A program made the position numbers and the translations under genes. A model generated the notes under the pieces. It saw nothing but the letters and a program-made list of their open reading frames with translations, made no database searches and was not told the DNA's origin. Below, piece after piece: positions 1-64,000 of a DNA stretch of 64,000 bases. The stretch lies in assembly GCA_903813345.2 (NCBI GenBank), contig CAIIXF020000010.1, positions 248,001 to 312,000 of the forward strand, in the 5' to 3' direction. Numbering within the stretch: the stretch's first letter is position 1; the number at the start of each line of letters is the position of its first letter. Source of the DNA: Owenia fusiformis. Taxonomy: Eukaryota; Annelida; Polychaeta; Sabellida; Oweniidae.

Positions 1-199
1 CGTCTGCATTTGATTTAGCCCCTCACAAACCCTTGATAAAAAACATAAAGCATACGGATGTAACGATAAAACCATTGATGACTTCCTATCTTTAAGACGG
101 AAGGGTAAGGGCGTATAAATAATTGCCTTTTCGATTGGTCCTTTCATCCAGAATTAACCTGTAATAACAACAATCTGTTCATTAATCCAAACAAACCCC

Positions 200-712
200 A
201 TTCAATATAAATGCTGGTGTCTCCAAGGTTCAGTTCTGGGTCCCCTACTATTTTTAATATATATTAACGATCTACCTGACAACTTAAACTTAAAAGGTCT
301 GAACAATCCAAATCAATGGCGGATGCAATTTAAAGCCCAAAAAGTGCTGACTTAATATATTATAGTCAAAGAACCCAATTTGCAGCTCGACTGTCTTTAA
401 CCTTAGGAAATGGCCAAATACCAATGACAGATACCCACAAACACTTCGGAATAGTGTTAGATTAATACCTAAACTTTAATACCCACATTGACCAACTGAT
501 TAAAAAACTGACCATTTTAATGAGACCGCTGAATGCTCTTAGTAAAAAGTTATCAATCAAACATCTCGAAACAATTTATAATGCTTACTTCATACCCCAC
601 TTAGATTACTGTGACATAATTTACAATAAAGCACCAGCTCTTAAGCTCCAAGCTATTGAAAATCTGTACTATATAGCAGCCTGCGTAGTTTCAGGTGCTA
701 TCCATGGGTAAA
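200..712 (+). mobile_element. Decayed CR1/L2-like LINE, reverse-transcriptase fragment
   Basis: A remnant of a non-LTR retrotransposon ORF2. From about 215 the plus strand reads like the RT palm block normally written GVPQGSVLGPLLF-IYINDLP, but in broken frames. At 430-712 follows the RT thumb region, with a short open stretch (520-711) containing LETIYNAYFIPHLDYCDIIY, typical of the block after the RT domain in CR1, L2 and jockey-type LINEs. Endonuclease and N-terminal RT are not seen; the fragment may start before the window. Homology stops before repeat B begins at about 818. It is a different lineage from the intact LINE at 48226-53983, whose equivalent block reads GVKQGCVLSTTLF. Clade is by motif only. 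Confidence 0.8.
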
Positions 713-817
713 ACACCGATAAGGTACTTTCTTCTCTAAACTTGAAAAAATTGGCATCAAGAAACGATGAGCACTTAAAGAGATGCTAATACGACTTCTC
801 CGTGGCATTTTTTCTTT

Positions 818-1590
818 ATTCCTTTTTGTTTTGAATTTTTTACACCATAACTTTAACTAACTACTCAATATGCAACTTTTCACCACGTAGAATTTTAAAA
901 TATTGAGTTTGAAACTTCCATTTTTACAATGGAGCTCAATGGGAAAAACGCGATTTTCTTGAATTTGACAGATATAATAAATGTTGGTAAGACGAAATGT
1001 GTGAAGAAAAATGAAGAAAATTCACCGTCCTGGTTACACAAAATATAGAAAAACATGAAATAATCATAAAAACCTGTAAAATAGATTGAAGGGGGTGATA
1101 TTCATTTGTAATGTTCCTTTCACTACTACAGGGTAACCATAGATTTGGTAATGGTTTACTAATTTTAGAAGCATATCTTCCAACATGTGTATCAAGCACA
1201 AGTAATACAATAAGTAAGTTATCATTAATTGGAATGGTATTATTGTATTCCTTAGCAATGATGACAAAAAGGTAAAATCGATCATATCACATACCAGTTC
1301 TTTTAGTTCCATCAAATCGATATATTAAACAATATAGCAGTAGATCTTCAAATTCAAGAATTCAGCTCGATTTAAGATAATAAATAAATTGCTAATCCCT
1401 TATAACTGAAATATAATATTTTGGTATGCTCATTTTAGCTGCTGTAGTTTAGGTCACTTGATAAGATATCCAGTAACATGCTGTCACTAGAGACAAAACT
1501 TGACACTAAATAATCACTCGAAATAAACTATATGAATTCTTCATATTTTCTTCTTTTGTAATACATCCATTCTTAAGAATTAGCATTCAA
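818..1590. repeat. Repeat B, copy 1 (uninterrupted)
   Basis: About 770 bp that recur in three pieces at 47718-48225, 53984-54108 and 63785-64000. The pieces match in the same order and orientation, so this copy shows the sequence without the LINE and foldback insertions. Relative to copy 2 it lacks about 30 bp near 950 and about 30 bp near 1415. Short minus-strand open frames here resemble those in copy 2 over about 60 codons but drift out of frame with each other, so coding is doubtful. Family unknown. Confidence 0.85.
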
Positions 1591-2193
1591 AGCTTTTCAA
1601 TGCAATCATGAATTTAGTGATTTGATCCTTAAAATACATTTCGGGGGAATAGTTTGTCCACCTGTAGCCCTTAGGTGTAGCATATTTTTCTAGCCATATT
1701 TCCCTAGGCCAGCTGGAATACCTATTTCAGTGTGCAAGTTTAGCATTGTTTTCCCATTGATTATTTGAGTTCTCACGTCAATAACACATGGAAATAAAAA
1801 TGATAAGATGTCAAAAAGAGTAGTTTATTTTATTGTAAAAAATAAAAAAATAAAACAAGGTTTGGCCAGGAACGGAACAGGTGAAATCTTCGGGATATAT
1901 GAATTAATTAATTATAAGAAACATATTCATGTTTCTACAATTTAGAGTAACCCTGTGTATTATTTTACTGCACATGGTTATACCAGTGCAAAACATTACA
2001 AAAATATTATTTACTTATTATCATAATTCAATGTGACAATATCAGTCTTGTCTTCAAATTTGTCTATAATAGTTTGCCTGTAAGGTTGGGCAAGCCGTCT
2101 ATTAGGTTGATAGTATAAGATGTTGATTTTGCAACATGTTTATTTTTCAGTTTCAAGCAGGTTTTATTACATTCTGACCAATTGTATTTTCAG
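1591..2193. other. AT-rich intergenic or intronic sequence
   Basis: No gene or convincing repeat seen. The last 30 bases form a pyrimidine-rich run ending in TTTTCAG, treated as a possible splice acceptor for the next entry. Confidence 0.4.
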
Positions 2194-2650
2194 ACTTATT
2201 CAGAACAGCCAGATTATCAGATTCCACTCCGTACAGTGTCTCAACGAAAAAAACTACAATTAGTGCCATCCAGCTTAGAATGGGCTTCCACAAAGTATCC
2301 GAGTTGGGCAACCTATCTCTAAGAAATCAATTAGACTTGTGTATGGAGATATCAACTTTAGTGATGTAATGAATTGTAAAATTATTGAAATTTTGGCCCA
2401 TAATGTCTCAGTAGCAATTTCAGTATTTAACAGCCAGTGAAAACTTCTAAAAACCAATGGGAACATTTTTGGATGGGAAGGGGAGCAAGCATAGATACAA
2501 CTGAACATACTACGTTGATTTTGAATTGTGTAAATTCCTGTATTATATGTTGTTTATGTTTGCCGATAATGTAATTAAGTTAACAAAGACATATCTTTGT
2601 ATTTATATCGATATTTAGGAAAGATAAATAAATTAAAATTGTAAAGAAAA
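2194..2650 (+). CDS. Possible terminal exon of an unknown gene
   Basis: Sequence directly after a good acceptor (ATTGTATTTTCAG ending at 2193) is open for 42 codons to TAA at 2320-2322, reading TYSEQPDYQIPLRTVSQRKK at its start. An AATAAA polyadenylation signal lies at 2627-2632, which would give a 3' UTR of about 330 bases. Acceptor, short open frame and poly(A) signal in the right order are what a last exon looks like, but each can occur by chance in AT-rich DNA and the peptide is not recognised. No upstream exon was identified. Confidence 0.25.
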
Positions 2651-4710
2651 ATATAAGGTTGTTACCAGTCTTATTATTTCAAAAATATCTCACATATCGT
2701 TGGTAATTGCTTTATACTCAACATATGAAATTGTGTGATATTTGGCATTTGCTGGTTCATTTGTTTGCCAACAAGATTCCCAATGAGGCAACATTATTAC
2801 AACGACGGAACTCTGTGTCATGAAGGTGAATAATTCTTCGGATGATTAACCATTTAGAACTATTGAGTTTGTTGAATATCCCTTGGCTTATAGTGTCAAT
2901 TTGTTTGCTAAATATACATTTGATAATTCCAAGCAAACATCCTATTCTACAGTTATTGTTAATTTATATTCTAGAATAAAATATGTTTTACCGAGCAATT
3001 AAGTTTGCTGTTCTTGTGTCATATAAACCATCAATATTTTTCTACAAATACAAGTTATCTTTATGAAGTTTCAGAAATAGCATGAGTATATCCAATCTTC
3101 ATTCAACTAAGCCCCTGGTTGACCCGTCAAACGTGTACACAAGTTTGACTGAGCTTGACAAACAATTGGCTTCTGGGTCATTATGACTCTTAGCTTCCAC
3201 TCGGTTTAAAATCATTGTTATTCTTATTCAATAACCATGTGTTTCGGAAAAGATTGTATTATGTTTAGAATGATTAAGATGAGAAAACTACCGTAGAGTC
3301 ATTTACGAGAGCCCACCAGACTGTACGATAGTAGACATTCATTAAACGGTATAGTTGCAATTTTAATTGCCTCAAGAAGATTCGAACACTATTGCATTTT
3401 TCATTAGTGAAAAATTATATCATAAATAAAATGGGAAACTTTAATTGACATAAGGGTTTATTTCATTAATTGTACAAAATTGTAATCCTATGATATTGAG
3501 TGTAATTTAGTTTAGCATTTATCCTTATTTTCAATATCTTTTATACCCACTAAAAAGTATTCATTACACACATGTAATTTAAAATAGGTCTCTTAACATT
3601 TGGACAATATTCGTTGTCAATACTCAAATGGTAACAATTTACGTGAAGATCTTCTCATGACAGACAACAATTATTGTTATAAGTAAACAATAATAACATG
3701 GACATATAAACGATGTAATAATATAATATTTTTTGCTTAGGTTCCATAATTACGGAGCAAATAGGCCACATTTGCATGAACAATACAGTGTTTATGATTA
3801 TGAAGTTATAAAATGCAGCATGATCCATTTGATATGAAGAAACAAGGTAGCATAATGTATCTGAACCTTGAACTCTGCCATTTTGGATCCATAAAGGTAT
3901 TGCATACCTTGATATATATGACTTGTTTTCTTATGAACAAATCAACAAATCATTTTCTTTACAATATTTGCAGCTTAATGATTTTATTACGACTTAATGG
4001 GCTTGTTAGCTAAGATACGATCAGTACCTACTCGTATATATAAACTCATTAACTGGCCACGTAAATTGAAGACAGTGAAATTCAAATAGCTCTTATTCTG
4101 CGCATTTTGATGTCTCTAATGAACATTCTGTTGTATAAATCTTAGAACAACAATACCAGTGTATGAATAAAGGAATGCACTGGTTTAACATTGAACCCTG
4201 CAAGGGTTGAAATTACGCTTGTGAATAGATTTAGTGATGAGTTGGGTGGCCGGGAACCGACCGACCAATGCCGTTGTGGCGACCGACAATGGATGCTTGG
4301 AATTGCGTAATATGATGGTCATGATTAATGTAATTATAAATATCATGAACATATGCTATGAACTTTTTTTGTCTTGAACAAAGTGCCATATAGTAACTGT
4401 ATGAATTTACAGTTGACGGTCACCTAACTACTAAAGATAATTCGGAAACCTCCGGAGATCCTAGCAAAAACTCCCATATTGGATTTGAAAGAAAAAGCAT
4501 TCACTCGACAGACAATTACTTGATCGACAAAGAAGTACTCCAGCGTGCACAGATAGTGCAGCGGCAGTACTCAAATACGTGCACAGATAGATTGCTACCA
4601 TTTTGGGTAACTTTACTCTGTAGTGTTGTTTGAATCAGCATGTTGATTGTTGAAAGGAATCCATATATTTTTACTGGATATATCTAACAATCATTTTCTA
4701 CAAATTCCAG
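2651..4710. other. AT-rich sequence without recognised genes
   Basis: Nothing convincing on either strand. Short open frames (for example 3813-4013) have no family signature. A short inverted stretch, AACCCTGCAAGGGTT, lies near 4195. The last 20 bases are pyrimidine-rich and end in TTCCAG, a possible acceptor for the next entry. Confidence 0.4.
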
Positions 4711-4817
4711 GTAGCATCAAAATCGACCACCCTTTTTCTCTTAATAAGCAGTACACACTCATCGGAGGGCTTGCCCGACGCCTCGAGACAAGCCCCTGTG
4801 ATAATGATGAGTTACAA
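4711..4817 (+). CDS. Candidate internal coding exon, function unknown
   Basis: A 107-base segment clearly richer in G+C than its surroundings, preceded by TTTTCTACAAATTCCAG and followed by GTTTGT. It is open in frame with codons reading GSIKIDHPFSLNKQY, then TLIGGLARRLETSPCDNDEL. The base-composition jump that coincides with the splice signals is the main argument; the open frame runs on a little either side (4647-4853). The donor is weak, and the peptide matches no family I can name. It could instead be a repeat fragment. Confidence 0.35.
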
Positions 4818-6234
4818 GTTTGTATGTTTAACTTTATTTTTTTAACTTTATAGTGCCCTAACCCCTGGAATACAGAAGAAAGTTGGCATTGTGAATTCAA
4901 TCATTTTGCAGCATTACATCAAAAATAACATCTCCAAATGTAACCCGACAGTGTAAATAATTTAAAACTAGAACATGGGACTCAACACATTGGATATGTT
5001 AGTTTTCAATTTAGTACATGTTATCATAATGTTATCAACTCTTTTTGGGTCATATTGATATGATATCCACAAAATATATAAGATATCTTCTTATAAGCCA
5101 TACATCCATGTATGACATCTTTTTGTGTCAAAAACATTAAAACCAGTATATCTGAACACCTGGTTTATCCAAACAATGCACAATCTGAACACCTTTTAGG
5201 TTCCATCTTTTTCTCTCAACACCTAGAAATGTGAACAGTAATCTGTTGTTTCATAAAAAAGTGTTCTAATTACTGGTTTATGATATCTAAACTTTTGGAA
5301 ATACATCCCAATCGTTATGAGTCCTCTTTACTTGACCCATTAATTCATTTGAATCACATTAATAAAATGTCATAAAACTATGTGGTCAAAAGAACTATTG
5401 ACAATATTTTCACATTTCTTCAAAATCACTGATCTCCTGAATGCAAGAACCTTGACATTGAACACCTCCTAATCTAAACCGTTTAAGCCTGTCGCTAGTG
5501 TTCAGATTAGACAGGTGTCACTGTAATAGCACAATTTGGTTTTGACATGCTAAAGTCATCAATGCATCTTTCTTGGCAACCTTACATTTGTTATATGCAG
5601 TGAATACTGATATCCCCCTCCATCCCTGCCTTTGTATGTATGGCCAATACCATTGGGATCAGCAAATGGCATTTGAATATGGAGCTTGCGGTGTTTACAT
5701 TTTTTTTATATTTTTGTTTATTTTGGATTCACAGGATTCTGAATTTTAAAGAAATATGAACACTTTCTCAATAATTCTATTGGCCAAATATCTTCATATC
5801 TTCTGATTTAGATGAATTTAATGGTAATTTAAATTCCCAATTATGCCAAATAAGAAAAATAGACGCAAAAACAACTTGTTCTTGGTCAAATAGTTTATTG
5901 TACCTAACTAAACTAAAACAATATACTACAATATAAGTTACGTAATATTATATTCGTTAATTAATAGATGTTACGTAATAATACTACAGGAAATACATAT
6001 CATGATATTGCATTAAAGTAGTTACATAATAGCATGTATTACATACCTAGCGAAGCATTTGTATGGAAGTCAATGGGAAAGTTAGCGAGCTATATCCACC
6101 GATATTGCCCGATTACCCCGATATAGCCCGCTTACCTCGTTTTGATATTAGATTTCTTTAATAACCATGATAATATCATGACGTCACGTCATTGATGCAA
6201 AGTAACCATGGGAACAAAGGCATGTAATACATCA
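4818..6234. other. AT-rich sequence, no recognised gene
   Basis: Featureless apart from short palindromic runs around TTACGTAA near 5938-5990 and a CRE-like TGACGTCA near 6179 just before the hairpin. Confidence 0.4.
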
Positions 6235-6346
6235 GTTATGTCACTATGACGTGAAATATGCCTTCGTTCTTGCCCAAATATAGAGCCTCCCAAGGTCGGC
6301 CTATATTGGGAGAACTCAGGCATATTTCACGTCATAGTGACATAAC
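6235..6346. repeat. Perfect 29-bp inverted repeat (hairpin or short MITE)
   Basis: The arms 6235-6263 and 6318-6346 are exact reverse complements over 29 bases and contain CACTATGACGTGAAATATG. The 54-base spacer holds a second, slightly imperfect stem (CCCAAATATAG with CTATATTGGG). The whole can fold into one long hairpin. No clear target duplication was found, so a MITE origin is only likely. Confidence 0.75.
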
Positions 6347-8814
6347 CTCTAAATAATATTATGACCTCCCAATCCAGTTCACCCTTATTCAATTAAGGGT
6401 AATAACCCAAATTCAATTAAAGGTAATAATTTCCTATTGGATAAACAGGTAATCCTATGGTTTTGAAAACATATCGATTATATATGAATATTACTGTGCT
6501 TACTTATGAATATATCACTATCTACCCATAGTATATAATTATATGATTTTTAAAACCATATGATATTCATATACACATTACCCCTGAAATCTTAGATATT
6601 TAGGTTAGGTTTAGATATTTGGCCATGTTTTTTTATCAATTTAAAGCCAAACACCTTATATTTTCCTTCACCTACCAAGTTAGGCTAACATGATGTACTG
6701 TATATGGCCAAAAGTTATTTATCTCCACCTTCCAGCAAAATGGTGCCAGCATCTGATATAATATACCATCGAGCACATATCGCTAGTGTTTACATTATAT
6801 TTACAACATACGCTTCTTACACTTGTAGATTCAATGAAAATGTATTGATTAAGGTTTAAATGAATTTATTTAGTAGTCAAGTTATTAATGTTGACGGTTT
6901 TATTCCCAATAAAAAAGCTGCTCTATGTTTTCAGTATATTTGGTTTCGCACTTCGCTTTTGAATTATTTTGTAAAATACCAAAATTGTGACATCATTTAT
7001 GATTCAACCTATGTAACTTTTCCAAAAGTATATCAAAGGGTCAACAACAATCAGCAATGCTGTCGCCCTAATCCAAAAATGATAATATTCACAATGACCA
7101 TCAGGCTAAAACCATATGGCTAGTTGGCTGGTTTTGATCCCTATTACCCATTGCAACCATTAATGCCATCTGGATACGACTAAAAACGCTTGGAGTTTTT
7201 TGAAGTTATGGAAGATTTCAGCAAGGGGCGATTTTCAAGAGTTATTTGAAAATATTTTCAAAATGAATTTCTACACGGTTGACACAATTATTCTACATGT
7301 TATAAATTATTTGGAACCTAATGATATCAGAAAATATGAAATATAGGTTATCGAATTTTGTAGTCATCAGATAAGACAATGAACTCTATCTTTGATTTTT
7401 CCGTTTTTCTTTGATCTTCTCACTGGTTACCATCACATTTTTTTCTTTTAATCCCTGACCTTCCTACTGGTTATCATCGGATTTTTTTGGTGTTAAAAAT
7501 CAAAAACAATTTTTATCAAGAATGGAGTGAATAAGACCAAGTTTTTAAAGAACTCAATGATATCTAATTATTGTTAAAATTGTTTTATCTGTGGAAACCG
7601 AGAGAGTGATCAAAAATACAAATTAGTTAAAAATACGCCGGTAACAAAATCTTTTTTACGAAAATCTAAAATTCTTTCAATGTCTTTTAACACTTTCGGG
7701 TATAGTTCTGCATGATAATATGCATTTCTAAAAATTAAAAGTGAATCCATTGGGCAGATTATTATGAAACAAAATAAATGTAAATAAAAAAACTAAAATA
7801 AAATAGACCCTTGATCAAACCCTTGATTACTTCCATATACTTAAATTGATTGACTTGAGTATATTAACCAATTAATGACCAAAGTATGTTTTTCTATAAA
7901 GATAACTTTTCATAGTGAATTTCTAAATTTGATTTTTGATACAACTTTTGCTCATAAAAATACCCCTGTTAAACCCCGCCATAACTTACTAGAACCCCAA
8001 GGGATTTTGCTAAATTTGTAAAAAACAAATCAAGGACTGTCTATATCACTATTTCCAAGCATTGAAGACATAAGTTCTGCAACAGGACATAAAACCTTAA
8101 CGAAGCGTCTTTAGAAAGTTTTGCTTGATGGGCTTTAAAAATTCTGAATTTGGATGAACAATTGAACTGAGATCAATGGATTGCACGAGTTGAGTTATTT
8201 GTTCTCTTTGGGAAAATAACATTTGGAATACTTATTTTAGAGAAATTCACTTTTCCTTTCACTAATTGATACACTGAAACAAAAATAGGAATGAATTGAA
8301 ATTGTAGAAATATTACTTATTTGCCAAAATGAGGTCGACGAACTAACAATATATGTTGATTGATAATAAACCCTCAATTTCACCTAGTCAAATTGACTTT
8401 ATTTATAATCGTTTCTTTGCAATAATTTATCTTGATATGCTTTCATGGTCATACAATAATCGTAATCCAAAATGTAACAATCTAATAAAATTGTCTGTGA
8501 GGCTACATGGCATTTTAGTGGAATACGTTTTGATTAAAAACAATATCGAACAAACAATCCTATGCAATTGTATTTTTGTTTTCAACTACAATATCACTTC
8601 AAGCTGGTTATTTATGAGAAGATATCTTTTATTCGATTAAGAATGAAGACCACTAACTATTACAGGCAATCAGAGACAATATGCATTATGAATTAGTATG
8701 TTCATGACTGAAAAGTTGTTTTAGAGTCTTTAAAGGTGTTTGCTTATATTAATATCAAATAGTTTAATTCTTCATTAATTATATCAAACTTAGCATTTTC
8801 GGAATAAGTCAAGA
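6347..8814. other. AT-rich sequence, no recognised gene
   Basis: Open frames at 6860-7123 and 8353-8640 have no recognisable motif and the composition of their surroundings. Nothing else supported. Confidence 0.4.
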
Positions 8815-10300
8815 AGAAAGGGCAATAAGTCCTTTAATGATAATGTGCATCCCGGAATAACAGACCATATCACAAAACGTATTGTGACCGATTTTTTGAA
8901 AAACGGGCATAATTTAAACGTTTGGCATTCTAATATAAAAGTGATTCATTTGCACAATTTATCACATTAATATCTGAGAAACAATACACAACAACGATGC
9001 ACTGATTACATATTTTTTGTATTGATGAGGAAGATAACCTCAAACTTATAGCTTAGAAACCCAAATCATATACTTAAATTCATGTTGTATTATTTTCTGT
9101 TGCATTGTGTACTCCAAATTGTGAAATGGATTTTAGTTTTTGGTAATTGTTTGACCTCTGCTTATGACAGGCATATCTTCTGGATAAATGTATTATCTCA
9201 AAGAAACATATATACAACGAATATTAGTAAAGTCAATTTGACACGGTGATATCGAGGGTGGTATAACAACTTGTATATTAATAAACAGAACTCTTGACAA
9301 CTCAACAAAGTACGCGATTTTAAATGCATCTTGGATTAACATTTCTGCATGGCAAATAAAAATAACGGATATATTGTTTTCAAGTTAGATTAGATGTGAT
9401 CCGATCATTTCTTTTAAATCGGAAATGCTATCATTAAGCGTTTAATAAGAAATAATATATCTGTATGGCATTGTTTTAATATTGTATGAAACCTCGTCTG
9501 TGGTATAAGCAATTATTTCAGAATAACTGATCGCGACTAGCTACCGATCACCAGCGGGTATGTCAGCGAATGCAGTGCCTGTAAGTGTAATTACATTTTA
9601 CTGAGGAATTCAGAAAAGCTTGATATTGCTGAATGGACATCATGGATGCAAAGTGTCGTGTTATTTGTTGTTGAGTTATTTGGAGTAAGATCAAACAAAT
9701 ATACACATCGTTTGGGCCTATAAATTGCCCCGGGTATTTTATGTATACTCCCCTCAAGCATGACCTTAATAGTCTATGGTATGAAATCTCCAGGACGTCT
9801 AATAAAGGAGCTGGTAGAAGCACACTTTAGCGCAGCGATATTTGGCTAACCAAAATAACATACCTACATAATATGTTTCCTAATAATTTATATTATAACC
9901 ATTTAATTTACTCCCGGCTTTTAGGCTGAATTATTCCTGTCATTAGTAGAGAGGTAAAAACATTACCAAAAACTAAAATCTCTTTTCACGATTTTGGAGT
10001 ACACAATGCGACAGAAAATAATACAAACTGATTTTAAATGTATGGTTTAGATTTCTTAGCTATAAGTTTGGGGTTATTGTCACATCAATAGAAACAATTA
10101 TGTATAATCAGTGCATCGACGTTATGTTTTGTTCTCAGGTATTAATGAGATAAATGGTTCAAATGAATCCCTTTTATATTAGAATTACAAATGCTTACAT
10201 GATGCTAGTTTTTACAAAATGGGTCTCAATACGTTTTGTGATATGGACTGTTATCCTGCGTTGTACATTATAGATAAAGGAGGACTTATTGCGACTACAG
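8815..10300. mobile_element. Inverted-repeat element, ~350-bp arms
   Basis: Sequence at about 8815-9175 matches the reverse complement of about 9950-10300, judged by eye to be roughly 80% alike. Matching blocks include CCATATCACAAAACGTATTG (8868 and, inverted, near 10230) and GCATTGTGTACTCCAAA (near 9103 and inverted near 9990). The middle ~775 bp has a minus-strand open frame (9563-9823) with no family signature. Outer ends fade gradually, so the true termini and any target duplication are unresolved. Probably a non-autonomous DNA element. Confidence 0.7.
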
Positions 10301-10768
10301 CTAAAATTCTATTTCTCATAGTTAGATATTGCTCAGTTGCCTTTAAACAACCGTCAAAACTTGGTCGAATTCACGAATCTTTGAGAAAAATCGTTATCAT
10401 TATTGATTGATAATTTAATTTTTTATTATTGATGATAACCAGCAGTAAGGTCAAATATTCCACACAACAATTTCGATACATGTATTTACGTTTTTAATGT
10501 TGCTGCGCTTATATTATGTGCTACGGATCCTTCATATTCCGAATTCATACCGTGGACTATAATGTCCACCTGTGAGGTGAAGAACCTACTAGTGTTCCGA
10601 GGTGCTACTATTCATATTCCCATCGTATCGCAATTTGCAAATAACACCCATGATGACAACGCTCACGCCGGCTGAAATATGATTTTGTTTCAGATGTAAG
10701 AGGGTAATAGTGGATATACTTAATTTAAATATATTTTAGTGATGGCTTAAAAATATATTCTATGTGTA

Positions 10769-11647
10769 CAGAATGTCCCGAAAGTATGCCCCCCCCCCAC
10801 GGCAGTCATATACCAGTGTCGTCATAATATGCGTCATATTGTCATTCAAAGCATATCCAAAATTACATTGATTTGCCAAGTATCATGGTTCAACTCTCAA
10901 ATGGGAAAATAGTTACAGTCCTTTTAGAATTTAGTGTTTGGCCAAAATAATGTCCAATTTTTCTCCACATTTCTAGTCAATGTGTGCTCCTTTGGTCAGC
11001 AGCAATTTCTTTTGGATATGACCTTGAAAGCCCTTCACATAGGCCAAACAATAACTTTTGAAATGCCTGTAAATTGTTCACATTTGCGAGTTGAACCATG
11101 ATAATTTGCGAATTAATGTAACTTTGGATAAGCTTTAAAATGACATATAACGACGTGTAGCAAAAAGGTGGCGCATTTGTTTTTTAAGGGTATCGCGTGA
11201 ATGTAACTTTGATTCCCCGGATTATAAGATAATATTCTAATTAAAGTTATATATCATTTTAAAGCTGTTTCGATGACGTTTTTAGATCAACTACACTCCG
11301 TTCACGATTCTTGCGCGTTCTTTTTAAAAATAGTTTTTTACCAAAACATCTGGCAAATATCCCCTGTTGATACGTTACATTTTGAATTATTTTTCGTCGT
11401 TAAAAGCTCATTGATTTATAGCAAAAACGTTGATTTGTGCCTGTTGATGGCCTTGCGCCTTTTTTAATAGATCTCATACCTTAGATGCGTATCGTTTCAG
11501 AAAAAATCCCAGAAAACCTAGCATAATCTTCCATACCGTGCGCCTATCCATTTAGCAATTCAATAGTAAACTTTTTCTTGAAAAAATAAATATTATGACG
11601 ACACTGGTATATGTCTGCCTAGGGGGGCATACTTTCGGGACACCCTG
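10769..11647. mobile_element. Tc1/mariner-like non-autonomous element (879 bp)
   Basis: Left end CAGAATGTCCCGAAAGTATG and right end (inverted) CAGGGTGTCCCGAAAGTATG are terminal inverted repeats flanked by TA on both sides (10767-10768 and 11648-11649), the target site of the Tc1/mariner superfamily. The inverted homology runs about 65 bases inward, interrupted by a C-tract. Inside lies a second inverted pair: about 10845-10905 against about 11085-11145, each with a version of ATCATGGTTCAACTC. No transposase is recognised. Confidence 0.8.
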
Positions 11648-13300
11648 TACAGTACATGGTGTAGGAGTTCCTATGCAACATTTTGTACATAATTAATGGA
11701 CCCAATACCCGTGTGTAGTATTGTATGTCCTTATTTAGCACTGGTCAAATTAATGTGATTCTATTATAAACAACGTATATTATCACTGATGAAACATTTA
11801 ACCATATCAACAAGAAAAGCCTTGCTGGAATGATAATAAAAATAGTAAAATCAGAAAACTGTCAGTGGACTGATGTGCTACGTGAGGCGTTGTGTATTAT
11901 ATCGATTCATTTGGACAGTTTATAGTTGTAGAAATGGCCTTGGATATCATGCACTTACATCGCTATTAACGAATCCTTCGTTCGGATTGAGCACTGTTCT
12001 TAATCTAAACAGGGGATTAAAATAGAAATCACAACATGTTGGTGAATAAATAGATATAGACGTAGATTTGCAAATACATTTTTAGCCTAGCATTTTGATT
12101 TGATTTGTCTTGGTGGTTGATTCATTTAATTAAATTGGTTATGAATGGATGTGTCTATTTGTCACAAATTTGCTTAAAATAGTTCGACTCAAGCCTTTTT
12201 ACGGTAAAGAAATCGGTAGGGAAGTTGACATAAACACTCAAAAGAGAAATTTCAAAATTCAAAGGTTTTGTCAATTGCATCTCCTTCTTTTGGCAATGGT
12301 TCAGGTTAAGGAAATCCTACATAAAACTCCAAAGTTTCGAGTCGAAAAGAAAATTGTCTTTCAATAATTAAACTAGAAATAAGTGCGTCGCTAGGATTGC
12401 GCCTACCTATTTAAACCTTACTGAATCTACTTTCTCGCAAAACAAAAGTTTATTACCTTAAAGGAGCTGTATGAACTACATGTACTTGAACAATGGTACC
12501 AATACAGCACTGTTGGTTTTTAATAAGTGCTTTGCCCCTTGACTTCAACCCAAGTTAATGTTAGAAAAAGGGTTGTCTGACTAGTTGTCTGCAGGTTCTA
12601 CAACATGGTCATAGACACTGGCAAAATTTGGGCCCATTTTTTGATTTTAGGGGCTCGATATATTTTTGCCTCGCGAGCGTGGAATTGTTCTTGCTCTTAT
12701 GAACTCATTAGTTCAAAATCCATATCTAATTTTTGTTTGAAACAAAACCAGACTTTATTTAGTCCACAAAATATTACTAACTTTAAGACATTTTGAATTT
12801 TAAAATGTCATCATATGACAAACACATCAACGTAAACAAATTCAAATATGTGTATACACGTTCATCACAGGGCATTTGCGTAATGTTCAGATATCTATGA
12901 CAGTGACTGTGTCAGAGTATGATGATGAAATTACAATTCGCCTGTGTTTAATAGACATCTGACATTGTTTCAACAAGCTTATTTTCAACTTAGTTTGAAA
13001 ATTCACAGACCATCATTATAAAACGATATATCAACTCAACTGAACAAAACAGAAAGCTTCAGAAAACAGAAAACAGAAAACATTCAAGTTTATGAGTGTC
13101 TCATTCTTCGCTTCTCATCTTAGGCATACCCAAGATTCATTTTTCTGCTACAAGCGCTGTAGTAATGTTATTTAAAGAATTATGTTACGTCATCAATTAT
13201 AATAAAACATTATCAAAGCACGATATCTACTCGATATAGTTTCTAGATCCGATATAAATACTATTGATACCAATATCCCACACATTTATTTTATACTCAC
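11648..13300. other. AT-rich sequence, possible introns of the minus-strand gene
   Basis: No exon can be defended. A long pyrimidine tract on the minus strand (complement of 13040-13080) ends in TTGTTCAG at about 13040 and could be an acceptor downstream of 13301, but the frame closes after about 16 codons. The plus-strand open frame at 12149-12367 has no recognisable content. Confidence 0.35.
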
Positions 13301-13689
13301 TGGGTCTAGGATTGTCTGGCGGGCGTTTAGCAGTCGTTTGCTGTATAACTACTATACTGATATATAATAGACATAATGTCAACCGTAAGCACACCTTCAT
13401 GTCCTGAAAATGAGGAAATATCCAATGTACAATGTCTTCTACTGATACTGATCTAAACGTATAATCCATCTATAAATTGTTTCCATTACGTAGAACGGAA
13501 GTTTATATTTCATCGGCTTTAGTTTAGGGCCAGATAAAAATATAATTAAATCTCAACAAACAAACAAACAAACAAGCTAGACGTAATAGTGAAGAGATTC
13601 ACATTGTTTCAGCTCATAAAATTAATAGTAATTGTATCAGTCAATAAACATGTGGTTTTGAATAATATTAATGTAACGCTTACCGTCAT
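13301..13689 (-). CDS. First coding exons of a probable small secreted protein
   Basis: Two minus-strand exons join in frame. Exon 1 ends with ATGACG (13689-13684) followed by donor GTAAGC. After a 280-bp intron ending in TTTCCTCATTTTCAG, exon 2 (13403-13301) begins GACATGAAG and ends at donor GTGAGT. The product starts MTDMKVCLRLTLCLLYISIV and continues to RPPDNPRP: a basic N-end, a hydrophobic core and then a polar, proline-rich part, as in a secretory signal peptide with cleavage probably near QTTA-K. Exon 2 ends in phase 1; later exons at lower coordinates are not resolved, so the mature protein is unknown. A TATA-like box lies about 60 bp upstream of the ATG. Consistent splice sites, frame and promoter make this the best host-gene candidate in the window. 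The second in-frame ATG (13400) is an alternative start. Confidence 0.5.
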
Positions 13690-13749
13690 GCTAAACCTCC
13701 ACTCTGCTTCGTAGTATTGAAGTGAAAGACTCAAAGAGCAGAATCGCAG

Positions 13750-13757
13750 TATTTAAA
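13750..13757 (-). promoter_or_regulatory. TATA-like box upstream of the candidate secreted-protein gene
   Basis: The minus strand reads GGATTTAAATACTGC here. A start of transcription about 25-30 bases downstream would fall near the pyrimidine-rich CTTTCACTTC (about 13720) and leave a 5' UTR of about 35 bases before ATG at 13689. The inference rests on spacing to the gene model. Confidence 0.35.
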
Positions 13758-14212
13758 TCCAAATAATCTTATTTATCTCAACACTTGCAGTGATTAGTGT
13801 CTTTAATAAGTCTAATACGTCATGATCTCCCGGCTTGGTAGAAAAACAAAGCCACTGAGAGTTAAAGGCGATGTTGAAAGGCAAATTGTCCTCTGTGTCA
13901 GTCCAGTTGATACCATTCAACCTTTTCCAAGGTAATTTATACAGATCTTCTAATTAAGCACCATTGTACTGCTTTCTTATGTAAATCATAGAGATAAAAG
14001 AACTATTTAAAGACTACAAAATGCTATAATGAATAGACGATGATAAGCTATGATATCAACGAAGGCTCGGTAAATGTGGGATAATATCGATGAACGAAAT
14101 ATGACAGTGATCTATAAAGCTAATAGACGGTAAACGTTAAAACAACTCCCATATATATAAGAATGGAGTAAATGATTTAAAATCAGATAAACTATACCGG
14201 GTGTCACACATA
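13758..14212. other. Upstream region of the minus-strand gene
   Basis: AT-rich, no open frame of note. A mariner-like end (TACCGGGTGTCACACA) occurs at about 14195, immediately before the next element. Confidence 0.35.
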
Positions 14213-14660
14213 CAGGGTGGGCCAAACTAGCCAATATTCCTGATAAATATTTATTTTTTAACAAACATACCAACAATGATATATCATCTTAAAGATAATT
14301 AATTCAATTTGCAACAAAATGATGTATAATAGAACAATTTTCAACAATCCTGGCTCGAGATATAACCATTCATGTGACATCGGGGTCAAAAAACACCTTC
14401 TCAATTTTCATCGATTTTTAAAAAGATTAGCCAATTCTACCCAATTTTACCATTCAATTAAAGATTGCATCATTGTCACGAGACTTTCCTAACTGGATAT
14501 TATACATTGGTTTCATTCTGTTTTTGAACCGCACGTGTTTAAAATACATGTGTTTGCTTGTAAATCAAATTCATTTTTTCTTCAGCCTATCCATTAAATG
14601 GCTCAATAGGCCCACCTTCTGTTCGGATTATTCACATAATACGCGAAAGTCATTGGCATA
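14213..14660. mobile_element. Truncated mariner-like repeat
   Basis: Begins TA-CAGGGTGGGCCAAACT, the style of a Tc1/mariner terminal repeat next to its TA target. No inverted partner end is found. Near 14585-14620 it has CCTATCCATTAAATGGCTCA, which resembles CCTATCCATTTAGCAATTCA near 11545 inside the 10769-11647 element, so the two may be related. Right boundary uncertain. Confidence 0.4.
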
Positions 14661-15124
14661 ATTGATGGATCTCTGCGAAAGTACCATCCAACTCCTAATT
14701 ATTCATTCTTTCAGTTTGTCTACATCCCTGATAGGCTAGTGATCTTCATAGACCAACTGCTCTAAATGCCCCAAGTACTATACATGTAATCAACAGGATA
14801 GACTCTATATATCAGTGAGCAAGAAGAGTGACATTTGCGATAAAAGACTACTCAAATCGAGATGACATTTTTCTGAAAAGGTTTTAGTGTCACTAGGTGT
14901 TTCCTAACAATTTAGGTGTTTTACATGTAGGTGAAATCAAAATGCATAAAATGTAAACCTACTTTTAATAAATTTCAATATTTCTTTGTCGGACAGAATT
15001 CCTACATTCATCAAATTGATACCTTTTAAGGAAATACATTAAGGATTCCTACTTAATTCGGTGGAAACTTAAAGACTTAAATCGTCCCGATTTTATGCGG
15101 GACTTGACAAATGTAGTGTTGCCA

Positions 15125-15254
15125 TTATTTAGGGGCAGCACTGGTCAAACGCAGGGCTCCAGAGTTCGTTCTTCCTTTCTTATTGGTATGGTGTGTATAG
15201 AACGGAGAGACTACAGATGAGTTTGGAACTCCTGCTTTAGGTGCTTGAGACGAA
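15125..15254 (-). CDS. Candidate last coding exon, Ser/Pro-rich C-terminus
   Basis: On the minus strand an acceptor GGTTATTTCATTTAG at about 15255 is followed by an open frame reading SSQAPKAGVPNSSVVSPFYT, then HHTNKKGRTNSGALRLTSAA-PK and a TAA stop at 15127-15125. The segment is richer in G+C than its neighbours and has varied codon use. An alternative acceptor (CCTTCTCAG) lies about 17 bases upstream. The gene would extend to higher coordinates and so is not the one at 13301-13689. Product not recognised. Confidence 0.35.
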
Positions 15255-16119
15255 CTAAATGAAATAACCAACTGAGAAGGTTCATAGTTGTATGGAATGA
15301 TGTATAATGACACAACTAACGATGTATTTATCCATGTATTCTTTATTTCCAATTGTTAAATTTTAAGTTCATCTATCTACCTAAGAGACCATATTCGAAT
15401 ACCTATGTTCCCTTATTAAAATTTCTTGCCATCATTCAATATTTATATGCCATCTAGTATTTAGCACATACTAGGCTAATCGATTAAGTTAATAAATGTA
15501 AAGGCTAATCATTAGGCATTGATGGACACATTTAAACTATTGAATATTGTGTTTTATAATGCAGGGTTTGAGAATGTTGAAAGAGACAGTATGAAAATGA
15601 ATATTTCATAACATGTTCAAATCTGCTTTTATTTCTCTTCTCGTTCATGTGGAACAGGTGTTATGCATAAATCTTGTCCGCTGGTATTAACAAGCGTCCA
15701 GCGTGTCGTATATATCCATATACTAACTACTACATAAACGAGGCTATCAATAATCTCGTATAAGATTCTGCAATTTTCCAATAGCACACCGGAATAGCAT
15801 GACAACGGGAAGGTCAGATACCGTCGCTTCAATTCGATTTTCATGAAGTGTATATTTAATAGAGCACCTAGGCTAAATTTCTTTGGAACAACAATCAATC
15901 AAAGTGTCTTTAACTCATTGTACATTTAATAATTTTCTGCCATCGAAATAAAGTCTAATTTAACCGAAATGATATACGGGACAATGTATTACCATATGCC
16001 GTTGTCTTTGTAAATTATTTCAAATTCAGATTCTGTTGTCATTGACGATATCGAAGACGCTATCTTATAGCGATTTGCAACCCAATTCAAAATTTGGATT
16101 TCATACGATACATCATGTC
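15255..16119. other. AT-rich sequence, possible upstream introns
   Basis: The minus-strand open frame at 15629-15898 ends with a passable peptide (TSGQDLCITPVPHEREEK) but has no good splice signals and no family signature. Confidence 0.3.
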
Positions 16120-17290
16120 AATATAGACAATCACTATTTTCAGTTAGATTGACCAACTTTACTTACAGTTATATTGACAATTATTCTGTACAGTTATTGG
16201 CAATCATTATGTTAAGTGATATAGACAACCTCTATGTACAGTAATATTGACAATTATTCTGAACAGTTATATTGAGAATCACTATGTACAGTAATATAGA
16301 CAATCACTATGTGCATTATGTTGACAATCATAACATTCAGTTATCTTGACAACCATAATGAACTGAACTGAACAATCATTCTGTACAGTTATATTGACAA
16401 TCATTATGTTCAGTGATATAGACAACCACTTTTGTACATTTATATTGACAATCATTACTTACAGTTATATTGACAATTATTCTGTACAGTTATATTGACA
16501 ATCACTATATACAGTAATATTGACAATCTTTATTAACAGTTATATTGGCAATCATTCTGTATAGTTATATTGACAAGCATTGTGTTCAGTGACAATCACT
16601 ATGTTAAGTAATATTGACAATCATTACTTACATTTACATTGGCAATCATTTTGTACAGTTATATTGACAACCATTTACCATGGTGCTCAGTGATATTGAC
16701 CTGTTGACAATCACTATGTACAGTAACAATATTGACAATCTTTATTAACAGTTATATTGGCAATCATTCTGTATAGTTATATTGACAAGCATTGTGTTCA
16801 GTGACAATCACTATGTTAAGTAATATTGACAATCATTACTTACATTTACATTGGCAATCATTTTGTACAGTTATATTGACAACCATTTACCATTGTGCTC
16901 AGTGATATTGACCTGTTGACAATCACTATGTACTGTAACAATATTGACAATCATTACTTACACTTACATTGACAATCATTCTGGACAGTTATATTGACAA
17001 CCATTGTGTTCAGTGACAATCTCTATGTTCAGTAATATTGATAATCATTACTTACATTTACATTGGCAATCATTATGTACAGTTGTATTGACAACCATTG
17101 TGCTCAGTGATATTGACAATCACTATGTACAGTAACACTATTGACAATCATTACTTACACTTACATTGACAATCATTCTGGACAGTTATATTGATAACCA
17201 TTTTGTTCAGAGATATTGACAATCACTATTTGTAGAAATATTGACAATCATAATCTACACTAATGTTGACAATTGCTGTGTTCGGTGATA
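16120..17290. repeat. 25-bp minisatellite with a 212-bp higher-order repeat
   Basis: About 1.17 kb of diverged tandem units close to ACAGTTATATTGACAATCAT plus ATGT (about 25 bp). A block starting at 16524 recurs almost exactly from 16736, giving a 212-bp higher-order period made of about eight units, and a third partial round follows to about 17160. No open frame crosses it. Confidence 0.9.
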
Positions 17291-18689
17291 TTGGAGTCCA
17301 TGTTTGGAGGTTTCTATTAGACTAAGACTTGTATGTCTCCGACAATGTTACTATTCTAACCTCTTCAATCTCCTAAAGCATTATGAAGATGAAATCTGGA
17401 AATCAAAAACTCCATATCATGTTTATAATGTACATGTAAATTCAGAATCCCATAATAATAGCTTTTAGACGGGTAGGAAGGAGGGGTTCCCGTGCACCCG
17501 AAAGATGTATTTTTTTAATGTACATTTTTGTAATCCTAAAGGTCCATACTAAAGATTTCTGCATGTTCCCAGAATGAAATATTGTCCCATGGTATCCATT
17601 GGCGGCCAGCTTGTCGGCCATCTTGAATTTTTGAAAGAGTCGATGTTAATTATCTCAAAGTACAATAGCTTCCACAGTTTTTAGAATTGAAAGCTGTAAG
17701 TGGTACCAAAATGAAGCTATTATAGTGTCCCATATTATAAGGTGTAATAATTATGCAAATTGTCTCATTTGCATAAAATGTGACATCATTAATCGTAATT
17801 TTTGCCTCTTTACAACGATATCACACAATACCTTGCTGCCTGGGTAACCAGTCTTAGTCATCCAAGAACATAAATGAATTTAAATATATAGGTACATTAA
17901 TTTTGAACATATTTGCAATTGAAAGTTTTGGAAAAATATTGTCAGACACTAAGTAATAACACTTCACATGAGTATGTTACTGAAAAGGGGCGTGGCACTT
18001 CTTGAGAAAGAGTTGATTTTAATCATTTCAAAGTACAATAACTTCCAAAGTTTTGAGAATTGAAAGCTGTAAGTGGTACCAAAATGGAGCTAATATAATA
18101 TACTTATAAAAAATGCAATGATAATGCAAATTTTTCCATAATATGTGACAACCTCTATCATTTTTGACTTTTTTTCAATGGTAACGACCAATATCTCTCC
18201 CTCTGGGTAACAGTCTTGGTTATTCATGAGCATTTATGATTTTGAATATATAGGTACATTAATTTTGAACATATTTGCAAATGAAATTTTGGAAAAACTT
18301 TGTAAGAAATAAGTCTTGACACTTCACACGATTATGTAACTGAAAGGGGGGAGGGGGGAGGTTGGCACTTCTTGTTCAAAATGTTAACTTCTAAACACTA
18401 ATGTCAACTTCAGAGGCTGAAGCTGCTCTAGCATAGTCATGTAGATAGAGCCCAATGTTGCTTATTGTAAAAATGTTGGCCAAATTTAGCAGCTTGTGTG
18501 CACTGCTAACAAGTACATGAAGTGTTCATTATGATAGCGTAATTCCAATATGACAGCACAATACAAATCAGGCTATTTTATTGTTTATATGCAAAAGTCG
18601 ATCTGATGAGACATGTTAGAAGTGGTAGTGGTTAATAATGCCCAGATCAAAGAAACGCAAGATAGATATTGAAGATAGGCCTACATCAA

Positions 18690-20573
18690 AGTATGGGCAT
18701 CCTCAGCTTCAATCATGACGCCATCTGTATTGTCCATCAGTTGGAGCTGTAACCCAAATACTGAGTATATGATTTAATGTATGTGTCATTCAGTTGCCAT
18801 GCACTTTGGTCAGTTGGCGGTTTCTTCCTTGCCCCAAAGTCTGAGGTTTGATGGAGTTGAGACCAGGTCAGGGAAAGCTATTAATAGGAAATTGAGCTCC
18901 CCTTGTTCCTTGGACCAAAGGTCATTCCATTTCAAGAAGTGCTGAGAAGTGAGGGTTCCCAGGTAATGTCGTAAATCTGGTCACTGAAATTGGGGAGTAA
19001 TGTCATAACGCCACGATATATGACTTGAGTCAATGGCTTTAAGCAACTTGTCCAGGTCCCTTGAGACTTCAGCTGTATTGTTCAAACCACGCAAGGTTTT
19101 GTCATATTTCTTCTCTGGACATTTAATAATTTTATCTTGCACTGTTGGTATTTGCTTGCCCTTTATTTTGAACTGCATTGGAGAAAGCTTGTCATCAACC
19201 AAAACCATGCTTCTTGACCTGGTTGTTTTTTTAACTTCATGCAAGTCCGGTTTCTTTCCATTCATTCATTCTTTCCATAGCTAATAGAACCCATCTGGTA
19301 CCCACCACTGAACTGGTCATAACTGTGATGTCATCCATGAAAGCTCTGTATGGTAGGTGTTTTGCACCGTCATTTGCTTGTGGAACCTTACACTGCATCA
19401 TCCCTGCCTTGAGCAGTAGGTTCATGGATGTTGAAGAGAACTACTGGTACAGTGCAGTCTGCCACTATTCATTTCTCTGAACTCTGCTAATTAGTGGTAT
19501 AATTGCCAAATGTATTGTGCAACTTCAAGGTGTCTGTGTGTCCAATTGTCAGATTGACTACAGTACTAGTATCTACAACTATTTTTGATGTTATGAGTAT
19601 TGGCTATCAATTTTTTCAATTGTTCTTCAACATGTATTGTAATGACTTCAGTATGAATGAAATGTACCTTGGTGTTCTGGTCCTGGATTGTAATATTGGT
19701 TCTCGATTGGAGGGGGAGGGGGATGTTAGACATTGATTCTCTTTCTTGGCTTCTTTCACAAGTTGGCTTATTGCTGCTATATGCACCCTTGATGTCTTGG
19801 GATACCACTTTTCTGAATGCTTGGCAGGCCAGTAGGAAATAACTGTGAGGCTTGGCCACAATGGCCCAGAAGATCTTTTCCTCGGTATCCAAAAATGATG
19901 TATACCTGAACTGGTTCAGTCCCTCAAATTTTAGCTCCTTTGGAATGAAGCACCTTTCCGCCGAAGCCCAAGTCCTTGCTAGGTTTTTCTTGTTCTGGAT
20001 GCTTGTTAGCAATCACCATAGATGTATAAACAGCTTACCGCAGATGTATTAACAGCTTACCGCATGTCACAACTGTTGGACCTGGCGCTGAGCCTTCCTG
20101 ATGATTGTTCTTACCTCATCAAGCTTGAAATTTGACTAGTCAAACGGTTTTGATGATGAATCTGGTGGGATGTCAATTGGAAAATTATCTAATGGCATCT
20201 CTCGATCTGGGTCACTCTGTGCTGCCAAAGTATTTGCTTCTGCTTGATCCTTCGTACATGCCATATGGGCACTCTTTGGTTCCCTAACACGTTTGATGTG
20301 AGCCTATAGAGATTTTCAAAGAATGTCTTTCCGGTCCTACGCTTCTCTTTTCCTGAGCGTTTATATCTTTGGAAGAAGAATCTTTGGATGACTAAGATAA
20401 AGTAATCTCTTAAGAAGCATCTGTTGGAGCTCTCTGATCTTTTCGCTAGATAATTCCTCTACTCCTTGTCCTCGCATCTGGGATGGAAATCGTTCTAACT
20501 TAGACAAGAGGTAGCATAGTGAAGAGGCTGGGCTCTGCCTCCCACTTCTATTTGGTGCATAACTGCATACCAC
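18690..20573 (-). pseudogene. Decayed reverse-transcriptase gene (non-LTR-type RT family)
   Basis: Minus-strand pieces in several frames, in N-to-C order, match an RT family I recall as widespread in amphioxus and cnidarian proteomes. 20012-19566 has CFIPKE-like and QFRYTSFLDTEEKIFWAIVA (the usual QFRTISLL.VEGKIFF); 19425-19237 has YRAFMDDITVMTSSVVGTRW with the palm-box acids FMDD at 19341-19330; 19265-18981 has KKTTRSRSMVLVDDKLS and FKIKGKQIPTV; lower down come a piece reading DLW-KEQGELNFLL-STPSNLRLWGKEE (about 18915-18825) and YRWRHD (about 18715), matching the family's C-terminal zinc-binding region. The family is an RNA-templated DNA polymerase of mobile elements. It is heavily decayed and cannot encode a working protein. 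The N-terminal piece 20573-20361 is assigned only by position. Confidence 0.8.
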
Positions 20574-20630
20574 CCTCTTGTCTTGATAGGTCTTGGATTT
20601 TTAAGCTGATGAGATATTTTAGTCGGTCTT

Positions 20631-20986
20631 CAGGGTTCTCACTAGGCTTTTAGGCACCGGAGATGTCTTAAAACCCTCTTGCTCCAGAGTCTAATAGCTT
20701 TTCCGGAGTCTATAGTGTTTTTTCCGGAGTCTAATCTTACATTTTTGTCACATTATTTGCGGTAAAACTCTTGAGAAAATTCATAAAACTGGATACAAAC
20801 AAGGAATAGGTAGTCAGAAACCTTTTAGAAATAAATATTGAGATTAACATAGCAAGATAATCTTAAGAAGTATGTTGAAAAGTATACTTATAGGATCAGA
20901 AATGGGGGAGAAGTAGTCGCAATACTGCAAAAAAGTAGTCACAATACCGCTAAAAATCCAGGTCTAAAAATTTCCTGAGAACCCTG
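20631..20986. mobile_element. 356-bp MITE with CAGGGTTCTCA ends
   Basis: Left end CAGGGTTCTCA and right end TGAGAACCCTG are an exact 11-bp inverted repeat, flanked on both sides by GTCTT (20626-20630 and 20987-20991), a 5-bp target duplication. The terminal sequence resembles hAT ends, but hAT elements usually duplicate 8 bp, so the superfamily is open. It lies next to the RT remnant inside the 17466-22856 element and is therefore younger than that element. Confidence 0.75.
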
Positions 20987-21384
20987 GTCTTCTGAAGGTA
21001 CTGTGAGCATCATTGAAGATGATGGTCCTACTGTGTTTTGACATCAGCACTGAGTTTCTGGAAGAGGTCAGTTGAGAGTCCAGTCGGATGTCTTGGATAA
21101 AACATTGGACTGAGGTAGAGGCTTAATACATATTGAGTTAATTATATAGCTTTAACAACTAAATACTATGGGTACCCATTTTAGTTCATTGCCTATCCTA
21201 AAATGATATGGGGATATGTGGTCATTCGTATCTGTATAGTACTTAGTCCAAAAGCGATACAGATTATAATATCTTTGGCTGAAATTTAAATGTCTGCCAA
21301 ACAGACCAACAAGAACTTCTGAACAAGCTAGGAATAAGGGACATCACTTGGCTACTTTCTAAAAGTCAAAAGCTATATTTTACA

Positions 21385-21918
21385 CCCGGGGGGTTCACTG
21401 TATATAAACCTTGACAGGGGGTACCTCTTTTAACATTTGGTATGGCAATGGATCCAAATTTTAGGATCTGGAATGGGAATGTCCCAAAATTATGACTTTT
21501 GAGGTATGACAATGGTCGAATTTTTCTACTTCATGGTACAAGAATGGTTATGGAGAATATATTACCTCTCACTTGTAGTATGGGATTGGTCTAGTTTTTA
21601 CAAATGTCCTTAATTTAACGTTGTTTTTGGATCATTCTCCTAAAAGATCTGCCTTCTTCTAGGGGCTTTAGACATTTTGCATTCTCTTGGTCTTATATTT
21701 TTGGGATATTTGGAATGGCATTAGCCCTATATTTGGACATTTGGTATAGCATTGGTCTTATATTTTGATATTTGGTATGGCTTTTGGGCGTTATTTTGGT
21801 TGGTATGGGAAGTTTTGGGAACACATTGAAATTCGACAGATTGGTATGGGAACATAATGATATCTGAGGGCTCAGCCTAGGACCCCTACAGAATTGTGTA
21901 TTCAGTGAACCCCTGGGT
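21385..21918. mobile_element. hAT-like MITE (534 bp, 8-bp target duplication)
   Basis: Ends CCCGGGGGGTTCACTG and CAGTGAACCCCTGGGT are inverted repeats, flanked by ATTTTACA at 21377-21384 and 21919-21926, an exact 8-bp duplication as made by hAT transposases. The interior repeats GGTATGG-type phrases (for example TTTGGTATGGCA) and has no transposase. Confidence 0.75.
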
Positions 21919-22856
21919 ATTTTACAGATGATACATTGACTATATAATAACATTACAGATTTTCAACAAGATCCAAGCCCCTTTTCAGAACAATAATCAT
22001 TTGAAAGGTCATACCTTAATTTCTGACAATGTTTTTCTAAAACTTTCAATTGCAAATATGTTCAAAATGAATGTATACATTTAATATATTTTATATATTC
22101 ATGAGAGACCAAGGCTGGTCACTCAGAGGAAAATGCAATATGCATTACCGTTGAAAAAGGGCAAAAATAATGATTGATGATGTCATATTTTATGCAAATA
22201 TGGTAATTTACATTATTATCGTATCTTATAATGTAGGATATTGTGATACCTTCAGTTTGGTACCATTAACAGCTTTCAACTCTCAAAACTGTGGAAGTTA
22301 TTGTACTTTGAAATGATTAACATCAATTCTCTCACAGGAAGTGCCACGCCCCTTTTCAGTTACATAATCATGTGTCTGACAAAGTTTTTTCAAAACTTTC
22401 AATTGCATATATGTTCAAAATTAATGTACCTATATATTTAAATTCATTTATGTTCATGAATGACTAAGACTGATCACTCAGGCGAAAAGGTATAATGCGA
22501 TACCGTTGTAAAGAGGCAAGAATTATGATTGGTGATGTCACATTTTATGCAAATGAGACAATTTGAATAATTATTGCATCTGATAATATAGGATACTATA
22601 ATAGCTTCATTTTGGTACCACTTACAGCTTTCAATTCTCAAAACGGTGGAAGTTATTGTACTTTGAGATAATTAACATCAACTTTTTCAAAAATTCAAGA
22701 TGGCCGACAAGATGGCCGCCAATGAATACCATGGGACAATATTTCATTCTGGGAACATGCAAAAATCTTTTGTATGGACCTTTAGGATTACAAAAATGTA
22801 CATTAAAAAAATACATCTTTCGGGTGCACGGGGACCATACCTTCCTACTAGACTAC

Positions 22857-24109
22857 TTTATTGATGTGTATAGAAAATGTTACTGTGGATGATTACTTGT
22901 CAAGTTGAAAGCCCATGCTAGAGGGTTTTTCAAGCTTCATGTTTGTTCAAGCTTCATGTTTGTTCAAGCTTCATGTTCCCTGCATTTCTAAATTCCAAGG
23001 ATATTACATTTTATCATATCATTGTTAGAAATTCCTACAGGCTGCGGGCAATACTTTTTGCAAATATCATTAAAAGATGTAAACAGGTATTGCCCTCCAT
23101 AGAATGAAATATTTGGTTATAGCGCACATTTAATTTGCAATTCTATAAATTATAGTTGCTCAAGATTGTAGAAGTATATTGTATTATTGTTACATTTTAT
23201 TTTCGTAATGCATCGTATCACAGACAAAACAACTTTTAATAACTTACTTGCATTTGCATTTCACAAATGTGATCTGCCATGACAAGTGACTAATGCCAAT
23301 GATGTACTTGTATTCTTCAATAGGAGAGAACTGGGGACTGATAAACATTGTCATGGAGAGAGAGTTTCATTGCAATCAAAATAGTTGAGGTCAGGTGCAT
23401 TCTCCTCATCCGATTATTTTGGATACATTGATCTGACCCAGCTGTACTGCTACTGTACATCCGTTAGTGGTATGTGTACATGTGCATCTTCATCTTGAAG
23501 GAGGGTCATGATTAACTACAAAATCAATAACATATCACTGTACATGTAGATTTACCATTACAATTATATATTTCGAAAATAAATGAAAGCACTTGCACGT
23601 GGCCAATTAGACAGGGAATTCAGCATGTTTAGCTGAGGAAGAAAAAACAGTCAAAAATAAAATATTCAACTTTCTGAACTAGGCCTAAAGCTATGGAAAA
23701 AGACACTGTATCGACGCACTGTGCAGCGATTATGAAAGAACTTACCTTGTTTGAGATATATGAAGTGTAATTTCATCTTGAGAATGTAGAAGCTTTTGAA
23801 TGAGAGCCAAAAACCGATCAGATTTTGATTTATTTTTTAGTTAACTTTTTGTTCCTCTAGTTTGAAGAGTTTTGACAAATCTAGGTCATGGCAAGAAATC
23901 GACTAATTTTGACTCAATAAACTTATAAAATGGCTTGTAAAATATCATAACATAAGTAAATAAATAAGTTAAATGATAAAAGAGTTCAAATAAATCGGGT
24001 GTAGCTTGAAACTAAGAGAAAGAAAAAAGAAAAGTATTTTGTAACCAGGAAGTAAAGTTTACCGGTGGCATTTCAAGCCTAACTAGGAGCGATTGCATTT
24101 GTTACATAC
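22857..24109. other. Intergenic or intronic sequence
   Basis: No gene recognised. A small direct triplication of TTCAAGCTTCATGTT lies near 22930-22975. Confidence 0.35.
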
Positions 24110-24215
24110 CTTCTGGACAGCTTCTAGCGGGCACTTCTGACTTTATTCTTGGTCCTCTTGTCCATTAGGCGCCCATTCAACGCCCTCCCGTTCGCGAATT
24201 TTCACATTAGACAGG
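24110..24215 (-). CDS. Possible 5' exon of a minus-strand gene
   Basis: The minus strand has a CpG-richer patch (CGCGAACGGGAGGGCG near 24190), then ATGGACAAGAGGACC (about 24160) and ends with CAGAAG before a consensus donor GTATGT (24109-24104). The open frame from that ATG is only 13 codons, so if real this may be mainly 5' UTR. The next exons at lower coordinates were not found. Confidence 0.25.
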
Positions 24216-25163
24216 GATAAATTTTGGCTGAATTTTGTTTTTTACTTTCACTTCCGTAATGGGGAATATCGATTTTACGACTTCATCAAGAGGAGATTGA
24301 GATGTTTGAGCCATGTATTATATTGCAAAAAGGAGTCCATAACATTTAATATACACAAAACACAACGTATTACCCATACAGATGTTTTTATTGAGCACAT
24401 TTATTGACAGCAACGGGCACCATAGTTTTACGACATTGCCATAAAGTAGTTCTCATATCATAACAATAACACGATGACGTCACGCTAGATTTGATTTAGT
24501 CCACCACGTCCTTAATACGAGGGGTGATCAGGAATTTCTGGACCGTTGGCTCTATTTTTGCCATTTTTTATCCTTTCTTAATGATTTTTTCACATAATAT
24601 AACCCAAATATATAGGATCATGAAGATTTGATTGTTCTATGACATCATTATCCTATTATTTTTGTTCCTGTGGTAACTGGTGACGCAACAAGGTGGAGCT
24701 CAGAAAAAATACCGAATTTGAAAAGCAACAGTAATTTATATGATGTAAGTACACTGTATTCACTGCTAAATATGTGACATATTGTAATAATTTGTATCAT
24801 GTCATTAAATATATTCATTAATGTTCATTGCAACTCTCATTATACTTCCTTCAATTCTTTTTTTTTATTTCATTAAAACATGATAACATTTTTACATATT
24901 CGTGGTCGTGACACCTACATAGGTATATAATTGACCACATTTAAAATCATTATTCTAAAATTTGCAAGTGCTTGAAAGTTTACCGCAACATGACACTGGG
25001 TGGACCATAATTTGTCTCATGAATTAAAAACATTGGTAAAAAATAATGTACAATAAAGAGGACGGAATTACCTTACGTTTGCAGAACATCAAAATCAGTA
25101 TTTTGAAAAAGTGTTATCTTTAAAAAGACGTTTTAGTTTATAAATAATCCTTTAAAGTCGTAA

Positions 25164-25653
25164 CACCCCAGTCACATTTGTCGCACGGCGGCCGCAAGTC
25201 GACCGCAGATCAATTAAATCGGTGAATTTCTGCGGCGAGCGTAGAAAAACTACGCTCGCCTTGCGGCCTCCGTACGGCGTATGCAGATTTTTACTGGCCG
25301 CAGGTTAAGGCGTAGAAATTATAACTCGGAGTTATAATTTTTGATCATTTCTGAGGTCGCCGTAGAAATCAACTGGCTCGACAATATTGAATCATTATTT
25401 GTCAATGTTTCACGATCACTTTTCATTTGATATTACATCCAGCACTATGAATAACATTTATAAGTTGTCCCGATGTAAATAAAATGAAAAAAGTATTATT
25501 TATCAACAGAAATTTAAAATTCACCGTGCGGCTGCCGTGGGATATGTGACTGCAAAAGTATGAGAGCGCAGAAATTCCACGGCGAGCGTAGAAATGTTAC
25601 TGGCCGCAGAAATGATAGACCGCAAGGTCGCCGTAGGAAATGTGACTGGGGTG
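25164..25653. mobile_element. Harbinger-like MITE, copy 1 (490 bp)
   Basis: Ends CACCCCAGTCACATTT and AAATGTGACTGGGGTG are a 16-bp exact inverted repeat. Flanks are TAA (25161-25163) and TTA (25654-25656); the equivalent site on the opposite mariner arm reads TAGTTACCAGC, so the target was TTA with one side changed. TWA targets are typical of PIF/Harbinger. GC-rich relative to surroundings, with many GCGAGCGTAG-type and GGTCGCCGTAG-type sub-repeats. No coding. Confidence 0.8.
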
Positions 25654-25670
25654 TTACTAGCATTTTGTAA

Positions 25671-26160
25671 CACCCCAGTCACATTTGTCGCACGGAGGCC
25701 GTGCGTCGACCGCAGATCAATTAAATCAGTGTATTTCTGCGGCGAGCGTAGGAAAACTACGCTCGCCTTGCGGCCTCCGTACGGCGTATCCAGTTTTTTA
25801 CAGGCCGCAGGGTCGCCGTAGAAATTATAACTCGGAGTTATAATATTTGTTCATTTCTGAGGTCCCCGTAGAAATCAACTGGCTCAACAAGATTGAATCA
25901 TTATTTGTAAATGTTTCACGATCACTTTACATTTGATATTACATCCTAGCACTATGAATAACATTTATAAATTGTCCCGATGTAAATAAAATGAAAAAAG
26001 TATTATTTATCAACAGAAATTTAAAATTCACCGTGCGGTTGCCGTGGGAAATGTGACTGCAAAAGTATGAGAGCGCAGAAATTCCACGGCGAGCGTAGAA
26101 ATGTTACTGGCCGCAGAATTGATAGACCGCAAGGTCGCCGTAGGAAATGTGACTGGGGTG
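25671..26160. mobile_element. Harbinger-like MITE, copy 2 (490 bp)
   Basis: Same orientation, same length and nearly the same sequence as copy 1, 17 bp downstream. Flanked by TAA at 25668-25670 and 26161-26163; the opposite mariner arm (complement of about 26447-26460) shows the single, uninterrupted site GCATTTTGTAAGCATTTG. This proves an independent insertion and not a tandem duplication of copy 1. Confidence 0.85.
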
Positions 26161-26163
26161 TAA

Positions 26164-26349
26164 GCATTTGTTATGCCTTTTCACCAAGTCCAGAAAGACG
26201 TGATACAGACCGTCTTTGCCTACTTTGTAACATCGGTGTATGAAATCCTAAATGATCGCATTACTGTCCTCAAAGTGGATACCTCATAATTTGTTCTTCG
26301 GTGTTGGGAAAGGATAAAAATCACACCTGGCTAATTCTGGGAAATATGG
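26164..26349 (-). pseudogene. Mariner-like transposase C-terminal fragment, minus copy
   Basis: Minus strand from 26349 reads PYFPELARCDFYPFPTPKNK, the mariner block PYSPDLAPCDFFLFPKLK that carries the last catalytic Asp of the DD34D triad, then in broken frame GLYHVFLDLVKRHNKCL, the C-terminal block before the stop. MITE copy 2 interrupts it immediately after KCL. Confidence 0.8.
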
Positions 26350-26385
26350 TGCGTTTGGTACATAGCCACAAGCAATGGAAACAAT

Positions 26386-26504
26386 CACATTTTGAAGGCA
26401 AAGATGGTCTGTATTGCGTCTTTCAGGACTGGCTGAAAAGGCATAACAAATGCTTACAAAATGCTGGTAACTACTTTGAAGGATTAGAATTGATGGAAGA
26501 ATAA
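26386..26504 (+). pseudogene. Mariner-like transposase C-terminal fragment, plus copy
   Basis: The plus strand reads HFEGKDGLYCVFQDWLKRHN, then KCLQNAGNYFEGLELMEE and stop, the mariner C-terminus (compare the family's W--F--W--R--KCI--NG-YFEG). It is the inverted partner of the fragment at 26164-26349; the junction between the two lies at about 26350-26390. Confidence 0.8.
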
Positions 26505-26628
26505 TGACAGTTACTATGAACATTAATGAATAAACTTCATGATATAATACAACCTATTACAGTATGTCACATATCCAGCAATGAATACAGTGTCCAAATA
26601 TCATATAAAACTACTGTTAATTTTTCAA

Positions 26629-27275
26629 AGGATATGTATCGATATGGAGAACTAAATTCAACGATGTTTTTCTCTTAAACCAATCATTGAAAACATTCTG
26701 TAAAAAAACATGGTATTCAATGTAATGTTGACTGATTGACAACAATTTAATGCGAAAAGTATTTAGAAATATTTTATATAACCTTGTTGGAGCCTTGTTG
26801 GAACAAAATAGCATATACAACATGTTTTAGACCTCTCAATATTAAAGTTATACAAAGTAATTTTGGTTGATTTTAGAAACTATTCAAACAATTAAAACAA
26901 CCCCCCCCCCAAAAAAAAAAATAAAATAAAAACCTTTTATTTCATTAACAAGATACTTTTTTAAAATCAGCCAAAATTTCCTTTGTAAAATTACAATATT
27001 GAGAGACCTAAACATGTTGTGTTTATGTCGTTTTGTTCCAATGTGGTTCGGAAAGATCTTTCATTTCACTCCGGAAACATGATACCAAGAACAAAACAAC
27101 TGTTTGATGTTTTTTTAAAACAATATAGATGAAAGTATGTATATCTATTTCAAATTATATTGTTACCATTCAAAAGATGGTCATTAAATTGATGATTTGT
27201 AAGATTTTCAGAATTTTTTGATTACTGGTTTAAGAGAAACGTTTGTTCAAAAAGTTCGCCATATCGATACCCATT
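26629..27275. mobile_element. Palindromic element nested in the right mariner arm
   Basis: Left GGATATGTATCGATATGG and inverted right GGGTATCGATATGGCGAACT begin arms that both continue through TTTCTCTTAAACCA. A second inverted pair, GACCTCTCAATATT (about 26831) and AATATTGAGAGACCT (about 26996), lies inside. The opposite mariner arm runs straight from TTTTCAAATTCGGTATTTT, showing this block is an insertion. Family unknown; no target duplication resolved. Confidence 0.65.
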
Positions 27276-27671
27276 CTTCGGTATTTTACTGAGCTCCACC
27301 TTTTCGCGTCACTGGTTACCATGGTAACAAAAATAAAAGGATAATGATTTCTTTGAACAGTGAAATCTTCATGATGTGATATATATTTGGGTTGTATTAT
27401 GTGAAAGAATCACTAATAAAGGATACAAAATGGAAACAATAGAGCCAACGGTCCAGAAATTCCTGATCACCCCTCGTATATGCACAGAATTAGCGACTAA
27501 AGTAACATGAAATGAGGACCAAGTGATTAAAGAGTTGAAGCGACGGTTATGTCCGCCATTTGTGACAACGGTATCTGACTTTACCGTTAATTAACAGCCT
27601 ATTCCTGTGTGAATAGAAAATAACGGTTTTCATTTAAAACATCTCCGCTTTAAAGTCTCGCTAATCTAGAA

Positions 27672-27869
27672 ATGAATGGCATGCTGCTACTAGCTCTAGT
27701 CATTGGTATCATGTATGGAACAAGTAAATCCGGTTTGCATAAGTTCATGGTAGAACTTTCGAGATTTTCGAAAATGTCCGTACTTTTAAGGTTACTTGAG
27801 AGAAGAAAAGTCGGAAGAAAAGAACTCAGTAAAATCAAATTATATGAGTCTCAGAGTAAGAGTGATTGA
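27672..27869 (+). CDS. Small ORF with signal-peptide-like N-terminus
   Basis: An intact 65-codon frame starting MNGMLLLALVIGIMYGTSKS, with a hydrophobic core at residues 4-14 followed by a basic, Ser/Lys/Arg-rich remainder (for example RLLERRKVGRKELSKIK). It would suit a small secreted or membrane-anchored peptide. It lies between two mariner-like elements, in a patch slightly richer in G+C (27530-27870). No splice sites, homologue or polyadenylation signal support it, and frames of this length occur by chance. Confidence 0.25.
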   Translation: MNGMLLLALVIGIMYGTSKSGLHKFMVELSRFSKMSVLLRLLERRKVGRKELSKIKLYESQSKSD

Positions 27870-28159
27870 GAAATGGTGCATGATAAACATTAAGCTTGGT
27901 CAAAGCGGACCTGGGTTTACAGGACCCGTACTAAAATTGTATCGAAAATCTTGCTAAAATAGTATACAGGGTGTCTCAAAAAAATGTACCCAAAAGTATA
28001 TCAAGAGCACAGATAAACCAATCAATATTTTCAGACATTTTTTGCATGGTCATGTAGCCAAAACATGAAAGTTTTCTCCCCAATACACCATTTTTATTTC
28101 AGTCTTGTCTTTTTGATGCTTTAACCCTTTACCTTTTACACCACAAAATCGATGTAACC

Positions 28160-28345
28160 TCATATTTCGATGACAGCCTGTATCTTTACTGCTAGATTGT
28201 TCATTACATTTGATAATAATTCCGGTGAAATGTTTTGGATTTCTCTTTGGATGTTGCCTTTAAGTTGTTCTAGGTCTTTTTGCTTGGAATGAGCATTAAA
28301 ACACTCCTTCAAATAGCCACAGAGAAAGATGTTTGAGGATGACGA
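28160..28345 (-). pseudogene. IS630/mariner-type transposase C-terminal fragment, minus copy
   Basis: Minus strand reads FLCGYLKECFNAHSKQKDLE, then QLKGNIQREIQNISPELLSN and VMNNLAVKIQAVIE. This is the family block DFFLWGYLK...L.ELK..I..EI..IPPE.L..VM.NF..R...CIE of IS630-related transposases, including the end of the catalytic-Asp block. Confidence 0.8.
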
Positions 28346-28584
28346 TGGCAGAAGAAACACAGATAATCAGGTCAATTATCGGCAAATGATTCAGGAGTTA
28401 CCTTGCAGAGATAGGCAGGCTAGCCTGGAGACCAAATGATATTTAAATGAAAACACAGTGCTCTCATATTGATACATATAACAAAAGCTACACTAGAATC
28501 CCAATCAATGCAGTTTCTTGAACCTCTGACCTCTCTGTATAAGGGGGCTATAAGACATTGTGAGGGCCTCACTATTCACCATAT

Positions 28585-28760
28585 TTGACGGCCCATTCTG
28601 AGGCTATTTGAAGGACCATTTTCATGCTAAACCCAAGCTAAGAGACCTAGAACAACTTAAGACCAGCATCCAAACAGAAATCAAAACATTCCACCAGAAA
28701 TGTCAAATGTGATGAACAATGTAGTAGTAAGGATGCAGACTGTCATCGAAATATGACTTT
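28585..28760 (+). pseudogene. IS630/mariner-type transposase C-terminal fragment, plus copy
   Basis: The plus strand carries the inverted partner: GYLKDHFHAKPKLRDLEQLK, then a piece like IQTEIKTF and MSNVMNNVVVRMQTVIE, in slightly broken frame. It diverges from the minus copy at many positions, so the palindrome is old. Confidence 0.7.
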
Positions 28761-28951
28761 ACATTGAATATGTGGTGTAAAAGGTAATGGGTTAAAGTAT
28801 CAAAAAGGCAAAACTGAATTAAAAACTGTGTATAGGGGAAAAAACTTTCATCTTTTATCTACAAGACCATGCAAAAAATGTCTGAAAATATTGATTGGTT
28901 TGTCTATGGTGTTGATATACTTTTGGGTACATTTTTTTGAGACACCCTATA

Positions 28952-30904
28952 TATGTTGACAATTTACGATAATTGATATTTTAAAAATCTGGTGTTGTAC
29001 TAGAGACTGCGACAAATATGTTGATTTCATGGACATGCGATGTGTTATTTTTTGTTGACCAGACTTTAAGCAATCATTACCACAAGGTACCTGTTTGGAA
29101 CATTGCGTATCTCTTTTAAACATATCGCTTTAATGATGGATTTTTAGACAATTATGAAATATTTTATTCTTTCGGCAAATGTAAACTCGGATTTCTTAAC
29201 CTAAAATGTATATATATTGTAGATATTTTATGATGCATTAGTTTGGTGAAAGCTATGCCAGAAGATACATTTTGATAACATATCTTCGATTGCAGACAAT
29301 GGAGCCATTTTGGGTACTACGTGACCTTTTTAGCCTTATTTCTTAATTCTAGGCCAAATTATCGAGAATATTGGCTTTAAGATTTTAGAATTTGGGCTCG
29401 CCTTTTGGTTTCTCTCGAAACCCTAGCTAAAATAGTCCTCAAACAAGTGATATTTTAAGATATTATTTTCAAACTTGGAATATAATGTGATGCCTTATTA
29501 ATTTTCAGATCCTCCCCTGCATGCTACCAGTTCGAATCTGCGCCGATAAAAGACTCTCAACTGAATAAAACCCCTCTTACTTCTCAACCCCCTATGTATC
29601 GAAACCAGTACTATTCTCTTAAACTTTTGCCGGCAGAGGTGCCATAAACTGAACGATATGCCAAACACTATATCCCCTGGTCATCGGTATCTTATAGTAT
29701 TTTTGACATAGGACCATGCTGCCAGTTGAAATATACACCGATGTATTGTACATTATCAGACAATTTAATTGTTCCGAGGCTTGTGTCATTTTATATTAGG
29801 TGATGATGTTATTAAAAGATTAGAGTGCCTCCAAACTATAAGGCATAAATAAATCTTGATAGTCTTATAATATTGAATGTGAATATATAGACTAATACGT
29901 TAACATCAGGAAATTGATAATTAAGAGAAAAAATACACGTTGGCAAAGACATGGATCGGAATGGCCTAAAAACATGTTCTTGGATTGCTATTATTTCAAA
30001 ATAAGAGTGGAGTCAGTGAGGTAACACCATACCTTTATCATTTTACAAGAACTTAAAGCATATTCATAGATTGAAGTTATATCTAATTTATAGTGACACT
30101 TTTGGTGAAAGATCCTTAAAGATTCTCCCTCTTGTAACCTCACTACCGTCATTGACAATTTAATTAATTATAAGAAGTATTACGAGAGATCCGGCCGGAA
30201 CTCAAAAAGTGCACGTACACATACTTGCTGTAGGTTAAATTCCACATCGCGTTAACAGACGTTGTACTTTATAATGGTATTGTAAACAACGACATCGCGA
30301 AATTAATATTCTTGTGGTTTATTTTGTCGACGATGTCGTCATTACATTGTTGATACTAAAAGAACGATACACATTGTAATTTGAAAACATGAATAATAAA
30401 ACCACGTAGATTAATCGTTTATGGGAATTAATGACATACTGATGTTGATGGAGAACCTGCAGACCAGCATTCAAAAAATTCAAAACTGTCGTAATTTTCA
30501 CTTGTTATGTTCTTTCAGACAATTCACGTGACTAGTCTTCAAAATAGATATTTTTCTGATATTCGCTCAGTGTGAAGAATATAAATATGACTGTTAGAGA
30601 AGTTAGCATGGTAATATTATATTACTAGATATGGTATCCAATAACTACAGTGATATTTTCAATTGTTTCAAAATAGCATTATGATGATTTTTTTACAGTT
30701 AATTCTTTTTATATATATCCAATAATGAATATTGTACATTTGCAGAGCGAAAGTATATCAGTAAAAAAACACTGGATATCCCCTATTTTTAACATTCAAG
30801 AATTGGAGAGGAGGGGTCTATTTTAGCAATTATGAAGGACATAAAGAAATACGAGTTTTATAAAAATTTCAAAATGAGAGGACACTTTCATGAATTGATT
30901 CTTC
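28952..30904. other. AT-rich sequence, no recognised gene
   Basis: A slightly G+C richer patch at about 29510-29680 contains CAGTTCGAATCTG, similar to a pol III B box, but without an A box at the right distance. Nothing else supported. Confidence 0.35.
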
Positions 30905-31500
30905 TTACTATAAAGCACAGTGATCTGTCTGTCTTTCCGTCCGTCCGTCTATCTTGTCCGTCTGTCTTGTCCGGATATCTCCTCCTAGACCACTTGACCT
31001 ACTCCTCATACTTGGTCAACATACTAAGTGGGTCGGTGGGCATTCTAAGAAGGTCAGATGTCAAGGTCATTCCAAGGTTAAAGGTTAATATCTAGGTATT
31101 TGGCTTTTGACGACCAATCATTAGGTGACCTGAGGTCAAGGTCAACTTTATGGTTCACGGTCATGCCAAGGCCAATGGTCTTGGCATTTATCATTTTAAT
31201 GCGTTTAGGGGCTGTTATATGACGACCCGTGATTAGGTAACCAGAGGTCAAGCTCAGTATCTAGGTTTTTGGCTTTTTTAAACCCTTGGGTCAAATGTCA
31301 AAATCTAGGTATTTGGCGTTTTAAAACCCTGGGGACTGCTGCGACCCTTGGCGACCAAGGTGACCTAAGATTAATGACCGCCCAAATTAAAAAAATGTCC
31401 CAATTTATGTCGCCGTATGTTATCTCGGAAAATATTAGTCGTGTATCTTTAATTTCTGCGTATATTTCATCAATAACCTCAAGGCCATATGTAAACATTC
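30905..31500 (+). repeat. GGTCA-rich dispersed repeat, copy 1
   Basis: Begins with a CTATAAAGCAC lead and a GTCC/GTCTG microsatellite (about 30927-30970), then repeats phrases such as TATCTAGGTATTTGGC, CGACCAATCATTAGGTGACC and GGTCAAGGTCA. Matching copies occur at 34262-34570 and 57345-58290, and inverted at 56990-57340. Open frames crossing it (30832-31095, 31269-31508) are by-products. Confidence 0.8.
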
Positions 31501-34261
31501 ATTTTTGAATGAGAATTTCATAAATGTATTTTTACCAGAGCTCTAAAGTGTCAAAATGAATCATTCGTTACAGTCGCCAATTTGAATTTTGATTTTCAAG
31601 TCATGTTTAAAGGTATTTATTATCACATTTTATTCGATTTCCAAACTACTTTACTTCGCAGCAGCATGATTCTAAGAGAAAGTGATAAACAAATCCCATC
31701 TTGAACGATATTTTGTTTTGTACAGCCTTTCAAAGGGGTGTCGCCAGTTTCAGAAAATTCAAAAAAATCATCGTTACTTGGTTCATTCATTCCAATTATA
31801 TGAGTCTGGAATTAAGATAAGAAATGAAAGAAAATGTAATTTTGAAAGATTGTTTATGTTTTCAATAGAGGACATGCGTCAAGTCCGAGGTATGTCTGCA
31901 TTTTTTCACATTTGCTTGTACAAACAATCCAGTGCCTGGAGTTCGTTTTAAGAAAAAAATGTTCGTTACCATCAGAAAAACGTGTTAGACAACATGGCAT
32001 AAGCTTTTACTTTTTCCCTAAAATGATATCAAACAAACAATATAAAAAAACTACTTGGAGTTTGTGTAGCCCTCTTGCAATGAGCAAAAAGTCCAATTAA
32101 CCACACGTTAGAAATCATTGTTACTGTATTGTTCGTTACCATGAATACGAAGACTATAACTTTTTGCTAAAATGCTGCATTATTATTGGGTTTAGATTCA
32201 TGACGTAAGTGTGTTAGAGTCTGCCGTTGCTTAAAAATTGGATGTTGCACTTCTGTCGCATGTATATTCACACAGATAAGAAAATATCCATCACAGACGA
32301 GATCTGAAGAAATTTACTTATTTTGCCGATTATACAGAATATCCATACACAAAACTAAGTTCAACTTATGATAAAATAGTTTAATATTGCATAAAGCTAG
32401 CTTGGTTGTATTTTTGATAGCTTGGGAATTTGATAACACATGTTATAATTGGTGAATTCATCGTTATGTACGTAACGATGAATTCAATTGTCTGTGTTAG
32501 GATTATAAACATATGTGGCATTGATATTTTTGTTCACAATTGATTGCCATCAATACTAGAGGATCTGGTCGTCATTAGTTAACAATGAAAAGGGTCAAAA
32601 TTCGCATATTTACGTTTAAATCGTTATTAATTCATGACTAAAACATCAAATTAGTTACGGAACGGATAATAATGATACACCAGGCCCGGGTATATAAAGA
32701 GTTTGCTTTATTCATAGAATATTATAAATGTTTAAAACATTTTCATATAATGCCAAAGAAATGCTGAAACCAAATGTATAGGTTTTCAACCATACAAATC
32801 CTTTGAATAGTAAATTTTTGCAGATGAAAAAGACATGAGCAGAAGACAAAATGTACAGTAGCGTTTGAAAGCAAAAGACAATAAAAAGGGAGAGAGAGAA
32901 CGAAATGATTCGATCTAGACCTTATCAAATGATGTATCTCAATCTGAAAGACTGAAAAGAAATGCCATACAGCTCATGGACTCAGTCTGACCATTGTTCA
33001 ATGAAAGCTTTCAAATTAGCAGAGTAGCAGACCCATCAATGGCTGCACTGCTCTCCGTTGAGTCAAAACACATGTTCCCCCTACAAATGTAAAATGGGGT
33101 AAAGTAGACAATAGCTAGGCAAGTGACTGACTGTTTTAGTGGTATTATATATTTTATTATGTAGATCATGTAGATATGATCAAGGCAATCTCAGTTAATG
33201 TTGAATTATTTAATGTGGCCCTTTAAGCATCATTACATCATTGTAACGAAGCTTTCTTCCAAGGTGATTTTTTGTTCAGCGAATGTAAGTATTACTTTTT
33301 GCTTGTATATGTTCGGGTGTTACTGAAACATATTTTTATTATTGTGTAAACAACAACCACCAACTAAAACGTTCTAAAAAGTATGATCATTCTTATAAAT
33401 ATACACTATAATCCAAGTTTTACTAAATGTATACATGATTTCGGTTTTGTGACAAAAAGTATTTACTATATACTTTGATATTGTACATTTGTATTCCTCC
33501 TAAGGGGTAGCAATCGTGTAACAAACATGTTATGGATTCACCTAATGCTTTTTTTCATTGCAATGTGAATAATCACTGGAAATGACTACCCAAAGCTGGT
33601 TAATACATTGCATTTGTTATCATTATTTTTCTAATTTAAACAAAAAATACATACAGAAATCCTCGTTACTTTATGATGCTTAAGTTGAGGTATATTTTTT
33701 TCAGAAATGTCTTCAGTAACTGCAGTAAAAACACAGCCCATCAGGTTTTCCTTAGTTGAAACTTTCCTTTTAACTCACAAATAATATATTTTCCTTCGTT
33801 TGTAATCCAATATGTAAGTTGCTATTATATGACACATTTCTGATCAATGAAAAGTTTTACAATTTAAAAACGAATGGTTAATTTTAAGACCATGTAAGTT
33901 TGCTTTGCTGTACATATTCTGAAGTTTTGTTTGATATTCAGAATATAGACACATATTACAGAAATATAAAGTATTCCATATTCAAAAATAATTGATTGGA
34001 TCTAAAGGTTACGCAATAAACTAAATATATATATGTAGTAACGGAGGTTTTTTATGCCTTATTCCAATAAATTTTGGTCGACATACAACATGCCATATCT
34101 TGAAAACGAGGAGGAGATTGTTGAAAAGATTTCACAGTATTATCTATCAATATATGTTCTTTTGCCTCAACAAAAAATAATCAGTGCCACTCTGACTTCA
34201 AAAATCAGATTTTTCAAACCTGAATTGGGACATTTTTTTGAATTTGGGTGTGGGAACAAGG
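31501..34261. other. AT-rich sequence, no recognised gene
   Basis: Only short frames without family motifs (for example 31682-31951 and 34054-34275). Contains the near-perfect 32-nt palindrome listed separately. Confidence 0.35.
32454..32485. repeat. Near-perfect 32-nt palindrome
   Basis: GAATTCATCGTTATGTAC followed by GTAACGATGAATTC: all but one symmetrical base pair match, with no spacer. It could extrude as a cruciform; no element ends are recognised around it. Confidence 0.7.
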
Positions 34262-34570
34262 TCATCTTAAGGTGAAATGTCAATATATAAGTATTTGGCG
34301 TTTTGAGGCACTTAAAGGATCCCGCAAAGGCCCTTGATTATTCGTAATTAGGTCAATGTTTATAAATCAAAGTACTCTCACGGTAAAAGTTGAATATTAA
34401 TAAGTATTTGGCCTTTTCAGGCCTTGGACAAGTTTACCTCAATTCAAGAATCAGTCAAGTTCACGATCAAGTATATATCATTTTATGGGGGCTGTTGCCA
34501 TGCAGGGGATACTATAGCCTTTGGTGACCCACTCAAAAGGGTAGATTGTTAGTTGTTGTAAACTTCATTC
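34262..34570 (+). repeat. GGTCA-rich dispersed repeat, copy 2 (diverged)
   Basis: Shares TAAGTATTTGGCGTTTT, CTCAATTCAAGAATCAGTCAA and TTTATGGGGGCTGTTGCCATG-type phrases with 58080-58270. No TCAAGGTCA is left intact here. Confidence 0.65.
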
Positions 34571-35149
34571 AGAAAAGTATTGTTTGTTAAAGAAGGTTAA
34601 CAAAGGTCTAATCGAGGTCACCTAGGGGTGTACATTTTTTACATGTTGTGATATATTGTCAACTATTTTCACAATAAATTTGTTGGTGCCAAAAACGGCG
34701 TCGCTGCCTTGGAAAGAAAAATCCATTATCTTTCAAATAAAACTAAGATCATTGTAAAATCCTTTCTGGAACTGAAGTTATACACTTTCAAAGATAGCAG
34801 GTATCGCGAAATCCCATTGAAATCAATGTAACGTGAAACAGAATAGTCAGCAATTTCAAATTCAACTTGTTTTTGTATTTAGCATTTATCTAGATGTACA
34901 ACATATCTCAATCAGTGATTTGGTATGCAGATGTATGAATGTATGACTTGGTATTGTTCCAATATAATTTCGGGCCATGGTGTTGCCTAGGAACCACCTA
35001 GCAACGGCACAAACATGGAAATAGTGAAATTTAAAAATTGGGAATAAAGAATTATACCCAAAATTTGGAAAATGGTATCATCATAGTTCTACTACAACAG
35101 TTTGTACAGAAATTAAGGAATATGCAAAAACTTGGCGCAAATACTTGGC
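34571..35149. other. AT-rich sequence, no recognised gene
   Basis: Contains the short imperfect palindrome TTGCCTAGGAACCACCTAGC near 34983. Nothing else seen. Confidence 0.3.
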
Positions 35150-35330
35150 GATTAAAGGTGCAATAACAAGTGCAAGGGGGGGGGGTATTCAACGATCATC
35201 GACCAGTATATTAAGTTTGGATATTTCATCAAGACTAACATGTATTTTTATTATCTTAAAAAAAAAACCTGGATGAATATCATTTCAGCTGATATTCCTG
35301 TTGAAACGTGATGGAAATTAAAAATCGATA
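35150..35330 (+). repeat. Dispersed repeat D, partial copy
   Basis: Matches 39676-39860: both carry ATTCAACGATCAT, AAGTTTGGATATTTCATCAA and GACTAACAT...TTTTTATTAT. Here the second half of the family (the 39865-40045 part) is absent. Confidence 0.7.
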
Positions 35331-35559
35331 TGTATGTATGTATGATAATTTATTTGCCCCTTTATAAGAGTAATGCTTTGATAAAATCAGTTGTCTCTTC
35401 TTGTGCATTTTGAAACGTACTGTGATATTTATAATAGCTTCTTATAATGATCACAACACACGTTACCTAGTATTGACTTGAGAGACATTAAACACATTGG
35501 AACCCTTACTTCAGAAAAAGCTTCAGAAAAAATGTTTAACAGTTTCATTTTCATTAACA

Positions 35560-35640
35560 CTGTATGTACAGAGATCGCCTAGTATTAAAAGTGGGTGATC
35601 AAAGACTCGACAAGATGCGCAAAATTCAAATATCTTGTAA
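35560..35640 (+). mobile_element. Short LINE 3'-end fragment in opposite orientation
   Basis: GTACAGAGATCGCCTAGTAT and GTGGGTGATCAAAGACTCGA occur here on plus and, inverted, at 37415-37480 at the 3' end of the minus-strand LINE remnant. About 75 bases are shared with few differences. Either two separate fragments or one split by an inversion. Confidence 0.65.
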
Positions 35641-37399
35641 CGGTTATTTTTAAAAGATTTATTTGTGTTTATATTACACGCTACTGGTGATTCAATAAGG
35701 TTTTGTAGGCACAAGAACACCCATATGCTTTGAAAAATATATATTACTTTGACCATTTTTCGTATATAAGATTGATTTTACGATGTAAAGATATAAATGC
35801 GATATAATATGTGCTGTTTTATTTAAAACGCTTTAAAATATCGAAAACAGTAGAAGATTTTTATACTTAGGTAGGGTCTTGGGCTTCCATTTGACCATGA
35901 TAAAGTCCACGTTTCCTCTTAAATAACATGGAATAAATATTTTAACACAGGAATGAATTGATCGGCCTATAGCGTGAGTTTCAGCAGATCATACACTATA
36001 TGCTTTAAACAGAAGAAAAATGGGGTTTCATGCAAAATGTATGTCCAAATTAAAATAAACACCGTTCATTGATTCATTCGATTAAATGGTCACTGTGTGC
36101 GTATATTTTGTTATTCTGTCTATGTTTGAATGCAATATGATATGTACACTGTACACTGCTAAGAGAAAAACCTCTTGAAGCGTAACACCTTATAAATGGA
36201 ACAGTTTTTAAAGTCACATTTCAGTCCATTTATTTTACCCTCTGATTCCAAGGCATCCAAGAAGATTGTCGAATTGTAATGCAAGAATTGAATAAATCAT
36301 AAATGAAAATGTATGTCACTGTATCATCCATTGTCATGATTGTGGTTGTTATGGACATGGGGTCTCATAATAAACGTATTAAATCTGAATTGTACACTTT
36401 CTATTTCATTGGGGAGTTAAATCCTTCTTTTGCAGCAAGGTATCAATAAGTTATAGAAAAATGTAATGACCTTCAGTAGATGCCAGTAGTCAGTTCCCAG
36501 TTTCACCACGAGGTGGCTAACTTGGGTCATATGTAAATGATAGGTATAGGGGAAAGCTGCTCTATAGTTCAATATTCAGAAGATTTATTGATCAATTTTC
36601 AACTAAGGTGTATAGGTGATTAGCTTGAAAATGTTAGAATTGTATGTAATCGAATGCAAAATAAACAAAATATAATATGTGCTGTTTTATTTAAAAAGCT
36701 TCTTGTGCATTTTTTAGAGAAAAAAGTGAAATAAATACTCTGCTATTCTAGACAGCGTTATGTGGATGGGCTGAGGAAAAGTTCCAGTTTAGGCTTTGGT
36801 CATATGAACATTAAAGATTTGTTTGATTTATAATTAAAACCAAATCTTTACTTGTCAAGCTCATAGTTCTTCTAATCATTCTAAATTTGCCTCTATTTTC
36901 GATAATCTTTCTCATCTTCATCATTTCATCGTGATTTATAATGTTTTGAAATTTAACAGTTCGTAGTGAAGGACAATAGAAACATGTAAATCCAACCACT
37001 CTGAAATGCAAAGAACATATCATTAGAATCCACATGGTAAAATCACTCACTTGGCTGATCATAAATTTTTTTTATAACATCCTCCTAACTCGATACTGAA
37101 GGGGAGTTGGAACGTCTGATATGCATGTAATGTTAAGTTTTATGTATATTAACCATAGATGATATTGGTTTTGTGGTTTTGGCAATCTAAAAACAGAAAA
37201 TTTTGTGAAAAATACATTTTCGTTCGACGGGTTTTTGATTTTGCTTCTTATATCAACTCAGTTCAGGTATTTCGGTTGATTTAATCACTGAATCCTGTTA
37301 CCAAATGAATCTTGAGTCTCTTATACAGCATATGGAATACCATCTGTAGGTAAAATGACTTTAAACTGGTAAAGAGAAGACAAACAAACATACCTTTCC
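35641..37399. other. AT-rich sequence with a 26-bp direct repeat
   Basis: TATAATATGTGCTGTTTTAT plus TTAAAA occurs at 35803-35828 and exactly again at 36671-36696. No gene or element ends recognised. The minus-strand frame at 36811-37062 has no family motif. Confidence 0.4.
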
Positions 37400-39180
37400 T
37401 CCGACATTTTGGATTTTGCACATCTTGTCGAGTCTTTGATCACCCACTTTTAATACTAGGCGATCTCTGTACATATAGTGTTAAGCTTGCACAGCACACA
37501 CGTTTTACACACGTGTGCATCACCCTCGCGACGTCTACTGTTTAAATCGTAAGTTCCAGTTAATAATTTTATCATAAGTTTTGTGCAGTACATATAATTG
37601 GGATTATTTCTTGCAATAATCCACCAAACATTTGGCTTCAATTCTAACAAGGAACCTGCCATCATATTTAGATTATTGTACATCAGGGCTGAGAGCACAG
37701 TGCTACGAGCATGAGCATTTTTGACTCTATTGTAAATGGTCTCTCTAAATTTTGATTTACTTGGAAAAATAGCATTGAAAAGCATTTCCTTCACATAGTC
37801 AGTAACTTAAGGTTATATTTAAGAACGGTTTCCCACATATAAAATGAAGGGGATTTCATGCTTTTAAAGGTAACTGATGTCTACATCATTCTTATTAAGC
37901 GCTCTAAACATATGGTTTTGGCAATGACTGGATTCGCTTGCCAATCTCCCTGTGTGCACAATCCATCAGTTTAATGTCATCCTCTGAGTCTTGTATTACG
38001 GCACATCCATAAGTCATGGTAGGGAAAACGAAAGACCAGTACAGTTTTGAAGCGAATAATGGGTGAATACCACCACGTACACCCGCTTCCTAGGCCCAAA
38101 GGTGAGCAGATCTTTCTTCTCGCTGCAGATATAGCACTTTTTACATGTTCGGTTATTTTCACATGAGGAATTTCAACGTGATGAGCTGACTGAACAGTTT
38201 TTATGGACGCCGTTCCGAGTTTAAAGTTGTAAATCGTCCGTTTTGCTGGGCCATACGTCATTATTACACACGTATCTGGATGAAATTCAAAATGCCATCG
38301 TCTAAGTTCGTACGCTATCTGAAGAAATGTATTCATATGTCCTGGGTCAGTTGCAACAACATTTGCAACAAATTGACTGTTTATTAATTCATTTAAAAAT
38401 TCGGCAATGAAGAATTAGTAGAGATGCATACTGCAGATTCCACCTTGATGGACTCCCCTGTGCACATGAAAAGATTCAGAATTCAGCACACCATTAACTA
38501 GAACTCTACATTTATATTCTTAATATGAATTATACAACACTCGCCAAGCTACACCATTAGTACCGATGTTGTACAGTTTCCAGAACAGCCCATCAATCCA
38601 GGTACCATCGAAGGCTTTTCTAATGTCCACTAATGCCAGAAATACCCCTTCCGTAACATTATGTGCAATGTAATTTGTGCAACTTCTTGAAGCAAAAATG
38701 ATGTGTGAAGAGAAGAACACTTTTCGACAGAGGCACCCTGAATTTGAAGGATAGCATTTCTGAGCCTTGAAAGGATCCTAGCGAGTACCATATTATCAAA
38801 CAGTTTTCTCAAAATATTCATTAAAGTGATACCTCTGTGGTGGTCTCTGTTAAGGCAATCTTTGTTTCCGGACTTTAAAAGAGGAATAAGGATTCCTGTA
38901 CAAAAATGTTCTGGAATGTACTCACTTATACGAATAACGTTAAAAAGTAGTGTGATGACCATTGTCATTTATTGACCACCATATTTTATATGTTCTGCAT
39001 TTAAACCATCATGTAAAATCAGTGTCTAAAATAGAATCCTTATTTTATACTGAATCCATTTTCATTTGTTCCATATCTGAAAGAACCTCATTTTCAAAAT
39101 TAATGTCAAAAATGTCTCTATGGCCATATGACGCCAGATTACAAAAATATGATTGTCATTAGTTACAAACTGCAGTTGGA
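37400..39180 (-). mobile_element. Decayed LINE, RT and C-terminal domain
   Basis: Minus-strand fragments in N-to-C order: from about 39010, GLNAEHIKYGG (start of the RT fingers); 38968-38630, IPEHFCTGILIPLLKSGNKD and HHRGITLMNILRKLFDNMVL (RT block 2); 38720-38520, FLALVDIRKAFDGTWIDGLF (palm motif A, with the catalytic Asp in LVDIRKAFD); 38336-37977, the thumb (HFEFHPDTCVIMTYG); 37794-37456, a Cys-rich C-terminus with CKTCVLC. The YxDD box is not preserved in an open stretch. Spread over several frames, hence an old copy. The block order is that of an APE-type LINE ORF2; clade unassigned. Confidence 0.8.
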
Positions 39181-39229
39181 TCCATAAGAATCTCCCCATT
39201 GTCTGCTCTTACAGCGCTGGTTAGTTTAC

Positions 39230-40045
39230 CTCTACATTGCCGGAGTGAAAGAAATTATGGTCCCTTGGGGTTTATGGTCAACTTTCCTAACGGCCTTTAC
39301 TGGCCCTGACTGTGTACAAATAATAAGGAAAATAAATGTAATTAGGTCACCATATAAATCAATAGAGGGTAGGACCAAAATTTGATAGGCCATCTCCCCT
39401 TTTACAACAGATTCCGTTGATCCAAGTGGGACTCCCTTTATAGAAGCTTTGAATTGAATGTACACTTTTTAATGCTGAAATTGATAGTTTATCCATACAT
39501 TTTAAGAAAATAGAAATGTCAAAGAAGATGTTAAGCCAAATATTGACCTGATAGCTGAAAATTTCAATTTTTCTCTCTACAGTCCTTGTTGCCCCTTTAA
39601 TTGGTTTTTACCTTTTATAAATTCATAATATGGTCAATTGTGGCTCGATTTTCATGCAATATTTAAGGATAATTTAAAGGTGCAAAAATTAGTGCAGAGG
39701 GGCCATTCAACGATCATGGACCAGTGTCAAAATATATTTAAGTTTGGATATTTCATCAAGACTAACATCTATTTTTATTATCCACAAAAAAAACCACTAG
39801 ATAAACATTATTTCAGCATATATTCCTCTTAAAACATGGTGGATCTTAAAAATATAAAAGCGGATTTCCCCTTTTTGAAGCTTTGAACTGAATTTACACT
39901 TCTTAATGCTGAAATTGATAGTTTATACATACATTTTAAGAAAATAGGTCTGTCAAAGAAGATGTTAGGCCAAATGTTGCCTTGATAGCTCATAAAAAGT
40001 TAAAATTTTCCTATTTTCTCTCTACAGGCCTTGTTGCCCCTTTAA
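39230..40045 (+). repeat. Dispersed repeat D, tandem-like copies
   Basis: A segment ending in CTTGTTGCCCCTTTAA occurs twice (about 39407-39603 and 39865-40045), sharing AATGCTGAAATTGATAGTTT and ACATTTTAAGAAAATAG. Between them lies the part also seen at 35150-35330. A further copy is inverted at 56040-56290. Non-coding, family unknown. Confidence 0.7.
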
Positions 40046-40099
40046 TATACGAAACGATTAGCAATCAACACTTGGTGAAATCAATAAAATAATATATAA

Positions 40100-40420
40100 A
40101 AAGATGTTTTATTTTCGGATATTGTGTAAAAAGATGCGTAATAATACAGTATTTCCATTCAGTATTGTAATTATTATATTATATTATGAAGGAAAAAAAT
40201 ATAATCAGCATAATATACTCTATTATATAGAGATTAATATAATATAATTAGAAATAAGTGAGATCCAAATATGATGATTGCAGTTTATTTAGAATTTTTT
40301 TCTATTCTAAAAAATATTATTTTCTAGTATTTCCAATCTAAACAGAATATATCAAATTATATTGTATTATTTGGGTTCTAAAAAATATTATACGCGATTA
40401 TTCTCGCCCAACTTGATGTA
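40100..40420. repeat. AT-rich arm left of the 540-bp array
   Basis: Very AT-rich, with many AATATTAT/ATAATATA runs, ending AATATTATACGCGATTATTC. The last ~25 bases match, inverted, about 43062-43085 on the other side of the array. Low complexity makes the rest of the inverted match uncertain. Confidence 0.45.
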
Positions 40421-40619
40421 CAATCCATCTGGTTAATTACTTAACCAAACAAAACAAAGAATGCACAGCATGGCAGTTAATAGGATTAACCGTTCTACTG
40501 GCCTTCTCATCTCCATTACTTACAAATGTCACACATAGATTTTATTTTGATTGTTCTATTTCTATTTGAAACATATTAACAAAATAAATATTTAGAAGAA
40601 ATTAATAAATTTAATTTGA

Positions 40620-43060
40620 TTTAAATTAATGTTAACAATGGAGTAAACGTGTGAAGAAAAGTCATCAATTAGAAATCAAAAAATTAACTTTCCAATGAGT
40701 TAATCAATTCAATCCAAATTGTAACACAATGTTAATCATAGAAAGAGGGACACTATACCATACAATAAATATGAAAAACTTAATTTGCAAATTATTATTT
40801 TTTTTGTGATAATTAGAAGAATCAGTTCTAGATATTAATACATTAACTCTAACAAACAGATTAGTTATCAGTGAACAAACCTCATTTCATAGAAACTGAA
40901 AAAACTTAGGGATTAAGGTATTACTTATATTGCTCTGACATCAATACATGTATGTGAATGGTGAAAATCTGCATGATTTTGAAAGAATTGTTGGCTAAGG
41001 GGAGGAGATCGTTACTCGATAGGTACGGGCCTGTATAAAATGTGTAATGTATTTAACTGAAAAATTGAGCAGTTCTGTGTCAAGACTATTTTTGTGGTTG
41101 GCAAAGTGAATACAGGTGGTTGTTTGTGTCTGTGGGGGGCCTTAAATGTTGTTTGTTGTAAACTTAATGTGGCAGAGAAACAATGGAGTAAAATATGAGG
41201 AAACCCATTGATTAAAACTTAACTTTCCGTTGATTCAATCAATTAAATCCAAATTTTAACACAATGTTAATCATAACATAAGGGGCATTATACAATCAAA
41301 TAAATATGAAAAACTTAATTTTCAAATAACTTAGAACTGTTGGCTGTAGGAAATTAATCCATTGCCTCTAACAAACGGATTAGTTATCAGTGTAAATGAA
41401 GCTCATATAAAAGAAATGAAATAATTAGGGATTAACATTTTACTTATCATATTGCTCTGACATGCTGTATGTCAATATGTTATTTACATCAGTTTGTTCT
41501 ACCATGCACCAATTTGCTCAAAGCGTAATCATTGCTTTGTCAGATGAAACATTAGGAATAAATGTAAATTGTGCCCACTTCTTTATTTTCATTATCAAAC
41601 AACTACTTAACATACTGAATCTCGCACCTTTTGAATATAATATATATTTGGAAATGGAAAACAAAGAAAGTTGTAATAAAAAGAAATGATCCAATTGTAG
41701 TAGAAACAAATGTATAACATCATGTACTAATCTGATGTTTATATCCCCCCTCCCGGGATATCCCCGGTTTATATCTCAGATACTATATGGATAATAGGAA
41801 ACCGACGAATTGTGAAATGTGACAGAATACAAGTTCTTCTTTTGTTTTAGCATGGCTTAACACCACTTGTATCGGTTAACCTAATGGACGTTTCCTTATT
41901 TATTATCAGTGATTTGTCAGAAAAATTGGAGCAAAACATACAATATATTACAGGCTTGTAATAAGTTTTAGCCCAGGGGATCAATTTTCAAAACATACCA
42001 AGGGTTCACAATTAATAATAGGATTTTGAAAGAATTTTGGCAAGGGGGGGTTGATTTACTCGAACCCAACGACCCCCCCCCCTTCCTTGCCATGGACCTG
42101 TACATGTATCAAATTTTTAATGTATTGATATATAGCAGTTTTGTGTCATCAATGTTTTGTGTTGTTTGTGAAGTGAATAAAGGAGTTTGTGTCTGTGTGA
42201 GAGAGGGCTTTAAGTCTTGTTTGTTGTAAGCTTAATTTGACAGAGAAACTATTGATTTAAATTGTGAGGAAACCCAATGGAGTAAAAATGTGAGGAAAGC
42301 CATTGATTAAAAGTTAACTTTCCATTGAGTCAATCAATTAAATCCAAATTTTAACACAATGTTAATTATAACATAAGGGACATTATACGATCAAATAAAT
42401 ATGAAAAACTAAATTTGCAAATTCTTTTTTGGTTGAAATTAGAACCATCGACTGTAGAAATTAATCCATTAACTCTAACAAACGGATTATTTATCGGTGT
42501 GAACAAAACTCAAATCATAGAAATTGAATAATTAGGGATTAAAGTTATTATATTGCTCTGGAATGTCAATACATGTATGTGAATGTTGAAAAACTATATG
42601 AATTTGAAAGAATCGTTGGCCACAGGGAGGGGGGTCCTTAAGTATGGTTCTGTATAAAATGCGTAATGTGGTTATTAATTATTGAGCAGTTCTGTGTCAT
42701 GACTGTTTTTGGTGGCAAAGTGAATACAGGTGGTTGTTTGTATCTGTGTAAGAGGGGGATTTAAGGGCCAAAAACCTAATGTGACAGAGAAACAATGGAA
42801 TAAAAATGTGAGGAAATCCAATTAATTAAAAATTCAAAAATTAACTTTACAATGAATTAATTGATTGAATCAAAAATTTAACACAATGTTAATCATAACA
42901 TGAGGGACATTATACAATCAAATATATATGTAAAAACTTATTCTGCAAATTATTTTTAAGAGCCATCAGCTGTAGAGATTAATCCATTAACCATAACAAA
43001 CGGATTAATTATCAGTATGAATGAAACTCATTTCATAGGAATTGAATAATTAGGGATTAA
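40620..43060. repeat. Tandem repeat of ~540 bp, about four units
   Basis: Unit starts are marked by AATGGAGTAAA/AATGGAATAAA near 40637, 41183, 42272 and 42795. Each unit goes on with TTAACACAATGTTAATCATA, CTCTAACAAACGGATTA and TAGGGATTAA, and ends with a GTGAATACAGGTGGTTGTTT-like block. Spacing is about 546, then 2 x 545, then 523. The double-length interval contains about 550 bp (41465-42020) not found in the others, replacing or interrupting one unit. No conserved open frame crosses the units. Confidence 0.8.
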
Positions 43061-43340
43061 TGGCTCGAATATAAACGCGTATAATCGGTTTTTGATTGCA
43101 GATGCCAACATATTATTTGCTCCTGACAAAAATATTATTCTATATTATATGGTATTATATATTGTTCCCTTTAAATAATACACGAATAATATTATTAAAT
43201 CAAAAATAATTCTTCAAAATACGTATTATATTTTTTTCCGCTATAATACAAAAAATAACTGCCTACTATACTGGAAAAAATATTCTCTATGATTCTCTCT
43301 TAATGCAACTTATTTTGCAGTATATTAAACATTTTATTCT
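43061..43340. repeat. AT-rich arm right of the 540-bp array
   Basis: Begins GGCTCGAATATAAACGCG and continues with AATATTATT-type runs, the loose inverse of 40100-40420. Confidence 0.4.
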
Positions 43341-44831
43341 ACTATTTTTACATTTTTACCAAGTGCAAACAGAGAAATTATCAATTTTTCGTATATTCTA
43401 GAGTATGAGAAATCAATTAGAATTAGTATGAGTATTAGAAACAATCAATGTTTTATGAATTTCGATGTTATTGACATCAAGTTCCATAACTGTTTGTTTC
43501 ATAACTTTGACTTGACTTTTTTAAGGTTAGTTTATTTCATTTTAACACATTTATAATACAATAGTCATAGGTACCAAAAAAAGATACAATACAATGTGCA
43601 TGAAATGCAAGAAGCCGAGGTCTGATGACATTTTTGGCTTGTGTTAATGAAACAGAAAAAGAAAATAAGTTACACTCAACATGTGCTTTCAGTAGAAGGC
43701 CTTCTATTGAAAGCCTATGCTCCCATTAAGATGGTGGAAGATAGATGATGAGAATGAAATGAGATGATGAATAATGATCAGGTTCAAGTAGTACATAAAA
43801 ATTCAATTCCTAAATTATTTTATCAATAAATGTTGCAGTTAGCTTCATTATAGTAGAATTTTGATCTCTTGTAAGGTTTGTATCACCAAATAAAATCCCC
43901 TAACTTACCTTAGTTCTTCTCCAAAAGGTGTCTTATATCTGTGGCTCGAGCTAAAAAATAACGAAGACGCAAACAATTGCAAAAAGTACTCTTGAAAAAA
44001 TCAAGTGGGAGTCGGATTAACCCCCCCGCAGACATTAAGGTTAAATAATAACGTGTTGAAACTTTAACCCAATGAACCGTACTGAGCTAATGCTAACCGA
44101 TAAGATATACGAGATAATAAAAAATATCAATATCATACGAGACATCTATGCAAAATCGCCGTTTGTTTTCGATAATTCGCCGTTTTTCAGAAGCCAAATA
44201 TTGTCTAAAGGATGAGTGGCTTTAAGACCCTATATTAGTCCCCAATATATTTAGAAAAAATTGTACAGGATATCAAAGAAGAGACTTTCTTTGATAACCA
44301 GATCCAAAAATTAGGTAATTCTGACATTTATATTTCTAAATATAGGTCATTCTATTAACGTGTATGAAATTACCTTTTCAAGGAAAAATCACTTTTTTAC
44401 ATCATTATTGTCAATGTTTCTATTTATTATCAAAGTAATCATTATTTTCAGTCATTAAATACTTTATAATTGAACCTGTTGCTATTATCTTACATAATAG
44501 TGACAAAGCATATTGGCAACATTCGAAAAACATATAAAATATAACAAGTCAAAAATACAAACAAAATATTGAATAGTGATCTTCTTTATACTTCATTTAG
44601 AATAATTGTCTACAAAACAAGTTTGCGAAACTATGTCAGAAAATAATATTATATTTTTTTAATTTACATCATTTAAAAACAACATTTAAAAACACATGAA
44701 GTAATTAACAAATCAAAAATGCATATCAATCACTTATGTATGTGTTTGTTCGTTATAATAAGAGATTCTCTGAGCTATCATCATCTTCTTCAGATGACAA
44801 CATTTCATACATATCTTTTGATTTTAAAATG
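43341..44831. other. AT-rich sequence, no recognised gene
   Basis: Nothing convincing. The plus-strand frames at 44719-45035 are the opposite strand of the entry below. Confidence 0.3.
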
Positions 44832-44999
44832 TCAAACTTCATGCATTTCTTTTATACCCCTTGCGCCTACAACCCTACTCCAAACAAGGTATGTACAACA
44901 CCATCCAGTGTTTGCATCAATACTATTACATACATCTGGATCTGGGTTATACTCCACCCATGTATAATGAGATTTAGAGGACACAAACCGATTACTGGA
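44832..44999 (-). CDS. Short coding-like segment, possible exon or transposase relic
   Basis: The minus strand is open for 55 codons from SSNRFVSSKSHYTWVEYNPD through NTGWCCTYLVWSRVVGARGI to a stop, with amino-acid use unlike random AT-rich translation. Overlapping its 3' end, another frame reads KFDILKSKDMYEMLSSEEDD plus DSSENLLL and stop. That looks like one coding region with a shift, or two unrelated frames. Not recognised; an acidic tail of this kind occurs in several transposases. Confidence 0.25.
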   Translation of the reverse strand, partial: SSNRFVSSKSHYTWVEYNPDPDVCNSIDANTGWCCTYLVWSRVVGARGIKEMHEV

Positions 45000-47717
45000 C
45001 TTTTACACAAATTAGGCCATATGTATCCTTTTTAACAATGATGGTATATTTCCCATCTACTTGAAGATGGTCATCTGCGCATCGTTTAAATTGGTTGGCC
45101 TGATCTTAAGAGGGTCTACTATGCTTAAGTTGTAACCCTCTTGTCTCCATACAGGGGGTACAGGGAGATTGCAGTTCACTCATGCAGTTCCCTTTGCTTT
45201 GGGCATTTTATTAGCAAATGCCGTTTTTCCACCTACTGTTTGTGACTTACAGTATATTTCTTCTGTACAATAAAGTTGAGCTGGATTTCTAAATATGAAC
45301 ATTGGTATGATCAGCCAGTGAACTGTGGCAATATAAAAAATTATTCATACACAAAACATCAAGATAAAATGATTGTACAACAATCATCTCATATGAATGT
45401 ATTGAAAGGAATTGCATGTTATTATGTTGCTTAGAGCCATGGTAAAGATATATGCTTCTCAAGAGGTCATGTTCCAGTGCAAGCATACATATTAGTTCAT
45501 GAAAAGATCATAGGAATAAAGAAAATATACTCAATTATATATAAAACACAACTGTCACAATCATTCTAATGATTTTCAAAATGGCTGACATCATTTTATT
45601 TCATGCTGAAAATTGCAGAAAAGTTCCATTTTTGCACAAGGCTTGGTCCTTACCTAGATTTTTACATATCTCAAGAAGTACTTTAGAAGTACACTATTCC
45701 CTCAATACATATAACTTTCTAGGTAAGAACCAAGCGTTATATGAACAAAGCAAGAGTTAACCATGACCTTCCTCTATCTAAAAAGAATTAGGTCAACACA
45801 ATTGCAAACATAATTAATCCCTACTCAATGACTATTGAAATATGACTATTTATATGTACAAAATATTAATCCAATGAGTGTATAGAGTGACACAATCAAA
45901 CAATGGGATATCTGCCAAGTTGGGTTTATACATTCTGGAGACATTTTCTGAGACTGATAAAAAATTTACATTTTCACAGGAAGTGATACATACCTCCCAA
46001 ATCAACCAAAATATACTTATATCAGGAATCTTGAATGCTTTTTATTGCTATTTCTTGAAAATATACATTTGATCCTACATATCAAGGATATAAACGACAT
46101 TGCATTTTTCAACGTTGCATTTTTCAACGTTTCAAAAAAATGTTTTTTTGAAGGATATAAAACTATTGTGAATATATTAAAACTAACTTCTAGAGGTTAC
46201 ACTTACACATAGTTCACACCGATGCATAGCATTCATCCTTACTTATTTTTTGCCGACAAAAATTAAGAACATTGGTTGATAAATAAGTGAGCAATTTACT
46301 CATTCATGCATTGAAGTGGTTCAGGGCAAATGCATTTCGAAATTTAAGTTCTCATGGAAACCAATGGTACAATAGTATTAAAAACATAATATATCCATCC
46401 TTTTAATATGGCTAGACAGTCAACATAGGTTTATTTTTTTTAGTTTAGCATAGAAAAAGATTGACATGGGAAAATGTTGCCACCTAAGCGATGTCACGAT
46501 GATGTCATTAGGTTGCAAAATATTTTCGATATGCAAAAACATTGATTTGGCACATCAGATATGACATTTTATTATCGAAATGGTCTGTCCTTTTTTCAAT
46601 CTTTATATTATTGTTAAAAATATAATATTTTCTTGGACTGTATAGTGAAATATTTGATGATTAAAGATTTCAACTTTATTTGAAAAATGGCTGGATTTGG
46701 GAATTTGAGACATGAAAAGCTGAAAAACTTTATTTCAAAAACTTATTTTCAAAAATCTCTTAAATTAATGTTTAAGTCATGACAAATAGTAAATATATGC
46801 AAAAACATATTTTCAAACTCTACATGGGGACTTTAAAGTCAGCAGATACATTAAACTTGCAATGTAAATTATATATATACACAGGATGCATTCTAATTAT
46901 TAAAAGTGTTCAATTCAGCAGGTGGATTTCAATTTGAAAATTGCAACCTGTGTAAGGGTAAGTTATCTTATAAAAGGTAAATGACATTCTATAGAAGTTG
47001 CCAAAGTCATTCCACAGTTCAAAGTGTTAATTTGTGTAGCCGATGTCTTGTGGTCAATCCAATTGACAATATCACACGGGGAAGATAACTTTGACAAACC
47101 TGCAAAAAGGGTGCAAAAAGTAAAATCCTGGATATCTTACCTATTAATAGGATTCAAAGTTGAAAACTTTGATTGGCTGTAAATAATATGGTATTTCAGA
47201 TACATTGTCTTTGAAATATAATGCACATCAGAATTGTATATTATTTTGGCAAAGCCTCTCCATGCCCTTGTTCATTTGTCCACTTTCTGTCCATGGACTC
47301 TAACAAGAATTTGCATTTCCGGGAGTGTAAAATTGGTTGTATTGAATGCCACCTCTTGTATTTTTCATCTGCTTCTTGTTTCTGAATGTTTGTCCCTTGG
47401 CATCAACATATTAAAAAACCTACTCAGTTATCAAAGATTACATTCCTTTCTTACAAAAATGGCAGTCATTTGGAAATTCAGCCGCCATTTTGAAAATCTT
47501 TCTCGAACAGAGCTACTGTTTCCCAAGGCATTAGAATATAAAATTTAAAAACAATATATTCATTGCTATTTGAGTTATCAACGATTACAGGTTTCTGAGC
47601 TATTAATTAATTAGGTGTCTCCAAGCTGTTAAAAATAGTAGGGAGTCTTACTGTAATGCCATTTTTAGAAATTCTGGGGTCAACCGTATGTGGATCCTTA
47701 AAAATTCGAAGGACCTC
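45000..47717. other. AT-rich sequence, no recognised gene
   Basis: Contains the hairpin at 45641-45735 and a short duplication of GCATTTTTCAACGTT near 46101-46130. The frame at 47234-47548 has no family signature. Confidence 0.3.
45641..45735. repeat. 18-bp inverted repeat (hairpin)
   Basis: GCTTGGTCCTTACCTAGA (45641-45658) pairs with TCTAGGTAAGAACCAAGC (45718-45735) with one mismatch. The 59-base loop holds a smaller inverted pair AGTACT-TTAG-AAGTAC. May be a tiny MITE; no target duplication identified. Confidence 0.6.
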
Positions 47718-48225
47718 ATTCCTTTTTGTTTTGAATTTTTTACACCATAACTTTAAGTAACTACTCATTATGCAACTTTTCACCACGTGGAATTTTAAAA
47801 TAATAAGTTTGAAAATTCCATTTTTATAATGGAGCTCAATGGGAAAAACGACATAATTTGAATTATCTTCAAACGTAGCGGCGCGATTTTCTTGAAATTG
47901 ACACAGATATAATAAATATTGGTAGGACGAAATGTTTGAAGAGAAATGAAGAAAATTCACCGTCCTGGTTACGCAAAATATAGAAAAATGTGAAATAATC
48001 ATAAAAAACTGTAAAAATAGATTGGAGGGGGTGATATCATTTTTAATGTGCCATTCACTACTATAGGGTAACCAAAGTTTTGGTAATGGTTTACTTATTT
48101 TAAAATTATATCTTCCAGCATGTGTATCAAGCACAGGTAATACAATAAGTGAGTTATCATTGATTGGAATGGTATTATTGTATTCCTTAGCAATGACAAA
48201 AAATAAAATCGATCATATCACATAC
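47718..48225. repeat. Repeat B, copy 2, first part
   Basis: Matches 818-1290 in order and orientation, up to CATATCACATAC, where the LINE begins. The match starts at ATTCCTTTTTG in both copies. The minus-strand frame 47607-48134 (175 codons) spans it but starts outside the repeat on one side and does not stay in frame with copy 1. Confidence 0.85.
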
Positions 48226-48537
48226 ATGAGAGTGATAGGTCAAGGTTGCTAGATAGCAATAACAAGTAAATTTGGCTCCACATAATTTATCAAAAATACA
48301 TGGATATAGAAACCAGTTGTGGTTTTGGACTGTATAGGAGTTAGTATAAACATACAGTGCATCAGGAGAAGAACTCAGGAAGTACTATTGTGATTATATT
48401 ACTGAACAATTCAAGGTACATTTTCTGAACATTTGCAGTTGGAAATCTCATTTTCTAACATTGGAGCCTCCATACTTGGCACTGCCTTGGTGAGCTAGCT
48501 AATTTCCTACACAGTATAGGGACTTGTAATTAGCACT

Positions 48538-50205
48538 ATGGCTAGTCCCAACTTTGCCACAGTAAGTCAGCTACTTTCAACACCACCTGGATTCACACAA
48601 GACTTAATTACTAATGGCTCATTAGATGGAAGCTTTTCTACAATTATGAGCAGCCAAAGTAGCCCTACTACTAGTATACCAGAAACGCAATCACAAACAG
48701 GTGATGCAAGCCCTGCTAATTCACAGACTGTAAACCTTCAAGTACCAGCACAATCTAACACTGGACAATCAGGTGTATCACCACCTACACATACACCTAC
48801 TAATTCACCAAACGAACCACCCCAAGCTAGTGGTGTACCCACACGGCGGCGCAGCAAACGCAGACTGGCTAGATCTCAACCTGCACGCCCTAGCACTGTG
48901 ATATCTAAACCACGCAGAGGCCGCCCACGTAAGACTGCTCAAGCGTCGCAAGGGGCTAACAAACCCCAAGATCCCACATCCTCACATCCTATTGACTTAC
49001 TGACAGTTATGAATATGGTGAGGGACCTGAATGAAAGTGTCAAGAACCTTAATAACATGCAAAAAACTAATGAAGATTTAGTTAAACAACTCGCTAGGAT
49101 AACAGCAGATAAGGAGGAATTACATCGAGAAAATGCTGCACTTAGAAAACAACTGAGCAATGCTAGTACAATGCCAAACAATACCCTCCCCTCTCTCCTT
49201 ATTGGCTCTTCCATAGTGCGTGATGTAGACTCAACCAAGCTTGTTAACACTGAAGTAAAATGCTTGCGTGGTGGAACTATTTCAGATGTTCATAAAACAC
49301 TTTCATCTGGTGACACTAACTACAACACAATTTACCTGCAAGTCGGAAGCAATGATTGCGCCCGAGGTAATGATGTCAACCTTATATGCGAGGACTACAA
49401 ATTACTCTTGGCAGGTGCAAAGCAGCGCTCAAAAGACATCATCGTTTCAAGTGTCACACCTAGAATGGACGACTCAGATGCCCAAAGCAAAATTGAACAA
49501 CTAAATGGATTCTTACTCTGCCATTGCTCCGATGAGAAAGTCACATTCATCGACAATGACAAAATCTTCAAACTTCAGGATGGGTCCATCAATGATGGCT
49601 TTCTGGCTGCTGACCACCTACACCTATCTGATTCTGGAACTAACCGACTTCTGAAGAACCTGAACATTTCAACAAAGGCATCTGACATAACATTACCTAA
49701 AAACAAGCGAGCCCCACCCAAGCGCACAACCCAAAGACCACAGCAATCCACACAAAAGACACCACCCAGCCCATATGACTCTGACGCCAACAACACCCCC
49801 CAGCATCCACCACAGCATACAACCCGCCCCTGGAACAATCGTAGACCTACATCAAATGGTTACATAAACACTAGCAAAGCAAAGCAACATAACGCCTACA
49901 AACCTACTACCCACAATAACAATGCAATAAACAATACAATTAAGTGCAAAAAATGTGGTGAACCAGGACATCTAGTTACAACATGTTGGCATCCTGCAAC
50001 TGTCCGGTGCCACCTATGTAAAGAACTGGGGCACAAGCAATCCCTGTGTCCAAGATCCCTACAACAATCAGACTCTAACATGAATGGTAGCAAAACAGAC
50101 AATTATCCCAGGGTTAAACCACAAAGTTTACTACAGCATAAAAACTCTTACCCTTTTAATGGACCAAGCTATGAATCTTTTAACAGGTTTTCAGTGCTAA
50201 GCTAA
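48538..50205 (+). CDS. ORF1: LINE ORF1: AT-hook, coiled coil, SGNH esterase-like domain, two CCHC knuckles
   Basis: A 555-residue nucleic-acid-binding protein, the presumed RNA chaperone of the element's ribonucleoprotein. Residues 1-100 are Ser/Thr/Pro/Gln-rich and probably disordered. Residues 103-132 are basic and end in an AT-hook (RGRPRK, 127-132). Residues 155-208 form a likely coiled coil (MNMVRDLNESVKNL, then ADKEELHRENAALRKQL). Residues 218-375 look like an SGNH/GDSL hydrolase: block I LLIGSSIVRD with Ser225, block III VGSND with Gly270 and Asn272, and block V DHLHLSDSG with Asp359 and His362. A Pro/Gln/Asn-rich linker leads to two perfect CX2CX4HX4C knuckles (C470-C473-H478-C483 and C491-C494-H499-C504). 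Esterase-type ORF1 proteins are known from CR1/L2 LINEs, and knuckles from other clades. The ATG is the first in a frame preceded by a UTR of about 310 bp. Confidence 0.9.
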   Translation: MASPNFATVSQLLSTPPGFTQDLITNGSLDGSFSTIMSSQSSPTTSIPETQSQTGDASPANSQTVNLQVPAQSNTGQSGVSPPTHTPTNSPNEPPQASGVPTRRRSKRRLARSQPARPSTVISKPRRGRPRKTAQASQGANKPQDPTSSHPIDLLTVMNMVRDLNESVKNLNNMQKTNEDLVKQLARITADKEELHRENAALRKQLSNASTMPNNTLPSLLIGSSIVRDVDSTKLVNTEVKCLRGGTISDVHKTLSSGDTNYNTIYLQVGSNDCARGNDVNLICEDYKLLLAGAKQRSKDIIVSSVTPRMDDSDAQSKIEQLNGFLLCHCSDEKVTFIDNDKIFKLQDGSINDGFLAADHLHLSDSGTNRLLKNLNISTKASDITLPKNKRAPPKRTTQRPQQSTQKTPPSPYDSDANNTPQHPPQHTTRPWNNRRPTSNGYINTSKAKQHNAYKPTTHNNNAINNTIKCKKCGEPGHLVTTCWHPATVRCHLCKELGHKQSLCPRSLQQSDSNMNGSKTDNYPRVKPQSLLQHKNSYPFNGPSYESFNRFSVLS

Positions 50206-50244
50206 AATCACGGCAATGAGTGTGCCATATCCAATGTAAAATCC

Positions 50245-53200
50245 ATGGCCTCACCACCTGTACCAGTCTCCAATTCTTATAACAGTAATGATACATGTAA
50301 GTCGAAGAGACCAAGCCCAAACATGCGCCCAAATCGTGGTAGACACAGAAGATCACGGAAACACAAAAATAATGTGCATGTCAATAACCTTACCCTAGTA
50401 TTTAATAATGTACAACACCTCGGTCTTGCCAAACAGCAAGAACTTAAAAGGTTCCTTGATAACAATAAAGTTCACATTATGGGTATGAGCGAAACCTTCC
50501 TAACGCCTAACTCCTCTCTATCAGCAACGTTTTCTAACCACATGTTACATAGTAAACCAAGGTTAGGACGCCAAGGGGGAGGTATCGGTATTTTAACCTC
50601 TAATACTGACATTAAGGTGACCAATGACAATCTCCTTAATTCAAAAACCGATGATTTTGAACGGTATTGGATTCGCACTAAGGTAGGTGATAAAAACCTT
50701 GCACTTTGTGTAGCATACTACCCCAACGATGGAACCAGTAATGATAAGGCAGATCAGTTAACAGAAGAATTAATATCAAATGTAGCAACTTTGGAGTCCA
50801 TGGGTGACCTAATTTGTGTAATGGGTGATTTTAATGGTAGACTTAGAGAATTTAGAAATGAAAAGAGGCCTAGTCCAAATGGGAATCTGCTAGAGTTACT
50901 AATTGAAGTTTCTAACCTTAATGTTTTGAATTTATCCCCTAGATGTAAGGGGAAGTATACTTGGTTTAGGAATAACCTTGTTTCTACCATTGACTATATA
51001 CTCATTAATGATAAATTCAATCATTGTTTTGATAATATGATAATTGACGAAGCCGGGAACTTTTCAATCGGTAGTGACCACTGTATGCTTATATCATACT
51101 TTAATATTCAGGCTGCAAAAGCAGATAATATATCTGGACCTTTCCCAGAGAACCGAGAAAGTCCCAAAATCTGGAAAATAGATAATGATTCTGACTGGAA
51201 GTTATTTGAGGAAAAACTATCTTTTAGATTAAGCAATTGGAAATCATCAAGTTTTAAATCCCTGGATGAAATGTGGCTTAATTGGCGTGAAATAATATTA
51301 GATGTAGCAAATGAGGTAATAGGTCACAAGACTATTTCCCATAAACTGCGATCATTTTGGGACAATGAACTGAAGCAACTAATCAAAAATCGCAAAGAAG
51401 CTAACAAATTTTGCAGGTTTTGGAGAGCATCGGGAATCACAGATCTCGAGGCTTTTCAAGACATTTGGAACATTTATTTAGAAAGAAAAGAAAAAGTTAC
51501 ATTATACATTAAAAGGAAAATGATTGAAAATCACATTAAGGTTATTACTAAGAATGCAAGCAATAAATCTTCAAGCTCCAAATCATACTGGAACACCTTA
51601 AATATGTTTAATCAAAAAAGTAATGCCCCGATTAGAATTGCTCACCCAAAGTACCCAGATATCATTATCGATGACCCCAAACAAGTCTCTGCTATTATTA
51701 GAGAATATTGGGCAAAGGCCGGTAATAAAAATCGCAATAAACATTCCTCTGTCAATGATTTTTCCAAAGACCTTAAACATATGGAAATGAATCTTACAGA
51801 CACAGCGGACCCTACGAAAAGCATAATTGATCAAGTATATTTTGACAGGGAATGCCTTGCAACTCACATTAAGAAGTTGACCAATGGCAAAGCCATGGGT
51901 ACAGATTTAATTCCAAACGAATTTTTAAAATATGGCGGCCAGGCAATTTGTGAAACACTTTTCGATATTTTTACCCAGTGCAAAGACTTTGAAAAATTCC
52001 CAGTACAGTGGAAGGAGGGTGTTCTTAAACCACTTCATAAAAGTGGAGATCAAAATATCCAAGATAATTACAGAGGTATTACAGTGACCTCAAATGTATA
52101 CAAGCTATTTTGTTCAATTGTAAATGTCCAACTTACCTCTTTCTGCGAAGAAGAAAATATTTTTGGAGAATTTCAAGGGGCGTTTCGAAAAGGTCTAAGA
52201 TTAGAAAATAACATATTTACGATGAAAGCTTTATGCAGTCTTAGAAAAAGTGAACGAAAAAGCACATACCTGGCATTTTTAGACATTTCAAAAGCGTATG
52301 ATGTAATCGATCGCGACCGGATGTTTTTGGCACTTTGGAAAAAAGGAGTTAGAGGTAAGTTGTGGAGACTATTACGGCAAATGTATCATGATAATAAGAC
52401 TAAAGTTGCCTTCGGAAATGGAAATGAAACAGATTGGTTCACTCAACCATATGGAGTTAAACAGGGCTGTGTCTTATCTACAACTCTGTTCTCCATCATA
52501 ATGACTGATCTATATGACCAGCTGATAAATGCAAAAGTGGGTATAAAATTTGAAGAACAACTTATTCCAACACTCATGTTTGCAGACGACATTGTCCTCT
52601 TTGCTAACACTGAAAATGAACTGAATGCCATGCTCAAAATTGTTAATGAATTCGCAGTCAAATGGGGTTTTAACTTTAGTCAGAAGAAATCGAAAGTTAT
52701 GGTTATTGGGAAGAAAACAGACAAGACAAAAGAATGGTCATTTGGAGACTTGAAACTGAGTGAAGTGCATTCCTACAAATATTTAGGTTATATTTTCCAC
52801 AAAAACCTTAGAGACAATGACCACATGAATGAAACAGCCCTAAAAGCAAAAAAGCTTAATGGCTATATCAAATACACATTAAATAGACATATGAATGTTA
52901 AACGAATTGACTTTGGAAACCAACTTTATAAAAGTAAACTCTTATCCAGTGTCCTTCACTCATGTGCTATATGGGCTTCGGACAATAAATCTTATGAAAC
53001 GCGCCTTAAGTCAATGCAATATAATGCAGGCCGCGCTATATTTGATATTAAAGGCACACCAGCATACGAAGCCATTGTGTCTGATTTGGGTTGGACCCCC
53101 ATGAAATATACGGTTTTAAAAAGACAAGTTGAGTACTATATTTATATCAAATCTAAAAAACCAACTTCACTTAATGCAAGACTATTAGCTAGCATGGAGA

Positions 53201-53814
53201 AAAGGTTTGAAATGGGCAAAGGGAACCACTGGAACTATGTTAAACATATTGATGCTACCCTCAAACTGATGCAATTAAGCGGTATCTCTGAAACTGCCGA
53301 AAATATTTCGTACAGTTACCATAAACAGATACTAGATCTCTCAAAAAAGTACATAAATGATGGTATTTTGGAAAAAAGTAGTCTCGACAAATACCATCAA
53401 CTTAATCTGATCCCAAAAAAGGGAAGAGCAACATACCTTTATAATGATTATGACTTCCAGTCGTCACGCATAAAATTTTTAGCACGTGCTGGTAAGTTTA
53501 ATCTCAACTCAGAGAAATCCAAATGGAAAAATCTTAACCCACCCATTTCACCCTACTGTGAAGAGTGCCCAGACAAAATCGAAACCCTGGAGCACAGACT
53601 TTTTGAATGCCCCTCTTATGAAACTGCGAGAAACAAGTTTTATTTGGAAATGAAAAATCAAGTCCCTAGTCCAGTTTTAGAAGTATACCTTGAGTCAGAA
53701 ACAAGTGATAAATTAAAATGGATAATAGGCGATGAGGCCAGGATTTTAGGTGGACATGATATTAGCGTCACGGTAGATAGATTAAATAAAATATTACTGA
53801 AGAACATCTTCTGA
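50245..53814 (+). CDS. ORF2: LINE ORF2: APE endonuclease and reverse transcriptase
   Basis: A 1189-residue protein that nicks target DNA and copies the element RNA at the nick (target-primed reverse transcription). After a basic N-terminus (RPNRGRHRRSRKHK), the APE-like endonuclease covers about 48-290, with VFNN (Asn54/55), MSETF (Glu83), MGDFNGRL (Asp195, Asn197) and SIGSDH (Asp278, His279). The RT spans about 545-850: KAMGTDLIPNEFLKYGG, NYRGITVTSNVYKLF, LAFLDISKAYD (Asp680), GVKQGCVLSTTLFS and MFADDIVLF (Asp781, Asp782). A C-terminal CX2CX8HX4C motif follows (C1105, C1108, H1117, C1122). No RNase H is evident. ORF2 is in the same frame as ORF1; only TAA at 50203-50205 and 13 further sense codons separate them. 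The start is the first ATG after that stop. Confidence 0.93.
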   Translation: MASPPVPVSNSYNSNDTCKSKRPSPNMRPNRGRHRRSRKHKNNVHVNNLTLVFNNVQHLGLAKQQELKRFLDNNKVHIMGMSETFLTPNSSLSATFSNHMLHSKPRLGRQGGGIGILTSNTDIKVTNDNLLNSKTDDFERYWIRTKVGDKNLALCVAYYPNDGTSNDKADQLTEELISNVATLESMGDLICVMGDFNGRLREFRNEKRPSPNGNLLELLIEVSNLNVLNLSPRCKGKYTWFRNNLVSTIDYILINDKFNHCFDNMIIDEAGNFSIGSDHCMLISYFNIQAAKADNISGPFPENRESPKIWKIDNDSDWKLFEEKLSFRLSNWKSSSFKSLDEMWLNWREIILDVANEVIGHKTISHKLRSFWDNELKQLIKNRKEANKFCRFWRASGITDLEAFQDIWNIYLERKEKVTLYIKRKMIENHIKVITKNASNKSSSSKSYWNTLNMFNQKSNAPIRIAHPKYPDIIIDDPKQVSAIIREYWAKAGNKNRNKHSSVNDFSKDLKHMEMNLTDTADPTKSIIDQVYFDRECLATHIKKLTNGKAMGTDLIPNEFLKYGGQAICETLFDIFTQCKDFEKFPVQWKEGVLKPLHKSGDQNIQDNYRGITVTSNVYKLFCSIVNVQLTSFCEEENIFGEFQGAFRKGLRLENNIFTMKALCSLRKSERKSTYLAFLDISKAYDVIDRDRMFLALWKKGVRGKLWRLLRQMYHDNKTKVAFGNGNETDWFTQPYGVKQGCVLSTTLFSIIMTDLYDQLINAKVGIKFEEQLIPTLMFADDIVLFANTENELNAMLKIVNEFAVKWGFNFSQKKSKVMVIGKKTDKTKEWSFGDLKLSEVHSYKYLGYIFHKNLRDNDHMNETALKAKKLNGYIKYTLNRHMNVKRIDFGNQLYKSKLLSSVLHSCAIWASDNKSYETRLKSMQYNAGRAIFDIKGTPAYEAIVSDLGWTPMKYTVLKRQVEYYIYIKSKKPTSLNARLLASMEKRFEMGKGNHWNYVKHIDATLKLMQLSGISETAENISYSYHKQILDLSKKYINDGILEKSSLDKYHQLNLIPKKGRATYLYNDYDFQSSRIKFLARAGKFNLNSEKSKWKNLNPPISPYCEECPDKIETLEHRLFECPSYETARNKFYLEMKNQVPSPVLEVYLESETSDKLKWIIGDEARILGGHDISVTVDRLNKILLKNIF

Positions 53815-53983
53815 TTTTATATTTTTTAATGCATAATGAATGTTTTTAAAGTGATTTTAGTTAAGTTTCTTTAAGCCATGTATACAAAGTTTTAACTTTT
53901 GAGTATAGACGCACCCATTGAGAGTGCCACTGTTACAAATAGTGTAGTGTCTAAATAAATAAATAAAATAAAATAAAAAAAAA
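53815..53983 (+). other. LINE 3' UTR and A-rich tail
   Basis: 169 bases without coding. The inverted pair CCACT...AGTG in GCCACTGTTACAAATAGTG (about 53928) could form the stem-loop recognised by the RT. The tail from 53953 is TAAATAAATAAATAAAATAA-like, ending in an A run. Confidence 0.7.
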
Positions 53984-54108
53984 ATACTAGTTCTTACCAT
54001 CAAATCGATCTATTATAATGCATATTAAGCAATGCAGCAGTAGATCTTCAAATTCAAGAATTGAGTTAAATTGGAAGATAATATATAAATTGCTAATCCC
54101 TTATAACT
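53984..54108. repeat. Repeat B, copy 2, middle part
   Basis: Corresponds to about 1291-1408 of copy 1: TAGATCTTCAAATTCAAGAA and TTGCTAATCCCTTATAACT are shared. Bounded by the LINE tail on the left and the foldback element on the right. Confidence 0.85.
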
Positions 54109-54847
54109 AACAGGATCTTAAGAGGTTCTGGACAAATCATTTGATTCTGGACTTGTTATATTTTTTTTTCAACGAAATCACATCCAAGGGTTGAATTTTT
54201 ATTAGCTATTTAGAGAGTGAGTCCTGCCTAGTATTAATTTCAATAAAATGTTAAAATAGAACCCTATTTGAGAGTCAATCTAATACTTACATTACTTTGA
54301 TAAATTAAGGCAAATCCTGAAATATTTTTAAAGTGCATTTTTATGAAATATTATCCAGCAAGTATTTAGATGAAAAGGTCTTATTTAAATACAAATCATA
54401 ACATGATGATATTTTTCATTAAACATTTTTCATTTTTGATTTTAGGTGAAAACCCTTACATGATGATGTGTTTTCATAACTTCTTTCATAAAATTCCATC
54501 AATGGGTGAAGATAAATGATCGAATTTAAGTGATTTAAGGATCACGGGAATATGTTTTCTTTGATATTTTCTATGAAATCCCATCCAATGGTCAAGGTAA
54601 AATTTTGATTTTGATTTGGTATTAGGTCACGTGTTCGAAAGATCCATATAAGGCCCATAGAACCATATAGGAACGTCATTTTGAATGTCACGTGATAGAT
54701 CCATATAAGGCTTTTAGAACCATGTCGGGAAAGATGAGGGGAAGCCCCTGACACCTGTTTCACGATTTTATCCGAATGTTGTTCGGATCATTTCGGTTTT
54801 TATGCACTTCATTATTGTACCGAAGTTTGCCGATTCGATTCGTCGTA

Positions 54848-55215
54848 TTTCGGAATCCTGGTGACAATTTTATACTCCATTTGGAGTATTTTAGATCTAC
54901 TTCTTATGACGAAATTTCCCGAACCTTGTTCGGATTAATCCGGATTTTCTGACCTACTTTATCTTCCGAGATTTCACGAGTTAACATTCGTCTCATTTCG
55001 GAATCCTGGTGACAATTTTATACTCCATTGGAGTATTTTTGATCTACTTCTTATGACGAAAATTCCCGAACCTAGTTCGGATTAAACCGGATTTTCTGAC
55101 CTACCTTTTCTACCGAGATTTAACGAGTTACATTCGTCTCATTTCGGAATCCTGGTGACAATTTTATACTCCATTGGAGTATTTTTGATCTACTTTTTAT
55201 GGATTTTGCCCTACT
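54848..55215. repeat. 147-bp tandem repeat in the left arm
   Basis: TTTCGGAATCCTGGTGACAA begins at 54848, 54996 and 55142, so the period is 146-148 bp, about 2.5 units. Each unit also contains a TTCGGAT-type inverted pair and TACTCCATTGGAGTA, a short perfect palindrome. The same array is inverted in the right arm at about 62710-63090. Confidence 0.85.
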
Positions 55216-55249
55216 TATTATTGTGACAACAAGCACATCAAAAAGTTCG

Positions 55250-55330
55250 ACATGAACGGGTCTCGATCACCTAACCTAGAGCCTGGAAGCCAGGCACGCT
55301 AACCATGAGGCCAACGTGCTACCGATATGA
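55250..55330 (-). other. tRNA-like module (A and B box), left arm
   Basis: The minus strand reads GTAGCACGTTGGCCTCATGG, then TTAGCG and later GATCGAGACCCG. TTGGCCTCATGGTTAGCG resembles a pol III A box and GATCGAGACCC a B box, about 45 bases apart. The anticodon arm is abnormal (GCCTGGCTTCCAGGC pairs with itself and leaves a short loop), so this is not a functional tRNA gene but a tRNA-derived promoter-like unit. Confidence 0.5.
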
Positions 55331-55424
55331 AAGAACAAAAGTATTATATATTTATACCGAGCGTCAATTCAAAATGATCCTCACTTTTGACTCCACTTAA
55401 ATACGACTCGTCAGTTGTATCCAG

Positions 55425-55500
55425 AATAGGTGAACGCCTATGGCGCTAGGGAATAACCCAGTCCCAGGTGAGCGGTTCGTATCCCTCCGTGATATACTAT
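55425..55500 (+). other. Second tRNA-like module, left arm
   Basis: GCCTATGGCGCTAGGGAATA followed 30 bases later by GCGGTTCGTATCCCTCCG. GGTTCGTATCCC is a close match to the pol III B box GGTTCGANTCC; the A box is weak. It points toward the first module, so the two are convergent with respect to transcription. Confidence 0.45.
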
Positions 55501-56039
55501 ATTTTTTTATTAAATACGACAGAAAGGAGCAAGTTGTAGTTTGAAAACAAGACGTAAGTTTGTTTCAAAACAGTTTTTTGAAAAAATTTAAGATTTTCCA
55601 CTCCTGAAGGGCCTCTAGATCTATGAAATTCATTAATCAAGACAGTGTAAAATTTTTAGATATATGTTATACATTTTCATACTTTAGCCTGTGGAATCAA
55701 TTAAATATTACATTTTGGATTTCATTGATATCCTGTCATAGTCCTAAAAAAAAAATTCTGGAACATTATTTTTTCAACACTGATACAAATTTCCCTGACA
55801 TTTCCCTGACATATCTACCGTTTCAAAATTCCCGGTCATCTTTGGCCCTTTTGACCTAATTTTAAAATTTCCAGCACTTGGAAAATTAAGTCAATTTCCC
55901 TGTCATTTGCACTTGCAGGTGTGTACGAACCGTGGAAATATCCCAATGGCTCGCCCTATGAATCGCTATCACAGATTGGATTGATTAGTGTTTCAAAATG
56001 GTGGACGAAGTGTTTGATTAGATAATTTACATATTAAGC

Positions 56040-56290
56040 TTCTTAAAGGGGCAACAAGGCCTGTACATAGAAAATTCGAAATTTTTTACAAGTTCTGAAT
56101 TTTTAGGGCAACATTTGGCTTAACATCTCTTTTTATTCATTTTTTCTTAAAATGTATGGATAAACAATAAAATTTCAGCATTAAGCAGTGCAAATTCAGT
56201 TCAAAGCTTCTATAAAGGGAGTCCAACTTATAGATTTTTAAGATCCGACTCGTTTAAAGAAGAATATCAGCAGCTTAAATCACGCCCGGT
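56040..56290 (-). repeat. Dispersed repeat D, inverted copy
   Basis: Minus-strand sequence matches 39780-40045: TAAAGGGGCAACAAGGCCTG at the end, AACATTTGGCTTAACATC inside, and GGATCTTAAAAATCT at the start. Confidence 0.7.
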
Positions 56291-56989
56291 GATCATACAA
56301 AATGGACGGAGGGGGGGGGGGGCGTAGGCGATTTCTGCAAGAAAACTCAACAAATTTGGAAGATTTATTTTTTTGAAGATAAAATTTACAACTGAATTGC
56401 CAAATGAATAGGCGCAGTGCATGGCAAAATATGTAAGGTCTTCTAGTATTTTTTGAACTGATACGCTTCTAAGATATGAGATCTATTATAAAAGGCGCAT
56501 CATCATCATCATCATCAACGTGCAAAAGTCAATGTTTTTGCAATAAATCAGGCAACAATGGTCTACACGACCTGTAATAAATAGGTATGTGGGCGTTATT
56601 ATCACAATACTGACATTGCTCACTTTTTAAAGTTGTTTCAATGCGTTATACAAAAAATAACCCCATTGTTACAAAATCACAAAAAGTGAAATATCTATTC
56701 TTGTATTGCATTTTCTTTCACTGGACATATTTTAATTTGCATTGCTATTAGATAGGGTGATATGAAAATTGAACCACGAAAACAGATGTACTTTAAGTTA
56801 AAGGGAACTTTCTACCATATCCGCCATGCTATCTGACCCGAACGAGCCACCTTGTGGTGAGACTGGTAACTACCTGCTCGCATCTGCGTTATTACGCAGA
56901 GACATAAACGTATACACAAGGAAACGATAGAAGCTAACCTATTTTATCTCTGTATACATTTAAGTTTAATACATCTTTACAAAAAAATA

Positions 56990-57345
56990 CAAAATACCTG
57001 TATATTGATTTTTTGACCTTGACCGATTCTTGAATTAAATCGAATTTGTCCAAAGGTCTTGAAACGTAAAATACCTAAATATATATCTTTGACCTTGGGA
57101 TGACCTTGTACAAGAAACATTAATGTTGACGGTTCATCTAATCATAATTCGCCAAGGGCCATAGTATCATCAAACGCCAAATACCTAGACATTGATCGTT
57201 TACCTTTGAATGAACTTAACTCTGACCTTCGGAGACCAACTTACTAAGGTTAAATGGTGTAGAAGGAGATGTCCCGACAGACAGACAAAATGACAGACAG
57301 ACCGAACATGCTTTATAGTAGGTCTCGACATCTCCTTTTGCCCTC
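56990..57345 (-). repeat. GGTCA-rich dispersed repeat, copy 3 (inverted)
   Basis: Complement contains GGTATTTTACG, AACGCCAAATACCTAGACAT (inverse of TCTAGGTATTTGGCGTT) and a GACAGACAGAC microsatellite at its start (57275-57300), all as in copy 1. Faces away from the next copy. Confidence 0.7.
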
Positions 57346-58290
57346 ATACTTGATGGGCCAGTGAGCGTTCTACTAAGGTCAGAGGTCAAAGTCATTCTAG
57401 GTTAAAGGCAGAATCAGATATATGGAGGTGACAAAATTACAAGCAACATGTACAACTGACGTACACTATTCCTTACAATCTCAAATACAATATCTCACAA
57501 AATATTTACGATATGTTAGAAATTGATGAAGTTATAATAGATTAAAAGTGCAAAATTGTAAATAATAAGTAACCATTCTTATAGAAGAAATATACAAAAG
57601 TCATTGTTGTAAACTCTTAAGTTTTCCTGAAATAAAGTGTGCACTTTTGGGATTTTTAGAAAATAGACATGAAAAGGAATGACATAAGCCAGAAATATTC
57701 TAAAATTGAAACAATTTTTTTGTTAGACTGCTTGCTAGATCCGATTCTCTCTTTAAAATGTCAATATCTAGGTTTACGCGTTTTTTACCCTTGGTCTGAG
57801 ATTCGACCCTTGATGAGGCATGATTAGGTGACCTGAAGTCAAGGTCATTCCTATGTAAAATATCAACATCTAGGTATTTGGTGATTTAAAGTCCTTTGGG
57901 CTGCTGTGACCCTTGGCAACCAACGATTAGGTGAACTGAGTTCAAGGCCAATGTTACTGGGTCAAGTTTGTTTCAAGATCAAAAATTAATATCTAAGTAT
58001 TTGGCGTTGTAAGGACCTTGAGGGCTACAATGACCCTTGACGACACATGATTAGGTGACCTAAGGTCAAAGTCAATGTGTATTGGCCAACATTATTTCAA
58101 GGTCACATCTAGGTACTAGATATAGTATCTGGCGTTTCACGAGGTTTCAACAAGTTCATCTCAATTCAAAAATCAGTCAAAGTCAAGTTATCAATACAGG
58201 TATTTTGCATTTTATGGAGACTGCTGCTATGTGGGGACCCTTCGTGATCCACTCGAACATGTAGATTTCTAGTATTTGTAAAGATGTATA
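57345..58290 (+). repeat. GGTCA-rich dispersed repeat, copy 4
   Basis: CTCATACTTG, AAGGTCAGAGGTCAAAGTCA, AATATCAACATCTAGGTATT and ATGATTAGGTGACCTAAGG mark it as the same family as 30905-31500. Together with copy 3 it forms a head-to-head inverted pair. Confidence 0.75.
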
Positions 58291-58410
58291 AAAGTTAAAA
58301 TGTATACTTTCCATGAGCTCCTATCGTTGGATTTAAATAAGGAGTATGATTTTAAAATTGGCTGGGTCGTGGTTATGCAACAATAGTATGTTCGAAATAC
58401 CGCTGTGTAA

Positions 58411-58516
58411 TGCCTGGATCACATTTGCTGCGAGTATTTTGTTCAAAATTGAATACATTTCTGAACACAATACTCAATCGGCCGGGCGCCGTGGTAAAAA
58501 TCGGAGCAAATGTGAC
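58411..58516. repeat. ~105-bp palindromic mini-element, copy 1
   Basis: GGATCACATTTGCTGCGAGT on the left and GGAGCAAATGTGACC on the right are inverted; TACTCAATCGGCCGGGCGCC lies inside. A related copy is at 59408-59510. Confidence 0.6.
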
Positions 58517-59407
58517 CAAGACATAAAACAATTGAATAATACACAACTGTATCAGTTTCACATTTACCGCGGTCAAAAGCATTTACAAAAATACCGCCAG
58601 AGTTGGCAATCATATAAAATGAAACCAATCCCGCTGTGATTCATAGAAATAACTAATTTACTGCATTGAGCTCAATGTTATAACCATGTCGATTTACATG
58701 AGTGTCCGATTCATTGTACCAAATTTAAACCTTGACTGTTCTCCAGAAAGCAATAAGCTGACATGTTTCATATTTTACATTTTAATACAACTGAAAAGAT
58801 AATAAATGTTTTAATATAAAGTTGACGTAGTTATAAATGTTTTCAGCGTAAAATCAAAGCACAACCATATAATTTCGTGAAGCCACTCAGTAAAATTACG
58901 ATTTCTCTGCACCCTGATGTTCAATCAACATCATTCGAGTATCTATATGTTCCTGACACGTTCTGGCATCCGGTTATGACAACATCTACCCAATGTTTGC
59001 ACGAGAAATTGACGTAATTCATGACTGAAATCGGGAAGACAAAAATATGTGATATTCTTTCAGAATTGTTTATAATAACTATTTACAAAAACGTTCCCGA
59101 GACACAATCCATTTAGGTAGGGTTTGTTTTAAAGTCGAAAAGCCCCAATAGAGATTTTACATTTTGGCATGCCATCTCCTGATACCTTGGTGAACTAAGG
59201 TGAACTAAGGTCATGTGATCATTTATATCCAATTAGAATGCATTTCTGCCACAAAGTAATAGCATAGTGATCCAAAGCTAAACCAAGGTGTAGGAAGGAT
59301 TTATATCATCACATAGAAGGGATGTACTGTTCTGATTGGCCATGGTTGACATGCATGTTTGCAAACTTAGTACTGGTATCCTAACAAAATAAATTCATGC
59401 TAAACTG

Positions 59408-59510
59408 ATGCCTGCATCACATTTGCTCCGTTTGTTCAAAATTGTATTCAATTTTGAACAAAATACTCAATCGGCAGGGCGCCGTAGTGAAAATCGGAGC
59501 AATCGGCATT
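59408..59510. repeat. ~100-bp palindromic mini-element, copy 2
   Basis: GCATCACATTTGCTCCG and TACTCAATCGGCAGGGCGCC match copy 1 at 58411-58516, but the right arm is shortened (GGAGCAATCGGC). Confidence 0.6.
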
Positions 59511-60603
59511 ACTTGTACACAGTGCATACCAATAGCCCATTTTCAGTATAGCAATTCTAAGAATGGTTTACATATTTTATAAAGAAGGGTTTCGAAAATG
59601 CTCCATGATGGAATACCATGACCCTCTCTTCTTGCATCATAGACACAGACGTTTTTAGATGCGATGTGTATCAGAATGAAAATGCTCTGGCTTTCTTCCT
59701 ATATAACTTGGCGAGAGCATGCAAAGTACTTTCTTGATCACTAAAAATAAATGCCACTGTCACAGGAACTCTGCATTTAATGTAAATCCATTAAATATTA
59801 ATCTGCATGCATTAAAGTTAAGTAAGTTACGAAGATCAGATTCTTTATAACACTTGATGCAAATCTATATTGATATTCAAAATCTAAGTAAACCTCTTAT
59901 TTTGAAGAACCAACTATCATATTACTCAGATTGGATTAATCAATATTCTCAAAGTCTCTCTAGTTTGTATGATTGTTCAGTATGTATAGATCAAACATCT
60001 CAAACGTTGAACTCATAGTTTCTCCATTCTTCAGGGTGTATAAACTAACAGTTTGTACTTTCTCCAGTGTGGGTTAAGGAAGTAGTTATCAGAAATTAAC
60101 ACAAAACAGGAAATGAAAAAATACGTTGATATTGGATTTTTTAAAAACTGAATAGAGTTCTGTTTTGCCATCAATCAGTTTCACTACTCTCACATATCAT
60201 TTACATGACCAGGATCACAATGATCATGCTCAGAATGACTCTAAACATCATGTCAGACTTTTCAGCCCTCTGAAGTCTTTGTGACTGAAAAATGATTAAA
60301 AGGTTTACTTTTGGAAATGTCGCTGAACAGAATGTTCTGAATTTTTCATAAAATGTGCCCAATATATTGCTCTAAATCATAGGAGCTTTGAAAGTTTGAA
60401 AGTTGTCTGAAACAAAAATTGTGATCATAAAAAGGAAATGGATTGCTGTAAATCAGTTTCTCATTTTTTCTATATCTAGGAATGAATTCAAATTTTCAAA
60501 GCTCCTATCATTTTAGATAATATATTTGGCAAACTTTCTGAAAAATGCAATAGATTCTGTCTGGTGACTTTTCCAAAAGTCCAACTTTTAACTGTTTTTT
60601 TAG

Positions 60604-61380
60604 TCACATTTCTGAGTCACACTCCTGTGTATATACTTTCTCCAGTATGTATGAACCGAAACTAGGTTCATTTACCCTATTTTTTTTATTCACCAATGTT
60701 TCAGAATCAATATATTGTACTTTCTTCTGTGTGTATGAACTACTATTTATATTTTTCCAGTGTATATATGAAACAATACTTTTTAACTGTGTGTATTGAC
60801 AAATATCATGTACTTTCTCCAGTGTGTATGAGCAAATATTATGTACTTTCACCAGTTATTTAACCAATACTCTGTACGTTCTCCACTTTCTATGAACACA
60901 TTTTATGTACTTTCTCCTTGTATGTATGAACACTTTTTTTGCGTCCATTCTCCAATATATATAAGCAAATCATTTGTACTTTCTCCATTGTGCATGAACC
61001 AAAAATTTGTTCATTCTCTTCCGTGTCTCAAGAAATATTTTGTTTATCAATCAATGTGTCAGAATGAATAAAATGTACCTAAACCAGTGTGTATGAACAA
61101 ATTTTATGTACTACTATATCTATAGTGGAAGAGACAATACTCCAGTATGAACATGTATATGAACCAACATGTATGAACAAATATTATGTACATGTACTCC
61201 ATTGTTTATGAACACACCTTTTGTATCAACAAATAATATGTACGTTCTCCAGTGTGTATGAACGCAGATGTTGTACGTTCTCCAGTTTGTATGAACAACT
61301 ATTTTGTTTATTCATCAATGTGCATGCATGAACCAACATGCATGAACATTTTAATATGTATATGGAACCCAATTATAAGT
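60604..61380. repeat. ~33-bp minisatellite in the foldback loop
   Basis: Diverged tandem units close to GTACTTTCTCCAGTGTGTAT plus GAACAAATATTAT. A single outlying unit lies near 60050-60080. Open frames across it (60604-60852, 60841-61071) are by-products of the repeat. Confidence 0.85.
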
Positions 61381-62431
61381 ACCATATTTCCAAGTAAGAT
61401 TTTTTTAGAAATGTGCCTGTTTGTGTAATTAAGTCAATAAACTAACTATAAATGTCTGCAATAATAGAAAAATTCATAGTGATTTTTTGGGCGTTTTGGT
61501 AAAGCCTTTGGTTTGTAATGGGAAGACTGTCTTTATCACTAGAACTGTTCTGCATGGAGTCTTTTGCACATTGATAAGTTATTTTCTATAGTACATTTAC
61601 TCCATAGATTTGCAATGTCAAGGTTTTATTCAAGTAACTGGCTCCACTGAGTGTGTATTCAAATCTTGTGCTTATGAAATGTAAAGATTCCTATACTACC
61701 TTATGAATGAAAATAAACTCTTCCAAAAGTGATAGGACCTTAGTGTACCCATGCCATCGCAAGGACCTTAGGTTGGCATGCCAAAATGTAAAATCTCTAT
61801 TAAGACAACACAAACCCAGATTAAACCCGGAAGAATGCAGATTTCATGTAATGATTTACGTTCATGTAAACAAGTAAAGTACATATAATCCCCATATAAA
61901 ACACTGGCCTACGTGACATGTAATAACAGGTTCAAATTGAAATATAGAAAATTTTCAACATAGCATTTGCTTCCGTAATCGGTATGCCCCTCTACCTGCT
62001 AAATAAGGCAATGTTTCTTCAAATAAAACCTTAGCCAAGTAGATTAGAGTCTCTGGAACACTTTTGTAAATAGTTTTCACAAGCAATTTTGTTTGTGAAT
62101 CTCAAATTTTGTCTTCCCGATTTCAGTCATGAATTACGTCAATTTTCCGTGCAGACTTTGTGTAGACCTTGCTATTCCCGGACGCCCAAACGTGTCAGGA
62201 ACACATATACATTTGAATGATCTTGATTGGACATCAGGTTACAGAGAAATCGTATTTTTACTGAGTGGATTAATGAATTTCATAGATCTAGAGGCCCTTC
62301 AGGAGTGGAAAATCTTAAATTATCAGAGATTAATGTTTCCAAACTGTTTTGAAACAAACTTACGTCTTGTTTTCAAACTACACCTTGCTCCTTTCTGTCG
62401 TATTTAATAAAACAAAAATAGTATATCACGG

Positions 62432-62500
62432 AGGGATACGAACCGCTCACCTGGGACTGGGTTATTCACTAGCGCCATAGGCGTTCACCTATTCTGGATA
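62432..62500 (-). other. Second tRNA-like module, right arm
   Basis: Inverse of 55425-55500, with the same B box (plus strand GGGATACGAACCGC). One or two substitutions from the left-arm copy. Confidence 0.45.
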
Positions 62501-62590
62501 CAACTGACGAGTCGTATTTAAGTGGAGTCAAAAGTGAGGATCATTTTGAATTGACGCTCGGTATAAATATATAATACTTTTGTTCTTTCA

Positions 62591-62668
62591 TATCGGTAGC
62601 ACGTTGGCCTCATGGTTAGCGTGCCTGGCTTCCAGGCTCTAGGTTAGTTGATCGAGACCCGTTCATGT
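62591..62668 (+). other. tRNA-like module (A and B box), right arm
   Basis: GGTAGCACGTTGGCCTCATG and GATCGAGACCCG as in the left arm, here on plus. Only a base or two differs (GGTTAGTTGATCG against GGTTAGGTGATCG). Confidence 0.5.
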
Positions 62669-63784
62669 CGAACTTTTTGATTTGCTTGTTGTCACAATAA
62701 TAAGTAGGGCAAAATCCAGAAAAAGTAGATCAAAAATACTCCAATGGAGTATAAAATTGTCACCAGGATTCCGAAATGAGACGAATGTAACTCGTTAAAT
62801 CTCGGTGGAAAAGGTAGGTCAGAAAATCCGGTTTAATCCGAACTAGGTTCGGGAATTTTCGTCATAAGAAGTAGATCAAAAATACTCCAATGGAGTATAA
62901 AATTGTCACCAGGATTCCGAAATGAGACGAATGTTAACTCGTGAAATCTCGGAAGATAAAGTAGGTCAGAAAATCCGGATTAATCCGAACAAGGTTCGGG
63001 AAATTTCGTCATAAGAAGTAGATCAAAAATACTCCAAATGGAGTATAAAATTGTCACTAGGATTCCGAAATACGACGAATCGAATCGGCAAACTTCGGTA
63101 CAATAATGAAGTGCATAAAAACCGAAATGATCCGAACAACGTTCGGATAAAATCGTGAAACAGGTGTCAGGGGCTTCCCCTCATCTTTCCCGACATGGTT
63201 CTAAAAGCCTTATATGGATCTATCACGTGACATTCAAAATGACGTTCCTATATGGTTCTATGGGCCTTAAATGGATCTTCCGAACACGTGACCTAATACC
63301 AAATCAAAATCAAAATTTTACCTTGACCATTGAAAACTTATTCTCGTGATCCTTAAATCACTTAAATTCGATCATTTTATCTTCACCCCTTAATGGAATT
63401 TTATAAAAAGAAGTTATGAAAACACATCATCATGTAAGGGTTTTCACCTAAATTAAAAATGAAAGATGTTTCATGAAAAATATCATCATGTTATGATTTG
63501 TATTTAAATAAGACCGTTTCATCCAAATACTTGCTGGATAATATTTCATAAAAAATGCACTTTAAAAATATTTCAGGATATACCTTAATTTATCAATGTA
63601 ATGTAAGTATTAGATTGACTCTCAAATAGGGTTCTATTTTAACTTTTTTATTAAAATTAATACTAGGCAGGACTCACTCTCTAAATAGCTAATAAAAATT
63701 CAACCCTTAGATGTGATTTCGTTGAAAAAAAATATGACAAGTCCAGAATCAAATGATTTGTCCAGAACCTCTTAAGATCCTGTT

Positions 63785-64000
63785 AACTGTAATATATATT
63801 CCCCTTCTATCTCCGAATCATACTGAATTAAAATATTTCGGTATGCTTATTTTAGCTGCTGTAGTTTAGGTCACTTGATGAGATATTCAGTGACATGCTG
63901 TCACTAGAAACAAAACTTGACACGAAAGAATCACTCGAAATAAACAATGTGAATTCTACATATTTTCTTCTTTGGTAATATATCCATTCTTGAATATTAG
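63785..64000. repeat. Repeat B, copy 2, last part (runs off the window)
   Basis: Matches about 1409-1590: TTTTAGCTGCTGTAGTTTAG, CACTTGAT and AATCACTCGAAATAAAC are shared. Has about 30 extra bases (TTCCCCTTCTATCTCCGAAT) near 63800. Confidence 0.85.

Follow-up and report, generated by a model that had tools for sequence, protein, structure and literature searches.

The window, a 64,000-nucleotide stretch of DNA from the annelid Owenia fusiformis, contains at positions 17466-22855 an element in which two inverted arms of ~0.9 kb enclose a minus-strand reverse transcriptase (RT) remnant (Table 1). The arms are 83% identical over 891 alignment columns (911 bits, compared with 33.7 for the best of 20 mononucleotide shuffles), and each comprises two modules of ~345-373 bp, in agreement with the first-pass annotation, which had described arms of ~0.9 kb, each a tandem pair of ~370-bp modules. 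The start position given there is retained, whereas the end, placed at 22856, lies one base too far. As annotated, the four RT motifs follow in order on the minus strand, each, however, in a separate frame. The target duplication of this copy is imperfect (TTT versus CTT), or else one T has been gained. Pfam searches gave no match for four arm and other non-RT frames of the window and nothing above the cut-off for six RT-side frames.

Table 1. Features of the element copy in the window
Feature	Position	Strand	Comment
Left flank CTTT	17462-17465		paired with right flank 22856-22859
Left (L-type) terminal inverted repeat arm	17466-18400	+	starts with TAGACGGGTAGGAAGG
Left-arm modules	17633-18005 and 18006-18350	+	
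R2-like LINE ORF remnant, broken	18712-20453	-	several frame breaks; pieces correspond to residues 234-711 and 880-952 of the L045 ORF
DNA encoding YRWRHD	18712-18729	-	single match in the window; 0 in 100 shuffles
Common deletion junction	within 18935-18978	-	approximately residue 711-717 joined to 872-880
SRSMVL motif	frame 18981-19265	-	
FMDDITVMT motif	frame 19237-19440	-	
QFRYTSFLDTEEKIF motif	frame 19566-20012	-	
3'-end remnants of preceding tandem LINE unit, upstream of RT	20475-20639, 20986-21049, 21053-21122	-	DNA match
Insertion of ~350 bp inside the preceding-unit remnant	20632-20984		carried by 6 of the 40 loci scored, window counted
Right (R-type) arm	21960-22855	-	starts with TAGTCTAGTAGGAAGG when read inward; two modules
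Right flank CTTT	22856-22859		paired with left flank 17462-17465

The arm-core-arm unit recurs at dozens of loci in the 498-Mb genome. The terminus pattern has 123 genome matches and 0 in a reversed control, and the ends are fixed, starting with TAG. Counts of pairs and of arm distances rest on the 100 of these 123 ends that were listed; they include 41 L/R pairs, with no end facing another of the same type, and 6 more left arms recovered in arm searches raise the number of pairs to at least 47. A short-terminus pattern aimed at divergent relatives of the arms gained nothing (4 matches versus 7 in the control). RT remnants are present in all 47 located pairs, in 46 as a fragment match and in the remaining one (L027) by tblastn; the repeated presence of RT between the arms, which the first-pass annotation had considered conditionally, is thus borne out as co-occurrence. 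Target duplications outside the arms, set there as a check, are exact and 3 bp long in 18 of the 19 readable copies, compared with 14 of 342 mismatched flanks combined from different copies. Arms and core move together, in the manner of a DNA transposon. The left arm varies among copies, containing either two or three modules.

Base-by-base reading covered 21 copies (that of the window and 20 others). In the copy at C6:9905720, R-type sequence runs along the left arm, a sign of conversion between the arms. On the basis of this arm, the copies might be ascribed to segmental duplication or gene conversion instead of transposition, but the element is found on every contig from C1 to C12, the flanks differ among copies over the 25 bp compared and the duplications are exact in 18 of 19, which together render such an origin extremely improbable.

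The nearest intact relative of the RT remnant is an R2-like open reading frame of 1147 aa (L045), which holds an RVT_1 domain and has R2 proteins as its top solved-structure matches (E 1e-23). It carries an N-terminal C2H2-type finger as well as a CX2CX8HX4C (CCHC) knuckle, features that have been described for RLE LINEs (PMC5678591). Inspection by eye revealed candidate C-terminal endonuclease motifs (LRPD at 1031 and ELTVPWE at 1049), but no significant solved-structure match was obtained for the last 207 residues. No arm matches occur within the 8 kb read around L045, where the LINE is found as a free tandem, with the tail of one unit followed by the body of the next, and the same order is seen in the element copies. 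In the window, the tail of the preceding unit was found by DNA match and was not reached by tblastn. The ~350-bp insertion inside it was inherited by the sub-lineage to which the window copy belongs, as judged from its distribution among the scored loci (Table 1) and from a tree of the copies.

The remnants share their lesions. The same deletion junction is present in 19 of the 21 copies read, the other two being without that region, and it is alike in all 19 aligned copies, 7 of which have an extra 33 bp at this place. The exact junction sequence has 38 matches in the genome, 35 of them in 34 of the 47 pairs and the remaining 3 each with at least one arm nearby. Residues 740-865 and 953-990 are matched in none of the 21 copies, nor was any piece from residue 990 onward, within the last ~195 residues of the RT protein, found downstream in them, while the tail of the preceding LINE unit lies upstream of the RT in 16. 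The RT already carried this deletion, and its end was missing, when the family began to spread. Arms and RT could in principle also have been joined by repeated independent insertion of a LINE with a preference for the inner sequence of the transposon, and RLE-type LINEs are often target-specific (PMC4640811). However, the copies read display one junction and one arrangement of pieces, which argues for a single event followed by copying; because of this single junction, we reject repeated insertion, to which we assign a negligible probability.

RT sequences near to and away from the arms differ in integrity. The RT matches that lie within or next to a listed arm end number 55, and the longest open frame among them spans 230 codons, whereas 38 of the 50 matches without a listed end nearby are open for at least 500 codons. 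None of the listed ends (100 of 123) lies within 9 kb of these long-open-frame RT genes of the same kind, the absence of arms being established for one intact relative by reading its flanks and for the others by the coordinates of listed ends. The search with the RT region that the first-pass annotation had proposed places the RT matches with long frames apart from the listed arm ends. An RVT_1 profile search of the genome returned at least 150 matches to other RTs and was not informative on the element.

Codon positions provide a second line of evidence. Polymorphism among 19 copies is spread evenly over the three positions (71/61/68; P 0.65). Fixed differences that separate these copies from the intact ORF, by contrast, are concentrated at the third (23/22/62; P 3e-7), and the two patterns differ from each other (P 2.7e-4). 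The even pattern shows no coding constraint on the RT since the family amplified, and the fixed differences show that the RT was under constraint at some earlier time. These differences mix changes on the branch of the intact LINE with those on the stem of the family and therefore do not indicate where the RT resided during that time.

Target-primed reverse transcription does not usually generate exact ends with 3-bp duplications. This bears on the mobile element type pairing an RT with TIRs that the first-pass annotation had put forward. In a functional version of it, RT and long TIRs would operate jointly, and the copies would be decayed descendants of an intact master that exists or existed. 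The presence of both components in all located pairs speaks for such an element, but the exact ends with 3-bp duplications, the disabling deletion and absent end common to the copies read, the location of the long open RT frames apart from listed arm ends and the order of the pieces, which matches the free tandem at L045, all speak against it, and we consider it very unlikely. The early constraint would also be compatible with selection inside the arms, that is, with a former element of intact arms and a working R2-like RT, constrained there until the common deletion, of which the present family is a dead branch. This version is hardly more credible. Neither an intact nor a constrained RT was found between arms in the 21 copies read and the 55 RT matches at listed ends. 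Co-occurrence of RT and TIRs, even in every located pair, does not imply a joint mechanism; the common lesions and the codon-position contrast are what tell a passenger from an engine. The RT remnant looks like a passive passenger, and there is therefore no evidence for a new RT-driven element.

Very probably, a non-autonomous transposon with long TIRs acquired a broken tandem LINE and only then amplified, mobilized by a transposase acting in trans. The family is best read as one of non-autonomous DNA transposons whose long TIRs are built of modules and whose target duplications measure 3 bp. An R2-like LINE inserted in tandem would have entered its ancestor, or been taken up by it, and this LINE would have lost its middle and its end; the defective composite would then have spread to 47 or more paired copies, moved by a putative transposase that came from another source and acted on the arm ends, with the RT playing no role in its movement. 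The order of these events, with the LINE going into the transposon, is the one we infer. The other first-pass alternative, in which a foldback received an RT gene, is the better description as far as an RT within a long-TIR element is concerned, with the addition that the composite subsequently multiplied. The case is ordinary in kind and a clean worked example. The element also preserves the LINE as a fossil, and automated repeat annotation could mistakenly assign such a DNA transposon to the LINEs.

Reading of the element copies revealed no transposase, and none could be tied to the arms. The interiors of unpaired ends were partly read at 4 places. That at C5:19.030 Mb (L046) matches neither the element nor the LINE; those at C2:18.089 Mb (L047) and C10:36.842 Mb (L048) gave no match to the element or to any of the loci read, and all their frames are below 100 codons. 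At C1:24.569 Mb (L049), a multicopy coding sequence lies ~1 kb inside an unpaired R-type end and is, we presume, reminiscent of an XPG-like transposon protein; Pfam, an XPG_I genome search and solved structures did not support this identity. Together with the 3-bp duplications, the sequence at L049 might point to mobilization by a transposase of the AcademX type, from the nuclease-bearing Academ lineage, for which duplications of 3 or 4 bp are reported (PMC10045372). We regard this as doubtful, given that the XPG guess lacks support, that L049 is a single unpaired end and that 3-bp duplications are not specific, being reported in the same source for Zator and fitting others too.

The element resembles Foldback/Galileo-type DNA transposons, whose long TIRs are internally repetitive (Galileo in Drosophila; PMC4168063), in its long TIRs, tandem repeats within the arms, variable arm structure, non-autonomous copies and other elements nested within. 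Galileo, however, belongs to the P superfamily and produces duplications of 7 bp, sometimes 8 bp (PMC4168063), whereas those of the element are of 3 bp, which does not fit Galileo, and no transposase is seen in the copies read. The source of the passenger is likened, through the intact ORF at L045, to R2-like RLE non-LTR retrotransposons (R2, NeSL and HERO clades), from which the window copy differs in being itself a broken remnant. Pack-MULEs and Helitrons are DNA transposons that capture and multiply foreign fragments which they do not need. The element does likewise, except that the piece it carries comes from a tandem LINE insertion and not from a host gene. Titles and abstract openings on RT with long TIRs, foldbacks with a captured retrotransposon and non-autonomous transposons with a retrotransposon fragment yielded no published match, which is not a claim of absence from print. 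As a separate observation, one copy (L035) contains a nested, unrelated LTR-type gag-pol frame recognized by Pfam.

Re-examination of the window bore out the position and the RT motifs of what the first-pass annotation had described as an RT gene inside a long-inverted-repeat DNA element. The 2 inverted arms are 83% identical across 891 columns (911 bits; top score of 20 mononucleotide shuffles, 33.7 bits) and contain 2 modules each, of approximately 345 to 373 bp, many other copies having a left arm of 3 modules; the minus strand between the arms carries an RT frame in broken pieces. Both outer flanks were readable in 19 of the 21 copies (the window copy and 20 others, L025 to L044), and the target duplication sought outside the arms was present in 18 of these 19, as identical 3-bp flanks immediately outside TAGACGGG... 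and ...TAGACTA. The match extended over 4 bp in 1 of the 19, and flanks of different copies matched in 14 of 342 comparisons. The exception is the window copy itself, with TTT versus CTT; had one T been gained, its two flanks would both read CTTT. The element moves as a DNA transposon.

Searches of the genome (498 Mb in 525 contigs, with C1 to C12 of 32 to 62 Mb each; the window is C10:248001-312000) with the left arm, 2 core pieces and the right arm, each scoring at most 40 candidates, recovered mostly the same loci, in unchanged order. The terminus pattern had 59 forward and 64 reverse matches, and its reversed control had none on either strand. Among the 100 of these 123 ends that were listed, at least 41 L/R pairs were spaced by 4.1 to 7.7 kb, 12 ends were unpaired within 12 kb and none faced an end of its own type, as judged by the terminal 34 bases; 6 further left ends from the arm searches raise the pairs to at least 47. 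One left arm on C6 resembles an R-type arm (887 query bases matched, 93%), a sign of conversion between arms. On C12, an L-type and an R-type end lie in pairing orientation 65 kb apart, representing either a large insertion or chance neighbours; the core of the copy L032, which bears on this case, breaks off.

The 94-residue RT fragment of the window had 105 genome matches: 52 inside pairs, spread over 46 of the 47; 3 beside a single listed end, at 2 loci; and 50 without an end within 9 kb among the 100 listed. Since L027, the sole pair without a fragment match, yielded RT remnants by tblastn with an intact relative, remnants are present in 47 of 47 located pairs. Arms nonetheless occur at 2 of the 50, and others of the 50 include one with core matches as well and 2 that are 66% to 70% identical to the fragment.

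The closest long-framed relative found (locus L045), 68% identical over the fragment, has a frame of 1147 aa with RVT_1 at residues 412–659 (E 8e-20), an N-terminal finger of C2H2 type at residue 57 and, at 921, a CCHC knuckle whose spacing fits that given for RLE LINEs in a passage of PMC5678591. R2 proteins are the top solved-structure matches of residues 344–784; the C-terminal 207 residues had no significant solved-structure match, and a putative restriction-like endonuclease was named by eye. An identical 569-bp 3′-end stretch is repeated directly upstream, indicating a head-to-tail tandem, and no match to the arms was found within the 8 kb read. Where no listed end lay nearby, 38 of the 50 matches have frames open for at least 500 codons (one of these 38 with a flagged internal stop) and 23 for at least 1000; among the 55 matches with a pair or single listed end, the longest is 230 codons. 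Same-strand RT matches also lie 3.8 kb apart on C4 and C9, and R2-like LINEs in this genome may often be head-to-tail tandems.

In all 21 copies, the remnants match parts of residues 195–717 of the intact protein, the early piece extending to residue 726 in L028 and 739 in L044. Parts of residues 872–952 are matched in 19 copies (absent from L027 and L029), and residues 740–865 and 953–990 in none of the 21. Pieces of residues 997–1136 occur in 16 of the 21, always upstream, as if from the preceding tandem unit; tblastn found none in L028, L031, L032, L040 and the window copy, where a 3′-end piece of that unit was found by DNA match. The deletion join is alike in all 19 aligned copies, with a further 33 bp at the join in 7. 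Its pattern had 38 exact matches genome-wide, of which 35 fall within 34 of the 47 pairs and the remaining 3 each adjoin at least one arm; because mutated joins escape exact matching, the 13 pairs without a match say little. The common lesions and single join indicate that the RT was damaged before the family spread.

Codon positions agree with this order. At the 749 sites covered by 12 or more of 19 copies, variation among copies was even across positions 1, 2 and 3 (71, 61 and 68 sites), whereas the fixed differences that separate all copies from the intact frame were skewed (23, 22 and 62), pointing to constraint on the RT before the spread and none afterwards; as these differences combine changes on the LINE's own branch with changes on the family stem, they do not tell where that constraint lay. 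With a median identity among copies of 0.937 over the tested stretch, the spread was not very recent. Nor was it a single burst, since 6 of 40 scored loci have gained 350 bp inside the LINE remnant, and three carriers of this insertion (the window copy, L025 and L026) group in the tree of copies.

The RT is a passenger, and the best reading is a non-autonomous long-TIR transposon family, of a kind already known, carrying a dead, captured tandem LINE. On this evidence, of the mobile type pairing an RT with TIRs that had been suggested, the linkage is real, in every located pair, whereas a joint mechanism is not borne out, the RT having been damaged before the spread and unconstrained since.

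No transposase was seen in the 21 copies read, with Pfam applied to frames of the window and to one from L035. The latter copy holds a nested LTR-type retrotransposon, whose gag-pol is a single open frame of 1456 aa that spans protease, RT, RNase H and integrase and is unrelated to the family RT. Duplications of 3 bp are reported, in a passage of PMC10045372, for AcademX (3 or 4 bp) and Zator. A possible transposase source is L049, a broken coding sequence approximately 1 kb inward from an R-type end that otherwise has no partner. It resembles an XPG-like transposon protein, an identity unsupported by Pfam, an XPG_I genome search or solved structures. An 84-residue piece of L049 had 61 genome matches, some in 1526-codon frames.

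Coordinates of the element, its relatives and neighboring features
Feature	Location	Remark
Window element	window 17466-22855	
Left arm	window 17466-18400	L-type
Right arm	window 21960-22855	R-type
Satellite-like array	window 16121-17273	~25-bp unit (ATATTGACAATCATTATGTACAGTT), 45 copies, 212-bp higher period; stops ~190 bp left of element
Direct repeat	window 25160-26000	~507-bp unit, two copies, 93-98% alike
Intact R2-like LINE	C8:18904291	L045
Repeated LINE 3′ end	L045:1245-1813 and 4987-5555	
Same-strand RT matches	C4:26950244/26954064; C9:36648525/36652325	
RT matches with arm, no listed end	C4:28452139; C12:5454284	left arm, in L035; right arm
RT match with core	C10:143512	
RT matches, 66-70% identical	C5:6444501; C1:34135950	
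Left arm resembling R-type	C6:9905720-9906627	
Distant L-type and R-type ends	C12:20070659; C12:20135396	
Nested retrotransposon	L035:68-4435 (C4:28.45 Mb)	minus strand
L049	C1:24567700-24568500	R-type end at C1:24.569 Mb
L049 relatives, 1526-codon frames	C8:28982948; C8:34483943; C1:31435802
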